From assembly GCA_003162395.1 (NCBI GenBank), contig PMON01000077.1, positions 1 through 55,277 of the forward strand: 55,277 bases of DNA, read 5' to 3'. The DNA is from Acidimicrobiaceae bacterium. Lineage in GTDB: Bacteria > Actinomycetota > Acidimicrobiia > Acidimicrobiales > RAAP-2. The notes beneath the pieces were generated by a model. It did no database searches. It was not told where the DNA came from and was given only the letters and a program-made list of their open reading frames with translations. This document shows, in pieces, positions 1 through 55,277 of this stretch; the stretch's first letter is position 1, and each line of letters starts with the position of its first letter. The position numbers and the translations under genes are program-made.

Positions 1-1
1 C

Positions 2-760
2 GACATGGCGGGCACGGTCGCCGCGGTCGGGGAGGGCGTGACGAGCTTCAAGGTCGGCGACGAGGTCTTCGGCAGCGGCGCGGGGACGCTCGCTGAGTAC
101 GCCATTGGCAACGAGGCGCGCCTCGCGCCAAAGCCAGCCGAGCTGACGTTCGAGGCTGCCGCGGTCATGCCGTGCGCCGCCGTGACGGCGCTCCAAGGAC
201 TGCGGGACCGAGGCGAGATCAAGCCGGGCCAGCGGGTCTTGATCAACGGGGCTGCCGGGGGAGTGGGCACCTTCGCGGTGCAGATTGCCAAGTCGATGGG
301 CGCGACGGTGACAGGGGTCTGCAGCACCAGGAACGTGGACCTGGTCCGGTCGATCGGGGCGGACCAGGTCATCGACTACACGAAAGAGGACTTCTCGCGG
401 CGCGGCGAGACGTTCGACGTCGTCATGGACACCGTCGGCAATCGCTCCCTCACGGCGCTTCGTCGCGCACTGACGAAGGACGGGACGTTGCTGCTCGCGG
501 CAGGGGCCAAGGGCAAGTGGCTGCGACCGGTCGCCCTCATGCTGAAGGGCGTCGTCGCTGGCAAGTTCGTCCACCACCGGATTCGCGTCGTGATGGCGGT
601 GATCAAGCGCGAGGACCTGGCCGAACTCGCCTCGCTCGTGGTCTCCGGAGCGCTCACGCCTGTCATCGACCGCTCGTACTCGCTCAGCGAGACCGCACCG
701 GCGCTCCAGTACGTCGAAGCAGGGCATGCCAGGGGCAAGGTGGTCGTCGAGGTCGCGTGA
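2..760 (+). CDS. NAD(P)H:quinone oxidoreductase-type medium-chain dehydrogenase, 5' partial
   Basis: Zinc-independent medium-chain dehydrogenase/reductase that probably reduces quinones or enones with NADPH in the cytoplasm. The reading frame is open at the left edge and begins inside the catalytic domain (D-M-A-G-T-V, then KVGDEVFG), so roughly 60-80 N-terminal residues are missing. The nucleotide-binding loop GAAGGVG lies at about residues 82-88 of the visible part, and the typical GADQVIDY and DTVGN segments follow. There is no Cys-rich structural zinc loop. The ATG at base 5 falls within the conserved domain and is not the true start. Substrate unknown. Confidence 0.88.
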   Translation, partial: DMAGTVAAVGEGVTSFKVGDEVFGSGAGTLAEYAIGNEARLAPKPAELTFEAAAVMPCAAVTALQGLRDRGEIKPGQRVLINGAAGGVGTFAVQIAKSMGATVTGVCSTRNVDLVRSIGADQVIDYTKEDFSRRGETFDVVMDTVGNRSLTALRRALTKDGTLLLAAGAKGKWLRPVALMLKGVVAGKFVHHRIRVVMAVIKREDLAELASLVVSGALTPVIDRSYSLSETAPALQYVEAGHARGKVVVEVA

Positions 761-885
761 TCGCTGGACCGCGTGGACTTCCATCCAGTCCTCGTCGGTG
801 GCGCCGCATCTCTCGCGGCGCAACGTCTCACTGCCGGACCAGACCGCCGCCTCCGGGATCAGCCTGTCGGTGGAAGACTCGCCGG

Positions 886-1104
886 ATGCTACGGCGCAAG
901 ACGCACAAGTTCTCGATACAGACCAGTGGGCTCACCGAGGAGCAGGCCGCACAGGTGATGTTCATCGTGTGCTCGATCGCGGACTCGTATGGCGTGAACT
1001 ATGAGTCCTCGTGCAACGTGCCGGTCAAGACGCTCCGGGAGTGCTACCCCGAGTCGGACTGGCACCGCTCGTCGGGGCTGAACCGGATCGGCTCGGTCCG
1101 CTAG
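886..1104 (+). CDS. small hypothetical protein (72 aa)
   Basis: I do not recognise this family. The frame has strongly G/C-biased third positions and a normal amino-acid mix with three Cys, unlike the overlapping frames, so I take it as coding. The segment around residues 8-35 (SGLTEEQAAQVMFIV, then CSIADSYGVNYESSC) looks like a folded helical domain. No Shine-Dalgarno sequence precedes the ATG. It lies between the dehydrogenase and the DUF35 operon on the same strand. The frame stays open upstream but loses coding character before this ATG. Confidence 0.5.
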   Translation: MLRRKTHKFSIQTSGLTEEQAAQVMFIVCSIADSYGVNYESSCNVPVKTLRECYPESDWHRSSGLNRIGSVR

Positions 1105-1315
1105 CACGGGACGACGCCGCGCCCGGTTGCAGCGCGCCCGTCCCGACCATGCAACCCGGCTTCGCCCGATGCAGCGATTCGCGGTGTTGCTGGAGCCGGG
1201 CACATCGATCTAACTTCATGTGCGACGTCGAGGAGCATCCCCGGGGCTGCAGCGCGCGTCATTTCGACCTTGGATGGAGGCGACTGATGGCACGGCCCGA
1301 GGGGCGAGCAGCGTG

Positions 1316-1738
1316 GTGACGGAGGCGACGCGTAAGGCGAGGCCGACCCCGACTCCCGACAGTGAGGTCTACTGGGAAGGAGCCCAGCACGGCGAGCTGC
1401 GCCTGCAGCGCTGCACGGCGTGCGCGACGGCGTTCTTCTACCCCCGGTCCGCATGCCCTTCCTGTGGCTCGGGGGACGTGAAGTGGTTCGTCTCGGCGGG
1501 GCGGGGGCGATTGCACACCTACGTGATCAGCCACCGCGCGGCACCGGGATTCGAGTCCCAGGTTCCCTACGCGATCGCGGTCGTCGAGCTGGACGAGGGG
1601 CCGAGGCTGCTCACCAACGTCGTCGGCGTCGACAACACGCCGGAGTCCTTGGAGCTCGACATGGCCCTCGAGGTGGACTTCGAGCCGCGTGGCGAGCAGA
1701 TGGTCCCCGTCTTTCGCCCCGCCACGGTGCCCGCGTGA
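1316..1738 (+). CDS. DUF35 OB-fold / zinc-ribbon acyl-CoA-associated protein
   Basis: Rubredoxin-like zinc ribbon followed by an OB fold, the DUF35 architecture. These proteins bind thiolase-fold partners and help position the acyl-CoA; in steroid degradation DUF35 forms the aldolase complex with Ltp2. The zinc ribbon is C33-x2-C36 and C47-x2-C50. The family N-terminal pattern TRKARPTPTPDSEVYWEGA is present. I chose the GTG at 1316 because GAGGGG lies about 11 bases upstream and 140 aa fits the family; GTG 1313 and ATG 1274 are alternatives. The stop codon overlaps the thiolase start (GTGA), which implies translational coupling and complex formation. Confidence 0.88.
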   Translation: MTEATRKARPTPTPDSEVYWEGAQHGELRLQRCTACATAFFYPRSACPSCGSGDVKWFVSAGRGRLHTYVISHRAAPGFESQVPYAIAVVELDEGPRLLTNVVGVDNTPESLELDMALEVDFEPRGEQMVPVFRPATVPA

Positions 1739-2892
1739 GCGTCCGAGGCAGCACCGTGATCATCGGGGCCGCCGAGTCCGAGCGGATCGGGACGGTGCCG
1801 GAGCTCTCGGCGCTGCAGCTCCACGCCGACGCGGCACGCCGCGCGGTCGCTGATGCCGGGCTCACGATGGCCGACGTCGACGGCATCGCGTCCGCGGGGA
1901 ACTCGCCGATCGCGGTCGCGCACTACCTCGGGATCACCCCGACCTACGTTGACGGCACCATGGTCGGGGGCTGCTCGTACCTCCTCCACGTGCGCCACGC
2001 GGCAGCCGCGATCGCCGCAGGGCTCGCCGACGTCGTGCTGATCACCCACGGCGAGTCGGGGCGATCGCGCGTCGGCGCCGGGCCGAGATACGGCGACTCG
2101 TCGTCGCCGCAGGGCCAGTTCGAGGCCCCCTACGGCACGCTCGGGCCGCCCACGATGTTCCCGATCGGCGTGCTCCGCTTCATGAAGGAGACGGGCCTCA
2201 CCCACGAGCAGCTCGCGTCGGTTGCCGTCGCGCAGCGGCGCTGGTCCTCCCAGGTCCCGAGAGCGAAGTTCCGCGAGCTCATCAGCGTCGACGACGTCCT
2301 CGCCTCGCCGATGATCGCCTACCCGATGCACCTGCTCGAGTGCTGCGTCGTCACCGACGGCGGCGGCGCGCTCGTGCTCACGTCGGCCGATCGCGCGCGC
2401 GCGGTGCCGGGCCCGCAACCGCCAGTCTTCGTGCTCGGGACCGGGGAGGCTGCCGAGACGCCGATGGTCTCGATGATGGAGGACTTCACCAGCTCCAAGG
2501 CGTTCAAGCTGTCGTCGGCTCTCGCCTTCGCCGAGTCCGGGCTCGCCCCGAGCGACGTCGACCACCTGATGGTCTACGACGCGTTCGCGCACCTGCCGAT
2601 CTACGGGCTCGAGGACCTCGGCTTCGTGGGCCGCGGCGAGGCGGGCGCGTTCGTCGAGGAGGGGCACACCTCGCCAGGCGGTCGGCTGCCGCTCAACACG
2701 AACGGTGGCGGCCTCTCCTACACGCACACGGGCATGTACGGGATGTTCTTGCTGCTCGAGTCAGTTCGCCAGCTGCGAGGCGAGGCACCCGCGCAGGTCC
2801 CCGGCGTCGAGGTCAGCCTCGCCCAGGGGGTCGGGGGTATGTTCATGGCCGCCGGCACCGTGATCCTTGGGACGCCGGCGACCGTCGCGTGA
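1735..2892 (+). CDS. Ltp2-like thiolase-superfamily protein (lipid-transfer type; possible retro-aldolase)
   Basis: Thiolase-fold protein of the SCP-x/Ltp2 lipid-transfer type, 385 aa. Family features are the N-terminal VIIGAAESERIG, the nucleophile-elbow region VGGCSYLLHVRHAAAAI with a Cys near residue 80, LECCVVTDGGGALVLTS, NTNGGGLSYTHTG, and the C-terminal SLAQGVGGMFMA. The canonical C-terminal thiolase Cys and His motifs are altered, as in Ltp2-type aldolases rather than true ketothiolases. The GTG start overlaps the DUF35 stop, and MaoC genes follow. It may therefore cleave a side-chain hydroxyacyl-CoA (inference); an acyl-CoA acyltransferase is the alternative. Long antisense frames here are shadows. 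Confidence 0.85.
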   Translation: MSVRGSTVIIGAAESERIGTVPELSALQLHADAARRAVADAGLTMADVDGIASAGNSPIAVAHYLGITPTYVDGTMVGGCSYLLHVRHAAAAIAAGLADVVLITHGESGRSRVGAGPRYGDSSSPQGQFEAPYGTLGPPTMFPIGVLRFMKETGLTHEQLASVAVAQRRWSSQVPRAKFRELISVDDVLASPMIAYPMHLLECCVVTDGGGALVLTSADRARAVPGPQPPVFVLGTGEAAETPMVSMMEDFTSSKAFKLSSALAFAESGLAPSDVDHLMVYDAFAHLPIYGLEDLGFVGRGEAGAFVEEGHTSPGGRLPLNTNGGGLSYTHTGMYGMFLLLESVRQLRGEAPAQVPGVEVSLAQGVGGMFMAAGTVILGTPATVA

Positions 2893-2901
2893 GGAGGCTC
2901 G

Positions 2902-3411
2902 GTGCCAGCTGACACGTTCCCGGTCGAGGCGGGCCACGTCATGGCCTTCGCGCGCGCGATCGGCGACTTCAACCCCGTGTACCACGACGCGAGAGCGGCC
3001 GCGGCGAGCGAGGTCGGCGGCATCATCGCACCCCCGACGTTCGTCCAGGCGAGCGCGCACTTCGACGATGACTACCCCCTGCGCCCCCGGCCCGGGGTGC
3101 GGTGGTTCGGCTCGGGGAGGTTCGCGTCGGGGACGGCCGAGGCGGACCGCGACGACGGCGCCACGAAGCCTGCTTCGGATCGGGGGACCGGCCTGCACGC
3201 CGAGCAGCACTACCTCTACCACCGCCCCATTCGAGCGGGCGAGGTGCTGACCCTCAACGTCTCGCCGGGTGCGACCTGGGAGAAGCAGGGCCGTCGCGGC
3301 GGGCTGCTCACGTTCCGAGAGGTGACGATCGACTACGTGGACAAGGACGGCGACGTCGTCGTGTCCGCCCGCGCGGTGAGCGTGATGACCTCCCAGGCGG
3401 TTCGGGACTAG
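2902..3411 (+). CDS. MaoC-family dehydratase/hydratase (N-terminal FAS1-like type)
   Basis: Single hot-dog-fold protein of the MaoC_dehydrat_N type (169 aa), probably one subunit of a heteromeric enoyl-CoA hydratase. The IGDFNPVYHD motif at residues 20-29 resembles the hydratase signature. The C-terminal half (GLHAEQHYLYHRPIRAGEVL, then TFREVTIDYVDKDGDVV) is typical of the non-catalytic or N-terminal half. The GTG start has a strong GAGGAGG ten bases upstream, nine bases after the thiolase stop. It pairs naturally with the next MaoC gene, as in the ChsH1-ChsH2 arrangement. Confidence 0.82.
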   Translation: MPADTFPVEAGHVMAFARAIGDFNPVYHDARAAAASEVGGIIAPPTFVQASAHFDDDYPLRPRPGVRWFGSGRFASGTAEADRDDGATKPASDRGTGLHAEQHYLYHRPIRAGEVLTLNVSPGATWEKQGRRGGLLTFREVTIDYVDKDGDVVVSARAVSVMTSQAVRD

Positions 3412-3413
3412 CC

Positions 3414-3836
3414 GTGGGGAGCTCGTCTCGCAGCTTCGACGTGGGCGACGTCCACTCGGCCGTCGTCGTCGAGGGTCTCACGCGCACCCAGATCGTCCAG
3501 TACGCGGGCGCCTCGGGCGACTTCAACCCGATCCACACCGACGAGGTCTTCGCGACGCAGGTTGCGGGCTATCCGAGCGTGTTCGCACACGGGATGCTCA
3601 CGATGGGGATGACCGGGCGCATGCTGACCGACCTCGTGGGCGATGGACGCCTGACGAGGTTCGGCGGGCGCTTCACCTCCCAGGTGTGGCCGGGCGACAC
3701 GCTGACCACGACCGCCACGGTCACCGGGCTCGACGAGCGCGACGGCGAGCACCTCGCCACCTTCGAGGTGGCGACGGCGAACCAGGACGGCGTCGTCGTC
3801 TTCAGCGGGTCCGCCGAGGCGCGCGTCGATCGATGA
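3414..3836 (+). CDS. MaoC-like (R)-specific enoyl-CoA hydratase
   Basis: Hot-dog-fold (R)-hydratase, 140 aa. The hydratase-2 signature is complete: Y30-A-G-A-S-G-D36-F-N-P-I-H41, with the catalytic Asp/His pair, then VFAHGML at 57-62 and FGGRFTSQVWPGDTL. It should hydrate an enoyl-CoA with the preceding partner subunit. The start is a GTG two bases after the previous stop codon, so translation is probably coupled. The neighbouring thiolase/DUF35 and CoA-ligase genes suggest the substrate is a branched or cyclic acyl-CoA and not an ordinary fatty acid (inference). Confidence 0.85.
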   Translation: MGSSSRSFDVGDVHSAVVVEGLTRTQIVQYAGASGDFNPIHTDEVFATQVAGYPSVFAHGMLTMGMTGRMLTDLVGDGRLTRFGGRFTSQVWPGDTLTTTATVTGLDERDGEHLATFEVATANQDGVVVFSGSAEARVDR

Positions 3837-3913
3837 CGCACAGGCTTCGCGGACGTCGAGCTCCCGTGCACCCCGTCGCTCGGGACTGATGGCTGCCCGG
3901 CACAGGGAGGACC

Positions 3914-5536
3914 ATGTTTCTTGACTTCGCGTCGATATGGGAGGAAGTGGCCGATGCCGTTCCCGTCCACGACGCCATCGTGCACGGCGACCGTCGTGTC
4001 ACCTACGCCGAGTTCGACGACGCCGCCGCCCGATTCGCCGCAGGACTCGAGGCCGCCGGCGTCGCCGAGGGTGCCAAGGTCGGCCTGTACCTGTACAACA
4101 GCCCGGAGTACCTCCTCGCCCAGCACGGGGCGTTCAAGCACCGGGCGATCCCCATCAACGTCAACTACCGGTACCTCGACGACGAGCTGTGCTACCTGCT
4201 CGACAACTGCGACGCAGAGGTGCTCGTGTTCCACACATCGCTCGGTCCGTGCGTCAGCCGGGTCCGTGAACGGCTCCCGAGGATCGCGATGCTCGTCGAG
4301 GTTGACGACGGCGGCGAGCACCTCAACGGCGCGGTCGGCTTCGACGAGCTCGTGGCGTCCCACGAGCCGCAGCGCCGCAAGGAGCGCGACGGCGAGGACC
4401 TGTACATGCTCTACACGGGCGGCACGACCGGGATGCCGAAGGGGGTCATGTACGCCCAGGGCGAGTTCACCGAGCGACTGCTGGGCGCGTTCGCCGTCCT
4501 CGGGCTCGACGATCCGGTGCCGACGTCGCGAGAGGGCATCGCGCCCTTCGTCCACGCGATCGCCGCGAGGGGCACCGACGTGAGCGTCCCGTGCTGTCCG
4601 CTCATGCACGGCACGGGCATGTGGGTGGGCGCGATGCCCGCGCTGCTCTCGGGTGGCACCGTCGCCCTCCTCGAGTCGCGGACGTTCGATCCCCACGAGG
4701 TGTGGCGGCTCACGGAGCGCGAGGGGGTGACGAGGCTCGTCATCGTCGGCGACCCCTTCGGGCGACCGCTGCTTCGCGCGCTCGAGGAGCGAGAGAGCTC
4801 GGCGCACCCCTATGACACCTCGAGCATCCGCGCGGTCGTCTCGGCCGGCGCGATCTGGAGCGCCGAGGTCAAGGACGGACTGCGGTCGCGGCTCCACGCG
4901 ATGCTCGTCGACGCGCTCGGGTCGACCGAGGGCGGCACCTACGCGCTCAGCACGGCGGACCACGACCGCGGCTCTGCGACCGCGCAGTTCACGTTGTCGC
5001 CCGACACACGGGTGATCACCGAGGACGGCCGCGACGTCGCGCGCGGGAGTGGCGAGCGCGGGCTCCTCGCGAGCCGGTCCGCGTCGCTCGGGTACTTCAA
5101 GGACGCCGAGAAGACGGCACGGACGTTCATCCAGCTCGACGGGGAGTCCTTCGTCATCACCGGCGACTGGGCGACCGTGGACGACGACGGCGCGGTCACG
5201 CTCCTGGGCAGGGGCTCGAACTGCATCAACTCGGGCGGGGAGAAGATCTTCCCCGAGGAGGTCGAAGAGGCGATCAAGCGTCATCCGCTCGTCGAGGATT
5301 GCCTGGTCGTGGGGATGCCGGACGAGCGCTTCGGGCAGCGGGTCGTGGCCGTGGTCGGCTCGTCGCACGACACGCCGCCGTCCCCAGATGAGATCCGAAC
5401 GTACGTCCGTTCGTCGCTCTCGCACTTCAAGGTCCCAAAGGACGTCGTGGTTCGCGACGCGGTCCAGCGCGCGCCGAACGGCAAGGCTGACTACCAGTGG
5501 GCGCTGGCGGCGGCGCTTGAGAGCCTTGCGATCTGA
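3914..5536 (+). CDS. FadD19-like acyl-CoA synthetase
   Basis: AMP-forming acyl-CoA ligase of 540 aa. It has the P-loop YTGGTTGMPKG (residues 167-177), ALGSTEGG, the hinge TGDWATVDDDGAVTLLGRG, INSGGEKIFPEEVEEAI and a C-terminal catalytic Lys in RAPNGKADYQW. The wording of these motifs (LGYFKDAEKTARTF, NSGGEK) is closest to mycobacterial FadD19/FadD17, which activate steroid C24/C26 side-chain acids. It closes the five-gene operon after a 77-base gap; GGGAGG precedes the ATG. I infer that it supplies the CoA ester used by the upstream hydratases and aldolase. Exact substrate unproven. Confidence 0.87.
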   Translation: MFLDFASIWEEVADAVPVHDAIVHGDRRVTYAEFDDAAARFAAGLEAAGVAEGAKVGLYLYNSPEYLLAQHGAFKHRAIPINVNYRYLDDELCYLLDNCDAEVLVFHTSLGPCVSRVRERLPRIAMLVEVDDGGEHLNGAVGFDELVASHEPQRRKERDGEDLYMLYTGGTTGMPKGVMYAQGEFTERLLGAFAVLGLDDPVPTSREGIAPFVHAIAARGTDVSVPCCPLMHGTGMWVGAMPALLSGGTVALLESRTFDPHEVWRLTEREGVTRLVIVGDPFGRPLLRALEERESSAHPYDTSSIRAVVSAGAIWSAEVKDGLRSRLHAMLVDALGSTEGGTYALSTADHDRGSATAQFTLSPDTRVITEDGRDVARGSGERGLLASRSASLGYFKDAEKTARTFIQLDGESFVITGDWATVDDDGAVTLLGRGSNCINSGGEKIFPEEVEEAIKRHPLVEDCLVVGMPDERFGQRVVAVVGSSHDTPPSPDEIRTYVRSSLSHFKVPKDVVVRDAVQRAPNGKADYQWALAAALESLAI

Positions 5537-5564
5537 GAGACACCTTGACGCCGTGCCCGTCGTG

Positions 5565-6794
5565 CTAGTGGCCCGTCAGTATCAGCGTCTGGCTCGTGCC
5601 GCCAATTCGATGCTCGCCGACCGCGTTGCACGCGCTCGATGACAGGCAGGTGACACCAAAGAGGTCGTCCTCGCTCGTCCCTCGGTTGGCGCTCGGGTCA
5701 ACGGCCCACGCCGCGCCGGTCCACCGCAGCACAAGCGTCCGGAACGACGTCCCGTGTTCGAAGTCGCCGGCGGCCTCGCAGAACGCGGACTTGATGCAAT
5801 GGACCGCGTCCAGGATGTTCGAGCCCGGCCCGCTGTCGGGGGTGTGCACGACCGCCCACGCGTGCCCGTTCCACCGCTCGACGAGGTTTATGTCGTTCGA
5901 CGACAGCATCGCGCTGCCCACAGCGACGCAGAAGACCGGTGTCGTGCACGAGACACCCATGAGCGTGTTGCTGCCCGTGCCAACGTTGGGGCTGGCCGTG
6001 ATGGCCCATCCCCTGCCGGTCCAGGTCTCCACGAGCGTGCGGCCGCTGAGACCCTTCACCCCTTCGCCGACGGCAACGCAGCGCTTCGAGGACGCACACG
6101 ACACGGCGGCGAGCGAGTTCGCCAACGAGCTCAGGTTCGGACTTGGCGTCACTGCCCATCCGCCGCCGTTCCACGTCTCGATGAGCGTCCGGCTGGTGGT
6201 GCCGGCGGTCTGGTAGCCGACGGCCACGCAGCGCGTCGCGGCCGAGCACGAGACGCCCAGCAGCGCGTTGTTCCCCGCACCCTTGTTGGGGCTCGCCACG
6301 ACGGCCCAGGAGGCGCCGTTCCACCGCTCGATCAGGGTCCGCTGCGTCGAGCCCGCGAACTCGGTGCCCACCGTGATGCACGAGGTCGAGGAAAAGCAGC
6401 TCACCCCCAACAGGTCGTTGTGGGTGGCGCTCTTGTTCGGCGAGCTCGCGCGGCTCCAGGCGCCGCCGTGCCGCCCCTCGATCAAGGTCTTCTCCGTCGT
6501 GCCTGCCTGGTAGTACCCGGTCGCGAAGCACGTCGTCGGGACCGTGCACGCGACGGCGTTGAGGCCGTTCGAGCCGTTCCCTGCGTTCGGGCTGGCCGTG
6601 ACCCCGAACGCGTGCGACTGCACCGTCGCTCCGACACCCTGGGACTGCAGCACCCCGAGGCCGAGGGAGCCGGCCATCGCCGTGCTCAGGACCGCGGCGA
6701 CCAGCCGGTGACCGGCGCGATGGTTCGCACGTCGCCACACTGCGACCCGCACACGTGCTTCGACTCCGGACCGAACGCGATCACGACCTGGCAT
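5565..6794 (-). CDS. secreted Cys-paired seven-bladed beta-propeller protein
   Basis: Exported 409-aa protein with a basic N-terminus and hydrophobic signal (LVAAVLSTAMAGSLGLGV). It is made of seven repeats of about 50 residues, each reading roughly L-x-G/A-V-S-C...C-x-A-V-G...TLIERWNG..WAV..SPN. The two Cys in each blade probably form a disulfide. The last repeat stops after TLILTG, while the N-terminus carries the missing strand (FGVTASPNAG), so the ring probably closes by a Velcro strand swap. The ATG at 6794 has GGAGGGG six bases upstream; the open frame beyond it is antisense to the next gene. Function unknown; binding or adhesion is likely. Confidence 0.8.
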   Translation of the reverse strand: MPGRDRVRSGVEARVRVAVWRRANHRAGHRLVAAVLSTAMAGSLGLGVLQSQGVGATVQSHAFGVTASPNAGNGSNGLNAVACTVPTTCFATGYYQAGTTEKTLIEGRHGGAWSRASSPNKSATHNDLLGVSCFSSTSCITVGTEFAGSTQRTLIERWNGASWAVVASPNKGAGNNALLGVSCSAATRCVAVGYQTAGTTSRTLIETWNGGGWAVTPSPNLSSLANSLAAVSCASSKRCVAVGEGVKGLSGRTLVETWTGRGWAITASPNVGTGSNTLMGVSCTTPVFCVAVGSAMLSSNDINLVERWNGHAWAVVHTPDSGPGSNILDAVHCIKSAFCEAAGDFEHGTSFRTLVLRWTGAAWAVDPSANRGTSEDDLFGVTCLSSSACNAVGEHRIGGTSQTLILTGH

Positions 6795-7042
6795 GACCCC
6801 TCCGTCTGTATGTCCCACAGGACATTTCGTGCGCCGAGCATAGGACGACGACCCTGATGATGCCCGACAGGAAAACTGCTGACTCGTGGTGGCACGCTCG
6901 CGCGGGCCGGCATCCGTCGCTGCTGCTCGTGCTCGCCGGATGCACGTCTCGGTAGACGTCGTGGCCCCGTGCCGTACGCTTGCGCCGACCACGGACTGAC
7001 GGGTGCCCATCGAGGCGGGCACGCAACATGGAGGAGCGAGTC

Positions 7043-7867
7043 GTGTCGAACGCACCTGACCTGAAGGACCGAAGTGCAGTGGTGACCGGCGCCTCGAGCG
7101 GCATCGGACGGGCGATCGCGGAGAGCCTCGGGGCGTCGGGGGCGCACGTGGTGCTCTGCGGGCGGACTGAGTCCGCCATGAAGGAGAGCGTTGATCGGAT
7201 CGCAGCCGCGGGCGGCACCGCCGAGGCGGCCGTCATCGACGTCTGCAAGCCCGGCGCGATCCAGGGTCTCGTCGACGCAGCGGTGGCCGCTGCCGGGCAT
7301 CTCGACATCTTCGTGAACAACGCGGGCGTGGGGTCCTTCGGCACGATTCTGGGCACCGACGTCGCCCAGTGGCGAACGCTGCTCGAGACGAACGTGCTCG
7401 CGCTCTTGGTGGGGTGCCAGGCGGCGGTCAACTCCATGCGGTCGACGAGCACGCGTGGGCACATCGTCAACATCTCCTCTCTCGCGGCCAAGAGTCCCGA
7501 CTCGGGCATCTACGGCGCGTCGAAGCACGCCGTCAACGTCGTCACCAACTCGCTTCGTCTCGAGCTGATCGATGACCCGATCCAGCTCACGACGGTCATG
7601 CCGGGCGTGGTCGCCACGAACTTCGCCCGCTACCTCGATCCGGCGGTGCTCGAGGGCTTCGCGGCGATGGTCGGGGACGGAGGATCCATCCGGCCCGGCG
7701 AGCGGCTGCCGGACGACGTGCTCGAGCGCGCACAGGTGGCGCTCGGCGACTTCATGATCCGCCCGGAGGACATCGCCGCAGCGGTGCTGTTCGCCGTGAC
7801 CCAGCCGCCCGGGGTCGACGTGTCCGAGATCGTCGTCCGACCGAACAAGGACATCGCCCTCACCTGA
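7043..7867 (+). CDS. SDR-family oxidoreductase
   Basis: Classical short-chain dehydrogenase/reductase, 274 aa. It shows TGASSGIG at residues 15-22, NNAGVG, and the active site ISSLA...YGASKHAV (Ser-Tyr-Lys), with the C-terminal VLFAVTQPPGVDVSEIVVRP seen in clavaldehyde/serine-dehydrogenase-like SDRs. I prefer the GTG at 7043 over the ATG at 7028 because the GGAGGAG that begins inside that ATG is well placed for the GTG. It is divergent from the propeller gene. Substrate unknown. A second SDR of the same subgroup lies at 39226-39996. Confidence 0.88.
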   Translation: MSNAPDLKDRSAVVTGASSGIGRAIAESLGASGAHVVLCGRTESAMKESVDRIAAAGGTAEAAVIDVCKPGAIQGLVDAAVAAAGHLDIFVNNAGVGSFGTILGTDVAQWRTLLETNVLALLVGCQAAVNSMRSTSTRGHIVNISSLAAKSPDSGIYGASKHAVNVVTNSLRLELIDDPIQLTTVMPGVVATNFARYLDPAVLEGFAAMVGDGGSIRPGERLPDDVLERAQVALGDFMIRPEDIAAAVLFAVTQPPGVDVSEIVVRPNKDIALT

Positions 7868-7923
7868 GGCGTCGGCGTGCCTCGCCACGCGCACGGGCGA
7901 TGAGGACTGGCACGACCTGAGGC

Positions 7924-8676
7924 TCAGGCTCGCGGCGCCAGTGCGTCGAGGTCCCGGTTGGCGTAGCGAGCGTGCTCCCACTCCTCTTCGAGGATCGTCT
8001 GCAAGCACTCGCGCACCGTGTGCGGGTCCATTGGATGACCCGGCGTGTCGGGTGGCACGCACACCCGGTCCAGCTCGGTCGGGGTCAGGGACTCGTACGT
8101 CGCGCGCGCGACGTCAAGGCGCTGGCGGCGGACCTCGAGCACCTCGTCGAGCGAGGGCGTCGCGAGGGGATCAATGTCGAGCTCGCTCGGGTTGGACAGC
8201 CACGGACCGGCGAGACCCCAGTGGTGATACGGGTGGGGCTCGCCTCGGACCATGCGATTGAGCCAGCAGTCATGCGCGAAGATGAGATGTCGGAGCGTCT
8301 CGACGAAGCTCCAGTCGTCATCGACTCGCTCGTGAAGGACCGCCCGCGGGTGTCGCTGTGCCCGTTCGGTCGTCGTCCGCCAGACGTCCTCGACCATGGT
8401 CCAGCCCTTGAGCAGGCCACTGGGGTCCGTCGCTCGCAACTTGACGCGATCCGGGTACTGGCGATCGAGCTCCGCCTCCACCAAGGGTGCGATCTCGACC
8501 CCGTTGATGCGCAGCCCGTCGAGGGACCCCGAGATGTTCGCCTCGATCCGGGCGTTCCCCAGCCACACCTCGGTCAGTCGAGCGCCCTCGAAGCTCGCGC
8601 CATGCAGACGAGCGTCAGAGAAGTCCGGGTCGTCCAGTCGGGCGCCGCGGAAGTCGACGTTCTCGCCATGCGTCAC
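7924..8676 (-). CDS. DinB-family protein with N-terminal pentapeptide repeats
   Basis: A 250-aa fusion. Residues 4-55 form a short pentapeptide-repeat strip (VDFRGARLDDPDFSDARLHG, then ASFEGARL), followed by a DinB_2 four-helix domain with HLIFAHDCWL and a late EEEWEHARYANRDL helix, giving the three metal-ligand His typical of DinB enzymes. DinB proteins are metal-dependent thiol transferases or uncharacterised. The GTG start has AAAGGAG about seven bases upstream. It converges on the SDR gene. Confidence 0.82.
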   Translation of the reverse strand: MTHGENVDFRGARLDDPDFSDARLHGASFEGARLTEVWLGNARIEANISGSLDGLRINGVEIAPLVEAELDRQYPDRVKLRATDPSGLLKGWTMVEDVWRTTTERAQRHPRAVLHERVDDDWSFVETLRHLIFAHDCWLNRMVRGEPHPYHHWGLAGPWLSNPSELDIDPLATPSLDEVLEVRRQRLDVARATYESLTPTELDRVCVPPDTPGHPMDPHTVRECLQTILEEEWEHARYANRDLDALAPRA

Positions 8677-8790
8677 CTACGTCTCCTTTCGAGCACCTCG
8701 TCGTGCGACCCAGTTCTACCCGAGTGTTCCGACACGATGGGGCCTTCGCCGGAGCCAGGCGGCGGATCCGCCGGCTGCAAGAATCTCTTG

Positions 8791-9147
8791 ATGGCCCCGC
8801 GACCCGGCTACCACTCGGTCACCCCTCGCATCGTCGTGGGCGACGTCGCCGCCCAAGCCGAGTTCCTTCGTCGCGCCTTCCACGCGACCGGCGAGCTCAA
8901 TCGATCGGGACCAACCGAGATGCGGGTCGGCGACTCGCTCATCATGGTGTCCGAAGCATCCGAGCGTGCGGCGTTCCCCTCGTTTCTCTATGTCTATGTC
9001 GATGACGCCGAGGCGGCGTACGCACGCGCAATGCGAGCTGGGGCGACCTCGTTGGAGGACCCTCGCGACACGCCCTACGGCGATCGCCGGGCCATGGTGC
9101 GAGACCCGTGGGGGAACGTGTTCCAGATCGCGCATCCCGTTTCGTGA
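8791..9147 (+). CDS. VOC-family (glyoxalase/PhnB-like) protein
   Basis: Vicinal-oxygen-chelate fold protein of 118 aa with the start YHSVTPRIVVGDVAAQAEFL, the central RVGDSLIMVS, and the C-terminal DTPYGDRRAMVRDPWGNVFQIA that marks PhnB/glyoxalase-like members. It is probably dimeric and cytoplasmic; the ligand cannot be predicted. No clear ribosome binding site precedes ATG 8791, and an in-frame ATG at 8737 would add 18 residues with no family similarity. It is one of four VOC proteins in the window. Confidence 0.8.
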   Translation: MAPRPGYHSVTPRIVVGDVAAQAEFLRRAFHATGELNRSGPTEMRVGDSLIMVSEASERAAFPSFLYVYVDDAEAAYARAMRAGATSLEDPRDTPYGDRRAMVRDPWGNVFQIAHPVS

Positions 9148-9181
9148 GCGAACGTGGGCCCCACCTTGGCGGCCCCGCCGC

Positions 9182-10144
9182 TCATCCAGCAGGAAGCAGC
9201 GGCTTGATGGCCGCCTCGAACAAGAGCGAGAGGTACTCGGCGTACGTCGCTGACGCGTGCAGTGTGTCGTAGTAGACGACCATGTTGCCCACGACCGGCG
9301 AGCACTTCTTCGTGCACAGCCAGCTCTGTGGGTTGACGTACGGCGCGTGCTCGGCCTTCGCAGCAGCCTTCTCGTCGGCGACGTGTGTCTTGAATCCCGG
9401 ATTCGGATTGGGCGACGAGCAGTTCTGGATCTTGTTGGCGTTGGCCGCGAGGCACTGCGGCACCTCGTTGGTGAGCGCCGTGATGTCGCCGATCACAGCC
9501 ACCTTGACCTGCGGTCCGGCGAGGGCCGAGATGGTGTGTTCCATCCCTGCCCTCCACGCCGCGTTCGCGATGATCTTCCCCGTCGATCCGTCGACGGCGG
9601 TCGTCCGGTCAGACAGCAGGACGAGACTGGGTGCGAGCTTCTTGATGTCGGTGGTCGACTGTGAGCGCCAGGCATCGCAACCCTTGTCGATGCCGTGCTG
9701 GCTCGGATTCCACACCGTGAGGCTCGCGGCTGGACACCCCGTGAACCACAGGAGTACCAGGCGGAAGCTCAGGTGCTTCGCGTCGTAGATGAGAGGTGGC
9801 AGCCACATCGCCGCGTGGGAGTCGCCGAACAGCACCACCGTCGTCGTGCTCGACTTGTCGCCGAAGACGCACTCGGTCGTGCCCGAGCACCCTTTCCTGA
9901 CGACCGGGTAGTAGTTGGCGGCGTTGTCGTACCCGACATTCTGCAGCAAGGGAACGAGCGGCGACGGCAGCTGCTCGATCTTGCTGGATGCCGCGACAAG
10001 CGCCGCGACCTGGCTCGCCGTGCCCGGAGTGGGGAGCGCTGCGCGTCGGGGCGCAACACCCGACGCCGTCGCGAACCCAGAGAGGACCACCGACGCGGTG
10101 AGCAGCAGCACCGCTGCCGTGCCTGCGCGGTGCACCTGTGACAC
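9182..10144 (-). CDS. secreted SGNH-type hydrolase (free-standing OafA-like SGNH domain)
   Basis: Exported esterase/deacetylase-like protein, 320 aa. A signal peptide (AAVLLLTASVVLSGFATA) is followed by the block I motif FGDSHAAMW with the nucleophile near residue 109 and by the C-terminal DTLHASATYAEYLS carrying the Asp/His pair. This matches the SGNH domain usually fused behind the acyltransferase-3 membrane domain of OafA; here it stands alone. Cys pairs (KGCSGTTEC, LCTKKC) suggest disulfides. The GTG start has GAGGAGG seven bases upstream. The likely substrate is an O-acetylated surface glycan (inference). Confidence 0.82.
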   Translation of the reverse strand: MSQVHRAGTAAVLLLTASVVLSGFATASGVAPRRAALPTPGTASQVAALVAASSKIEQLPSPLVPLLQNVGYDNAANYYPVVRKGCSGTTECVFGDKSSTTTVVLFGDSHAAMWLPPLIYDAKHLSFRLVLLWFTGCPAASLTVWNPSQHGIDKGCDAWRSQSTTDIKKLAPSLVLLSDRTTAVDGSTGKIIANAAWRAGMEHTISALAGPQVKVAVIGDITALTNEVPQCLAANANKIQNCSSPNPNPGFKTHVADEKAAAKAEHAPYVNPQSWLCTKKCSPVVGNMVVYYDTLHASATYAEYLSLLFEAAIKPLLPAG

Positions 10145-10338
10145 TGTTCGCCTCCTCGTCGCGGCCCAATCCTGGGCTGCACCACGATACCGACCATGCC
10201 AGCCCGGTGAGTTGAAGGGTGATGCTGATGTGGCAGGCACGGCACGGCACGCGACGGCGTGCGCCAAGCCGCGAGCCTTCGTCTGCCGGCGGGGACCGAG
10301 CATGCCGTCGCGGTGCTCGGATTGCGGGCCCTGCTTGA

Positions 10339-10893
10339 ATGCGAGTCGTGCCCCGACTCGACGGCCGTGCGTATCAATCCAGATTCGACGAGCTCGCAGC
10401 AACCGGGATGGACGTTCACGGCGAGGCGTCACTGGTGCGCTCGTTTGGCCCACAGACCGTGCTGGACGCGGGATGCGGGACCGGACGGGTCGCCATCGAG
10501 CTGGCTCGGCACGGCATCGGGACACTCGGCGTGGACGTCGACGACTCCATGATCAGCGAGGCACGTCGTCTCGCCCCCGAGCTCGCCTGGGCAACTGCAG
10601 ACCTCGCGACACTGTCGCTTGGCCGTCAGTTCGACGTCGTGGTCCTTGCCGGCAACGTCCCGCTGTTCTGTGCCGTGGCGATGCGTGCGGCGCTCGCTGC
10701 GTCGTGTGCAGCCCACGTGAGGGCTGGAGGGCGACTGATCGCGGGCTTCGAGCTCAATCGGGGCTACGAGATCGCCGAGTTCGACACGGCGTGCCGGGAG
10801 GCCGGTCTTGGACTTGAGGATCGTTGGTGCTCATGGGATCGTGCACCCTTCACCGACGAGAGCGCGTACTCGGTCTCGGTCCACGCGCGATGA
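10339..10893 (+). CDS. class I SAM-dependent methyltransferase
   Basis: A 184-aa Rossmann-fold methyltransferase. Motif I is VLDAGCGTGRVAIELA, the acidic ribose-binding strand is GVDVDDSMI, and motif IV is FDVVVLAGN; RAGGRLIAGFEL follows. Substrate unknown. The start could also be the GTG nine bases downstream; no Shine-Dalgarno sequence is visible for either. It is divergent from the SGNH gene and upstream of a nucleotidyltransferase on the same strand with a 64-base gap. Confidence 0.83.
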   Translation: MRVVPRLDGRAYQSRFDELAATGMDVHGEASLVRSFGPQTVLDAGCGTGRVAIELARHGIGTLGVDVDDSMISEARRLAPELAWATADLATLSLGRQFDVVVLAGNVPLFCAVAMRAALAASCAAHVRAGGRLIAGFELNRGYEIAEFDTACREAGLGLEDRWCSWDRAPFTDESAYSVSVHAR

Positions 10894-10957
10894 GCAGCCG
10901 CGTCGGGTCGCCGTTCCGCTCGCGGCGACACCTTTGACCTTGGCCAGGGAGGACCCG

Positions 10958-11848
10958 ATGGAGTACGACAGTCGCTTCTCGCTCGAGGGCATCCGGCGGG
11001 CAACCACCGCGCCCCAAGAGGCCCTGATCAAGCGATCCGTTGAGGTGGCGACGGACGATGATCGCATCGTCGCCTCCTACCTCGTCGGGGGCTTCGCGGT
11101 CGGCACGGGAGACGCGTGGAGTGACGTCGATCTCCAGTTCGTCGTCAGCGATGACGCCGAGGACAGCCTCCGTGCGACGTGGACTGACGTGGCACACGAT
11201 CTTGCGCCGGTCGCCTACCTACAGCCATTTGGCGGCGCGATCGGTGGTATGTGCATCACGCCCGAGTGGCTCCACTTCGACGTGGTGTTCAATCCTCGCT
11301 CGAGCGTGGATCCAAAGACCGTCGAGGGCATGGTGCCGCTCGTCGACAAGGACAACCTCCTTCCACGCGGGCCCGTACCTCGCCCGGGACGCCAAGGCGC
11401 ACCCTTCTTCCCGCGATCGTCGGTCGAGCACTTCTTGTACATGCTGGGCAACATGGTCTCGGTCGTCGCTCGCAACGAGGTTGTCCCCGCTTCCAACGGC
11501 GTGATCATCGTCCGTGACATCGACCTGGTCGGTCTCTTCCTCGCCGAGCAAGGGTGGATGACCACGAGGGAGCACTCGTTCGGGAACCCCTTCCCCTTCA
11601 CCAAGCGGCTTCGCAGCTACCTCACCGAAGAGCAGAACTCGACGCTCGGGTCGCTCCCTGCGCTCAGCGCGTCCATCGACTCGGTCATTGAAGGCTACGT
11701 GGCGCTTGCGGAGATCTTCCTCCCACGCGCCCGCGCGCTTGCCGTGCACACTGGCGAGCAGTGGCCCGCCGCGTATGAGAGGGCTTCCGTTGCGTACTTC
11801 GAGCGCAGTCTCGGCGTCACGATCGCGCGTGAGACCCCGACGGCGTGA
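10958..11848 (+). CDS. nucleotidyltransferase-domain protein
   Basis: A 296-aa protein with a polymerase-beta-like nucleotidyltransferase core: VGGFAVGTGDAWSDVDLQFV gives the GG/DxD motif and HFDVVF the third Asp. The helical C-terminal half is typical of aminoglycoside-adenylyltransferase-like proteins, but the substrate cannot be assigned. AGGGAGGA lies about six bases before ATG 10958. The stop codon overlaps the GTG start of the following NUDIX gene, so the two were probably co-translated. Confidence 0.8.
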   Translation: MEYDSRFSLEGIRRATTAPQEALIKRSVEVATDDDRIVASYLVGGFAVGTGDAWSDVDLQFVVSDDAEDSLRATWTDVAHDLAPVAYLQPFGGAIGGMCITPEWLHFDVVFNPRSSVDPKTVEGMVPLVDKDNLLPRGPVPRPGRQGAPFFPRSSVEHFLYMLGNMVSVVARNEVVPASNGVIIVRDIDLVGLFLAEQGWMTTREHSFGNPFPFTKRLRSYLTEEQNSTLGSLPALSASIDSVIEGYVALAEIFLPRARALAVHTGEQWPAAYERASVAYFERSLGVTIARETPTA

Positions 11849-12374
11849 CACGGCATCGATCTGCGCGCGGTACCGGGAGCTCCCCTCACGATCCGCGCGT
11901 GACGCACCGGCTCCGAGAGGGTGTCCGAGCCGTGGTGATGGACGATGCGTCCTGCCTGCTCCTTGTCTGCTTCGATCTCTCCGATGGACCGCTGTGGGCA
12001 ACCCCCGGTGGGGGAGTCGAGCCCGGCGAGTCACCGCATGCGGCGATCAAGCGCGAACTGATCGAAGAAGTCGGCATGCGCGTCGCGGTGCTCGGGCCGG
12101 TGATCGGACGCGCACCCACGTGTTCCCGCTCTCGACCGACTACGACGGCCAGCGCGAGACGTTCTTTCTTGTTCGCGGCCGACGACCCCGTGAACAACCA
12201 AGCCTCTCGCCTGACGAGCTACGAGCCGAAGGGCTCGTGGCAGCGAGATGGTGGACACCGGGCGAGCTGCGGAGCGTTGTCGGCGTGCGCTTCGCGCCGA
12301 GTCGATTGCCCGAGCTCTACGGCATCCTCCTTGCTGACGGGCCGCCGACGGTGCCGGTCGACGTCGGGGTGTAG
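11845..12374 (+). pseudogene. NUDIX hydrolase gene broken by a one-base deletion
   Basis: The first frame carries an intact NUDIX box (GGGVEPGESPHAAIKRELIE, then EVGM). After base 12105 the family continues in another frame as TRTHVFPL, DGQRETFFLV and ARWWTPGELR, ending at TAG 12372-12374. Restoring one base between 12105 and 12106 would give the family motif (G-P-V-I-W)-T-R-T-H-V-F-P, so a single T of a TGG codon seems lost. The GTG start overlaps the upstream stop (GTGA); GTG 11899 is an alternative. It may be a recent mutation or an assembly error, since the rest of both frames is undamaged. Confidence 0.78.
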
Positions 12375-12400
12375 CTGGACGGGAGCAGCGGTGAGGGCAT

Positions 12401-13030
12401 CTAGCCGTAGGTGGGATGCTGCGGCCACCCAGGCGGGGAATCCTCCCAATCCTCCTGCCTTCCGAACGCCGTGAGGTCGAGGATGTTGTTGACGAACAAG
12501 AGCCGGTCAACGCCGCGAGCCGTGGTGCAGTAGGTGCGGTAGATCGCGTCGCCGTCGCGGAGGAACGCACTGAGCCTGAACCCACCGCTGCTCCCGCAGT
12601 CCTCGGCGAACGTCGAGCCCCTCGACGAGACGAACGGCAGCGTCCAGCCCATCTTGGCCTTGTAGCCCTGGATCTGTGCGAGCGGCATGTTCGAGACGGT
12701 CAGCCAACTGACACCGGCGTCTTCGAGGTCCGCCAGGTCCGCGACGTTGTTCGTGAAGTGCGTGCACCCCGGGCAGAAGTCGTCGGGCCCGTTGTCCATG
12801 AACTGGTAGACGACGAGCTGGTCGCGTCCGGCGAACAGGTCGAGCAGGGATCTCGGGCCCTCCGGCGTGTCGAACACGTACCGGCTGTTGTCGAATTGGA
12901 CCATCGGAAGACGTCGTCGCCTGGCCGCGATGGCGTCCATCGCGCGGGTGGCTTCCTTTTCCGCGATGAGCAACTCGTCTCGCTCGCGCTGCCATTCATC
13001 GGCCGGAACGATCCTCGGCTTGCTGTCCAT
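12401..13030 (-). CDS. DUF899-family thioredoxin-like protein
   Basis: A 209-aa DUF899 protein: N-terminal ADEWQRERDELLIAEKEATR, then FDTPEGPRSLLDLFAGRDQL, the CxxC-containing DDFCPGCTHF, and C-terminal VNNILDLTAFGRQEDWEDSP. The fold is thioredoxin-like and the role is unknown, often thought to be redox-related. The ATG at 13030 has AGGGAG about six bases upstream; the upstream open frame shows no family similarity. It converges on the broken NUDIX gene. Confidence 0.86.
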   Translation of the reverse strand: MDSKPRIVPADEWQRERDELLIAEKEATRAMDAIAARRRRLPMVQFDNSRYVFDTPEGPRSLLDLFAGRDQLVVYQFMDNGPDDFCPGCTHFTNNVADLADLEDAGVSWLTVSNMPLAQIQGYKAKMGWTLPFVSSRGSTFAEDCGSSGGFRLSAFLRDGDAIYRTYCTTARGVDRLLFVNNILDLTAFGRQEDWEDSPPGWPQHPTYG

Positions 13031-13404
13031 CGTCACTCCCTGGAGGTCGTCGAGACGGAGCCTTTGGTCTACCCCGCGGACGATGGTCATCACAAGTCGT
13101 CGGCCGGACCCGCGGACGTGACCTCGACGCGCTGGGCGACAGGTGTCGGCGCAGCACGCACACCGGTGGTCGCACCTCGGCCCACGCCCATCGCGGCGAG
13201 TGAGGCGTGGCCCTGAGGAGGGCACCTCGCACTCGCGAGCGGCCAGCTGGCAGCTCGCGATCCCGACGCACCGGCGATCGTGTCTGCCCACGGAACCAGG
13301 TCGCCAGGTGGCGATCATGATGGCAACGACTCGAGCCACGCGACGTTCAGAAGGCCGACGTCACCGTCAGCTGGCGATCGAGACCGAATCGGTGTGCCCA
13401 GGGA
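13031..13404. other. intergenic stretch with no recognised gene
   Basis: About 370 bases between the DUF899 start and the end of the permease gene. Short frames exist on both strands but none has coding character or a recognisable motif. It must contain the promoter of the DUF899 gene at its left side; I see no clear -10/-35 pair. Confidence 0.4.
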
Positions 13405-15912
13405 CTACTCGGCTCGAAGGGCGAGCGCCGCTGGCGTTTGCGCTGCCCTGAGCCCAGGCAGTGCTGCTGCGACGATGGCGAGGATGATGGCGCCAGCGGC
13501 GATGAGCACCATGTAGAGAGGCGGCACGGTGGGTTCCGGCACCACGTTGATCGAGTTGGCGAAGAGCAGCCAGAGCTGGCGCCCGATGACGATGCCGAGG
13601 GGCATGCCAATGGCCACGCCGACGACCGGGGCAACCATCGCTTGGGTTGCGACGCTCTCGGCGAGCTGACGACGAGTGAAGCCCAGCGTCTTCAGCAATG
13701 CCAGTTCGCGTCGGCGGCGGCGGACCGCCGCGGCGAGCGTGAGACCGAGCGCGAGCAACGCGCCGGCGGCAACGCTGCCTGCGAGGACCGCGGGGGTCGT
13801 TCCCATGGAGCGAAAGTTGACGATCTCGACCGGCCTGAGCAGCGAGATGACGCCGCCCCCCAGACCGCTGGAGACTGGCAGCTCGTTGATCCTCGTGTTG
13901 ATGCCCTCGAGGGACCTGCGGGCAGCCGAGGGACTGACGCCGCTCCGGATACGAATGAGAACGATGTTCGGGCCGGGCACCTGGGCGTCCTGAATATTGA
14001 GGAGGGCAGCCGGGAAGTCGCCCGTCGAGGCCACTGCCCCGGTTCCTGCCCCCGACATCTGGGTGAGCGCGGGCATCGACACCGTGCCAACGATCAGCAG
14101 CCGCAGCGGTCTCGAGAGTCCGGTGCTCATCGTCACCGTGTCGCCCACGCGCCCGTGGAGGCTGGCCATCGTGGATGCGCCGAGCATGATCTCGTTGGCG
14201 GCGGTCAGCGCATGCCCGGAGAGCACCGGCGGAGCGACCGTCGCGCCTGGCCGCTCGGCCAGTACCTGCACGCGCTGACCGTCCAGCTTCGCCGTCACGA
14301 GGTTGATGCCTGACCAGGACTGCACGTCGTGGTCCTGGTCGAGCATCGTCGCGACCTGGTGAGCAGGGAGATCCTCTGCGCCGGCGAAGCTCGAGAGCAA
14401 GGCGTAGTCCCAGTTCCATCCGTAGAGAGGCGGGTGCGCGACGAGGTTGTTGAGGCTGGCGCCGAACGTGACCGCGGTCACGAGGACGGTGATGGCAAGG
14501 ACCGCGCCAGCGATGGCGGAGCGAATCGGAGCCGCGTCTCGACCGCGGCCCGGTCCAAGGGCGAGCCGCACACCTGTCTCCATCGAGACCGGAAGCCCCG
14601 TCGCTGCCGCGGCACGCGCCCACGTCGGCTCGCGACGAGGCAGCGAGGTGCGCGAGGCGGCGACACGGCTCGAGTTGCGATGCGCGACGAGCGCGGCAGC
14701 CGACGTCAACGCGAGGACGAGGATGAGCAGCCCGAGCCCGAGGACGGTCCAGTCGTAGGAGACGCCGTGGTTGGGGTAGACGGCACGGACCGGTCCGAGC
14801 GGAGCAAGGGGAGAGAGCGCGACCGCGACGCCGATTGCAAGGAGCGAGCCGATCACCACGGCTCCTGTCACCGTCGAGAGCGCATCCCCGGTGAGCATGG
14901 CTCGGTCCGCCCCGAGCGCTCGCATCGGCGCCACGTCATCACTTCTCTCTCGCAACAGGCGGCTGATCATCAGTCCAGCAATCAGCAGGACCGAGAGCCC
15001 GGCGATGGCGCCAAACACAGCGAGCGCCAAGGCCTCTGGCGTCACGGACTGCTGCGCGGATGGCTCGAAGGCCGTCGTCACCTGCGCGGGGAAGTGGGAC
15101 GCGAACCGATCCACGAGATAGGCCGCGGCAAACACCTCCTTCGCGTCGCTCGTCCCGCCTGCAAGCTGCAGGAAGGTCTCTGTTCCTGTCGCGCTCGTCA
15201 GGGCCAGCTCATGGGTGAGCGCAGGGGAGAAGATCACGGTCGCCGCGTTCAGTGCGGCGTCGTCACTCTCGATGACATCCCTGCTCAGGATGACGACGCC
15301 GACGAGCTTGACGGTCGCAACGTGCGGCTGGCTCGACGCGGGGGAATGCACCTGGGCGTCGGTGTAGAACGGAATGTGGATGACAGAGCCGACGTGCACT
15401 CCAAGCTGCTGCGCGGCCTGCGTGTTCATGACCGCTTCATCAGCCCGCCCAGGATCGGCGAGACGACCTGTGAGGAGCGTGACGCGGTCCATGGAGGAGA
15501 ACTCTCCGTCCAGGCTCCCGAGAAATGCGGGCGGCGCCTCCCCCGCGCTCGGACGGAAGTGGACGCCCGAGATCGAGCTGAGGTCGATGTTGCCGTCGAA
15601 GACGATGGTGGTCGTCGAGCGGGTGACCATCGGGAGGTGCGCAATCTCTGTCGCCACCACCGGGTCGTACCCGGTCGTGATCCCAAGCGCCGGGTCGTCG
15701 TACCTACTGAATATCCCGACGGTTGATGGATTCGTGCTCGCCACGTAGGTGGGGAACGACGACTCAGTCAGTCGAGCACCTGCGAGGGCGGCGAGCGCCA
15801 CGCCGCCGATTGCCCCGATGACGAGGATGACACCCAGGTAACCGGCTCTCCGTCGAACGAGGTCGCCCCTGAACCGATAGCGGGCGACCCGGAGGATCTG
15901 ACTGAGTCTCAT
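13405..15912 (-). CDS. FtsX-type ABC transporter permease (two FtsX domains)
   Basis: An 835-aa membrane protein of the MacB/LolC permease type. An N-terminal segment (GVILVIGAIGGVALAALAGA) precedes a large extracytoplasmic domain at about 50-290. Transmembrane helices follow near 300-330, 350-400 and 450-480, then a second periplasmic region. A C-terminal helix bundle contains ELALLKTLGFTRRQLAESVA, the classic FtsX coupling segment. It should move a lipid or peptide, or transmit force, with an ATP-binding subunit; none is encoded next to it, so the ATPase lies elsewhere or upstream. GAGGT precedes the ATG by about six bases. Confidence 0.86.
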   Translation of the reverse strand: MRLSQILRVARYRFRGDLVRRRAGYLGVILVIGAIGGVALAALAGARLTESSFPTYVASTNPSTVGIFSRYDDPALGITTGYDPVVATEIAHLPMVTRSTTTIVFDGNIDLSSISGVHFRPSAGEAPPAFLGSLDGEFSSMDRVTLLTGRLADPGRADEAVMNTQAAQQLGVHVGSVIHIPFYTDAQVHSPASSQPHVATVKLVGVVILSRDVIESDDAALNAATVIFSPALTHELALTSATGTETFLQLAGGTSDAKEVFAAAYLVDRFASHFPAQVTTAFEPSAQQSVTPEALALAVFGAIAGLSVLLIAGLMISRLLRERSDDVAPMRALGADRAMLTGDALSTVTGAVVIGSLLAIGVAVALSPLAPLGPVRAVYPNHGVSYDWTVLGLGLLILVLALTSAAALVAHRNSSRVAASRTSLPRREPTWARAAAATGLPVSMETGVRLALGPGRGRDAAPIRSAIAGAVLAITVLVTAVTFGASLNNLVAHPPLYGWNWDYALLSSFAGAEDLPAHQVATMLDQDHDVQSWSGINLVTAKLDGQRVQVLAERPGATVAPPVLSGHALTAANEIMLGASTMASLHGRVGDTVTMSTGLSRPLRLLIVGTVSMPALTQMSGAGTGAVASTGDFPAALLNIQDAQVPGPNIVLIRIRSGVSPSAARRSLEGINTRINELPVSSGLGGGVISLLRPVEIVNFRSMGTTPAVLAGSVAAGALLALGLTLAAAVRRRRRELALLKTLGFTRRQLAESVATQAMVAPVVGVAIGMPLGIVIGRQLWLLFANSINVVPEPTVPPLYMVLIAAGAIILAIVAAALPGLRAAQTPAALALRAE

Positions 15913-16085
15913 TCACTACCTCGAGCGATCCGATGGGTCCCGCCGCCCAGCATCCGCACGACCGTGATCGCGCGCAAGAGGGGCAACCGCACCGCCCGTA
16001 GTGGTGCTACCACTCGAATCGACGTGTCGTGCGCGCCAACCGAGCCTGGGCACCGCGACGACCCATCTGCTACACCTCGGACATC

Positions 16086-16568
16086 ATGAGCGACGGCATC
16101 ACGACCAGAGCTCCCCGGGACACCGGGCGCGCGCTTCGAGCAGCCGCCGTCGGATTCGCTGGCACGGTGGCCGTGACGTCGATCGTGGCGATCCGCGACA
16201 ACGTCGAGGGGCGACCATTCGGTGTGCGAGTCCCACTGTCGGTCCGTGCCGGGATCTTGACGGGGTGGGGCGCGGGTATCGCAGCTCCTTGGCCCATGGC
16301 AGTGGCCGTCGCCGTTGCCGCGAGCCGGACCCGCCGTAGCTCACGATCGCCGTGGCCAGGCCGCACCTGCGCGGGCCTCGGCCTCGCTGGCATCGCGGGA
16401 CTCCTCATCGAGCCCAACACGTATCGCCCGAGGGAGTGGTCAAGGGCGACTCGCGCGTCCGTCGTCATGGACTTCTCGGCGAAGGGCGCACTACTGCTCG
16501 CCGGCATCCTGCAGAGTCGTGCCCCATCGGCCGTGTCGACGAGAGATCGGACCCACGTTGCGACGTGA
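16086..16568 (+). CDS. hypothetical membrane protein (160 aa)
   Basis: Unrecognised family. Hydrophobic stretches near residues 17-35 (AAVGFAGTVAVTSIVAI), 52-80 (RAGILTGWGAGIAAPWPMAV) and 95-110 (GLGLAGIAGLLIEP) indicate three to four membrane segments. The last helix lies near KGALLLAGILQS. Third-position G/C is high. The ATG at 16086 is chosen because the 19 upstream in-frame codons lack similarity and look non-coding; no ribosome binding site is visible. Confidence 0.55.
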   Translation: MSDGITTRAPRDTGRALRAAAVGFAGTVAVTSIVAIRDNVEGRPFGVRVPLSVRAGILTGWGAGIAAPWPMAVAVAVAASRTRRSSRSPWPGRTCAGLGLAGIAGLLIEPNTYRPREWSRATRASVVMDFSAKGALLLAGILQSRAPSAVSTRDRTHVAT

Positions 16569-16711
16569 ATGGGCGCACACTGACTGGGCGGAGCTCGATG
16601 GCGACCCAGCATCGGCCCCGGCGGTGCCGTCCGAGATGAGCCCACGCAGCATCGCCCGCGACCTGGCGTAGGGGGATCGAGGTCGTGCCTCGTCCGAGCG
16701 ATGTGCGATAG

Positions 16712-16737
16712 TTAGCTAATTCGCGTATGATCGATCC
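16712..16737 (+). promoter_or_regulatory. leaderless promoter and probable ArsR operator
   Basis: TATGAT at 16726-16731 ends six bases before the ATG, so transcription should start at or next to the start codon. The 8-bp palindrome TTAGCTAA at 16712-16719 lies just upstream between -35 and -10, a position and AT-rich type usual for ArsR autoregulation (inference). No good -35 hexamer is seen (GTGCGA at 17-bp spacing). Confidence 0.6.
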
Positions 16738-17052
16738 ATGAGCACAAACGACGACGCGGGGGTGTTCAAGGCACTGGCGGACCCAACGAGGCGCCAGATC
16801 CTTCAGGACCTCAGGGACGGTGAGCTCTCAGCTGGTGAGATTGCGAGTCGGTTTGCAATCACCGCCCAGTCCATATCGAGGCACCTCTCGATCCTTCGTG
16901 GTGCCGGCCTGGTCAAGGAGCGCAGAGAGGCGAATCGGATCTACTACTCGTTGGTGCAAGAGCGCCTGGCGCTGTGTGTCGGCGACTTCCTCTCGACGGT
17001 CTGCCCAGAACAGGTCGTCTTGCGCCATCGTCGTTCAAAGGCTGTGCGATGA
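16738..17052 (+). CDS. ArsR-family winged-helix transcriptional regulator
   Basis: A 104-aa winged-helix repressor with FKALADPTRRQILQDLRDGE, the recognition region ELSAGEIASRFAITAQSISR and RHLSILRGAGLVKERREANR. No Cys-rich metal site is present, so it resembles the SdpR-like, non-metal ArsR group. It lacks a Shine-Dalgarno sequence and uses a leaderless promoter. The stop overlaps the ATG of the DUF2071 gene (ATGA), so the two form an operon and the regulator may control it. Confidence 0.88.
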   Translation: MSTNDDAGVFKALADPTRRQILQDLRDGELSAGEIASRFAITAQSISRHLSILRGAGLVKERREANRIYYSLVQERLALCVGDFLSTVCPEQVVLRHRRSKAVR

Positions 17053-17795
17053 GGATGCCCGCGCTGGAGGGCGTGATCGAACGACGCCTCCTCATCAACT
17101 ACCGCGTCGACCCTCAGGCCGCAGCCCGACTCCTTCCCATGCCGTTGCGGCCGCAGCTCGTCAATGGTCAGGCGGTTGCTGGCATCTGCCTACTCCGACT
17201 CGAGCAGCTGCGACCTGTTGGGTTCCCACGCCTCGTCGGTCAGCGAAGCGAGAACGTTGCACATCGCATTGCCGTTGAGTGGGACGGCGAAGTCGGTGTG
17301 GAGCACGGCGTCTTCATCTCACGGCGCGACAGCAACTCCATGCTCAACGTCGCGGTCGGGGGAAGGCTGTTTCCTGGCGTGCACCACAAGGCGACATTCG
17401 AGGTCGCAGAGAGCGACCACGAGATCACGATCGATGCACGCAGCCGCGATGGGGAGTCGAGCGTCGCGGTGCGTGCTCGCTATGTCGACCACCTCGAGGG
17501 AAGCAAGCTCTTCCAGAATCTCGCCGCCGCGTCGTCGTTCTTCGAACGGGGCTCGATCGGTTTCTCGCCCCGAGGTACTGACGGGACCCTCGAAGCGATG
17601 GAGCTCACGACGGACGCCTGGGCGGTCGGGCCGCTCCTTGTCGAGCACGTCCATTCCAGCTTCTTCGAAAGTCCAACCAGGTTTCCGCAAGGCAGCGCGG
17701 TTCTGGACTGCGGCTTGGCGATGCGACGAGTACCGGTGGCGTGGCACGAGGCTCGCCCAGTCATGGTCGATCTCGCCCAGGAGAGCGGGCGCTGA
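17049..17795 (+). CDS. DUF2071-family protein
   Basis: A 248-aa protein of the DUF2071/YqjF type, related in fold to acetoacetate decarboxylase. It starts EGVIERRLLINYRVDPQAAA and has AGICLLRLEQLRPVG and a final CGLAMRRVPVAWHE region. Function not established. It is translationally coupled to the ArsR gene through an ATGA overlap, a common pairing. Confidence 0.8.
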   Translation: MRMPALEGVIERRLLINYRVDPQAAARLLPMPLRPQLVNGQAVAGICLLRLEQLRPVGFPRLVGQRSENVAHRIAVEWDGEVGVEHGVFISRRDSNSMLNVAVGGRLFPGVHHKATFEVAESDHEITIDARSRDGESSVAVRARYVDHLEGSKLFQNLAAASSFFERGSIGFSPRGTDGTLEAMELTTDAWAVGPLLVEHVHSSFFESPTRFPQGSAVLDCGLAMRRVPVAWHEARPVMVDLAQESGR

Positions 17796-17869
17796 TTCCG
17801 CATCGGCTGGATCGAACTGGGCGGGCTCGATAAGCCGGGCCGCCGCGAGTCGTCGCACTGGCTTGCAGC

Positions 17870-18057
17870 CACGACAGTCCCGCGAGTTTGTCGAGAACCG
17901 GGGAGCCTGCGGCGGCGACGTTGAGCGAGTTGCCGAGTCCAGCATTGGGATCTCGACGAGTTGGTCGATGAAATGCCCTCGCCGCTGCTGGCAGCCCCGA
18001 GTGCTCGTGGCCCAACAGGACGATTGACGGATCTCTCGCGACTTCAAGTCGAGACAA
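17870..18057 (-). pseudogene. remnant of a SpoU/TrmH-type RNA methyltransferase (C-terminal part)
   Basis: On the minus strand one frame reads VLLGHEHSGLPAAARAF, the next frame FIDQLVEIPML, and the first frame again GLGNSLNVAAAGSPVL then DKLAGLS. Together these are the three knot motifs of a SpoU methyltransferase, interrupted by two compensating frameshifts. The N-terminal half of the gene is absent, so it cannot encode a working enzyme. The rest of 17796-18149 holds nothing else that I recognise. Confidence 0.6.
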
Positions 18058-18149
18058 GGTGCGAACGCCGCGCTGGGACAGGCGCCCTCAGGTCCGACTG
18101 GTCTCGCCGATGTCGTGTTCCACGTCCCTGCAGAGAACTGCCGGCCGAC

Positions 18150-19370
18150 TCAGAAGTGCGTCGTGCACCACGGAGCGCGCGAGGTCATGAACATCCTGTC
18201 GCCGAGCGACACCGATCCGTCGTGGTGCTCGTCGACGAGGCCGGCGGCATGGAGCCTCGACATCGCGACGCCTCCGAGGTACGCCGATCCGAGAGCGTGG
18301 ACGGGGATCGTGAGGTCAGGTGCGTCCTTCGTCGGGGTGCAGCTCACGCCGGTCGACGAGGCCTCCAGCGCGAACCTGCCCGCAGCAAGGGCGAGGTCGT
18401 CCCGCACGTCGAGGATCAGCCGCCCGCCGCTGCTGTACCGCCTCCCGCGAAGTGCTGCACACGTGTCAAGGATGCGCACCCAGAGAAAGTCGCCTCTGGC
18501 GATCGTGCTCAGCTTGCGCGCGTCGTTCACGAGGAACGGGAGCACCTCGTCGGTTGCCCGGTTGGGAGCGACGGTTGACGTGAGCAGGTCGATGTTGAAG
18601 CAGAACTCCCACAGCGCCTGGTACGCGGCTGGCGTCGTGGCGAGCAACTCGTCGATCGTGAGGGCGCCGTTGCCCGCCGGCGCCACCCAGTCAGGCTTCC
18701 CCTCGTAGAGCACGTAGCCCTCGACGTCGCCCGAAGGTGATCGGTAGACGGCTTGGAATCCCTTCCAGGGATCGACGCCTGGCACGTCGACCTGCCGCGT
18801 CACCCTGTCCCACCAGTCGTCGCGCCGGCTGATCGAGCCGGGCATCTCGGTTCGAAAGCGCTCGTACACCGGTGGTGCGAGCGATCGCAGTCGGGCCATG
18901 TCGACGAACTCGACGGCCCCCTCGCTCTTGTGCAGGAATCGCAGGTCGGTGGTCGAGATCTCGTACTTGACCCGCTCGGTCGCCGGTCCGTAGCCGAATC
19001 GGCCGTAGATCGGGTACTCAGATGCCAGCAAGATGCTGACTGTCTCACCCCGATCCGCGGACTCGCGCAGGTCCGCCTCGATCATGCTCGTGAGCACGCC
19101 TCGACGCCGATGCGTCGCTGCAACGGACACCGCGGTCAGCGCCGACGCAGGAATCGTCGCCGGGCCCGGGACGGTGAGCTCAGTCGCGAACGACCGCAGC
19201 GTCCCGACGACGGCATCCCCGTCGAAGGCGCCGCGCGACCGGCCCGGGTCGGAGTTCGAGAGGAAGTACTCCGAGGCGCCCTTTGCGTTGTGCTCGAAGA
19301 ATGCCCGTGCGAGATGGTCGAGCCACTGCTGATGCTCGGAGTCCTTGACGAGACGAATGTCGATGCTCAC
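18150..19370 (-). CDS. Eis-like GNAT N-acetyltransferase
   Basis: A 406-aa protein with the Eis layout. The N-terminal GNAT domain has LTAVSVAATHRRRGVLTSMI as the acetyl-CoA pyrophosphate loop, followed by a second degenerate GNAT domain and a C-terminal SCP2-like domain ending SRAPWCTTHF with the free C-terminal carboxylate used by Eis enzymes. ASEYPIYGRFGYGPATE is the usual family motif. Such enzymes acetylate amines, including aminoglycosides in mycobacteria. The GTG at 19370 is chosen because the frame upstream overlaps the AraC gene and loses family similarity. Confidence 0.87.
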   Translation of the reverse strand: MSIDIRLVKDSEHQQWLDHLARAFFEHNAKGASEYFLSNSDPGRSRGAFDGDAVVGTLRSFATELTVPGPATIPASALTAVSVAATHRRRGVLTSMIEADLRESADRGETVSILLASEYPIYGRFGYGPATERVKYEISTTDLRFLHKSEGAVEFVDMARLRSLAPPVYERFRTEMPGSISRRDDWWDRVTRQVDVPGVDPWKGFQAVYRSPSGDVEGYVLYEGKPDWVAPAGNGALTIDELLATTPAAYQALWEFCFNIDLLTSTVAPNRATDEVLPFLVNDARKLSTIARGDFLWVRILDTCAALRGRRYSSGGRLILDVRDDLALAAGRFALEASSTGVSCTPTKDAPDLTIPVHALGSAYLGGVAMSRLHAAGLVDEHHDGSVSLGDRMFMTSRAPWCTTHF

Positions 19371-19560
19371 GGCGGAAACGCTACCTGCGGGGGACGACGG
19401 GCATCGCCACGACGATCGCCGAAGTGGCGTGCACGCGGAGAAGCGGCGAGGTGCGATGTCATTCGGCGCGCGATGTCGGTGCGCTTTGGCCGCGAGGTGC
19501 GCCGTAGCGCTCCCTGGTCGTCCGCGGCGAGCAGCGCGAACCCTCTTGCAGGAGGACCTG

Positions 19561-19572
19561 TAGCGTCGAGCA
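19561..19572 (+). promoter_or_regulatory. leaderless -10 box of the AraC gene
   Basis: TAGCGT at 19561-19566 is followed by six bases and then the GTG start at 19573. No Shine-Dalgarno sequence occurs near the start. This matches the geometry seen at six other genes in the window. Confidence 0.5.
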
Positions 19573-20385
19573 GTGAGCGAGGTGCTGTCGTTCCACCGCC
19601 CCCCAAGTCCTCTCCTCGCGCCCGTGGTCGCCTCGTTGTCGTATATCGAGGGCGTCTTCCCCCACGGCCGCGAGCGTGTCGTGCCCTCTGGGACCAGCCA
19701 GCTGCTCTTCAATCTTGATGCAGACCGGCTCGAGACCTTTGCCGACAACGGCGTGGACTGCACCGAGTCGACCGCAGGAGCCGCGCTTTCCGGCGTGCGC
19801 AGCTCGCACACGGTCATTGACTCCGGAGGGCGATGTGCCTTGATCATCGTCGGCTTCCGACCGGGAGGCGCGTACCCGTTCTTCGACGCTCCTTCGTCGG
19901 CGACGAGTGGTCGGCTCGTTGGGCTGGACGCACTGTGGGGTGGCAGGGGAACCCTGCTTCGAGACCGACTGCTCGAGGCTCCATCTCCCGAGGCAAGGTT
20001 GGACCTTGTGGAAGAAGGCTTGCGTGCCCACCTGGTTCGCCCGCCCGTGCGCGATCCCTTCCTCACCTTCGCCGTTGCAGCGTTGGACCGGGGTGCGCAC
20101 GTCTCTGCGGTGAGCGAGAGATTGGGTCTCACCTCAAAGGGATTCGTCCGATCGTTCAGGGAGCAGACCGGGTTGACGCCGAAGCGATTTGCGAGGATCC
20201 GACGATTTCAGCGGACGCTGTCATCCATCCAATGCAGCTCGAGCACCGACTGGTCGGAGCTTGCCGCGCGGTGCGGCTACTTCGATCAAGCGCACCTCAT
20301 CCACGAGTTTCGCGAGTTCGCCGGCATCACGCCGACCCAGTACCTCCCACGCGCCGCCGGTGGCCACAACCACGTCGCACTCTGA
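19573..20385 (+). CDS. AraC-family transcriptional regulator
   Basis: A 270-aa regulator. The N-terminal sensing domain resembles DUF6597 (PLLAPVVASLSYIEG, VPSGTSQLLFNL, GFRPGGAYPFF). The C-terminal double helix-turn-helix shows VSERLGLTSKGFVRSFREQT then GLTPKRFARIRRFQ and FDQAHLIHEFREFAGITPTQ. It starts with GTG behind a leaderless -10 box. A VOC/PhnB-like gene follows 73 bases later and is a natural target. Confidence 0.87.
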   Translation: MSEVLSFHRPPSPLLAPVVASLSYIEGVFPHGRERVVPSGTSQLLFNLDADRLETFADNGVDCTESTAGAALSGVRSSHTVIDSGGRCALIIVGFRPGGAYPFFDAPSSATSGRLVGLDALWGGRGTLLRDRLLEAPSPEARLDLVEEGLRAHLVRPPVRDPFLTFAVAALDRGAHVSAVSERLGLTSKGFVRSFREQTGLTPKRFARIRRFQRTLSSIQCSSSTDWSELAARCGYFDQAHLIHEFREFAGITPTQYLPRAAGGHNHVAL

Positions 20386-20458
20386 GGCCCTTTCTTACAA
20401 TCAATCTCGCCGGGCCTGCGACACGATTGCGGGCCACGCGCTTGAAGGAGAAGGACCT

Positions 20459-20881
20459 ATGACGCCCGTACCTCAGCATCTACGCACGGTCACGCCAAGG
20501 TTGGTGGTCCGCAACGGAAGTGACGCCATCGCGTTTTACGCCGCTGCATTCGGTGCCGAGGAGATCGGCGACCGGGTGCGAGGACCTCAAGGTGAGTTGA
20601 TTCACGCGGAGCTCCGAATCGGCGACGCAGTCGTCATGATCACCGAAGACGTCGGGGCGCCAGACGCGACAGCCAAGGCGCCTTCACCAGGCGCGGCGGT
20701 CAGCGCGATCATGGTGACCTACTGGGAGGTCGTCGACCCTGTGTGGGACCGAGCCGTGGCCGCTGGCGCCGAGGTGATCAATCCATTAGCCGACCAGTTC
20801 TACGGCGAGCGTGGGGGTCGACTCCGTGATCCATTCGGCCAGCAATGGATGCTCAGCCAGCGACTCGAAGAGCAGTCCTAA
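20459..20881 (+). CDS. PhnB-like VOC-family protein
   Basis: A 140-aa glyoxalase/bleomycin-resistance-fold protein of the PhnB type: VTPRLVVRNGSDAIAFYAAA, AELRIGDAVVMITED, and a C-terminal DQFYGERGGRLRDPFGQQWM (the FYG-RD-PFG-WM motif). GAAGGAGAAGG precedes the ATG. It follows an AraC regulator, a common pairing. Ligand unknown. Confidence 0.88.
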   Translation: MTPVPQHLRTVTPRLVVRNGSDAIAFYAAAFGAEEIGDRVRGPQGELIHAELRIGDAVVMITEDVGAPDATAKAPSPGAAVSAIMVTYWEVVDPVWDRAVAAGAEVINPLADQFYGERGGRLRDPFGQQWMLSQRLEEQS

Positions 20882-20963
20882 GATGCGTGGACCGACCTGT
20901 CCGGACTTGTGAGCCCGGGGACATCTCAGGCTTGAGACCGGATCAGTATGCAGTTCGCCGCGC

Positions 20964-21281
20964 ATGAGCGCACCCGACGGTGATGACGTGCAGGAGAATG
21001 ACGAAGTGCGAGTTGGGATCCACGTCCGGCCGGGCTCGTCGAGAACCTCGGTGGGTGGCGAGTTCGACGGGGCACTCGTGGTTCGCGTGGCCGAGCCAGC
21101 CGAAGGAGGGAAAGCGACGGACGCCGCGTTGCGAGCGGTCGCCGTCGCGTTGCGGCTTCCCCGGCGTTCGGTGACCCTGGTCCGCGGCACGACGAGTCGG
21201 AACAAGATCGTCGACATCGACGTGGGCGGCGACGACGCAGCGTGCGTTGCACTCGCGATCGGGCGACTGAGAAGTGGGTAA
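20964..21281 (+). CDS. DUF167-family protein (YggU-like)
   Basis: A 105-aa member of the DUF167 family: VRVGIHVRPGSSRTSVGGEF, LVVRVAEPAEGGKATDAALR, VAVALRLPRRSVTLVRGTTS and RNKIVDID. The fold is small and alpha/beta and the function is unknown. Start chosen at ATG 20964; no strong ribosome binding site is visible. Confidence 0.87.
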   Translation: MSAPDGDDVQENDEVRVGIHVRPGSSRTSVGGEFDGALVVRVAEPAEGGKATDAALRAVAVALRLPRRSVTLVRGTTSRNKIVDIDVGGDDAACVALAIGRLRSG

Positions 21282-21521
21282 GCCATTGAAGCCGTACCGC
21301 AGTCGAGTGAGGGAGCCAGGTCGGACTGTGGTTGCAAGGAGCCCGTGTGAGGTCGGATTGTGTCCACGTAGTCGATTGAGAGCGGCACTCGCTTCACCTC
21401 AATGGGGCATTCACCAAATGGGTAGTCTCCAGTGGTTACCGAGGCGGTCATGGGGCGTCAGCTCGATGCCTGGCGCGGCGCTGTTAGACATCAGGACCTC
21501 ACCATTGGCAGGAGACGATTG

Positions 21522-22028
21522 ATGGATCGTGACTCGCTTCGTCAGCTGCAACGACCTCTCAAGGATCGATACACGTCAGATCCTTCCGCGGCCGTCCTGA
21601 CACTCCACGCGGAAGGATCGCTCGCCGACGGCGACGTCAGCTGCTCGGTTGAGACGGGCCGCGCACTCGTAACCGCCGGCCTCCATCCCGCGACTGGAGG
21701 GGATGGAACGCTTGCCTGCTCTGGGGACATGCTCCTGCAAGCCCTGGTCGCCTGCGCCGGAGTGACGATGCGATCCGTTGCGACGAATCGGGGCATCGAC
21801 CTCAAAGGAACGCTGCACGCGGAGGGTGATCTCGACTTCAGGGGCACGCTCGGGGTCGACCAATCGATTGCCGTAGGTCTCACCGCGATACGCCTTTACT
21901 TCGACCTTGAGTCGAGCGCATCCGACGATGATGTGGACGAGCTGATCGCGACCACTCTCAAGTACTGCGTGGTTTTCCAGACGCTGGCGACGTCACCGGA
22001 ATTGAGTGCGGAGCGACGCGGACGCTGA
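21522..22028 (+). CDS. OsmC-family peroxiredoxin-like protein
   Basis: OsmC/Ohr-like protein of 168 aa. The two reactive cysteines are visible in LLQALVACAGVTMRSVA and LKYCVVFQTL, so it probably reduces organic hydroperoxides. It lacks the short Ohr N-terminus and is closer to YhfA/OsmC-like members. ATG 21522 has GGAG eight bases upstream; the earlier in-frame ATG at 21432 has none. Convergent with the next gene. Confidence 0.87.
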   Translation: MDRDSLRQLQRPLKDRYTSDPSAAVLTLHAEGSLADGDVSCSVETGRALVTAGLHPATGGDGTLACSGDMLLQALVACAGVTMRSVATNRGIDLKGTLHAEGDLDFRGTLGVDQSIAVGLTAIRLYFDLESSASDDDVDELIATTLKYCVVFQTLATSPELSAERRGR

Positions 22029-22204
22029 TGCAACGGATCCTGACGTGTGCTCATCGATCGGTGCCCATTCGGCGCACCACAGTGTCGAAGTAGCGTCTCG
22101 ACATGCCGATGTTCATCTGCGGCAAGCTCGACCTCAAGGCGCTGGCTGAGCCGATGCAGACATATTCCGTCGCCTGGCGTGACAGTCCGACGTGAGCGTG
22201 TAGG

Positions 22205-22831
22205 TCATTGCGATCGCAGTGCAGGAATCCACGGGTGGCCCGGATGGAGCTTCCGCAGTCCCTCACGCAGCCATTGTGTCTGCCCCTTGCTGAGCAAGGG
22301 AGCGATGCCGTCGAAGTCGGATTGATCCTTGACCCGGTTGTGCTTTGCCTTGAAGAGCAGCGCAACCTCCGGCGCCATGAATGGGATGCCATTCGGCGTG
22401 AAGCTGACCAAGTCGTCGTAGGGCATGTGGATCGAGTGGTCTCTCCTGCAGATCCACGTGTCCCCGTCATGCGGGTCTCGGAAGACGTCGAGGTGGTAGA
22501 CGCCAGTCGTTGGATCGCGCACCCAGGTCTGGAAGTGGACGTTGAAGGCGGCGTGGTCGACCGGCCACCACTCGCCCGAGCCCACGACGTCGAACTCGAA
22601 CCCCTCGAGTGCCGCTTGGACCAGCGGGAAGTCCGCTGACGGAACGCCGATCTCGATGTCCTCGTGATCGCGCGTTTGCTCGCCTCTGAAGAGATCGAGC
22701 GCCCACCCGGCGACGACGTACCACCGAAGCGTCGATCCCGCGAAGCGACGAGCTACGTCCTCGGGTCGCCAGGGATCCCAGGGAGCATCGTCGCGCAGAG
22801 GTTCACCTCTGGAGGATTGCCTCTCGTCCAT
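22205..22831 (-). CDS. aminoglycoside 2''-adenylyltransferase-like nucleotidyltransferase
   Basis: A 208-aa protein of the AadB/amino-acid-transporter-like nucleotidyltransferase family: RWYVVAGWALDLFRGEQTRD then HEDIEIGV gives the GW and DxE catalytic motifs, and FKAKHNRVKDQSDFDGIAPL is the usual C-terminal pattern. Antibiotic modification is not shown; many chromosomal homologues have no known substrate. A near -10 box, TAGAAC, lies six bases before the ATG. Confidence 0.78.
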   Translation of the reverse strand: MDERQSSRGEPLRDDAPWDPWRPEDVARRFAGSTLRWYVVAGWALDLFRGEQTRDHEDIEIGVPSADFPLVQAALEGFEFDVVGSGEWWPVDHAAFNVHFQTWVRDPTTGVYHLDVFRDPHDGDTWICRRDHSIHMPYDDLVSFTPNGIPFMAPEVALLFKAKHNRVKDQSDFDGIAPLLSKGQTQWLREGLRKLHPGHPWIPALRSQ

Positions 22832-22962
22832 GTGGCCGTTCTAGCTCGACGCCGGAGTGGACCACCGCTCGCGACGGACCAACCGAACGCACCGATGAGT
22901 CTCGTTCAGCTCGCCGGACCTGATCGACGCCGTCACGGGGTGCGCGCCGCGGCGAGAGGCTC

Positions 22963-24711
22963 TTAACTCGTTGGGAAGGAGCTCACCGAGGTGTCGTCCA
23001 CCTTGACGGCGGCGGCGGACGCGGTACCAGGTGACTTGTCACCGCTCGCAAAGCTCCAGTAGCCGCCGGACGGCTCGGCGAGGACCTCGGTCCCGTTCGC
23101 AGGCGTCGCAGCAAGGTGCGCGGACGCCGAACCAGCATGCGCGATCGCCCAGGCGTCAACCAGGGCCGGCGAGGTGCAGCCACCGATGTCCGAGCACGAG
23201 GCGATCGCGAAGGCGTACCCGCCCGCGACCCGATAGGTGCCGCCCGACTTGGTGCTGAGGAACGTGCCGTTCGCCGGCACCGCCGCGACGTGGCTGAATG
23301 CGCCGGTCGTCGCGTAGGTGTCGAGCGCGGCGGGGTCGACCCCAGTGATCTTCGGACTGTTGATGTTCATCCAGTTCGCGACCGCGAGTGGCGCGCCACC
23401 GGCGAACACGAAGCCCGATCCCTTCAGCGTGCCGGATGCCTCGTAGACCGCGGTGCCGTCGAGCGGGTACTGGCGCACGTGGCTGAACGGGCCAGTGGAT
23501 GCGTAGGAGGCGAGAGCGGCAGGGTCGACGCCGGTGACAGGCGGACTCCCGACGTTCTTCCAGTTCGTGACGACCAGCGGCGCGCCGCCCGCGAAGACGT
23601 ACCCGGTGCCCTTCGAGGCGCCCGACTCCTCGTAGATCGCGGTGCCGTTGAGCGGGTACTGGCGGACGTGGCTGTACTGACCCGATGTGGCAAAGGTGTT
23701 GAGAGCGGCAGGGTCGACGCCGGTGATCTGCGGCTTGCCGACGTTCGCCCAGTTCGTGACGACCAGCGGCGCGCCACCGACGAAGACGTACCCGGTGCCC
23801 TTGCGTGCGCCTGACGCCTCATAGACGGCCGAGCCGTTCGCCGGGTACTGGCTGAGCGAGTCGAACTGTGCGGTCGTCACCGTCGTGTACGGCTTGCCGC
23901 CGCCGACGGCTGCCCACGTGCTGACGTACAAGGGGGCACCACCGACCATCCGGTAGACGTTGCCCGCGTAGTCGATGAAGGTGCCGTTGGGGTAGGCATT
24001 CGCCTGGAGCGTCCAATCGAAGTTGCTGTAGGCGTAGTACCCGGACCAGTGCGTCGAGAAGACCCAGTTCTTTACGTAGACCGTGTCCTCGCCGATGTTC
24101 CTGCCGCCGCTGAGGGACCCGTTCTGGTCGAGGTACACGATCGCGCCGTTGCCAGCTGCGTTGACCGACACCGAGTACACGACACCGGTGTGGCCCGGTG
24201 GATCGGTGTTCGCGTTGCCCCACATGCTGAGGGCATCGCCAGGCTTGGGCAGGTTGCCCTTGCTCGCCGCCTGGATCGGGACCCTGCTGTGGTTGTGCAG
24301 GTAGCGGACCATCGCTCCGCCGTTGACCGGTGCGGTGAGGCCGAAGGTTGCCCACTCATAGCGGTTGGTGTAGTCCGCGCACTGGTAGGTGTTCCACCTG
24401 TCAGCGGTGTTCGGATTGGAGCAGGGATAGACGTTCGCGACACTCTTGGCGTCGATGGACAGCCCGCCCCAGGGGTTGCAGAACGCCTTCCCGGCGCCGT
24501 AGGGAACCGACGCGCGCGGCAGCACGGCGCCACGAGCGAGGTGCGACGCCGCACCGTGGTGAAGTCGTGCCGTCTCGGCTGCACCGGCTGGCGCCTCGGC
24601 GCTCATCGCGGCGAGCCCGCCGACGAGCAACAGGAGCGGGAAGACCACGGCGACTCGTTGCAGGCGGCGTCGGAGCATCTGTTGGTGGGTCGGTGACGGC
24701 TGCAGTCTCAT
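22963..24711 (-). CDS. secreted CHAP-domain peptidoglycan hydrolase with 63-residue repeats
   Basis: A 582-aa exported protein. Signal peptide at about 15-45 (VVFPLLLLVGGLAAMSAEAP). A CHAP domain at about 75-230 has Cys111 in QCADYTNRYEW and His174 in PPGHTGVVYS, the amidase/endopeptidase pair. Residues 240-582 are repeats of 63 residues (YEASG.KGTGYVF.GGAPL, VV.NW..V, TGVDPAALxxxA, SHVRQYPLNGT), probably a wall-binding lectin-like module. Repeat DNA is nearly identical with a 189-base period. ATG 24711 has AGGAG about seven bases upstream. Divergent from a two-component system 61 bases away, which may regulate it (inference). Confidence 0.85.
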   Translation of the reverse strand: MRLQPSPTHQQMLRRRLQRVAVVFPLLLLVGGLAAMSAEAPAGAAETARLHHGAASHLARGAVLPRASVPYGAGKAFCNPWGGLSIDAKSVANVYPCSNPNTADRWNTYQCADYTNRYEWATFGLTAPVNGGAMVRYLHNHSRVPIQAASKGNLPKPGDALSMWGNANTDPPGHTGVVYSVSVNAAGNGAIVYLDQNGSLSGGRNIGEDTVYVKNWVFSTHWSGYYAYSNFDWTLQANAYPNGTFIDYAGNVYRMVGGAPLYVSTWAAVGGGKPYTTVTTAQFDSLSQYPANGSAVYEASGARKGTGYVFVGGAPLVVTNWANVGKPQITGVDPAALNTFATSGQYSHVRQYPLNGTAIYEESGASKGTGYVFAGGAPLVVTNWKNVGSPPVTGVDPAALASYASTGPFSHVRQYPLDGTAVYEASGTLKGSGFVFAGGAPLAVANWMNINSPKITGVDPAALDTYATTGAFSHVAAVPANGTFLSTKSGGTYRVAGGYAFAIASCSDIGGCTSPALVDAWAIAHAGSASAHLAATPANGTEVLAEPSGGYWSFASGDKSPGTASAAAVKVDDTSVSSFPTS

Positions 24712-24772
24712 GTGATCTCCTGGGTCTGTGCCTCGGCGTTGCGAGGGAGTGGCTGGGTACACTTCGCCCAGC

Positions 24773-25948
24773 ATGCGGGTTTGCGGGGGCGGCGGACAGG
24801 GCAAGAATGCCCCTTTCTCGACCGCACGGTCGGGCGTCGAGCGGATGCTGGCCACCACGTTCGTGGCCATCCGCGGCGTGCACGTCCTGCAAGGCCTCCT
24901 CTGCTCGGTCTCGGGGCGCCGCACGTACCGACGACCGGTCCTGGCCGCTGCGGTGGAGGCCGCAGCCGCGGTCGAGTTCGTGGCGCTGTCGCGGCGGTAC
25001 GTGGGACAAGGCGGCTGCGATGCGCGAGGCGCGCGCGCCGATGCGGCCTTTGGGCTCGCTGGACTGGTCGCGCTGGCGTTCGCGATGGATCCGGTGGACC
25101 GCACCGCCTCGCTCAACTGGATGCTGCCGCTCACGGTCGGCTCGACCCTGGGGTGCGCCGCGCTCCCGACCATCGCCGAGGGCGTCGTCGTGTCGGCTGC
25201 GCTCGGGGCCACCTACGCGGTCACGACGGCCGACGCCACTCGCGTCGGCGGCGGTCGAGCCGCGACGGCGATGGCGAACGCGCTCAGCTACCCGGGATTC
25301 TTCGTCGTGGCGTCGCTCGTGACGAGATTCGCCAGGAGGATGGCGACCGAGCTCGAGGAGGCTCGTCGCCTTGCGGTCGACCAGGGTGCGCGCCTTGCTG
25401 CTGAGGCCGCGACCAATCGCGAGCACCGGCTGCTGCACGACTCGGCGCTCCAGACCCTGGAAGCGATCGCCGCGGGCTCTGCCGGCGACCCAGAGAGCGT
25501 CCGCCGCCACGCGTGGCGAGAGGCAGAGACACTCCGTCTCGCGCTGCGCCAGGGAACGTCGCACGTCGGCGGCATGATCGACCGCCTCTCTCGTTTGTGC
25601 GCGGAGTTCGCCGAGAAGGGGCTCCGCGTCGAGCTCATCGCCGGCGAGCTCGAGATCGAGCCCGGCGACGACGTGTCGGGCGCGCTCTGCGACGCGACGC
25701 GAGAGGCGCTCGCGAACGTCGTGAAGCACGGGGGTGTGGATCGCGCCCACGTTCGCGTGACCGATGAGGAGGGCGCGTGGTCGGTCACGATCCGCGACCA
25801 CGGACGGGGCTTCGAAGTTTCGTCGACGTCGCACGGATTCGGGCTCGACAACTCAATCGAGAAGCGACTTGCCGAGGTCGGCGGGTGGAGCCGGGTCGAG
25901 TCGGCACCGAGCCAGGGCACCCGCGTCGAGCTCGGGGTCCCACGATGA
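24773..25948 (+). CDS. membrane sensor histidine kinase (NarL-partner type)
   Basis: A 391-aa kinase. Several N-terminal hydrophobic segments form a membrane sensor. The phosphoacceptor region EHRLLHDSALQTLEAIAAG has His near residue 222. The ATPase domain shows REALANVVKHGGVDRAHV (N box), IRDHGRGFEV (G1) and HGFGLDNSIEKRL (G2). The start could extend to GTG 24728; I prefer ATG 24773, with TACACT nine bases upstream as a possible -10. The stop overlaps the response-regulator ATG. Confidence 0.85.
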   Translation: MRVCGGGGQGKNAPFSTARSGVERMLATTFVAIRGVHVLQGLLCSVSGRRTYRRPVLAAAVEAAAAVEFVALSRRYVGQGGCDARGARADAAFGLAGLVALAFAMDPVDRTASLNWMLPLTVGSTLGCAALPTIAEGVVVSAALGATYAVTTADATRVGGGRAATAMANALSYPGFFVVASLVTRFARRMATELEEARRLAVDQGARLAAEAATNREHRLLHDSALQTLEAIAAGSAGDPESVRRHAWREAETLRLALRQGTSHVGGMIDRLSRLCAEFAEKGLRVELIAGELEIEPGDDVSGALCDATREALANVVKHGGVDRAHVRVTDEEGAWSVTIRDHGRGFEVSSTSHGFGLDNSIEKRLAEVGGWSRVESAPSQGTRVELGVPR

Positions 25949-26568
25949 TCCGTGTGGCGATCGTCGAGGATCATCCGCTCTACCGACAGGGACTTGCCTC
26001 GACCATCCAAGAGAGCGCGGAGTGCGAGCTCGTCGGCACCTTCGAGAGCGTCGGGGCATTCGAAGCCTGCGCCGAGAAAACCGACGTCCTGCTCTTGGAC
26101 CTGCACCTTCCCGACTGCGAGGGGGCCGCATGCGTCGAGCGACTTCGCGATCGAGCCACGTCGATCCTGGTCATCTCTGCGTCCGCGGACCGCAAGAGCG
26201 TGATCTCCGCGATCGCGGCCGGCTCGCAGGGCTACCTCACGAAGGCGGCCGACGCCGACGAGATACATCGTGCGATCCGCACCGTGACGGCGGGCGATGC
26301 CTACGTGTCCCCGCAGCTCGCCGAGTTCCTGCTGAGCGACGCGCGCGCGAGCGAGCCGAAGGAGCCCTTTGCCCTGACCGACCGAGAACGAGAGATCCTT
26401 CGCCTCGTGGCGGAGGGTGACACCGACGCTGACATCTCGCAACGACTGTTCATCTCGGTGAGCACGGTGCGCTCGCACCTCGACCGGATACGAGACAAGA
26501 CGGGGCGCCGACGGCGCGCCGACCTCACCCGGCTCGCACTCGAAGAGGACCGGTCCTCGTCGAGCTGA
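25945..26568 (+). CDS. NarL/FixJ-family response regulator
   Basis: A 207-aa regulator. The receiver domain has phosphoacceptor Asp52 in LLLDLHLPD and the conserved Lys in GYLTKAADA. The LuxR-type helix-turn-helix follows: LTDREREILRLVAEGDTDAD, ISQRLFISVSTVRSHLDRIR. Its ATG overlaps the kinase stop (ATGA), so both proteins are made together. Likely targets include the divergent CHAP gene (inference). Confidence 0.9.
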   Translation: MIRVAIVEDHPLYRQGLASTIQESAECELVGTFESVGAFEACAEKTDVLLLDLHLPDCEGAACVERLRDRATSILVISASADRKSVISAIAAGSQGYLTKAADADEIHRAIRTVTAGDAYVSPQLAEFLLSDARASEPKEPFALTDREREILRLVAEGDTDADISQRLFISVSTVRSHLDRIRDKTGRRRRADLTRLALEEDRSSSS

Positions 26569-26663
26569 GTCAGCTGACCGCAGCAGCCCGTGCGGCACGT
26601 CCCTGAGCGGTAGTCGGCACCCCATTGTGCCATCGCCCACTGCGATGCCTTAAGGTCCGGGAC

Positions 26664-27632
26664 GTGTACAGCGAGATCGCGAGCAACAAGCGGCGCAGCA
26701 TCATCTTCGTCGGCGTGTTCTTCGTCCTCTGGCTCGCGATCGGCGCTGCGTGCGGTCTCATTTTCCGGGCTGTTGAGCATCCCGCGCAGATGAACGCGAC
26801 CGGGGCATACGTGTCAACCAGCTATGGCTGGTCGCCCGTGGTCGTGGGCGTGGTGATCGGGGCGTTCCTGGCGATCGCCGGCATTGCCTACTCGCTGACG
26901 TCCGGTGCCGCACTGGTCCTGCGCGTGTCCGGCGCGCAGCCCGCCGATCCTGCGCAGTTCAAGCAGCTGCACGACGTCGTCGAGGCGTTGGCACTCGGCG
27001 AGGGACTACCGAAGCCGGCGGTCTACGTGATCGACGACCCGTCCCCCAACGCCTTCGCCACGGGCATCAGTCCCAACAAGGCAGCCATCACCTTCACGAC
27101 GGGGTTGCTCTCGATCATGAACCGCGAGGAGATCGAGGGCGTGGCGAGCCACGAGATGAGCCACATCAAGAACCACGACATCCGGCTGCTGCTCGTCGTG
27201 AGCACGATGATCGGCATGGCCGCGCTCCTCGCCAGCGTCCTCTGGCGCAGCGCGCTCTTTTCGAACATGGGACGAAACAGGCAGGGGGGCCAGATCGTCA
27301 TCGTGCTGTTCGCGGCGGGCCTGATGCTCGCCATCGTGGGCATCGTCTTCGGGCCGCTGATCCGCCTCGCGCTCTCGCGCCGGCGCGAGTCGCTGGCAGA
27401 CGCCAGCGGCGTCGAGCTGACTCGCAACCCCGCCGGCCTCTTGAGCGCGCTCAAGAAGCTGCAGACGAACGACAAGCCCTTCAAAGCCATGAACCACTCG
27501 ACGGCAGCCATGTGCATCGACGACCCTCTGCAGCACCACGAGACCTGGTACCACCGGCTCTACGACACGCATCCCCCCATCGAAGAGCGGATCGCGGTGC
27601 TCGAGAAGATCGCCTCGGGGGGATCGGTCTAG
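26664..27632 (+). CDS. htpX: HtpX-like M48 membrane metalloprotease
   Basis: Zinc endopeptidase of the M48B type, 322 aa, that degrades misfolded membrane proteins. The active site is H163-EMS-H167 in EIEGVASHEMSHIKNHD, with the third ligand in RRRESLADASGVELT. Four membrane helices are visible at about 12-34, 55-80, 175-195 and 210-235. I use the GTG at 26664; TAAGGT lies seven bases upstream and could be a leaderless -10. It converges on a LemA gene, a frequent HtpX companion. Confidence 0.87.
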   Translation: MYSEIASNKRRSIIFVGVFFVLWLAIGAACGLIFRAVEHPAQMNATGAYVSTSYGWSPVVVGVVIGAFLAIAGIAYSLTSGAALVLRVSGAQPADPAQFKQLHDVVEALALGEGLPKPAVYVIDDPSPNAFATGISPNKAAITFTTGLLSIMNREEIEGVASHEMSHIKNHDIRLLLVVSTMIGMAALLASVLWRSALFSNMGRNRQGGQIVIVLFAAGLMLAIVGIVFGPLIRLALSRRRESLADASGVELTRNPAGLLSALKKLQTNDKPFKAMNHSTAAMCIDDPLQHHETWYHRLYDTHPPIEERIAVLEKIASGGSV

Positions 27633-27658
27633 GAGCTGGGGCTCGGAGCCCCCAGCTC
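27633..27658. terminator. bidirectional hairpin between htpX-like and lemA-like genes
   Basis: GAGCTGGGG (27633-27641) pairs perfectly with CCCCAGCTC (27650-27658) around an eight-base loop. It sits immediately after the htpX-like stop and two bases from the lemA-like stop, so it can end transcripts from both strands. There is no long U tract. Confidence 0.7.
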
Positions 27659-27660
27659 GA

Positions 27661-28329
27661 TCACGCGGTCGGCGGACCGGCTGAACCCGCGGCCGACGGC
27701 GGACCGGCTGATCCCGTGGCTGGCGGCGGACCCGACTGCGTCGGGCCGGTAGAGGCGCCATCGGATCCAGGGAACGTGACCTGCGGCACCGCTCGATCCG
27801 AGTCATCGGCGCCGTAGAACGCGACGGCCTTGAAGTTGAACATCCCGGCGATGAGGTTCCGCGGGAACGTCTGGAGCGCCGTGTCGAAATCACGGGCGCT
27901 GGTGTTGTAGTACCGGCGCGCGAACTCGATCTTGTCCTCAGTCGCAGTGAGGGTCTCCTGCAGCTGCGTGAAGCTCTCGACCGCCCGAAGCTGGGGGTAG
28001 TTCTCCGCGACGGCGAAGAGCGAGCGCAAGGTCCCCGAGAGCGCGTTCTCAGCCGGAGCGATCTTCGCGGGGTCGCCCGTGGCGCCAGCGGAGACGGCAT
28101 CAGCCCTGGCCTTCGTGACCGCCTCGAAGGTCCCCTTCTCGTGCGCGGCGTACCCCTCGACCGTCGAGACCAGATTCGGGATCAGGTCGTGTCGGCGCTT
28201 CAGCTCCACGTCGATCTCCGACCATGCCTCCTGGGTCCGGTTGCGCTTCTTCACCAGTCCGTTGAAAGAGGCCCACAAGAGGAACGCGAGGACCACGACG
28301 ACGATGACGACGATGACAATGGCAGCCAT
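27661..28329 (-). CDS. lemA: LemA-family protein
   Basis: A 222-aa membrane-anchored LemA protein. The N-terminal helix (IVIVVIVVVVLAFLLWASFN) precedes the family core NRTQEAWSEIDVELKRRHDL, IPNLVSTVEGYAAHE, AENYPQLRAVESFTQLQETL and a YYNTSARDFDTALQTFPRNL segment. The tail is a disordered P/G/S-rich stretch (ATGSAGPPSAAGSAGPPTA). AAGGAG precedes the ATG. Function unclear, but it is often linked to HtpX as here. Confidence 0.9.
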   Translation of the reverse strand: MAAIVIVVIVVVVLAFLLWASFNGLVKKRNRTQEAWSEIDVELKRRHDLIPNLVSTVEGYAAHEKGTFEAVTKARADAVSAGATGDPAKIAPAENALSGTLRSLFAVAENYPQLRAVESFTQLQETLTATEDKIEFARRYYNTSARDFDTALQTFPRNLIAGMFNFKAVAFYGADDSDRAVPQVTFPGSDGASTGPTQSGPPPATGSAGPPSAAGSAGPPTA

Positions 28330-28449
28330 GAGGTGGACTCCTTCGGAGGACTTGACACTGACTGTACTGGGCGGACCTGGTGCCCAATCTTGGTTCAGAG
28401 AAGCGTGCGCTGAGCCAGTTTCGTGGACTCGTCGAAAGGCGCGTCGCGC

Positions 28450-29745
28450 TTACGCCGGACCGAGCGGATCCGTGCTCTTCGCCGATTGGATGTCGGACCC
28501 GGTGGGCGCTCGAGGAGAGCTCTCCTGGGAACTCGTCGCCGAGGGCCACTCGTAGGCGACCTCGTCGTGCTCGCTCATGTCGAGGCCCGCGAACTCCTCG
28601 GACTCGCCCACGCGCAGGCCCACGGTCTTGTCGGTCACCCACAGAATGCCGAACGTCATGATGAAGGGGTAGACGAGGGCGGCAACGGCGAGGACGACCT
28701 CCCGTCCGAACTGGACCATTCCTCCCGAGACGCCCAGGGCGTTGACGGCGAGGCTCGCAAAGACGCCGGTGAGGACGACGCCGATGAAGCCGCCGACCAT
28801 GTGGACGCCAACGACGTCAAGAGCGTCGTCGTAGCGCAATCGGGACTTGAGCAGCACCGCCCCGTAGCAGAGGATCCCTGCTGCACCGCCGATGACCAGC
28901 GACGCCCACGTGGGCACGTACCCGGCTGCGGGCGTAATCGCCGCCAAGCCTGCGATGGCGCCTGAGGCGATGCCGACCACTGACGGCTTGCGGCGCCTGA
29001 ACCACTCCGCCCCCATCCACGCCAACATGCCCGCGCTCGCGCCGATCTGGGTGTTGACCAGGGCGGCCACGGCGACGGAGCCGGCGCTCCCTGCGCTGCC
29101 CGCGTTGAACCCGAACCACCCGAACCAGAGGATGCCCGCGCCGAGCAGCACGAGCGGCACGTTGTGCGGCCGATCGACCTTTCGGCGAGGACCGACGTAC
29201 AGGACTGCGGCGAGCGCAGAGGCGCCCGCCAGCTCATGGACCACCGACCCGCCAGCGAAATCGACGGCGTGGAGTCCGCTCGCCCCGAGGAAGCCGCCGC
29301 CCCACACCCAGTGGGCAAACGGGCAGTACACGAGCATCGACCACAGGCCGATGAACACGACGTAGCCGCGAAAGTTCATTCGCCCGACGAACGCGCCTGC
29401 AATGAGCGCGGGGGTGATGACGGCGAACTTCATCTGGAACGCCATGAAGAGCAGCGGGGGGATCGTCGGTGCAAACGAGCTCGGGGTGTTCCCGATCCCA
29501 CGGAGCATGAAGTACTGCAAGCCACCGAGGAAGCCTGCGTGGTCTGGGCCGAAGGCGAGCGAGTAGCCGACGACGATCCAGAGGACCGAGATGAGCCCGA
29601 TCGCGACGAGCGACTGCGCCATCGTGGCGATGACGTTCTTCTCGCCGACGAGCCCCCCGTAAAAGAGGGCCAGGCCCGGCATCATGAAGAAGACCAGTGC
29701 GGTTGATGCGAGCAACCACGCGGTGTCCCCTGCGGAGACGTGCAT
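28450..29745 (-). CDS. amt: ammonium transporter (Amt family)
   Basis: Eleven-helix ammonium channel, 431 aa. The signature DFAGGSVVHELAG carries the first pore His and VVGVHMVGGFIG the second. N-terminal LVFFMMPGLALFYGGLV is typical. The C-terminal cytoplasmic tail is extended (GLRVGESEEFAGLDMSEHDE, then an S/T/P-rich end). GGAGG precedes ATG 29745 by about six bases. No PII (GlnB/GlnK) gene follows, unlike the usual amtB-glnK operon. I found no convincing GlnR box upstream. Confidence 0.92.
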   Translation of the reverse strand: MHVSAGDTAWLLASTALVFFMMPGLALFYGGLVGEKNVIATMAQSLVAIGLISVLWIVVGYSLAFGPDHAGFLGGLQYFMLRGIGNTPSSFAPTIPPLLFMAFQMKFAVITPALIAGAFVGRMNFRGYVVFIGLWSMLVYCPFAHWVWGGGFLGASGLHAVDFAGGSVVHELAGASALAAVLYVGPRRKVDRPHNVPLVLLGAGILWFGWFGFNAGSAGSAGSVAVAALVNTQIGASAGMLAWMGAEWFRRRKPSVVGIASGAIAGLAAITPAAGYVPTWASLVIGGAAGILCYGAVLLKSRLRYDDALDVVGVHMVGGFIGVVLTGVFASLAVNALGVSGGMVQFGREVVLAVAALVYPFIMTFGILWVTDKTVGLRVGESEEFAGLDMSEHDEVAYEWPSATSSQESSPRAPTGSDIQSAKSTDPLGPA

Positions 29746-30015
29746 GTGACCTCCGACGTCTGTCACGACCGATATGGGCGAAGCGCTTCCGCCACGAAGT
29801 ATTGCGCGCAAGCGCTCTCACAGGACGGATCCTGCGTGCTGGGCGGACCTGTCCCTCTCTGTGCAACGAATGGGCGAACCGCGTGACGAGTGCGCTGCCG
29901 GTGGGTGATCCCCACCACCACGAGCTCCGAGCCTCGACAGCTCCGACTCGATCCGGCGGTACGGCGTGCGAGGAGTGTTACCGTCGAGAGCAGAACTCAG
30001 CTCAAGGAGCAACCA

Positions 30016-30363
30016 ATGATCTTTGGTGCCCACGTGATCGTGTACAGCAACGACGCGGCGGCGGACCGCGCATTCTTTCGAGATGTCCTTGGCTTCGACT
30101 CTGTGGATGCTGGACATGACTGGCTGATATTCGCGCTCCCGCCGTCTGAGATGGCGGTGCATCCTGCGGAGGGCGCAGGACACGAGCTGTACCTCTTGTG
30201 CGACGATCTCGCAGCAGAGATCGAGGCGCTCTCGAAGCGCGACGTGCCGTGCTCCGAGGTTGAAGAAGCTCGTTGGGGCTCAATCACAAAGATCCAGCTT
30301 CCCAGTGGCGGCGAAGTTGGTCTCTATCAGCCGAAGCATCCACTGGCGATCGCCCGCAGCTGA
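30016..30363 (+). CDS. VOC-family (glyoxalase-like) protein
   Basis: A 115-aa single VOC domain: FGAHVIVYSNDAAADRAFFR, DVLGFDSVDAG, MAVHPAEGAGHELYLLCDDL and PSGGEVGLYQPKHP. AAGGAG lies five bases before the ATG. Cytoplasmic; ligand unknown. It is monocistronic, with non-coding DNA on both sides. Confidence 0.87.
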   Translation: MIFGAHVIVYSNDAAADRAFFRDVLGFDSVDAGHDWLIFALPPSEMAVHPAEGAGHELYLLCDDLAAEIEALSKRDVPCSEVEEARWGSITKIQLPSGGEVGLYQPKHPLAIARS

Positions 30364-30558
30364 CGCCCGCAGGTCCGGGACCGCTCGACGTCGGGATCGA
30401 TTCCGGCGCGAGCGAGACTCAGCGAGGTCACGCCGCTGCCTTGGCCAATGCCGACGTGTGGCTCGCGCGCACCTGCGTGTCATCGTGCATTGCCACGTCG
30501 CTGCGACGTCGCCAGATCCTCGAGAAGAACTTCACGATAAGTGGCACCTCTTGGATGG

Positions 30559-30570
30559 TAAAATCGCGGA
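30559..30570 (+). promoter_or_regulatory. leaderless -10 box
   Basis: TAAAAT at 30559-30564, six bases before the ATG at 30571, in otherwise G/C-rich DNA. No Shine-Dalgarno sequence is present. No convincing -35 hexamer at 17 bp. Confidence 0.5.
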
Positions 30571-30783
30571 ATGATCGGTCCGTCGGCCGCTGGCCGGGTG
30601 TTGTACCACCAGGCGACCAACAATCCCGTCGAGTTTGGCCTTTTCTTTGAGCAGCCAGCTCGGTATGTGCCGGACCCAGTCGAGGAGAATGAGCAGTACC
30701 AAGCCATCCCCGAAGCTCGGCGGGTGAAGTATTTCGTGCACCCGAGCATCTGGCGGCGTTTCAAGCACTTCTGGATCCTCTGA
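30571..30783 (+). CDS. orphan small protein (70 aa)
   Basis: I do not recognise it. It is rich in aromatic and acidic residues with a basic end (VLYHQATNNPVEFGLFFEQP, VKYFVHPSIWRRFKHFWIL). There is no signal peptide. Support for a real gene comes from the leaderless -10 box directly upstream and a balanced amino-acid composition. The DNA at 30364-30570 holds no other gene that I can support. Lower G/C than its neighbours hints at acquired DNA (inference). Confidence 0.5.
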   Translation: MIGPSAAGRVLYHQATNNPVEFGLFFEQPARYVPDPVEENEQYQAIPEARRVKYFVHPSIWRRFKHFWIL

Positions 30784-31025
30784 CCAAAGGGACCGAGCGG
30801 TCCACGCCTTGTCGTTTCAGTGGCGACCGTCGCGTCGGGCTGCACCCGACCGGTTGACACAGACCGACGTGCGCAGAGTTATCCGGCACGCAAAGGTGAA
30901 GGGTAGATCCTCGAGGACTGAAGTGACGGGTTGCGACAGGGCAAACAGCCACGTGAGACGATCGCTTGATGAAATGAGGTGTGGCAAAGACAGATAATTC
31001 GCTTGTGTCGCGGTCCGATCTACCA

Positions 31026-31328
31026 TAATTTCGCGTCATGCAATTCCCGGACGAACAGACCTCCACCGAGGTTCGTCATGCAAGACGCTGGCGGCGATTC
31101 GGACGACGCCGGAGTGCAGCTGAGTCAACGAGCGCGGAATCCATCGGATGGTGTGACGTCCTCTTCGGGTGTCACTCGGAAGGAAGTCCGGGCACCACTG
31201 CTGTCCTCGACAGGGCGATCCAGACGTGGCTGACTGACAACGGGATATCCGAAGCTCAGCGAGATGCTCCCGCCAGCGGCACCGGGGCATCCGAAGCCCC
31301 GATCGAGGCCGGCGAACTCAGAGCTTGA
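31026..31328 (+). CDS. doubtful ORF (96 aa) behind a leaderless-type -10 box
   Basis: TAATTT at 31026-31031 lies six bases before ATG 31038, which opens a 96-codon frame. The product is unrecognised, and third-position G/C is weaker than in neighbouring genes. The end overlaps a hairpin and the 3' end of the gene on the other strand. I list it because of the promoter geometry only. Nothing else is evident between 30784 and 31317. Confidence 0.25.
31283..31301 (-). terminator. hairpin downstream of the RsiV-like gene
   Basis: CGGGGC (31283-31288) and GCCCCG (31296-31301) pair around a seven-base loop, 16 bases past the stop codon of the minus-strand gene ending at 31318. A plausible short terminator without a U tract. 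Confidence 0.45.
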
Positions 31329-32826
31329 ACGGTCGGAACGACACCGCGTTCGCGAGTCCTCCTCCGAAGTAGGGGTCGACGAAGTAGTCGTTCGTGCCGA
31401 CGGTCCACTCGATCGACGTGTTGTCATTGTCGCCCCCAGGGTCGTTCTGGAGCACACCTGGATACCGGGGGAGGCGCACGGACCGCTCTTCCTCGATGAT
31501 CTGCGCGGTCTGATCGCGCCACTCTCCGGGAACCGTTGGCCCGACAATGAAGATCCAGGTTCCCTTGGTCCAGCTCACCTCGTCAATCGGGTCGTGCCCG
31601 AAGGCGCAGAGAGCGACGCGCTGGCCGTCCAGGGTTGTGTGGCGTGAGCGGGTGGGACACACGGTGACTCGGGACTCGCAGGTCCAGGCACTGCACGCCA
31701 GGAGTGCCCGGAGCGCCTTTGCATGCGAGACGTACGCCATCCCTCCGAAACCACCCAGGATGTCGATGTTGGCCGTGACGCAGCTGTTGAGCTTCGGACT
31801 GTTGAAGGGCAACGGAGGAGCGCACGGGTAGTAGCCGACGAAGTAGCTGTTCGATGTCGCAGACGCCCCCACCGAAAGCGTGGGAGCGCTGAGTGCCTGC
31901 ACAGGCCCTTCGGCGGGGAAGTGCGCACGCCGGGCAACGAGCGCGAGGGCCTGGGCGATCGGCTTGGGGAATGCCCCCGGTGGCAGGCCGGTTCGGTCCC
32001 ACGGGCTCGGTTCCTCGGCGAAGCTCTCGATGAGACGCCGTCCGAGCGCGCTCGTGTACGGCAGCACGATCGAGTAGGGGACGAGGAACGAGGCGAGCCC
32101 GCAGGCGTCATCGAAGAGGTAGCCCTGGTTGTAGCCGACCTCCAGGCCGTTCGCCTCGAGGGCGAGGTTGTGCCACAGCGCCATGCCATGGACCAGCTTC
32201 GTGATCGACGGGGCCGCGACGTCGTCCGAGCGCATCTGTGCGATGCACTCGTTCGGCGCCGGATACTCACTCGTGGAGAGCCACCGGATCTGTCGAGCGA
32301 TCGCTCGGAGCGCGGTCCGCTGGGTGTCGAAGAGGACCTTGTACACGCTGACGCTGTCGCCCGAGGGGAGGAGGACGGCATCAGGGGACCAGTACTGCAC
32401 GTCCGTGCAGCGCGAGCAGATGCCGAGCACCGGCAGAAGCGAATCGACGAGCAGTCGGCTCGACGCCGTGAGACCCGGTCGCGGCAGGACGTCGAATGTT
32501 CCTGGGGGTCTTCCGGGACCACCTCGACCCTGCGGCACTCGATGGTCAACATATGACTCCCATTGGACCGAGAGCCTCGAAGCGCTGCGGCGAAGGGACT
32601 CATTCGCCCTTCGAGCGGGCGCGCTCGTGCTGGAGAGTTGTGGGACAAGGACACGGACGTGGAAGTAGGGGATCCGGAGATGCAGGTTGACATTCTCAAG
32701 CGTGCCCTTGACGCCGCGAGCACGACCATCCGAAGCACCCGATGGCACCGACAGGAGTGGGACCAGGATTGACATGCCGAGTGCGCCGACCACGAGGGAC
32801 CGCCACCATGCCGTGCGTGCCGTCAC
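31318..32826 (-). CDS. secreted protein, RsiV/DUF3298-like
   Basis: A 502-aa exported protein with signal VVGALGMSILVPLLSVPSGA. About residues 40-290 resemble RsiV-type DUF3298 modules: NVNLHLRIPYFHVRVLVPQL, VYKVLFDTQRTALRAIARQI and a late NGLEVGYNQGYLFDDACGLA then VPYSIVLPY, similar to the F-Y-V/A-G-pattern of that fold. The C-terminal half is unassigned and Cys-rich (YYPCAPPLPF, ACSAWTCESRVTVC). The GTG start has GGAGGG upstream. There is no anti-sigma domain, so a role in sigma-factor control is not implied. Confidence 0.6.
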   Translation of the reverse strand: MTARTAWWRSLVVGALGMSILVPLLSVPSGASDGRARGVKGTLENVNLHLRIPYFHVRVLVPQLSSTSAPARRANESLRRSASRLSVQWESYVDHRVPQGRGGPGRPPGTFDVLPRPGLTASSRLLVDSLLPVLGICSRCTDVQYWSPDAVLLPSGDSVSVYKVLFDTQRTALRAIARQIRWLSTSEYPAPNECIAQMRSDDVAAPSITKLVHGMALWHNLALEANGLEVGYNQGYLFDDACGLASFLVPYSIVLPYTSALGRRLIESFAEEPSPWDRTGLPPGAFPKPIAQALALVARRAHFPAEGPVQALSAPTLSVGASATSNSYFVGYYPCAPPLPFNSPKLNSCVTANIDILGGFGGMAYVSHAKALRALLACSAWTCESRVTVCPTRSRHTTLDGQRVALCAFGHDPIDEVSWTKGTWIFIVGPTVPGEWRDQTAQIIEEERSVRLPRYPGVLQNDPGGDNDNTSIEWTVGTNDYFVDPYFGGGLANAVSFRPFKL

Positions 32827-33105
32827 GCCTCACCCTCCGCGATCTGTCCCTCGCATCATCTCACCGTGGATTTGAAGCGCGCTCGTATGCTCCGTGCAAC
32901 CCGCCAGGAACGACGGGGTGTGGGACCTGGCGTACCGTCTGGCATCCGTCGCGACAAGTCCACCAGATGGGATCCGGACCGGTTGCGCAATGGTCGCGGG
33001 TCGGCGTGCCATGTGTGCTGGGGTGACCGAGTCCAGTAGGTGAAGATGTGTCCGCGATCAGCGTGCCGACGCCGGCGCACCGCCGTCATCAAAGAGGAGT
33101 GTCCG

Positions 33106-34494
33106 ATGATCCACCAGCGCAACACCGTGCGTGCGAGTCTCAACGACGACGTCTTCGCGTCGAATGACCTATCGGTCACGATGCCCAAGTACCGGATGCA
33201 CGAGCATGAGCACGAGCCGCACCATGTCCGTCAGGTCGTCGTCGACGAGCTCATGCTGGACGGAAACTCTCGACAGAATCTCGCGACGTTCTGTCAGACG
33301 TGGGCAGAGCCTGAGGTTCGAGAGATCATGGCACTCACCCTCGACAAGAACATGGTTGACAAGGACGAGTACCCCCAAACCGCTGCGCTTGAGGAGCGAT
33401 GTGTGCACATGCTGGCGGACCTGTGGAACTCCCCGGACGCCGCGAACACGCTCGGGACGTCAACGACAGGCTCGAGCGAGGCCGCGATGCTGGGCGGCAT
33501 GGCGCTCCTTTGGAACTGGCGTCGGCGCCGTCGGGCGGCGGGGGCGTCGTCGGATCGTCCCAACCTGATCTGCGGTCCTGTGCAGATCTGCTGGCACAAG
33601 TTCGCGCGCTACTGGGATGTCGAGCTTCGTGAGATCCCGATGGAGAGCGACCGCCTGCTCATGACGCCAGCGGAGGTGATCAAGCGCGTCGACGAGAACA
33701 CCATCGGCGTGGTGCCGACGCTCGGGGTGACATTTACCTGTCAATACGAGCCGGTGGAGGCTGTCGCTCAAGCCTTGGACCAGCATCTGGCCGACACTGG
33801 GATCGATGTGCCGATGCACGTCGACGGCGCAAGCGGCGGATTCACGGCGCCGTTCTGCGATCCCGAGCTCGTCTGGGACTTCCGGCTCCCCAGGGTCAAG
33901 TCGATCAACACCTCGGGCCATAAGTTCGGCCTCGCGCCGCTCGGAGTTGGGTGGGTGATCTGGCGCGACAGCGATGACCTTCCCGAGGAACTGATCTTCA
34001 ACGTCAACTACCTCGGCGGCAACATGCCCACGTTCGCGCTGAACTTCTCGCGACCCGGAGGTCAGATCGTGGCGCAGTACTACAACCTCTTGCGTCTCGG
34101 GCGGGAGGGATACCGCAAGATTCACCAAGCCGGGTATGAGAACGCGCAGTATCTCGCCGCCGAGATCGCAAAGCTTGGTCCCTTTGAGATGATCTACGAC
34201 GGCCGTGGTGGCATTCCCGGGCTTGCGTGGAAGCTCACGGACGGTGTGGAACCCGGCTTCACGCTGTTCGACGTTGCAGATCGACTCCGGATGAGTGGCT
34301 GGCAGGTGCCTGCCTACACGCTCCCGCCGAACCTCGAGGACCTTGCGATTCAACGGATCCTCGTGCGTCACGACTTCAGTCGAGACCTTGCTGATCTGTT
34401 GCTGGACGACTACCGACGAGCCCTCGCACATCTCGCCAAGCATCGCCCGACAGTGCCGCTCTCCGAGGAGGAGGCCGGAAGCTTTCACCACTAG
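33106..34494 (+). CDS. gadB: glutamate decarboxylase
   Basis: PLP-dependent group II decarboxylase, 462 aa, converting glutamate to GABA and CO2. Hallmarks: N-terminal [54 protein letters not shown] with the PLP-pocket Asp, and the Schiff-base Lys273 in [17 protein letters not shown]. The C-terminus is intact but ends SFHH. GAGGAG precedes ATG 33106. No glutamate/GABA antiporter is adjacent, so it may serve the GABA shunt or acid tolerance. Confidence 0.93.
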
Positions 34495-34794
34495 GTGCAG
34501 CACACCCATCGAGAGCCGAGGTCACGTGCGAACAACAGCCGTGCCCAAGTGGCGAGTGCCGCCAGGGAGCAGATCCGTGGCATCGTCGTCGTTGCAGCTA
34601 TCCCTGCGTCCGCCCTGTCTGTGACGTCGACGCGGATGCCGGGCCACGCGCCAGGCAGCGTGCCCGCGACTCATGGTGAGCCATGTCGAGCGTGGTGACC
34701 TCGGGCATGGCGCCCCGACACGACGCCCGTCACCGCCGCGTTGGGCTACGCCTGAGTCCTGCGAGGTACAGTCGGTTGAGCGGAGGGACGCATC
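34495..34794. other. intergenic stretch without a recognised gene
   Basis: Three hundred bases between gadB and the small C2H2-like gene. No frame with coding character. TACAGT near 34768 may be the -10 of the downstream gene. Confidence 0.35.
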
Positions 34795-34953
34795 ATGGAC
34801 GCTGAGGTCAAGGCATTCGCGCTGTGCATGGCATGCGACTGGAAGAGTTCCCTCGTGTCGGAGTCAGAAGCCGATGAGTTGGCTGAGGAGCACGATCGGA
34901 CCGTCCATCAAGGTCTCAAGACGGCAGTCATCGCGCCTGAGACCTACTCGTAG
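34795..34953 (+). CDS. small C2H2-like zinc-binding protein (52 aa)
   Basis: A 52-aa frame with CMACDWKSSLVSESEADELA then EEHDRTVHQ: two Cys (C-x2-C) and two His (H-x4-H) 18 residues apart, a likely single zinc site. The Trp after the second Cys and the A-x2-H-x4-H end recall small actinobacterial zinc-finger proteins. GGAGGGAC lies about nine bases before ATG 34795 and third positions are G/C-rich. Function unknown; a DNA- or protein-binding role is likely. Confidence 0.62.
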   Translation: MDAEVKAFALCMACDWKSSLVSESEADELAEEHDRTVHQGLKTAVIAPETYS

Positions 34954-35013
34954 TCGCTCCGCATCGTCGCACCGTGGCGGTGTTCTTCAAGGGGCAGCTG
35001 CAAACCACACGAA

Positions 35014-35094
35014 TGTAATTACAATTGTCGCCACATCTCAGTTGCGCTGATTCTTGTTAGCAAGTTACGATTAATTCAGCACAGAGAGGAACGC
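35014..35094 (+). promoter_or_regulatory. AT-rich promoter with nested palindromes before the RHH gene
   Basis: TGTAATTACA (35014-35023) and the overlapping ACAATTGT (35021-35028) are perfect palindromes in an AT-rich patch. Downstream, TTGCGC (35042) and TACGAT (35066-35071) are spaced 18 bp apart and could be -35/-10. AGAGAGGA is the ribosome binding site. The palindromes are candidate operators for the encoded RHH protein (inference). Confidence 0.5.
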
Positions 35095-35367
35095 ATGGCA
35101 GGCAGACCGAGAGCCGAGAACCCGCAGTCGCGACTGATTGGGGTCCGGGTCACCGACGCGCACGGTGAAGTCCTCGATGCACTTGCCGCGCTGGACAAGA
35201 CGTCCGTCAGCGACATTGCCCGCCAAAGCCTTCTTCGTACCATCTCGGCCGCGATGCAAGATGAGCACGTCAGGGACATGGTCCAGCTCCAGCGACGTCA
35301 CGCGAAGCGCGCGAGTGCGGATGTTGTTCCGATGAGCACGCGCCCCCGGAAGGACGCACAGGCGTAG
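35095..35367 (+). CDS. ribbon-helix-helix DNA-binding protein
   Basis: A 90-aa protein. Residues 12-50 fit a ribbon-helix-helix: the strand RLIGVRVTD, helix AHGEVLDALAALDK and helix TSVSDIARQSLLRTI. The C-terminus is basic and disordered. Such proteins are often antitoxins or autorepressors, but no toxin gene follows; the next gene is a VOC protein. AGAGAGGA precedes ATG 35095. Confidence 0.7.
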   Translation: MAGRPRAENPQSRLIGVRVTDAHGEVLDALAALDKTSVSDIARQSLLRTISAAMQDEHVRDMVQLQRRHAKRASADVVPMSTRPRKDAQA

Positions 35368-35461
35368 CCGCCGAGATGATCGTGCGCACCCTAGGCGAGC
35401 TCGTCACGGGCCCCTTGCTCGGACCAGTTCTCACTGCGCCTCGCACCAGCAAGACTGACTT

Positions 35462-35878
35462 GTGGCTCGAGGCGACTTGCATCACGTTGAGGTGTGGGTG
35501 CCGAGCCTGCGTCGATCGATCGCGAGCGTTGGTTGGCTGCTCGAGTCGCTTGGCTACGTGGCCTTCCAGTCCTGGGAGCATGGTCGAAGTTGGCGGCTCG
35601 GCGGCGCGTACATCGTCATCAAGCAGTCCCTCACGGCGCAGGCCTACGACAGGCTCCATCCGGGGCTGAACCACCTGGCGTTCCATTGCGGGACCCGTGA
35701 TGAGTGCGACCGACTGGTCGCTGCATCTCAGGACCATGGCTGGATGCTTCTCTTCCCTGAGCTGCACCCGAATGCAGGCGGACCCGACCACTACGCGGGC
35801 TTCATCGCCGACATCGACGGCTTCGAGATCGAACTCGTCGCAGCGGACCGCCTTGAGGTTCCCGGCGCCGTGCGATGA
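35462..35878 (+). CDS. VOC-family protein
   Basis: A 138-aa glyoxalase-fold protein: GDLHHVEVWVPSLRRSIASV, GWLLESLGY, HPGLNHLAFHCGTRDECDRL, HYAGFIADIDGFEIELVA. The paired H-x-E and E residues of metal-binding VOC proteins are present (HHVEV, HLAFH, FEIELV). The GTG start lacks a clear ribosome binding site. Stands alone between the RHH gene and a convergent CoA ligase. Confidence 0.83.
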   Translation: MARGDLHHVEVWVPSLRRSIASVGWLLESLGYVAFQSWEHGRSWRLGGAYIVIKQSLTAQAYDRLHPGLNHLAFHCGTRDECDRLVAASQDHGWMLLFPELHPNAGGPDHYAGFIADIDGFEIELVAADRLEVPGAVR

Positions 35879-36060
35879 CAGATGTCCTGTCGAGATGTCT
35901 CGCGGCGGGCTCATCCGCACCGAGACAGCGTCAAAGAGCTGCAGCCGTCGTTGACGACCAGCTCGCGGCAACGACGTCTCGATCAGGTAGATCCCACTCG
36001 TGTGCGAGACCCTCCTTGAGTGCGTCGATCTCGGCCGGGCGCGGCGCGGCGGCGCGTTGG

Positions 36061-37662
36061 CTAGGAGGTAGGAGTGAGCTCCCCGTTGACGTACCGCTCG
36101 CGCAGGATGAACTTCTGGATCTTGCCGGAGCCCGTGAGCGGGAACGCATCGACGAAGACCCAGCAGCGAGGCACCTTGAACGCGGCGAGACGCTCGCGCA
36201 CGAACGCGGACAACTCGGCCGTCGTCGGTGGGACGTCGCCTGCCGGACGAACGAATGCCGCGACCTGCTCGCCCCATTTGTCGTCGGGGATCCCGACGAC
36301 AGCGATCTCGGCCACACCAGGATGCTCGAACAGGACGCCTTCGATCTCGCGGGGGTAGATGTTCTCCCCGCCCCTGATGATCATGTCCTTGAGCCGGCCC
36401 TCGATGCGGCAGTAGCCCCGTTCGTCCATCGATGCAAGGTCGCCGGTGTGATACCAGCCGTCCGCGTCGACGACCTCGGCCGTGCCGAGGGGATTCTCGA
36501 AGTAGCCGTGCATCACCATGTAGCCCCGGGCGCACAGCTCGCCGACGGCTCCCGGGGCGACGACCTCCCCGGACACGGGATCGACGATCTTCACCTCGGT
36601 CTGGGGCATCGCCCGGCCAATCGTCTCTGCCTTGTCCTCGGCGCTGTCGTCGAAGCGCGTCATCGTGACGAGAGGGGAGCACTCGGTCGTGCCGTACACG
36701 ATGCAGAATCGGACGCCGAACGTCGCCTCGATGCGCCGAACGAGCTCGGCCGGCACGAGGCTGCCTCCGGACACGGACGAGCGAAGGCTTGACAGGTTCC
36801 GTGTCGCGACGTCGGGGTGCTCCAAGAGGGCGATCTGCATGGTGGGGACGCCGAGCAGCGCGGTGCCTCGCTCTCGCTCGATCAGCTCGAGCACGAACCC
36901 GGGATCGAAGGCGAGGACCGGGACGTGCTTCGCGCGGGCGTGCAGCGTGCCGAGCACCGCCATGCCACACCCCGCAGTGTGGAACATCGGCATCGGGTTC
37001 ACGTACACGTCGCCAGGGCCGATCTCGACCTCTGCCACGTACATCGCGGCGTTGTCGGTCAGCGATCCGTGGCGGAGCACCGCCCCCTTCGGGAAACCCG
37101 TGGTCCCTGACGTGTACTGGATCTGCGCTGGATCATCGGGGTTGACCTCTGGCAGGACCCCGGGAACCCCTGCATCGAGGAACTCGTCCCACGCCTCGAA
37201 GAAGATCGCCTCGCGAAGATCGTTGAGTTCGTCACGCACCTCGTCGAGCGAGGCTCGCATCGGGTTGCCTCGCCACTCGTGGACGAGGACGATGCCGGCA
37301 GCTCCCGACTGGCCGAGCACGTAGGCAAGCTCGTGACGCTGGTACGCCGGGTTGACGGTGACCAGCACCATGCCCGCAAGCCCGGCGCCGAACTCCAGCA
37401 GCACCCATTCCGGCAGGTTCGGCGCCCATGCCGCGATCCGCTCACCGGGCGAGAATCGCGCGAGGAGCGCAGCCGCGACCCGCTCGGAGTCGGCCAGCAT
37501 CTCTGCAAACGTCCAGCGCCGGTCGACACCCGGTACTCCGGCGACGAGGCACTCGACATTGGGCGAGTCTGCCGCCGCCTCTCGCAGCAACGCACCGACG
37601 GTGAGATCCCGCAGCGGGACAGAGTCGGTCGCCGGCCAGTACGACTCGGTCAGCTTGGCCAT
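36061..37662 (-). CDS. acyl-CoA synthetase (FadD-type AMP-binding protein)
   Basis: A 533-aa AMP-forming CoA ligase with P-loop YTSGTTGFPKGAVLRHGS, VYGTTECSPLVTMTRF, WYHTGDLASMDERGY, the linker GRLKDMIIRGGENIYPREIE and the catalytic Lys in LTGSGKIQKFIL. All domains are complete. Closest in style to FadD/AMP-binding fatty-acid ligases; chain length cannot be read. GGTGGAG precedes the ATG. The 182 bases before it on the left side hold nothing I recognise. Confidence 0.92.
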   Translation of the reverse strand: MAKLTESYWPATDSVPLRDLTVGALLREAAADSPNVECLVAGVPGVDRRWTFAEMLADSERVAAALLARFSPGERIAAWAPNLPEWVLLEFGAGLAGMVLVTVNPAYQRHELAYVLGQSGAAGIVLVHEWRGNPMRASLDEVRDELNDLREAIFFEAWDEFLDAGVPGVLPEVNPDDPAQIQYTSGTTGFPKGAVLRHGSLTDNAAMYVAEVEIGPGDVYVNPMPMFHTAGCGMAVLGTLHARAKHVPVLAFDPGFVLELIERERGTALLGVPTMQIALLEHPDVATRNLSSLRSSVSGGSLVPAELVRRIEATFGVRFCIVYGTTECSPLVTMTRFDDSAEDKAETIGRAMPQTEVKIVDPVSGEVVAPGAVGELCARGYMVMHGYFENPLGTAEVVDADGWYHTGDLASMDERGYCRIEGRLKDMIIRGGENIYPREIEGVLFEHPGVAEIAVVGIPDDKWGEQVAAFVRPAGDVPPTTAELSAFVRERLAAFKVPRCWVFVDAFPLTGSGKIQKFILRERYVNGELTPTS

Positions 37663-37741
37663 TCGCGCTCCACCTTCGAAAACTACTCAGTACCACGTCG
37701 ACGTCGCGGATAACCGTGCGAGCACTCGATCGGACGGTCAG

Positions 37742-38049
37742 GCCAGGCTTGACTGGGACGGCTCGTTCCTCGACGTGTTCTTCGCGACACTGCCGCTCCA
37801 TGAGGAGATGGCGGGCAGGTCAAGGGAGGTCTCCTTCGGGCCGGTGCTCATTCCTGTCGCCCGAGGATCTCGTCGTGTGCAAGGCGGTCTTCGATCGGCC
37901 CCGGCACTGGGTGGACATTCGAGGCCATGGTCGCCTGGGTTACTGAGATCAACCCCAGCATCGTCGTGCCGTGGGTCGAGACGCTGCTCGGAGCGGACTC
38001 GGCCACCTCCGTCAGGCTCAAGAGCCTTCTCGTTCGCGACGGAACGTGA
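37742..38049 (+). pseudogene. remnant of a nucleotidyltransferase, two frameshifts and no 5' end
   Basis: Three plus-strand frames read in sequence as one protein: RLDWDGSFLDVFFATLPLHE then GRSREVSFGPVLIPV; LSPEDLVVCKAVFDRPRHWV then DI; EAMVAWVTEINPSIVVPWVE then TLLGADSATS, ending at TGA 38047-38049. This is the C-terminal part of a family with DVFF (catalytic Asp) and the LSPEDLVVCKAxFDRxxDWxDI signature. Shifts lie near 37860 and 37920. Start and NTP-binding motif are missing, replaced by the promoter region of the CoA ligase. Confidence 0.65.
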
Positions 38050-38150
38050 CGACAGGCGGCTCGCGTCCGGCTCGCCTTGTCTCGAGAGCGACCCAGTGTG
38101 CTCGCTCGGTGGCGACACGGCGTCCAACTCGCTCGCCGTGTGAGCTCGAT

Positions 38151-38200
38151 CTCGTCCGATCTCGTCCGATCTCGTCCGATCTCGTCCGATCTCGTCCGAT
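38151..38200. repeat. five perfect tandem copies of a 10-bp unit
   Basis: CTCGTCCGAT is repeated five times without change (38151-38200), preceded by a partial copy CTCGAT (38145-38150) and followed by a diverged CTCGCCGAT. The unit length is about one helical turn. It lies 51 bases upstream of the kinase start. Confidence 0.9.
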
Positions 38201-38251
38201 CTCGCCGATGTGGAGATGCGGCTGCGTGGGACAATTGCGTGTGGTTGGCGT

Positions 38252-39160
38252 GTGAAGGTGGTTGACGTACCGCAGGTGGTCCGCAACAAGACGCTCGCCT
38301 TCGGCGCACGTGAGTGGCTGTCGACGCTCGGTGACCGAGTCGCAGAGCTTGAGAGGCAGTGGGCGATCAAGGTGAACGGCGCGTTCGATGGCGCCACGGA
38401 GGCCTACGTGGCCGCGGCCATCATGAGCGACGGGATGCCAGCGGTGCTCAAGGTGGTGATGCCCCGGGTTGAAGCGGTCATGCGCCACGAGGCAACGGTC
38501 CTTCGACTCGCCGGCGGAGACGGATGTGTCCGCCTCCTTCGCGCGAGTGAGGAGCTGGGAGCGCTGCTCTTAGAGCGCTTGGGACCTGCCCTGTCGGATC
38601 TTCCGGTCGGCGTTGCCGATCGGCACGAGATTCTCTGCGCCACGGTCCAACGACTCTGGCGTCCGGCTCCTGGCTGCGGACTGCCGACGGGTGCCGAGAA
38701 GGGGCGATGGCTCATCGATTTTATCCTCGCCACCTGGGACGAACTGAATCGGCCCTGCAGCGAACGAGCTGTCGAAGACGCAGTCGCGTGCGCCGAACGA
38801 CGGATCTTGGCCCACGACGACGAGTTGGCGATGCTGGTCCATGGTGACGTTCACCAATGGAATGCACTGAGAGCCAAAGAAGGATTCAAACTGGTTGACC
38901 CCGACGGTCTGCTCGCAGAACGCGAGTACGACATGGGGATCCTCATGCGAGAGGATCCATTGGAGCTCATGGATGAGGGACCGCACGAGCGAGCGCGATG
39001 GCTGGCACGGCGTTGCCAGCTCGACGCCCGCGCAATCTGGGAGTGGGGCGTGGTCGAGCGAGTCTCGACCGGCCTTCTCTGCACGCAGATCGATTTGCAA
39101 CCCGTCGGTCGACAGATGCTAGACGCCGCAGACGTGGTGTCGGGCCTTGCCTGGACCTGA
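38252..39160 (+). CDS. aminoglycoside/hydroxyurea resistance kinase-like protein (APH(6)-type)
   Basis: A 302-aa kinase-fold protein of the APH_6_hur family (streptomycin 6-kinase-like): VPQVVRNKTLAFGAREWLST, LLLERLGPALSDLPVG, catalytic loop LVHGDVHQWNAL (HGD-x4-N) and the metal motif KLVDPDGLLAEREYDMGIL. The chromosomal setting does not prove resistance; a cellular sugar or metabolite may be the natural substrate. GTG start inferred from family N-termini; GTG 38258 is an alternative. A 10-bp tandem repeat lies just upstream. Confidence 0.82.
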   Translation: MKVVDVPQVVRNKTLAFGAREWLSTLGDRVAELERQWAIKVNGAFDGATEAYVAAAIMSDGMPAVLKVVMPRVEAVMRHEATVLRLAGGDGCVRLLRASEELGALLLERLGPALSDLPVGVADRHEILCATVQRLWRPAPGCGLPTGAEKGRWLIDFILATWDELNRPCSERAVEDAVACAERRILAHDDELAMLVHGDVHQWNALRAKEGFKLVDPDGLLAEREYDMGILMREDPLELMDEGPHERARWLARRCQLDARAIWEWGVVERVSTGLLCTQIDLQPVGRQMLDAADVVSGLAWT

Positions 39161-39161
39161 G

Positions 39162-39186
39162 ATCGAACGCACCGGGTGCGTTCGAT
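39162..39186. terminator. bidirectional hairpin between kinase and SDR genes
   Basis: ATCGAACGCAC (39162-39172) pairs perfectly with GTGCGTTCGAT (39176-39186) around a three-base loop, an 11-bp stem that starts two bases after the kinase stop. The convergent SDR gene ends 40 bases further on. Confidence 0.78.
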
Positions 39187-39225
39187 GACGAGTCAACGGC
39201 GCCGACGAGTCATCCGGGCTCGCGG

Positions 39226-39996
39226 CTAGCCAACCTGCTCGGTGGGTCGTATGAGGATCTCGTTGACGGCCGAGTGCCGGGGCTGGGTCACCATGAAGAG
39301 GACAGACCGAGCGATGTCCTCGGACTGCAACCGCTCGATGGACCCGAATCGTTGGTTGATGGTCGCCAGCACCTCGGGCCGGTTATGGCTTGCGAGCTCG
39401 GTCGCGACGGCGCCCGGCTCGATCAGACCCACGCGAAGGTGTCGTCCCGTCACCTCTTGGCGGATCGCCTCGCTGAATGCATTCACGCCCCACTTCGTGG
39501 CGTTGTAGACCGCACTGCCTGCGCGGGCAACTCGGCCGGCTACCGAGGAGACATTGACCAAGTCAGCCACCCGACGAGGCTGCTGCTCGGCGGCTGCGAG
39601 CAGGTGCGGCAACGCGGCGTGACTGACGTAGAGCAGGCCGCTGAGGTTGAGATCGACCATCCGCTGCCATTCCTCGAGCGGTGCGTCGACGACGGGACCG
39701 AGCAGCATCACGCCCGCGTTGTTCACTACCACGTCGAGGCGGCCGAGCGCCTTGACGGCAGACTGGACTGCGGACTCGGCGGCCGACTTGTCGGTGACGT
39801 CTGCCTCGAGCACAACCGCCCTTCCCCCAGCCTCCCGGATCCGCTGCTCGAGCGCCTCGAGCCGATCGACGCGGCGAGCGACGAGCGCGACGACAGCGCC
39901 CTCGCTCGCGAGCTGCGCGGCGGTTGCCTCGCCGATGCCCGAGCTCGCTCCCGTGATAAGCGCGCCGGTCCCGTCAAGTCGTCCTGTCACGGACAC
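39226..39996 (-). CDS. SDR-family oxidoreductase
   Basis: A 256-aa classical SDR: LITGASSGIGEATAAQLASE, NNAGVMLLGPV, the Ser-Tyr-Lys site VNVSSVAG...YNATKWGVNAFS and C-terminal FMVTQPRHSAVNEILIRPTE. This places it in the YdfG/clavaldehyde-dehydrogenase-like subgroup. The GTG start has no visible Shine-Dalgarno sequence. Substrate unknown. Confidence 0.9.
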   Translation of the reverse strand: MSVTGRLDGTGALITGASSGIGEATAAQLASEGAVVALVARRVDRLEALEQRIREAGGRAVVLEADVTDKSAAESAVQSAVKALGRLDVVVNNAGVMLLGPVVDAPLEEWQRMVDLNLSGLLYVSHAALPHLLAAAEQQPRRVADLVNVSSVAGRVARAGSAVYNATKWGVNAFSEAIRQEVTGRHLRVGLIEPGAVATELASHNRPEVLATINQRFGSIERLQSEDIARSVLFMVTQPRHSAVNEILIRPTEQVG

Positions 39997-41117
39997 TTTC
40001 TAGCGCCCGTCGATGACGAGCGTTCGCACGAGCGTGCAGACGTCGCTCATCGCCCGCACCGAGGCACCTCAGTTCTCTCGCACGTCGTGGGGCCGTGCGC
40101 CTCATGCGACCGCAACGAGGCGAGGTCGTCCAAGACGACTCAAGACTCGACACGACAGGACCACTCCCTGGCGATTGGTGGCGGCCCCGCAGCACGCACG
40201 TCCTGACGATTGCCCCATCGCAGCGGATCTCTTCGCTGCACGGAAGCACACGTGTACGCAGAGAACAGCAACCGAGGAGAGCTGCCGAGGCGACAACCTC
40301 GGCGGTCAACCGGGAACACCTCGTGCACGACAGCGGCCCCCATTGGATTCGCGGTTCCTGCCCTGTACTCCTGACGGTCGGGTTCGTGGCGTCCGTCTCC
40401 GGCGTGGGTCCACTCGGAGAGGTCAGTCCTGCCAGCAGTCACGCTGCCTGAAGGTCATCCAAGACGGAGAACGCCGGCTCGACGAGCCGTCAGCTCCAGG
40501 GCCGTACCGAGGAGTCCAGAATCGAGGTCACTCACCTGTGGCACGTCGTCAGCGACAGTGCCGCAGTTCTCCCATGCCGAGGGCGTTGACAACCAAAGGA
40601 CCACCTGTCCGCTGAGACCTGAAGCCACGACGGCGAGCAGGTGCGCCCCTTCACGACACTCGCGGAGCCCGACGGCGAGCTGCAGTGCCCTGCCCGGTTC
40701 GTCTTCTGGAAGCGATGGGACGAGGCCTGCGAACAGGGGAAGCGCCGTCGGCTCGCACTGTCCCGCAACGAGCCCTCGCTCAGTGCTCCACCGAGCGCCG
40801 GGCGGGCGCAGGCGGCTCACGATGCTGACGAAATTTGCTTCACCGACGTCGACCTTTTCCAACCTTGCTCGCGGGCGCTCTGCGAGTCCCGCTGCTCATT
40901 GCCACACCTCTGTCGTCTGCATCGTCGAGGTTGCACGAATGACCCTCTTGTTTGTGATGTCCGCACGGGTCGATCCTGCTCGCGGAGCGGCCGACCGCCG
41001 CTGACGACGACCGAGGGTAGTTGACGAACGTCCGAACCGGTCTTATCGTGCCACCTCGGGGAGGAAGAAATGGCCGCGGAGACCTCTTGTTGTGTCCGAC
41101 CAGCTAGTCGCGGGATG
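39997..41117. other. long region with no confidently coding frame
   Basis: About 1.1 kb between the SDR and the secreted-protein promoter. Plus-strand frames here are Arg/Pro/Ser-rich and look like shadows. One minus-strand frame (40455-40862) is listed separately as doubtful. I see no RNA gene or mobile element. The region may be decayed coding DNA. Confidence 0.35.
40455..40862 (-). CDS. doubtful hypothetical protein (135 aa)
   Basis: A minus-strand frame with a TTG start and a fairly normal composition (LPLFAGLVPSLPEDEPGRAL, LAVVASGLSGQVVLWLSTPS). Third-position G/C is moderately high. No ribosome binding site with proper spacing and no family that I recognise. It could be a degraded gene. 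Confidence 0.3.
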   Translation of the reverse strand: MEKVDVGEANFVSIVSRLRPPGARWSTERGLVAGQCEPTALPLFAGLVPSLPEDEPGRALQLAVGLRECREGAHLLAVVASGLSGQVVLWLSTPSAWENCGTVADDVPQVSDLDSGLLGTALELTARRAGVLRLG

Positions 41118-41167
41118 CGTTGCCCTAGGGCAACGAAATGCGGAGTGAATTGCCCTAATCCAACGAA
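41118..41167 (+). promoter_or_regulatory. perfect 18-bp palindrome and its imperfect copy 30 bp downstream
   Basis: CGTTGCCCTAGGGCAACG at 41118-41135 is a perfect palindrome. At 41150-41167, TTGCCCTAATCCAACGAA repeats it (TTGCCCTA-N3-CAACGAA in both), offset exactly 30 bp, about three helical turns. The second copy ends just before the AGGAGGG ribosome binding site of the secreted protein. This is the form of a two-site operator for a dimeric repressor (inference). Confidence 0.7.
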
Positions 41168-41178
41168 CAGGAGGGACA

Positions 41179-43128
41179 ATGTCCACACTTAATCTGCGCC
41201 CGGGGGGCCGCGCGCCGACACGTCGGTATGCGCTGACTGCGACACGCAGGCTCCTCGTCGCGTCCTCGCTCATCGTCGCGGTCGCCGGGAGCGCCGCGGT
41301 GACGGCGGGTGCGGCGACGCCGACCCAACGGGGCCAGGCACCCGTGACCGTGCACGTACTGCCCGCGACGTTCCATCAGAGCTACGCCAAGTCGCTCAAC
41401 AGCGTCAGCGCGGCGCAGGCGAACGCCCCCAAGGGCTATTCCTACGCGCGCGGTGTGCATCCCGCGCGCAGCGCCGCGAAAGTCGGTGACAGCTGTGCTG
41501 AGTCGAACTGTCCCTTGCCGTACCTCGGCGGATCCGTACAGCACACGCCGCACGTCTACCTGCTGTTCTGGGGTCCGAACTGGCAGTCGGACTCGACGCA
41601 GGACGCCGCGCTGTTGTACACGGCGCACTTCTTCCAGGGGCTCGGTGACACGTCGAACGACGTCTGGTCGCCGATCATGGACCAGTACTACGACGGCAGC
41701 GGCAACGTCGGCTTCGGCGCCTCCGTCTATGAGAATGCGTACCAAGACTCGTCGGTCCCGCCGTACGACACGTCCCAGTCGCAGCTCGCCGCAGAGGACA
41801 ACGCCTTCCTGTCAGACATAGGCGTCACCGACACGACCGACGCACAGGTGATCATCGCGACCCAGCCTGGGACGTGCCCGAACGGGTTCGCCCCAGGAGG
41901 CTGCCCCGGTTCCCACAACTACTGCGCGTGGCACTCGTATGCCAACTCGCCGTACACGAACCTGCCGTACCAGCCTGACGCTGGAGCCTCGTGTGGCGAG
42001 AACTCCGTGTCCGGCGTCAACGACGGCTTCTCGATCGTCGGCGGGCACGAGTACGCGGAGACCGCGACGGACCCGTTCCTCAACGCCTGGGTCGACAACT
42101 CTGATCCGGGTGGCGGGGAGATCGGCGACAAGTGTGCCTGGACTGATCTCGGCTTGACCTACCTCACGTCCGGCGCGTACCCGACCCAACCGCTGTGGAG
42201 CAACTCCCAGTACTACGGGACCGGCTACGGCTGCACGCAGAATGAGTTCGACCTCAGCCTGTCGCCATCCACGGGGTCCCTGTCGGTCGGTCAGACCGTG
42301 TCGCTGCTGGCGACAACGAACATCTCGATCACCCCGACGCCGTGGTACATCGTGATCATCGACGCGACGACGGACACGATCGTCGGGGCCTGCGGTTTGG
42401 GCACATCCTGCACCGGGACGGAGACCGGGGATTACGCGAGAACCGATTACTTCTACGCCCAGATCTCCCACAGCAACGGGGTAGACGCGAAGCTCGCGAC
42501 GGGGGAGTACGCCGTCACGTGGAATCGAGCGAGCAGCGGCACGGCCGTCAGCATCGGCTTGCCCGCGGCGACTGCCGGAGGCAAGGCGACGGTCGACGTG
42601 TCGGTCACCGGTGCGTTCCCCGGTGCCGGCGTCCTCGCGCCAGGTGGCATCGTGACCGTCGGTGACGGCACGAGGACGTGCATGGCCTCGCTCTCCGGCT
42701 CCAACGGTGCCTCGACGGGCACGTGCCAGTTGACGGAGCCCAACGCCGGTTCGCTCACCGTCTCGGCCTCGTTTGCCGGCGACGCGAACTTCACCGCGAG
42801 CTCGAACACGACGTCACTAACCGTCGGCAAGGCGACGTCGTCGACGGCGTTCGCGCTGTCCAAGGCGTCCATCGCGTTTGGGTCCCAGAAGAACGAGGTG
42901 TTCACCATCAAGGTGACGGCCGCAAAGGGCGGTACGCCCTCTGGAAAGGTCGGTATCTACCAGGGCTACACCAAGGTGTGCAGCGCGACGCTCTACAAGG
43001 GCAAGGCGACCTGCTCGCTCAAGGCCAAGGAGCTGAAGAAGGGCTCACACACCCTCTACGCCTACTTTGGCGGCGACAAGAACCACACGGGCTCATCGTC
43101 CAAGACGGCGAAGCTGAAGATCACGTAG
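41179..43128 (+). CDS. secreted HEYAE-domain protein with Ig-like repeats
   Basis: A 649-aa exported protein with signal LLVASSLIVAVAGSAAVTAG. Residues 105-355 form a domain with HVYLLFWGPNWQSD, AQVIIATQPG, NYCAWHSY, H290-E-Y-A-E294 in GGHEYAETATDPFLNAW, GEIGDKCAW and PLWSNSQYYGTGYGC. It resembles bacterial PHI-1/EXORDIUM-like or metallopeptidase-like proteins; HExxE plus Asp could bind metal (inference). Residues 360-649 are Ig-like repeats, the last basic (KAKELKKGSHTLYAYFGGDK). AGGAGGG precedes the ATG. A paralogue lies at 49331-51127. Confidence 0.75.
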   Translation: MSTLNLRPGGRAPTRRYALTATRRLLVASSLIVAVAGSAAVTAGAATPTQRGQAPVTVHVLPATFHQSYAKSLNSVSAAQANAPKGYSYARGVHPARSAAKVGDSCAESNCPLPYLGGSVQHTPHVYLLFWGPNWQSDSTQDAALLYTAHFFQGLGDTSNDVWSPIMDQYYDGSGNVGFGASVYENAYQDSSVPPYDTSQSQLAAEDNAFLSDIGVTDTTDAQVIIATQPGTCPNGFAPGGCPGSHNYCAWHSYANSPYTNLPYQPDAGASCGENSVSGVNDGFSIVGGHEYAETATDPFLNAWVDNSDPGGGEIGDKCAWTDLGLTYLTSGAYPTQPLWSNSQYYGTGYGCTQNEFDLSLSPSTGSLSVGQTVSLLATTNISITPTPWYIVIIDATTDTIVGACGLGTSCTGTETGDYARTDYFYAQISHSNGVDAKLATGEYAVTWNRASSGTAVSIGLPAATAGGKATVDVSVTGAFPGAGVLAPGGIVTVGDGTRTCMASLSGSNGASTGTCQLTEPNAGSLTVSASFAGDANFTASSNTTSLTVGKATSSTAFALSKASIAFGSQKNEVFTIKVTAAKGGTPSGKVGIYQGYTKVCSATLYKGKATCSLKAKELKKGSHTLYAYFGGDKNHTGSSSKTAKLKIT

Positions 43129-43156
43129 ACCTCTAACGACGTCCATCGCCGGAACG

Positions 43157-43210
43157 GAGGCGGGTGCACGACGAGTTGCCAGCATCGCTGGCCCGTCGTG
43201 CACCCGCCTC
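43157..43210 (+). terminator. nested double hairpin after the secreted-protein gene
   Basis: Outer stem: GAGGCGGGTGCACGACG (43157-43173) pairs perfectly over 17 bp with 43194-43210. The 20-base loop contains a second stem, GCCAGC-ATC-GCTGGC (43178-43192). It starts 28 bases after the stop codon. No U tract follows, as is common in high-G/C Actinobacteria. Confidence 0.75.
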
Positions 43211-43306
43211 ACCGGTGAAGGGGCCCGGACTACACGGGGCGGCGCTGCCTGCTGCGACGACGGACACGATCTAGGATCCCTTGAGCTCATGTGGGAGCGA
43301 CAGCTC

Positions 43307-43520
43307 CTAAGTCACCACGGCCTGAATCGCGGACTTCAGGGCCCCGATCTCGTCGTGCGACCGCCGATGGGGATGCGACCGCGGGTCGATGGGACCACCG
43401 ACGTACAGGTCGTCTAGATGGCGCGGGAAGAGATGCAGGTGCGGAAGCGCGTTGCTACCAGCCGCTGACCCCGCGCTCCATGGGCATCGGTCCTAGTGCC
43501 GGTGCAATCTCGGTGAGCTG
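43307..43520 (-). pseudogene. remnant of a HIT-family hydrolase (C-terminal part)
   Basis: Minus-strand reading gives GSNALPHLHLFPRHLDDLYV then GGPIDPRSHPHRRSHDEIGA and LKSAIQAVVT, ending at TAG 43307-43309. PHLHLFPR is the histidine-triad active-site pattern (H-x-H-x-x) of HIT-like hydrolases. Upstream, in another frame, QLTEIAPALG matches the preceding helix of that family. The N-terminal domain is missing, and at least one frameshift or deletion separates the pieces. Confidence 0.5.
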
Positions 43521-43764
43521 GAGATCGGATGAAGACGATCAGGCCGTTGTGCCCCCATCGAACTCACCGAGAGGGCGGTTCGACGAGCGATCTCCCGACT
43601 TCGGGACCACGGGGAACTTCTCGGGCGTGCAACCGTGCTCTCGCATGATCTTCCGCCGAGCGACCCGCTTACCAGTTGGCGCCCCCTCAGAGCCGCTCGC
43701 GTTTCCTTGTCGCGGCCCGTTGGCGATCACGGCCAAGAAGGCACCGGCCAACCGTCCTGAGTTG

Positions 43765-44202
43765 TCAGGACGAGAGCTGGCGATACGGCACACTCCGTGC
43801 GGTGGCTGCCGAAAGGAGCGGCGGATTGAGGTCGTGTGCCGCGAGGCAGAGCTCTGCATCGAGATACTCGGCCGCCGCCAGTGCCTCGAGCGACATCAGG
43901 TTGAGTGTCGGGTGATCCTTGAGGACTCCCGCCATGACCCAGGCGAGCTCTCGCATGGACGTCAAGCCAATGGATTGCGGCAGCATCGTCACCGCTCGAA
44001 TGGCGCCTGTCGCGACAGAATCCTCAACGTTGCCCAGCATGCGGGTGAAGATCCCGACGACGCCCGGTTTGGCGACGGCACGACAGAGCCTGTGGTACCA
44101 GAGCCCGGTGGTGTAAATGCGTGATCCCGCATCCCGTAGGTCCGAGGGCTCGTTGTCGAGAAGCACGCGCAGAAGAACGTGGTCGTCGACGAGTACGTCC
44201 AA
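43765..44202 (-). CDS. PIN-domain-like toxin
   Basis: A 145-aa protein. LDVLVDDHVLLRVLL at the start places acidic residues on the first strand as in PIN nucleases. The final part, LAAAEYLDAELCLAAHDLNP then PLLSAATARSVPYRQL, is the typical PIN ending with Asp/Asn. It begins at a TTG nine bases after the antitoxin stop, in the same frame, with TAGGA upstream. Expected to cleave RNA and be held inactive by the AbrB-type partner. The central region is unusual for VapC, so the subfamily is uncertain. Confidence 0.68.
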   Translation of the reverse strand: MDVLVDDHVLLRVLLDNEPSDLRDAGSRIYTTGLWYHRLCRAVAKPGVVGIFTRMLGNVEDSVATGAIRAVTMLPQSIGLTSMRELAWVMAGVLKDHPTLNLMSLEALAAAEYLDAELCLAAHDLNPPLLSAATARSVPYRQLSS

Positions 44203-44211
44203 AATCGATTC

Positions 44212-44454
44212 CTATCCGAGTTCCGGCTCTTCGGCTGCTACCTCGGCCACCAAGTGCTCGAACCCACCAGCTTCCGCGATCGCATTCCCGAGAAGAGCTC
44301 GAAGTCCGCCTCTCCCCGCAGGAACGATCAGGATCGCCGGGCCTAGATCGGCCAACTCGACCGCGCCTCCTTCACTCAGATTCCATCGTCGTCTGGCTTC
44401 GGCCGGCAGCGCCATCTGGCCCCTGTCGGACACGCGAAACACCGAGAGCTCCAT
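44212..44454 (-). CDS. AbrB/SpoVT-type antitoxin
   Basis: An 80-aa swapped-hairpin DNA-binding protein: MELSVFRVSDRGQMALPAEA, RRRWNLSEGGAVELADLGPA, ILIVPAGRGG, then an acidic helical tail (IAEAGGFEHLVAEVAAEEPE) suited to toxin binding. It is transcribed from a leaderless promoter and lies directly before the PIN-like gene. It probably autoregulates the pair. Confidence 0.83.
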   Translation of the reverse strand: MELSVFRVSDRGQMALPAEARRRWNLSEGGAVELADLGPAILIVPAGRGGLRALLGNAIAEAGGFEHLVAEVAAEEPELG

Positions 44455-44491
44455 ACCGCGATGGTACCATCTGCCTTGTAAGGTCACAAGG
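44455..44491 (-). promoter_or_regulatory. toxin-antitoxin promoter and operator
   Basis: On the minus strand: -35 TTGTGA (44484-44489), a 17-bp spacer, -10 TACCAT (44461-44466), six bases, ATG at 44454. Two perfect inverted repeats overlap these boxes: CCTTGT-N6-ACAAGG (44474-44491) covers the -35 and GATGGTACCATC (44460-44471) covers the -10. Binding of the AbrB-type protein would block transcription (inference). Confidence 0.75.
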
Positions 44492-44721
44492 TGGACCTGT
44501 AGACCGAATGACGGGAACGGGGACAGTAGTGATCCGAGTTCGCGCGACGAAGAGGCCGCTCGACCGCCTTCCCCTGCTCGAACGCCGCACGCTCGACACG
44601 CGACCCTCCCCATTGGACGACTAGTACGCAACGTCGTCTTCTCTCGACCAATCTCGCGCTTCTTGTCAACGAGCCGACGCTGATCCCCGTGCTGGCTCCG
44701 TGTGCTCCCTCGGCGTCACTC

Positions 44722-45090
44722 ATGGATCGACGACCTGGGGAGTTCGGCACCGCGCTCGGCGCCTACGCCGTACCTGGCGACTTCATTGACGTGGTCGTCG
44801 ACCGATCCAGACAGATTGAGCTCGAGAAGGCCGCAAGGCGCAGCATCCTTGGCGTAATGCACGAGTATGTCCAGGTCATGCGGCAACTCAGCTTCGATCC
44901 CGCTCACCCGCCGGATCGCCTGAGCATGGCGCATCGGCTGGGCGAGCACATCACGAGTCCTCTCTTCGACCGAGAGGGGAGACCCGATCGAGAGCTCATG
45001 GCCACCATCGCCCGATGGCGCAAATCGAACGCAGTTAGGCGGAGCCAACTCATTGTGAGTGAGTTTCAGCGTGCGTCCCTCAGGGAGTAG
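44722..45090 (+). CDS. hypothetical protein (122 aa)
   Basis: Unrecognised. Mostly helical and charged (RSRQIELEKAARRSILGVMH, EYVQVMRQLSFDP, RHLGEHI-like region and RWRKSNAVRRSQLIVSEF). Codon third positions favour G/C in this frame more than in the opposite-strand frame over the same DNA (44716-45138), so I take this one as coding. ATG 44722 is a guess; the frame is open to GTG 44689. No signal peptide. Confidence 0.5.
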   Translation: MDRRPGEFGTALGAYAVPGDFIDVVVDRSRQIELEKAARRSILGVMHEYVQVMRQLSFDPAHPPDRLSMAHRLGEHITSPLFDREGRPDRELMATIARWRKSNAVRRSQLIVSEFQRASLRE

Positions 45091-45432
45091 GTGAAGCGAT
45101 CCGAGGAGTGCGGCGGGCTCCCGTCCCGGCTCGATCACGAAGACGATCCCCGCGCCGGGCTTCGCACCTCGTGGAGTGACGCCGTGATCGCACCGGACGA
45201 GACAACCTCACGTTGGTCGCCTCGGGGGCGCCCGGCCCGCTGCAGGCAGCATGCGAACGGCTGCGGCGTCCAAGTCACGAGGAGTGAGTTTGTTGACCCA
45301 GCAGTGTCTTCCCCCTCAAGTCCGACTATCTCTTTGTTGAGGCCCTGAGCCGTATCGTGTGAATGCAACACGCCCAACTCTGACGTGGCGACCCTGATGC
45401 AGAGCGCGTCGGGTTCCCGACTGCGCGATGGG
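45091..45432. other. intergenic stretch, nothing recognised
   Basis: About 340 bases at the 3' ends of two convergent genes. Frames on both strands are Ser/Arg-rich and unconvincing. No hairpin terminator was found. Confidence 0.35.
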
Positions 45433-45861
45433 CTACTTGCAGCCGATCGAGACCTGATCGCCGGACTCGGTGTGGCCGCCGCTGGAACCCACCGTTGCAG
45501 CGGCATTGCTGGTCAGCGTGACGCTTTCGGGGATCGTTGCATCCCTCGGGATCTGATGGAGGACCATCAGGACTGGCGCGAAGCCTTCTAAGGACGCTCG
45601 ACAGATCGTCGTGCGAGGACTTTGGCTTCCGCTGAGAATCTGGAATGAGGCGATGACTTGGCTGGACGTGCCGGTCTCGGTGTCTGCAACTGCTGTCAGC
45701 TGAACTGCGAATCCACGCTGGCTTCCCGGCGAAGATGCGGCGGTTCCGATCCATCCGAGCAATGCTCCTGCGATCACGAGAAGACCCACAAGTGCGATGA
45801 GCCCCGATCGCAGAGCGTGCTGTCTGGGAGCCCTGGCTGTCGGAACCACGCGGCGATGCTA
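45433..45861 (-). CDS. single-pass membrane or secreted protein (138 aa) with leaderless promoter
   Basis: The coding part is 45433-45849. A basic N-terminus (ARAPRQHALR) and one hydrophobic helix (LIALVGLLVIAGALLGWIG) are followed by an extracytoplasmic domain with two Cys (RTTICRASLEGFAPV and a final VSIGC). The layout is similar to DUF4307-type proteins but I cannot assign it. TAGCAT (45856-45861) lies six bases before the GTG start and no Shine-Dalgarno sequence exists, so the transcript is probably leaderless. Confidence 0.62.
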
Positions 45862-46453
45862 GGACGACCTGGACTCGCCTGCTCTGGGGCGCTGTGGGCC
45901 GGAGGCGGGCGGCTCTTCCAGTCAGGACCGTGCCCGACCCAGCTCTTCGTGCCTCTCGAGCTGTCGTGGGACCTCCAGGCAAGTGAGATATTGCTGGCCC
46001 AGAGGAAACTCTTGGGTTTTGGGCCCTCGAGACCATCCCGAGGCACCACGGGCTTACCAAGATCGCGCTTGCAGCCGCGCCTCAGTCGCTGCAGGTTTGC
46101 TCTCGGCATGCGGGACAGGGTTCTCCGATCCAGCAGCTTGAGCGCACGAACCCGGGACCCATCGTTGTCAATCGTCGGTACGTTCACCGGGTCTTCAGTG
46201 GGGTGTCTCACCAAGGAAGCTCGCCAGGTGCCAGCCAACCACGTGGCTCAACCACGAGGAGGATCGATTCTCTCCTCAGGGAGCGCGAGGCAGTCCATAT
46301 ACCGAGAACTCATTAGGAGGCCGAGTGACTTTGACTCAGTGCTCACCGGAGGTGTCAAGAGTCCCCCCTGTCCAGATGAATTCAACGTGCATTCCTTGAG
46401 CCGCATCATCAGACATGGAGCAGTGGCTCAAATCACTGGCGACTGAGTCTCCC
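45862..46453. other. intergenic stretch with an inverted repeat near its end
   Basis: About 600 bases with slightly lower G/C and no convincing gene on either strand. CAGTG-N8-CACTG at 46421-46438 is an inverted repeat lying upstream of the SnoaL-like gene and may be an operator. Confidence 0.4.
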
Positions 46454-46465
46454 TAGGATTGAGCA
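46454..46465 (+). promoter_or_regulatory. leaderless -10 box of the SnoaL-like gene
   Basis: TAGGAT at 46454-46459, six bases before ATG 46466; no ribosome binding site. No good -35 is visible at the usual distance. Confidence 0.5.
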
Positions 46466-46912
46466 ATGCCAGTTGGAGCGCGCGATCGGCAGGATGCGAA
46501 CCCTCATGCAGCGCCTAAGGACATCGCACTTGCCTTCATTGAAGGGATCAACGCCAGGAGCCCGGAGATGCTCACTGCGTTGATGACCGAAGATCACCAA
46601 TTCATTGATTCGCTCGGCGCTCGAATCTCTGGCCGAGAGGTCATGAGAACGGGATGGACTGGATACTTTCAAATGATCCCCGACTACACGGTCGACGTCG
46701 AAGAGTGCCTCTGCTCGGAGAATGTCGTCGTACTGCTGGGGGCGGCCTCTGGCACGTACAGCCGAGGTGGACCGCTTCTGCCGGAGGACAGATGGCAGAC
46801 GGCTTTGGCGGTGCGAGCCGAGATTCGAGGAGGTGGCGTGGCGAAGTGGCAGGTGTATGCCGATAATGAGCCACTGCGCCAGGTCATGGGCCGACCAGGC
46901 GGATCGATCTGA
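46466..46912 (+). CDS. SnoaL/NTF2-like protein
   Basis: A 148-aa cone-shaped NTF2-like fold: ALAFIEGINARSPEMLTALM, TEDHQFIDSLGARISGREVM, WTGYFQMIPDYTVDVEECLC, and RWQTALAVRAEIRGGGVAKW then QVYADNEPLRQVM. This is the SnoaL-like polyketide-cyclase/limonene-epoxide-hydrolase superfamily. No enzymatic role can be assigned. Lone gene with a leaderless promoter. Confidence 0.85.
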   Translation: MPVGARDRQDANPHAAPKDIALAFIEGINARSPEMLTALMTEDHQFIDSLGARISGREVMRTGWTGYFQMIPDYTVDVEECLCSENVVVLLGAASGTYSRGGPLLPEDRWQTALAVRAEIRGGGVAKWQVYADNEPLRQVMGRPGGSI

Positions 46913-47141
46913 AGCTTCCTCGATCGAGCATTTAAAACGAAGTAGTCCGGACCAACTCAGCTCCAAGAGTGACTTCGATCCTGATCCACGACAACGACGA
47001 GTCTCCGTCGACGACGTCGAGCCCATGTCATCCACGGATTCGTTCAAAATTCAATCCATGTTCAGGCGAATGTCCGATCCGTCAGTTGCTACTTAGGAGA
47101 TCGGCGGATCGCGGTCGCCAGTCACCCATTCCCGCGAATCC

Positions 47142-47168
47142 AATGTAGGCAGGACTACATTTCGTGAC
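47142..47168 (+). promoter_or_regulatory. inverted repeat overlapping a -10 box before the BNR-repeat gene
   Basis: AATGTAG-N6-CTACATT (47142-47161) has seven-base arms. Its right arm contains TACATT (47156-47161), seven bases from the ATG at 47169, so it may be both the -10 of a leaderless transcript and part of an operator. No Shine-Dalgarno sequence precedes the gene. Confidence 0.5.
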
Positions 47169-49247
47169 ATGTCCAATCCGAACGCCTTGATCGTGCTTCG
47201 TCGAGCGTCAGTCGTCCGGCCAGTCGTGGTGGCGGTGTCGACCTTGTTGGTGCTCACGACCATCGCCTCTCCCGCGAGTGGTGCACTGAAGAACATGCCG
47301 GGCTCGTGGAGGACGACGGGACTTTCGATACCGGTGGCAGCAGGGTGGCAATCCCTCTCATGTCCAACGTCAACAATCTGCTTTGGGACTGCGTATACGC
47401 AGACCGGATGGTCGATTCTGGAGCGCTCGACGAACGGCGGTGCGTCCTTTGCGTACCTCCAGGCTCCGACGCAGTCGGGAAGTGCCATCGGATGCGCATC
47501 TCGGGCTTTCTGCGTGCTCGCGAACGAGTACAACGGTCCAGGTACGTCGGCAACCACCTACGTCACTGACGACGGCGGCGCAGCTTGGACCCACGTCGCG
47601 CTTCCGGGCTCTGATGCGTCGAGCGTCTATTCCGTGAAGCTTGGCTGTTCGACGACGGTGTGCCACCTCATCGGGTCAGGGAGTCCCAGCTCGCACCTGT
47701 ACTCGATCAGGGCGTCCTCGCGTGCCTGGACGGCGGTGGTGCTGCCGTCGTCACCGGATGCCGCGGGCACCCTCAGCTCAGTGGGCTGCGGGGGAGGTCG
47801 ATGCGTCGTCGCCGGGGCCAATGTGGGATTCGCCGTCGGCCTCATCTTCGAGTCTTACGGCGGCTCTTGGAGCGAGACGGTGGTCCCGACGATCTCGAAC
47901 GCAATCGCGGACGTCGCGGCAGTCGGATGCAGCACGTTTGCTTGCGGGGCATACGGTGAGGGCCTGGGCGGCACCTCCGGCGAGCTCCTCAGCTCGACCT
48001 CGGCAGGGAATTGGCAGGCGCTCGCGAGCACCTCGGCGGTGCTCGGAGCGAGGTCGATCTCGTGCACGGCGATGAGCTGCATTGCCGTTGGAGGGAACTT
48101 TGACGTCGGTGGGCTCTCAGCGTGGATGCTGTCAGGGGGAACACCGGCGTGGAGCACGCTCACGACGCCCACCGGAGAAGGCGGCCAGGGCTTCACGGCG
48201 GTCACTTGCCCGACGGCGTCGAGGTGCGTGACGGGTACCAATCGGCTGTACGACCTCGCGGTGTCCCAGGGCACGTGGTCAGATCCAAGCGTGGGCGACG
48301 GGACGAGCGCGTTCGTCGGCATCAGCTGTGCGTCCGACACGACGTGCGTGGCCAGCGTCCAGCTCGGGGACGGGCGCGTGGCGACCCGTACGACCACGGA
48401 CGGCGGTGTTCGATGGGGTGCTGTCCATCCGATTCAGGCTTCCGACGGTTTCCCGTATGGGTTGGACTGCGTTGGATCGACCTGCATGATCGACGGCTAT
48501 GACGAGGCGACGAACGCCGGCTGGGTGGCGCGCTCGATCGATTCGGGTCGCCATTGGACGATCGGGTCGGAACCGATGTTCGGAGGAGAGCCCCTGCTCA
48601 CCTCGCTGTCGTGTGCGACCGCGCTCGTCTGCACCGCCGCCTACGGGTACGGATTCGGGACGTTCGCGCACACGACGAATGGCGGCAAGTCGTGGAAAGA
48701 GGTCACATCGAGAGCGCCGGCGTCATCGGAGAAGTTCGGCGTACGGATCGACTGCATCAGCGCGCACGTCTGCCTTGCCGAGATCGCCTCAAGCTTTGGA
48801 GTTGAACGACTCGTCTCGCACACCGGGGGTGCGACGTGGTCGTATGGTCTCGCAACGAAGTTGGAACTGTCATACGACTCACTCGCCTGCAGTCCCAGTG
48901 GCGTGTGCGAGCTCGCCGGAGCGATCGGCGCAACGAACGGCGCGGTCGTGCTCCGGTCGATCAATGCAGGTCTCAGCTGGACCCGCGTTCGGGCTCCGCA
49001 CCAGCTCTACGGTGCGTCGCTGCAGTCGATCGCCGTCTCCTGCTGGTCTGCGAGCCGCTGCGAGACCGCCTATGACGGCGTGTCATCGACACGCTTCTTC
49101 GTCACCGACGACGCCGGGGGCTCGTGGACTGCGGTGTCGTCACCGATCGGCGCGGTGATCAGCTCCATCGGATGCTCTTCGGACGCGTGCGTCGGACTGG
49201 GTGCGTCAGGCGCACGCCCTCTGACCGCGGTGGAGCCGAATCCGTAG
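47169..49247 (+). CDS. secreted BNR/Asp-box beta-propeller protein
   Basis: A 692-aa exported protein with signal VVVAVSTLLVLTTIASPASG. The rest is a string of blades with Asp-box-like motifs (STNGGASF, TDDGGAAW, TTDGGVRW, TTNGGKSW, SINAGLSW, TDDAGGSW) and a paired-Cys pattern (SCPTSTIC, GCASRAFC, SCASDTTC, SCATALVC, GCSSDAC). It resembles sialidase/Ycf48-like propellers without catalytic residues, suggesting binding or scaffolding. The Cys pattern echoes the propeller at 5565-6794. Confidence 0.8.
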   Translation: MSNPNALIVLRRASVVRPVVVAVSTLLVLTTIASPASGALKNMPGSWRTTGLSIPVAAGWQSLSCPTSTICFGTAYTQTGWSILERSTNGGASFAYLQAPTQSGSAIGCASRAFCVLANEYNGPGTSATTYVTDDGGAAWTHVALPGSDASSVYSVKLGCSTTVCHLIGSGSPSSHLYSIRASSRAWTAVVLPSSPDAAGTLSSVGCGGGRCVVAGANVGFAVGLIFESYGGSWSETVVPTISNAIADVAAVGCSTFACGAYGEGLGGTSGELLSSTSAGNWQALASTSAVLGARSISCTAMSCIAVGGNFDVGGLSAWMLSGGTPAWSTLTTPTGEGGQGFTAVTCPTASRCVTGTNRLYDLAVSQGTWSDPSVGDGTSAFVGISCASDTTCVASVQLGDGRVATRTTTDGGVRWGAVHPIQASDGFPYGLDCVGSTCMIDGYDEATNAGWVARSIDSGRHWTIGSEPMFGGEPLLTSLSCATALVCTAAYGYGFGTFAHTTNGGKSWKEVTSRAPASSEKFGVRIDCISAHVCLAEIASSFGVERLVSHTGGATWSYGLATKLELSYDSLACSPSGVCELAGAIGATNGAVVLRSINAGLSWTRVRAPHQLYGASLQSIAVSCWSASRCETAYDGVSSTRFFVTDDAGGSWTAVSSPIGAVISSIGCSSDACVGLGASGARPLTAVEPNP

Positions 49248-49261
49248 CCCTTCATTCTCAT

Positions 49262-49288
49262 CGTGGGAGCACCGATGGAGTTCCCACG
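49262..49288. terminator. hairpin between convergent secreted-protein genes
   Basis: CGTGGGA (49262-49268) pairs with TCCCACG (49282-49288) around a 13-base loop, 14 bases after the BNR-gene stop and 42 bases from the end of the convergent gene. Confidence 0.5.
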
Positions 49289-49330
49289 TGCCCATGGTCG
49301 GATGCCGATCGTCAGTGTTCGGACGGCGGG

Positions 49331-51127
49331 TTAGTACGGCCTGGTGCTGCTGGCGTAGAAGACCGCAGCGGACGTCGTGCCACGCCATGCCGCGACGAGT
49401 GTGTCGCCGGTCGTGGTGATGGCGGGAGCGAGCGTGGTGCCTGCCTGCGGCTGGGTCCGCTGGTGTGAGAAGTCGTCGTGGGAGCCGTTGTACCCGAACG
49501 ACATGACGTAGGAGACCTTCGTCGACGCCCCCAGTCCCTTGTAGGCGACGACCACGGTCTTGGAATTCAACAGGGCGATGCTTGGCGACTTGTCGGTGAG
49601 GGCGCCGGGGATCGTCTGGATCAACCCGGCTGCCCAGCCGAACGCCGTGAAGGCCTCGGTATCGACCGTATGACTGCTGGTCGTCCATGCCACCGTAAGG
49701 ATCGCGAGTTTCGCGCTCGGCGTGCCGGTGATCGCCGGGGCGAGCTGGGTGCTCGCACCGTGCACCGCCAGGGGCGCATGCCAGGTGCCGCTGTTCTCCG
49801 TCGTGGCGTAGACACTCGTGTTGCGCTTGCCTTTGTAGACGAGCATCAGCGTGTTGCGATTCACGCCCAATGCAGGCGCCGCGCTGGTGGCTGCCGACCC
49901 CCAGGTGCCACGTACCGTCGCCTGTGGCGACCAGCTGGTGCCGTCAGATGACGTCGAGTAGAAGATCGAACCGGTCGTGCCGTCACCTCGCCACGCCGCG
50001 TAAAGCACGCCGCCGATGGCCGCGAGTGCAGGTGGCTGATTCGTCTTCGCCTGACCCCAGGGCCCCTCGATCGTGGCTTGGGTTGTCCAGGTGGTTCCGT
50101 CGTAGGCGGAATAGAAGATGGCGTTGCCCGTGGTGCCCACCCAGGCCACGTACAACTTGTCCTTGAAGTACCTCGCGGCGGGCGACATGTTGGTGAGGGC
50201 CTGAGGCTGCGTGGCCTGCCCACGCCAGATCGGAGGTCCGGCGGTCGTCGCGCACCCGTTGAGCGCGTTGGACCAGATCGCCTGGACGGCGAAGGTGCCC
50301 GTCGTCAAGGTCTCGAGGGCATCGCCGGAGGCCTTGTTCTCGCACTTGTCGCCGATCTCGCCGTGGGTGGCGTCGCGCCAGCCGCCGCTGAGATCGGTCA
50401 CGCTCTCGGCGTACTCGTGGCTCTCCAAGATCGTGTAGCGCTCCACGGGGGTCCAGTTCGGCAGCTGAATGTCGCACGCCCCGCGTGGCCAGTCGGGCAG
50501 GTAGGGCAGGTTGGTCCACTCCAGCAGTCCCAACGCTCCGGCGCCGTGCTGCTTGTGGTAGGCGCAGGTGCTGCCACCTGGATGGAGCCCTGGCGTGGTC
50601 CCGTGGGGCGAGGCGATGACGTACTGGGCGTTGAGGTTCGACGCCGGAGTGAGGTTGCCGAAGTGCTTGGCCGACGCCGTCACCTCATTCGTCAGTTGCT
50701 GGCTGGACGCGGACGACGGCTCCGGTGAGGCGTTGTCGATCCACACCCCCTTCAGCGGCGAACGAGTCGGGTGCACGACGTGCGTGCCCGAGTGGCCGCA
50801 GTTCGTGGTGTCGACGGGCACGCCTTCGCAGTACTGGTCCAGAATCTGGCCCCACGTGTCGTCCGCCCCGTACAGGCCCTTGAAGAGCCGTTGAAGCGCG
50901 GGCTTCAGGCCGTCTGGGTCGGTCGACCACTGGGATCCCCAGAAGATCAGGTACACCGCGGGGTGGACTTCGACAACGCCGGTTGGGCTGCTCGAGCCGA
51001 TATGCAGCGGTGACACGTTGTCCGCGTACGCCACTTGGGGGAGCACCATCGCGATGGTGCAAGCGGCGACGATCGCCACCACGGCACCGCGACCCAGCCG
51101 GGATCGATCTGAGTGCCTGGCGAGCAC
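49331..51127 (-). CDS. secreted HEYAE-domain protein with beta-propeller repeats
   Basis: Paralogue of the 41179 gene over its N-terminal domain: VYLIFWGSQWSTD, AQYVIASPHG, WTNLPYLPDW, ESHEYAESVTDLSGGWRD, GEIGDKCEN and AIWSNALNGC. After about residue 285 it has repeats of the form LYVAWVGTTGNAIFYSAYDG, TTWTTQATI, probably a lectin-like propeller. Signal VVAIVAACTIAMVLPQVAYA. I prefer GTG 51127, with AGGTGG about six bases upstream; ATG 51151 would add eight residues. HEYAE begins at residue 237. Confidence 0.76.
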   Translation of the reverse strand: MLARHSDRSRLGRGAVVAIVAACTIAMVLPQVAYADNVSPLHIGSSSPTGVVEVHPAVYLIFWGSQWSTDPDGLKPALQRLFKGLYGADDTWGQILDQYCEGVPVDTTNCGHSGTHVVHPTRSPLKGVWIDNASPEPSSASSQQLTNEVTASAKHFGNLTPASNLNAQYVIASPHGTTPGLHPGGSTCAYHKQHGAGALGLLEWTNLPYLPDWPRGACDIQLPNWTPVERYTILESHEYAESVTDLSGGWRDATHGEIGDKCENKASGDALETLTTGTFAVQAIWSNALNGCATTAGPPIWRGQATQPQALTNMSPAARYFKDKLYVAWVGTTGNAIFYSAYDGTTWTTQATIEGPWGQAKTNQPPALAAIGGVLYAAWRGDGTTGSIFYSTSSDGTSWSPQATVRGTWGSAATSAAPALGVNRNTLMLVYKGKRNTSVYATTENSGTWHAPLAVHGASTQLAPAITGTPSAKLAILTVAWTTSSHTVDTEAFTAFGWAAGLIQTIPGALTDKSPSIALLNSKTVVVAYKGLGASTKVSYVMSFGYNGSHDDFSHQRTQPQAGTTLAPAITTTGDTLVAAWRGTTSAAVFYASSTRPY

Positions 51128-51170
51128 GGCACACCACCTTTCCTTAACCATGCGCGTACTAACGCCCGCA

Positions 51171-51191
51171 CCGTTGAAGGCGGGTCAACGG
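51171..51191 (-). promoter_or_regulatory. inverted repeat upstream of the second HEYAE-domain gene
   Basis: CCGTTGA-N7-TCAACGG, a perfect 7-bp inverted repeat, 43 bases upstream of the preferred start. Its CGTTG...CAACG core also occurs in the palindrome at 41118, with a spacer one base shorter. Confidence 0.4.
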
Positions 51192-51696
51192 CGGTCAAGT
51201 CAGCGCCAAACTTCGTTCGGTAGGCCCGCTCCTGCTCGAAGACAATAGCAAGGTGTCCAGGCCAAATTCTTTTTGGGTTGGCAGCATTTTGTGGCGCATG
51301 GAAGGCAGTGCGATGCCAGCCGCCCAGGCACGTTGATGCTCACCCTTGAGATGTCGCTCCGGGCCCGTCGAACTCGATTTCGGCTCTCGGTCATCTGGAG
51401 GCGTGTAATGCGGCGACGACGGCAGCCACCGAAGGATCGACGGCATCTTTTGTTGTCTGCCAGTTGGGTACCGCGTCCTCGTCGCATCGGGGTCCCATGG
51501 CGAATCTGCCCGCCCACGCGCACCGGATCGCATCGCGAGTTGGTGCGCCGGGGACGTGCACCTCCCACGTCTCGTCGGTGCGTCTGGGCGCTTGGGAGGG
51601 GCCGTGCCCCGCAATGGCCCGGGTCTACCGTGGAGGTCGTCGCGAGGCAGGCGGCGGCGGGCCGCGCTCGTGGCTCAATCAGCGAGGAGGACTGAG

Positions 51697-52221
51697 ATGT
51701 CCAAGGGGATCAAGTTCATGACGGTGTCGCGGGTAGGTCTCGCTGTCGTTGTCGCCATCACGGCGGCAATCGTTGTAGGCGGTGTGAGCTACGCGTCGAT
51801 TCCTGACAGCAGTGGGGTGATCCATGGCTGTTACAAGGTCCGGGGGGCGGCCTCGCCCCTGAGTGTGCTCAACACTTCCATCCACCCAAAGTGCCCGAAC
51901 GGAGACACGGCGCTCAGGTGGGACACGAGTCCCCCGGGCATCGGTGTAGCGACCGGCGTCGCAACTCCCGCCAGCAATGGCGGCGCGACGTGCACCCTGG
52001 GCGAGGTCTCCCTCTTTGCACAGCAGGGCAGGTATCTGCCGATCAACTACATGATCGCGAAGGGACAGACACTCATGATCAGCTCATACACGGCGTTGTT
52101 CGCCCTCTTGGGTACGTCGTACGGTGGGAACGGGACGTCAACATTCAAGCTCCCCACTCTGCAGTCTCTGGCGCCCGACCACATGACCTATGCCATCTGT
52201 GCGTACGGTATTTTCCCCTGA
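51697..52221 (+). CDS. secreted tail-collar-domain protein
   Basis: A 174-aa exported protein. Membrane/signal segment VGLAVVVAITAAIVVGGVSY is followed by the actinobacterial surface motif SGVIHGCYKVRG...KCPNGDTALRWD. A C-terminal phage tail-collar (MdpB-like) domain follows: LGEVSLFA, NYMIAKGQTLMISSYTALFA, LLGTSYGGNGTSTFKLPTLQ. Probably an adhesin-like or cell-surface knob and not a phage remnant, as no other phage gene is near. GAGGAGG precedes the ATG. Confidence 0.78.
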   Translation: MSKGIKFMTVSRVGLAVVVAITAAIVVGGVSYASIPDSSGVIHGCYKVRGAASPLSVLNTSIHPKCPNGDTALRWDTSPPGIGVATGVATPASNGGATCTLGEVSLFAQQGRYLPINYMIAKGQTLMISSYTALFALLGTSYGGNGTSTFKLPTLQSLAPDHMTYAICAYGIFP

Positions 52222-52268
52222 TTCCTGCGCCGGTTGGCGACCGCGTCACACCAAGGGATGCACGTTGG

Positions 52269-52826
52269 CTACACCTTGCGACCGAGGAACGCAGCGAGCT
52301 TGTCCGCGTTGCCTGCCCCTGCCGGTGCTGTCTGCTCTGGACCGAAGGGATTGCCTTCCTCGTTTCGGAATCCCGGCGGGATGCTGTGCTTCGCCCCGGT
52401 GAGCAGCGTCGAGGCCAGTTCCGGCGCGAGGTCGGTGCTCTGTCCGGTCGCCCTGGCGAGGTCCCACCCGTGGGTGAAGGTGTCGGTGGCCGCGAGGCCA
52501 AGGAACGCTGCACCTGGCATCTCCCCGAACGGCAGCGCCAGCATCCGCTCCATGGCGCCATCGGCCCGGAACGCCGTGAGCGAGCATTCCGTCGCCTCAT
52601 CGAACGCCGAGAGGAAGTCCGTTGAAGCGAAGTCGACGTCTGCGTCGTCAAGAGCCTCGCCGTTCACCATGGCTGCGAACCAGTGCTGACCTCCGACGAC
52701 GTGATTGATCAGGTCGCTCATCTTCCACTGGGCGCAGGGGGTGTCATCGCCAAGCTGCTGCTTTGTGACGTTGACCAGCACCCCACGGGTCGAGGAGATC
52801 GCCTGCTCCAATAGCTCCGTCGTCAT
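52269..52826 (-). CDS. TIGR03086-family metal-binding protein (maleylpyruvate isomerase N-terminal type)
   Basis: A 185-aa DinB-like helical-bundle protein: LLEQAISSTRGVLVNVTKQQ, CAQWKMSDLINHVVGGQHWF then AAMVNG, and FTHGWDLARATGQ, providing the His ligands of the mycothiol-dependent isomerase fold. Function not established. ATG 52826 has GGAGG six to seven bases upstream; ATG 52832 is directly on that sequence and less likely. Confidence 0.88.
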   Translation of the reverse strand: MTTELLEQAISSTRGVLVNVTKQQLGDDTPCAQWKMSDLINHVVGGQHWFAAMVNGEALDDADVDFASTDFLSAFDEATECSLTAFRADGAMERMLALPFGEMPGAAFLGLAATDTFTHGWDLARATGQSTDLAPELASTLLTGAKHSIPPGFRNEEGNPFGPEQTAPAGAGNADKLAAFLGRKV

Positions 52827-53017
52827 AATCATCCTCCGATGAGTCGCTGTCATCCGCAGACTAGAGCGCAAGCGCTCCTGGGTCTCATGGCCCCGCAGCG
52901 AGGCAGCGGCCACAGTTCACCGCGAGTGAGTCGTCGTTCCGATCCGTCGGTAGAACGATGGCCGATCGCCCGATGCCGCCCGACGCGAGCCGGCGGCATC
53001 GGGCGCGGGTGCCTCGG

Positions 53018-53605
53018 CTAACGCCTTCCCTGGCCTTGTGGTTCGGCCGAGGACAAGACGGGGGTCGTTGGGGTCACTCTCGGCGCGGCGGCGACCGGGA
53101 CCGTGTAGCCATAGCCGTAGATCTCGGCTGCCGTGCCACCGTACGCGATGGCGTAGAGGCTCTTGCCTGCGGGTATCACGATGCCAGGTCCCAGCGGGAA
53201 GACCATGGCCCCGATGGTCGGTGGGTTCCAGTCCACCAGAAAGCTCACGCACGATGCGCCCGTGGACACCCCGACCTGGTTGCCCATGACGTACACGTCC
53301 TCAGTGAGCTGAGTGACGATCATGGAGGTCCCCGGCGGCGCCGTGAAGACCTTCACGCACGTCCCGCCCACGCCGTACTTGTGGAAAGCACGAAAGGAGC
53401 CAGGGTCAGCAACCGTCGTCGCGATCTGGCCCGTCTTCGCGACGACTGCCTTGGTGCCGTTCGGACCGGCGATGTTCACGACGCTGAGCGTCGCGGCGAC
53501 GGCAACGGCAGGCGCGGCGATCAGGCCGATGACGAGTCCCACCGTGAGCCACAAGGGGCTCGCCCATCGGCGTCCTCTAGCTGTCTCATCGTGTTGCGAA
53601 GTCAC
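53018..53605 (-). CDS. secreted or surface hypothetical protein (195 aa)
   Basis: A GTG-initiated protein with one N-terminal hydrophobic segment (LTVGLVIGLIAAPAVAVAAT) and a beta-rich domain (GTCVKVFTAPPGTSMIVTQL, GASCVSFLVDWNP, GIVIPAGKSLYAIAYGG) with two Cys. A Thr/Pro-rich tail ends in QGQGRR. It resembles actinobacterial surface proteins found near collar-type proteins; no function is known. AAAGGA lies about 11 bases before the start. Confidence 0.7.
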   Translation of the reverse strand: MTSQHDETARGRRWASPLWLTVGLVIGLIAAPAVAVAATLSVVNIAGPNGTKAVVAKTGQIATTVADPGSFRAFHKYGVGGTCVKVFTAPPGTSMIVTQLTEDVYVMGNQVGVSTGASCVSFLVDWNPPTIGAMVFPLGPGIVIPAGKSLYAIAYGGTAAEIYGYGYTVPVAAAPRVTPTTPVLSSAEPQGQGRR

Positions 53606-53727
53606 AGAGATTCATCCTTTCGCTCGGTGCGCGATCTCGACCGACAGCGTCGCTCACCACGTCGCGTTGCCGATGGAGCCGTCGCATCGGCAGTCTCGCA
53701 CCCATCACTCGCCTAGGGCGTGATTCT

Positions 53728-54156
53728 GTGGAGTTCGGCGCGTCGACGCTTGCGTGCTATGGATCGTCGCGCCAGTTCGACAGGTACGAGCGCAGCGCCA
53801 CGTGTCGCGACGTGGGCGTCGTCGCCTCGACCGAGATCACCGCGGTCATGCAGCCAGGCAAGTCGGGGACCTGGAATCTCTTCGTCATCGAGCCACGCAG
53901 CGTCGCGAGTCCGCCACCCCGATCGATTTCACGTATTCCCGTGTCGACCAAGGGCGGGAAGTCGCTAGCTGAGGTAGAAGGCTTCTTCGCGGCGCCGAAC
54001 CTTCAGTCTGGTCTCAAGGGGATCCGCAAACCCGACTCCCTCAGCAATGGATACCTGCTTCGATGGTACGTCTCGTCGTCGCAGAAACTTGAACAGCTTT
54101 CTCACGCGACCTCCTGGATCCTCGATGAACCAGTGTGCGGACCCACCGTTTCCTGA
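53728..54156 (+). CDS. hypothetical protein (142 aa), possibly 5'-truncated
   Basis: Third-position G/C is high in the first two-thirds of this frame, so it is or was coding. Unrecognised; it includes TEITAVMQPGKSGTWNLFVI and a C-terminal YLLRWYVSSSQKLEQLSHAT. The frame stays open upstream without a start codon into the previous gene's 5' region, so GTG 53728 may be a fortuitous start and the gene a remnant. Confidence 0.42.
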   Translation: MEFGASTLACYGSSRQFDRYERSATCRDVGVVASTEITAVMQPGKSGTWNLFVIEPRSVASPPPRSISRIPVSTKGGKSLAEVEGFFAAPNLQSGLKGIRKPDSLSNGYLLRWYVSSSQKLEQLSHATSWILDEPVCGPTVS

Positions 54157-54373
54157 TCGCGTCAGCACGATGAACGCTCCGTGAACCTGGTCGAGGCCCA
54201 GAGATCGCCGCAAGAGAAGCCTGCGCCTTGCCGTTGACTCGTGGTGTCCCCATTTTCTCTGGACTGTCGGCGGAATCTGCGTTCGAGTCAATGACGTGTA
54301 AGCATCGCTGCCAACCGCCAAGTTCACCTCGCGCTGCCCGTCACGACGATGCCACCGGAGACAGGAACAGACC

Positions 54374-54877
54374 ATGACGACGCCAACGACCACCTTGGAC
54401 ACGACCTTCAGCGACCCAGAAACCACGGCAACGAGCTGGGACGACACGCGTACCACGCTGGAAGCGGCCGAGCTGTGCTGGATTGCCACCGTTCGGGCGG
54501 ACGGGCGACCGCACATGACCCCCCTCGTCGCGGTCTGGCTCGACGACGCACTGCACTTCTGCACTGGCGACGCCGAGCAGAAGGCGGTCAACCTGCGCAA
54601 CAACCAGAACGTGATTCTGATGACCGGCTGCAACCAGTGGGATGGGGGACTCGACGTCGTTGTCGAGGGGCAGGCGGTCCGGGTTACCGATCGCAGCACG
54701 CTGCAGCGCCTCGCTGAGGTCTGGGCACGCAAATGGGACGGCCGCTGGCAGTACGAATCGGCCGATGGCGGCTTCCAGGGCGACGAGAACGAAGGCGTCC
54801 TGGTGTTCTCCGTCCGACCGGCCAAGGTCTTCGCGTTCGCCAAGGGCAACTTCAGCCACACTCGGCACCTGTTCTAA
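54374..54877 (+). CDS. pyridoxamine 5'-phosphate oxidase-family (FMN/F420-binding split-barrel) protein
   Basis: A 167-aa split-barrel flavin-binding protein: AELCWIATVRADGRPHMTPL, VAVWLDDALHFCTGDAEQKA, VNLRNNQNVILMTGCNQWDG, VVVEGQAVRVTDRSTLQRLA and a final FSVRPAKVFAFAKGNFSHTR. Typical of F420-dependent TIGR03618/PPOX-like oxidoreductases in Actinobacteria; the cofactor is inferred. ACAGGAA precedes the ATG. Confidence 0.88.
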   Translation: MTTPTTTLDTTFSDPETTATSWDDTRTTLEAAELCWIATVRADGRPHMTPLVAVWLDDALHFCTGDAEQKAVNLRNNQNVILMTGCNQWDGGLDVVVEGQAVRVTDRSTLQRLAEVWARKWDGRWQYESADGGFQGDENEGVLVFSVRPAKVFAFAKGNFSHTRHLF

Positions 54878-55119
54878 CGACCGATGGCCACCGCGATCGT
54901 GTGAACGATCAGTGCATCGCCAAGATCTCGACCATGTGATCGAGATTCGATTGACGTCACCGAAGGTCGCGATGCACACCGTGCTTCGACATCACGAAGA
55001 GTGACTTCGATTGGAAAGGTCTCAGCGGTCGAGAGGGGAATCTGTGCTTGGCCTCTTGTGTCGCTAGGTCATCGTGGGCTGATGGTGGGCTTCTCCCGAT
55101 TTGACGGACAACCGACATC

Positions 55120-55134
55120 AGGTGCAGAGCACCT
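55120..55134 (+). repeat. small hairpin ahead of the transposase gene
   Basis: AGGTGC (55120-55125) pairs with GCACCT (55129-55134) around AGA, just upstream of GGGAGGGAG and the transposase ATG. Such hairpins can limit read-through into transposase genes. The left inverted repeat of the element probably lies near 55080 but cannot be fixed without its partner. Confidence 0.4.
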
Positions 55135-55149
55135 GGGAGGGAGTCCATC

Positions 55150-55277
55150 ATGGAGACCATGGCAAAGCGAAAGACACGACCACGCCGGTCGTTCACCCCG
55201 GAGTTCAAAGCTGAGATCGTCGAGCGCTGCAGGGCTGGTGACCGATCGATCGGCCAGGTGGCAAAGGACTTCGATCT
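55150..55277 (+). mobile_element. IS3-family-like transposase OrfA, 3' cut by the window edge
   Basis: The 42 visible codons read RRSFTPEFKAEIVERCRAGD then RSIGQVAKDFDL, the helix-turn-helix of IS3-family OrfA proteins. GGGAGGGAG precedes ATG 55150 (an alternative ATG lies at 55159). The rest of the element is beyond the right edge, so completeness is unknown. Confidence 0.82.

Follow-up and report, generated by a model that had tools for sequence, protein, structure and literature searches.

In Escherichia coli, the MarR sites of marO are two TTGCC-type dyads near one promoter, with 12-bp cores and the regulator encoded next to them. For the MarR-family protein SAV4189 of Streptomyces avermitilis, the published operator passages give a 13-bp sequence, TTGCCYKHRSCAA, present as three sites in the regulator's own promoter region (PMC6036246). 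In Mycobacterium smegmatis, a MarR protein covers the region from -35 to -7 relative to its start codon, and the passages that treat its 21-bp motif report no other target, so operators with a single target are known; the same passages mention the marO palindromes (PMC4143341).

Here we set beside these systems a palindrome and its imperfect second copy at the start of a secreted-protein gene in an Acidimicrobiaceae genome. The window, the whole stretch of DNA analysed, is 55,277 nucleotides long. We tentatively put the site forward as a candidate single-gene operator for a MarR-like dimer.

Results

The two sites and the gene that they precede are arranged as follows.

41110-41167, + strand: 28-nt direct repeat, two copies at 30-bp spacing, holding both sites
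41118-41135, no strand assigned: perfect 18-bp palindrome (copy 1), CGTTGCCCTAGGGCAACG
41150-41167, + strand: copy 2, TTGCCCTAATCCAACGAA, matching 41120-41137 at 15 of 18 positions
41179-43128, + strand: gene for a 649-aa protein, downstream of both sites

The palindrome is exactly symmetric at 41118-41135, as the first-pass annotation had stated, and the second site that it placed exactly 30 bp downstream, by the ribosome-binding site, is also present: TTGCCCTA-N3-CAACGAA matches at all 15 specified bases at 41150-41167, with a start-to-start distance of 30. The repeat is longer than that annotation reported, with 28-nt copies (41110-41137 and 41140-41167) that are 75% identical. Copy 2 lies immediately 5' of the ribosome-binding site of the 649-aa secreted-protein gene and is not palindromic itself, symmetry being kept only in TTG...T and the mirrored A...CAA (4 of 9 pairs). 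The proposed placement on one helix face is approximate only, 30 bp being ~2.9 turns. When tested for the half-sites of a MarR-type operator, the palindrome proved to contain TTGCC-like half-sites.

How unusual is this arrangement? The window holds four perfect 18-bp palindromes against 0.66 expected per simulated window, the other three all inside ORFs, and eight direct repeats (at least 15/18 within 60 bp) against 1.97 expected per window, three of the eight belonging to a single 10-bp tandem array. By chance, a window would hold either part by itself about once or twice. This favours the possible reading that the site has no function and consists of an accidental inverted repeat and a small tandem duplication, both lying between two genes in freely drifting DNA derived from a pseudogene and noticed since many windows were read for oddities. 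Against this, a palindrome with a direct repeat touching it occurs once in the window and in 0 of 2000 windows simulated with an order-2 Markov model, and both features sit exactly at a gene start. A stricter first joint test, which required a repeat to match the 18-mer of the palindrome itself at 15/18 positions, left the present site uncounted because copy 2 matches that 18-mer at only 13/18. CTAG-centred 18-bp palindromes numbered 14 in the 2000 simulated windows, and CTAG is depleted in the window (26 observed where base composition predicts 174). All of these tests were framed after the site had been seen, and their null is without tandem duplication. The operator-like geometry holds up, and pure chance is an unlikely explanation for it.

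The 649-aa protein has a signal-peptide-like N-terminus (by eye), a HEYAE-containing domain whose HExxE stretch is kept in relatives, and an Ig-like Big_3_5 domain at its C-terminus. Its main domain has no Pfam name over cut-off and no solved relative by sequence, and the sole hint at a wider family is a resemblance to Phi_1 that is partial and below threshold (E 0.22). Counting the own genome in each case, relatives occur in 37 of the 172 genomes of the family and in 17 of the 296 of the class, and one paralogue is encoded 8 kb away.

49331-51151, - strand: paralogue of the secreted protein (match 50243-50986, E 7.1e-61)
51172-51190, - strand: inverted repeat CGTTGACCCGCCTTCAACG (CCGTTGA-N7-TCAACGG, looser CGTTG-N9-CAACG), just upstream of the paralogue start

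Other features of the window include a 10-bp unit, CGATCTCGTC, repeated 6.4 times at 38147-38209 directly 5' of an APH_6-like kinase ORF at 38210; an AbrB/MazE-type antitoxin ORF (44212-44631) and, after it, a 145-aa ORF without a label, together at 43765-44631 on the minus strand and possibly a toxin-antitoxin pair; and a 221-aa ORF (51556-52221, plus strand) that matches a phage tail collar domain (E 7e-15).

The small regulon of secreted proteins that the first-pass annotation envisaged is mostly not borne out, as the own genome, of 2.65 Mb and 86.7% complete, yielded no second good site. The genome search that it proposed returned further near-matches almost exclusively in ORFs, at 7 of 8 places with at most one mismatch to the site and at 8 of 8 with at most three mismatches to the palindrome. 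Over three genome patterns, 26 of 30 near-match loci lie within ORFs, the 30 taking in only 14 places of the third pattern, and TTGCC-N4-GGCAA with at most one mismatch is not enriched in the own genome (54 forward versus 85 for the reversed control). The 14-bp core occurs in 1 of 172 family genomes, the own genome, and in 0 of the 171 others; such uniqueness speaks for a site without function.

The orthologue check suggested by the same annotation also turned out negative, with the site absent from all 23 homologue upstream regions judged, each from another genome. A start could be judged at 25 of the 55 homologue loci (L066-L120), own gene and paralogue included. TTGCC-N0-10-GGCAA lies upstream at one of the 25, the own gene, and GTTG-N4-12-CAAC at four (own gene, paralogue, L068 at -185 and L102 at -100). 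No alignable upstream DNA was seen among the homologues, no close DNA relatives were found on plasmids, and genome-wide collection by protein found no locus.

The looser outer arms before the paralogue offer one weak lead for the envisaged regulon. CGTTG-N7-10-CAACG, a pattern chosen after the second case had been seen and with half-site spacings that differ (8 and 9), occurs at 16 genome places, hardly more than the 14 of the control. Three of the 16 are intergenic (the 15 classified by locus comprise 13 in genes and 2 intergenic, and the 16th, at 51172-51190, lies outside listed genes), and two of these three directly precede two of the genome's three members of the secreted-protein family. 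The leader of the third member (L119) contains no such site by eye.

Across 257 Gb, the 16-bp core was found in 40 stretches, about equal to the random estimate of 60 at equal base use, and none of 47 occurrences of the 16-mer (3 viral, in 43 stretches) is accompanied by another copy within 80 bp; both results add to the case for no function. Of the 47 occurrences, 25 lie within palindromes of at least 20 bp, and the letters of the 16-mer alone name no single regulator. A literature search found no paper containing TTGCCCTAGGGCAA.

Some of these occurrences recur among related genomes. In three Hyphomicrobiales (L137:6958, L144:5803, L154:6582), the 16-mer lies between rseP-like and bamA-like genes, identified by eye, with partly shared flanks. 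Candidatus Staskawiczbacteria genomes (L121, L123, L126, L130, L132, L133, L145, L150, L158) contain several copies of a GGTTGCCCTAGGGCAACC-type palindrome, apparently a dispersed repeat, and three Ktedonobacter genomes (L139, L141, L153) have 56-62 bp palindromes around TTGAAGGCCCTGGTTGCCCTAGGGCAACCAGGGCCTTCAA.

Three further features bear on whether the site would act as DNA or as RNA.

41021-41049, + strand: promoter-like TTGACG-17-TATCGT, the sole sigma-70-type match in 39990-43400
41070-41192, + strand: possible 40-codon upstream ORF that overlaps the main start, its ATG preceded by GGGGAGG
41169-41175, + strand: AGGAGGG, the Shine-Dalgarno of the secreted-protein gene, with which copy 2 can pair

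TANNNT occurs a single time between 41030 and 41178, supplied by the promoter-like site, from whose position a transcript start near 41056 can be inferred. As it is the sole such site, both copies probably lie within the mRNA leader, if this promoter is used. Control by the leader RNA, which we consider unlikely, would involve a transcript from ~41056 in which copy 1 forms a hairpin and copy 2 (AUUGCCCUAAUCC) pairs with GGAGGGACAAU, hiding the Shine-Dalgarno and start codon; translation would be turned on when heat, a ligand or ribosomes translating the upstream ORF open the pairing. The placement of both copies downstream of the only promoter-like site is consistent with such control, as are the many 16-mers elsewhere that lie within a longer stem-loop and the energy needed to open the Shine-Dalgarno (8.96 kcal/mol versus 4.76, sd 1.95, in shuffles, with 5 of 300 as high). 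However, 64 of 300 shuffles are as high when a wider stretch (41165-41190) is opened, 3 of 60 are as high with shorter flanks, where the gene comes third of 28 tested, the whole-leader fold is not unusual (z -0.84), an Rfam search gave no match, and the right arm of copy 1 pairs with copy 2 in only ~3% of the ensemble. As RNA, copy 1 has a 7-bp stem and a CUAG loop (fold -10.6 kcal/mol). A hairpin needs no symmetric loop, and a DNA operator is favoured over it because the symmetry runs through the centre.

The upstream ORF has a codon score of -8.0, below ~97% of non-coding stretches, which argues against its being coding and counts against leader control. The copies of the direct repeat differ at all three of its codon positions, so there is no sign of protein selection on the repeat, and we dropped the idea of a coding repeat. 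Derivation of the ORF from the neighbouring SDR gene, with which it shares ATK-GVN, was likewise dropped (E 0.038 among many comparisons). A composite translational switch can be imagined in which copy 1 would fold on itself, copy 2 would mask the ribosome-binding site, and translation of the cysteine-rich 40-codon ORF, which runs through both copies, would unmask the start of the cysteine-containing secreted protein; we consider this highly improbable.

The first-pass annotation noted that no regulator gene is adjacent. This stands for intact genes, the neighbours being SDR, AMP-binding, APH and others without a MarR match, and no MarR-family gene being adjacent or divergent; it overlooks the remnant of a divergent gene in the 1.18 kb upstream of the secreted-protein gene.

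40424-40910, - strand: decayed gene, probably of the SCO6745/HTH_67 family, divergent to the secreted-protein gene, N-terminal part unrecognisable

The open frame of this gene is not intact, with a frame change and in-frame stops, one TGA falling inside the profile match. It scores 30.4 and 31.3 bits against the Pfam profile (cut-off 27) and 30.9 bits, below the cut-off of 120, against the NCBIfam profile. An intact paralogue (L201) on another contig is matched by tblastn at E 3e-14, with 77% identity over 22 C-terminal residues. Decayed DNA in this position is consistent with a palindrome without function. It also suggests that the site might be a relic operator, once bound by the product of the divergent gene, a putative DNA binder. 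The lost start, extrapolated from the profile or the intact paralogue, falls at ~41120-41129, at the palindrome, and the frame-changed, stop-bearing remnant is itself what such a history would leave. Yet the family is present in 97 of 120 relatives while the 14-bp core is confined to one family genome, the place of the intact paralogue (C56:47576-48268) is not among the site matches, and DNA binding by the SCO6745 family is putative, a literature search having found no paper that names SCO6745. We therefore regard a relic as very unlikely; it would be a minor example of a control site beside a gene that has decayed.

Candidate regulators are encoded in the genome, with 12 matches to MarR_2 (10 over cut-off), the nearest within the window at 16816-16932, and 13 to TetR_N. 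None of these MarR or TetR loci looks self-regulated by the site, because TTGCCCTANNNCAAC with at most two mismatches is carried by 0 of 25 (77,194 bases, in a genome 86.7% complete).

Discussion

So, is the site an operator? We rank a single-gene operator first, with no function close behind, followed by an RNA switch and then a relic. The dedicated repressor proposed in the first-pass annotation is partly supported: the operator-like geometry argues in favour, but the checks suggested there speak mostly against it, no intact regulator gene is adjacent and none of the 25 MarR/TetR loci carries the site. A homodimeric, MarR-like winged-helix regulator may bind strongly at the perfect palindrome and, about three helical turns on, at the weaker copy 2. 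It would thereby cover the leader of the secreted-protein gene together with the region of its ribosome-binding site, and would repress the gene until released by a ligand. The gene for this putative regulator, not being next door, would lie elsewhere in the genome or in its unassembled part. The two sites, their spacing and their position are established; protein binding, regulator family and direction of effect are our reading of the sequence.

The single-gene operator is favoured because the two sites lie about three turns apart with TTGCC half-sites resembling those described for SAV4189 (PMC6036246), and is supported by the absence of the palindrome and repeat together from simulated windows, by a CTAG centre in a CTAG-avoiding stretch, by the looser outer arms before a paralogue, by the MarR_2 and TetR_N matches in the genome, and by the precedent of a single-target operator in M. 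smegmatis (PMC4143341). It is weakened by the lack of recurrence or conservation in the genome, the 171 other family genomes, the 23 homologues and the 25 MarR/TetR loci, and by a half-site spacer of 4 where SAV4189 has 3. Because the promoter-like site ends 69 bp before the palindrome, a protein on the palindrome would have to work as a roadblock, and such a location is less usual.

The site is probably an ordinary one whose interest is purely local, and neither the operator nor the relic would involve a new kind of system. Should it be an operator, it would open a way to study how a secreted-protein family without a named main domain is controlled in this lineage.

Like E. coli marO, the locus has two TTGCC-type dyads near one promoter; marO differs in its 12-bp cores and adjacent regulator. 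The predicted leader would resemble that of M. tuberculosis ppe2 in an out-of-frame upstream ORF over the main start and a masked translation start region. The ppe2 leader is riboswitch-controlled, with a 4-nt AUGA overlap, and was demonstrated experimentally (PMC11260477), whereas here the features are predicted only, the overlap is 14 nt and the ORF is not coding-like. The operator passages for SAV4189 describe the same TTGCC/GGCAA-type half-sites and more than one site per control region, although over 13 bp with a 3-bp spacer rather than 14 bp with a 4-bp spacer, and with an adjacent, self-regulated regulator gene where none is adjacent here (PMC6036246). The operator of the M. smegmatis MarR (Ms6508), in the passages that describe it, has an unrelated 21-bp sequence and a regulator encoded by the regulated operon, but shares with the present site an inverted repeat near the start codon and a single target in the genome (PMC4143341).
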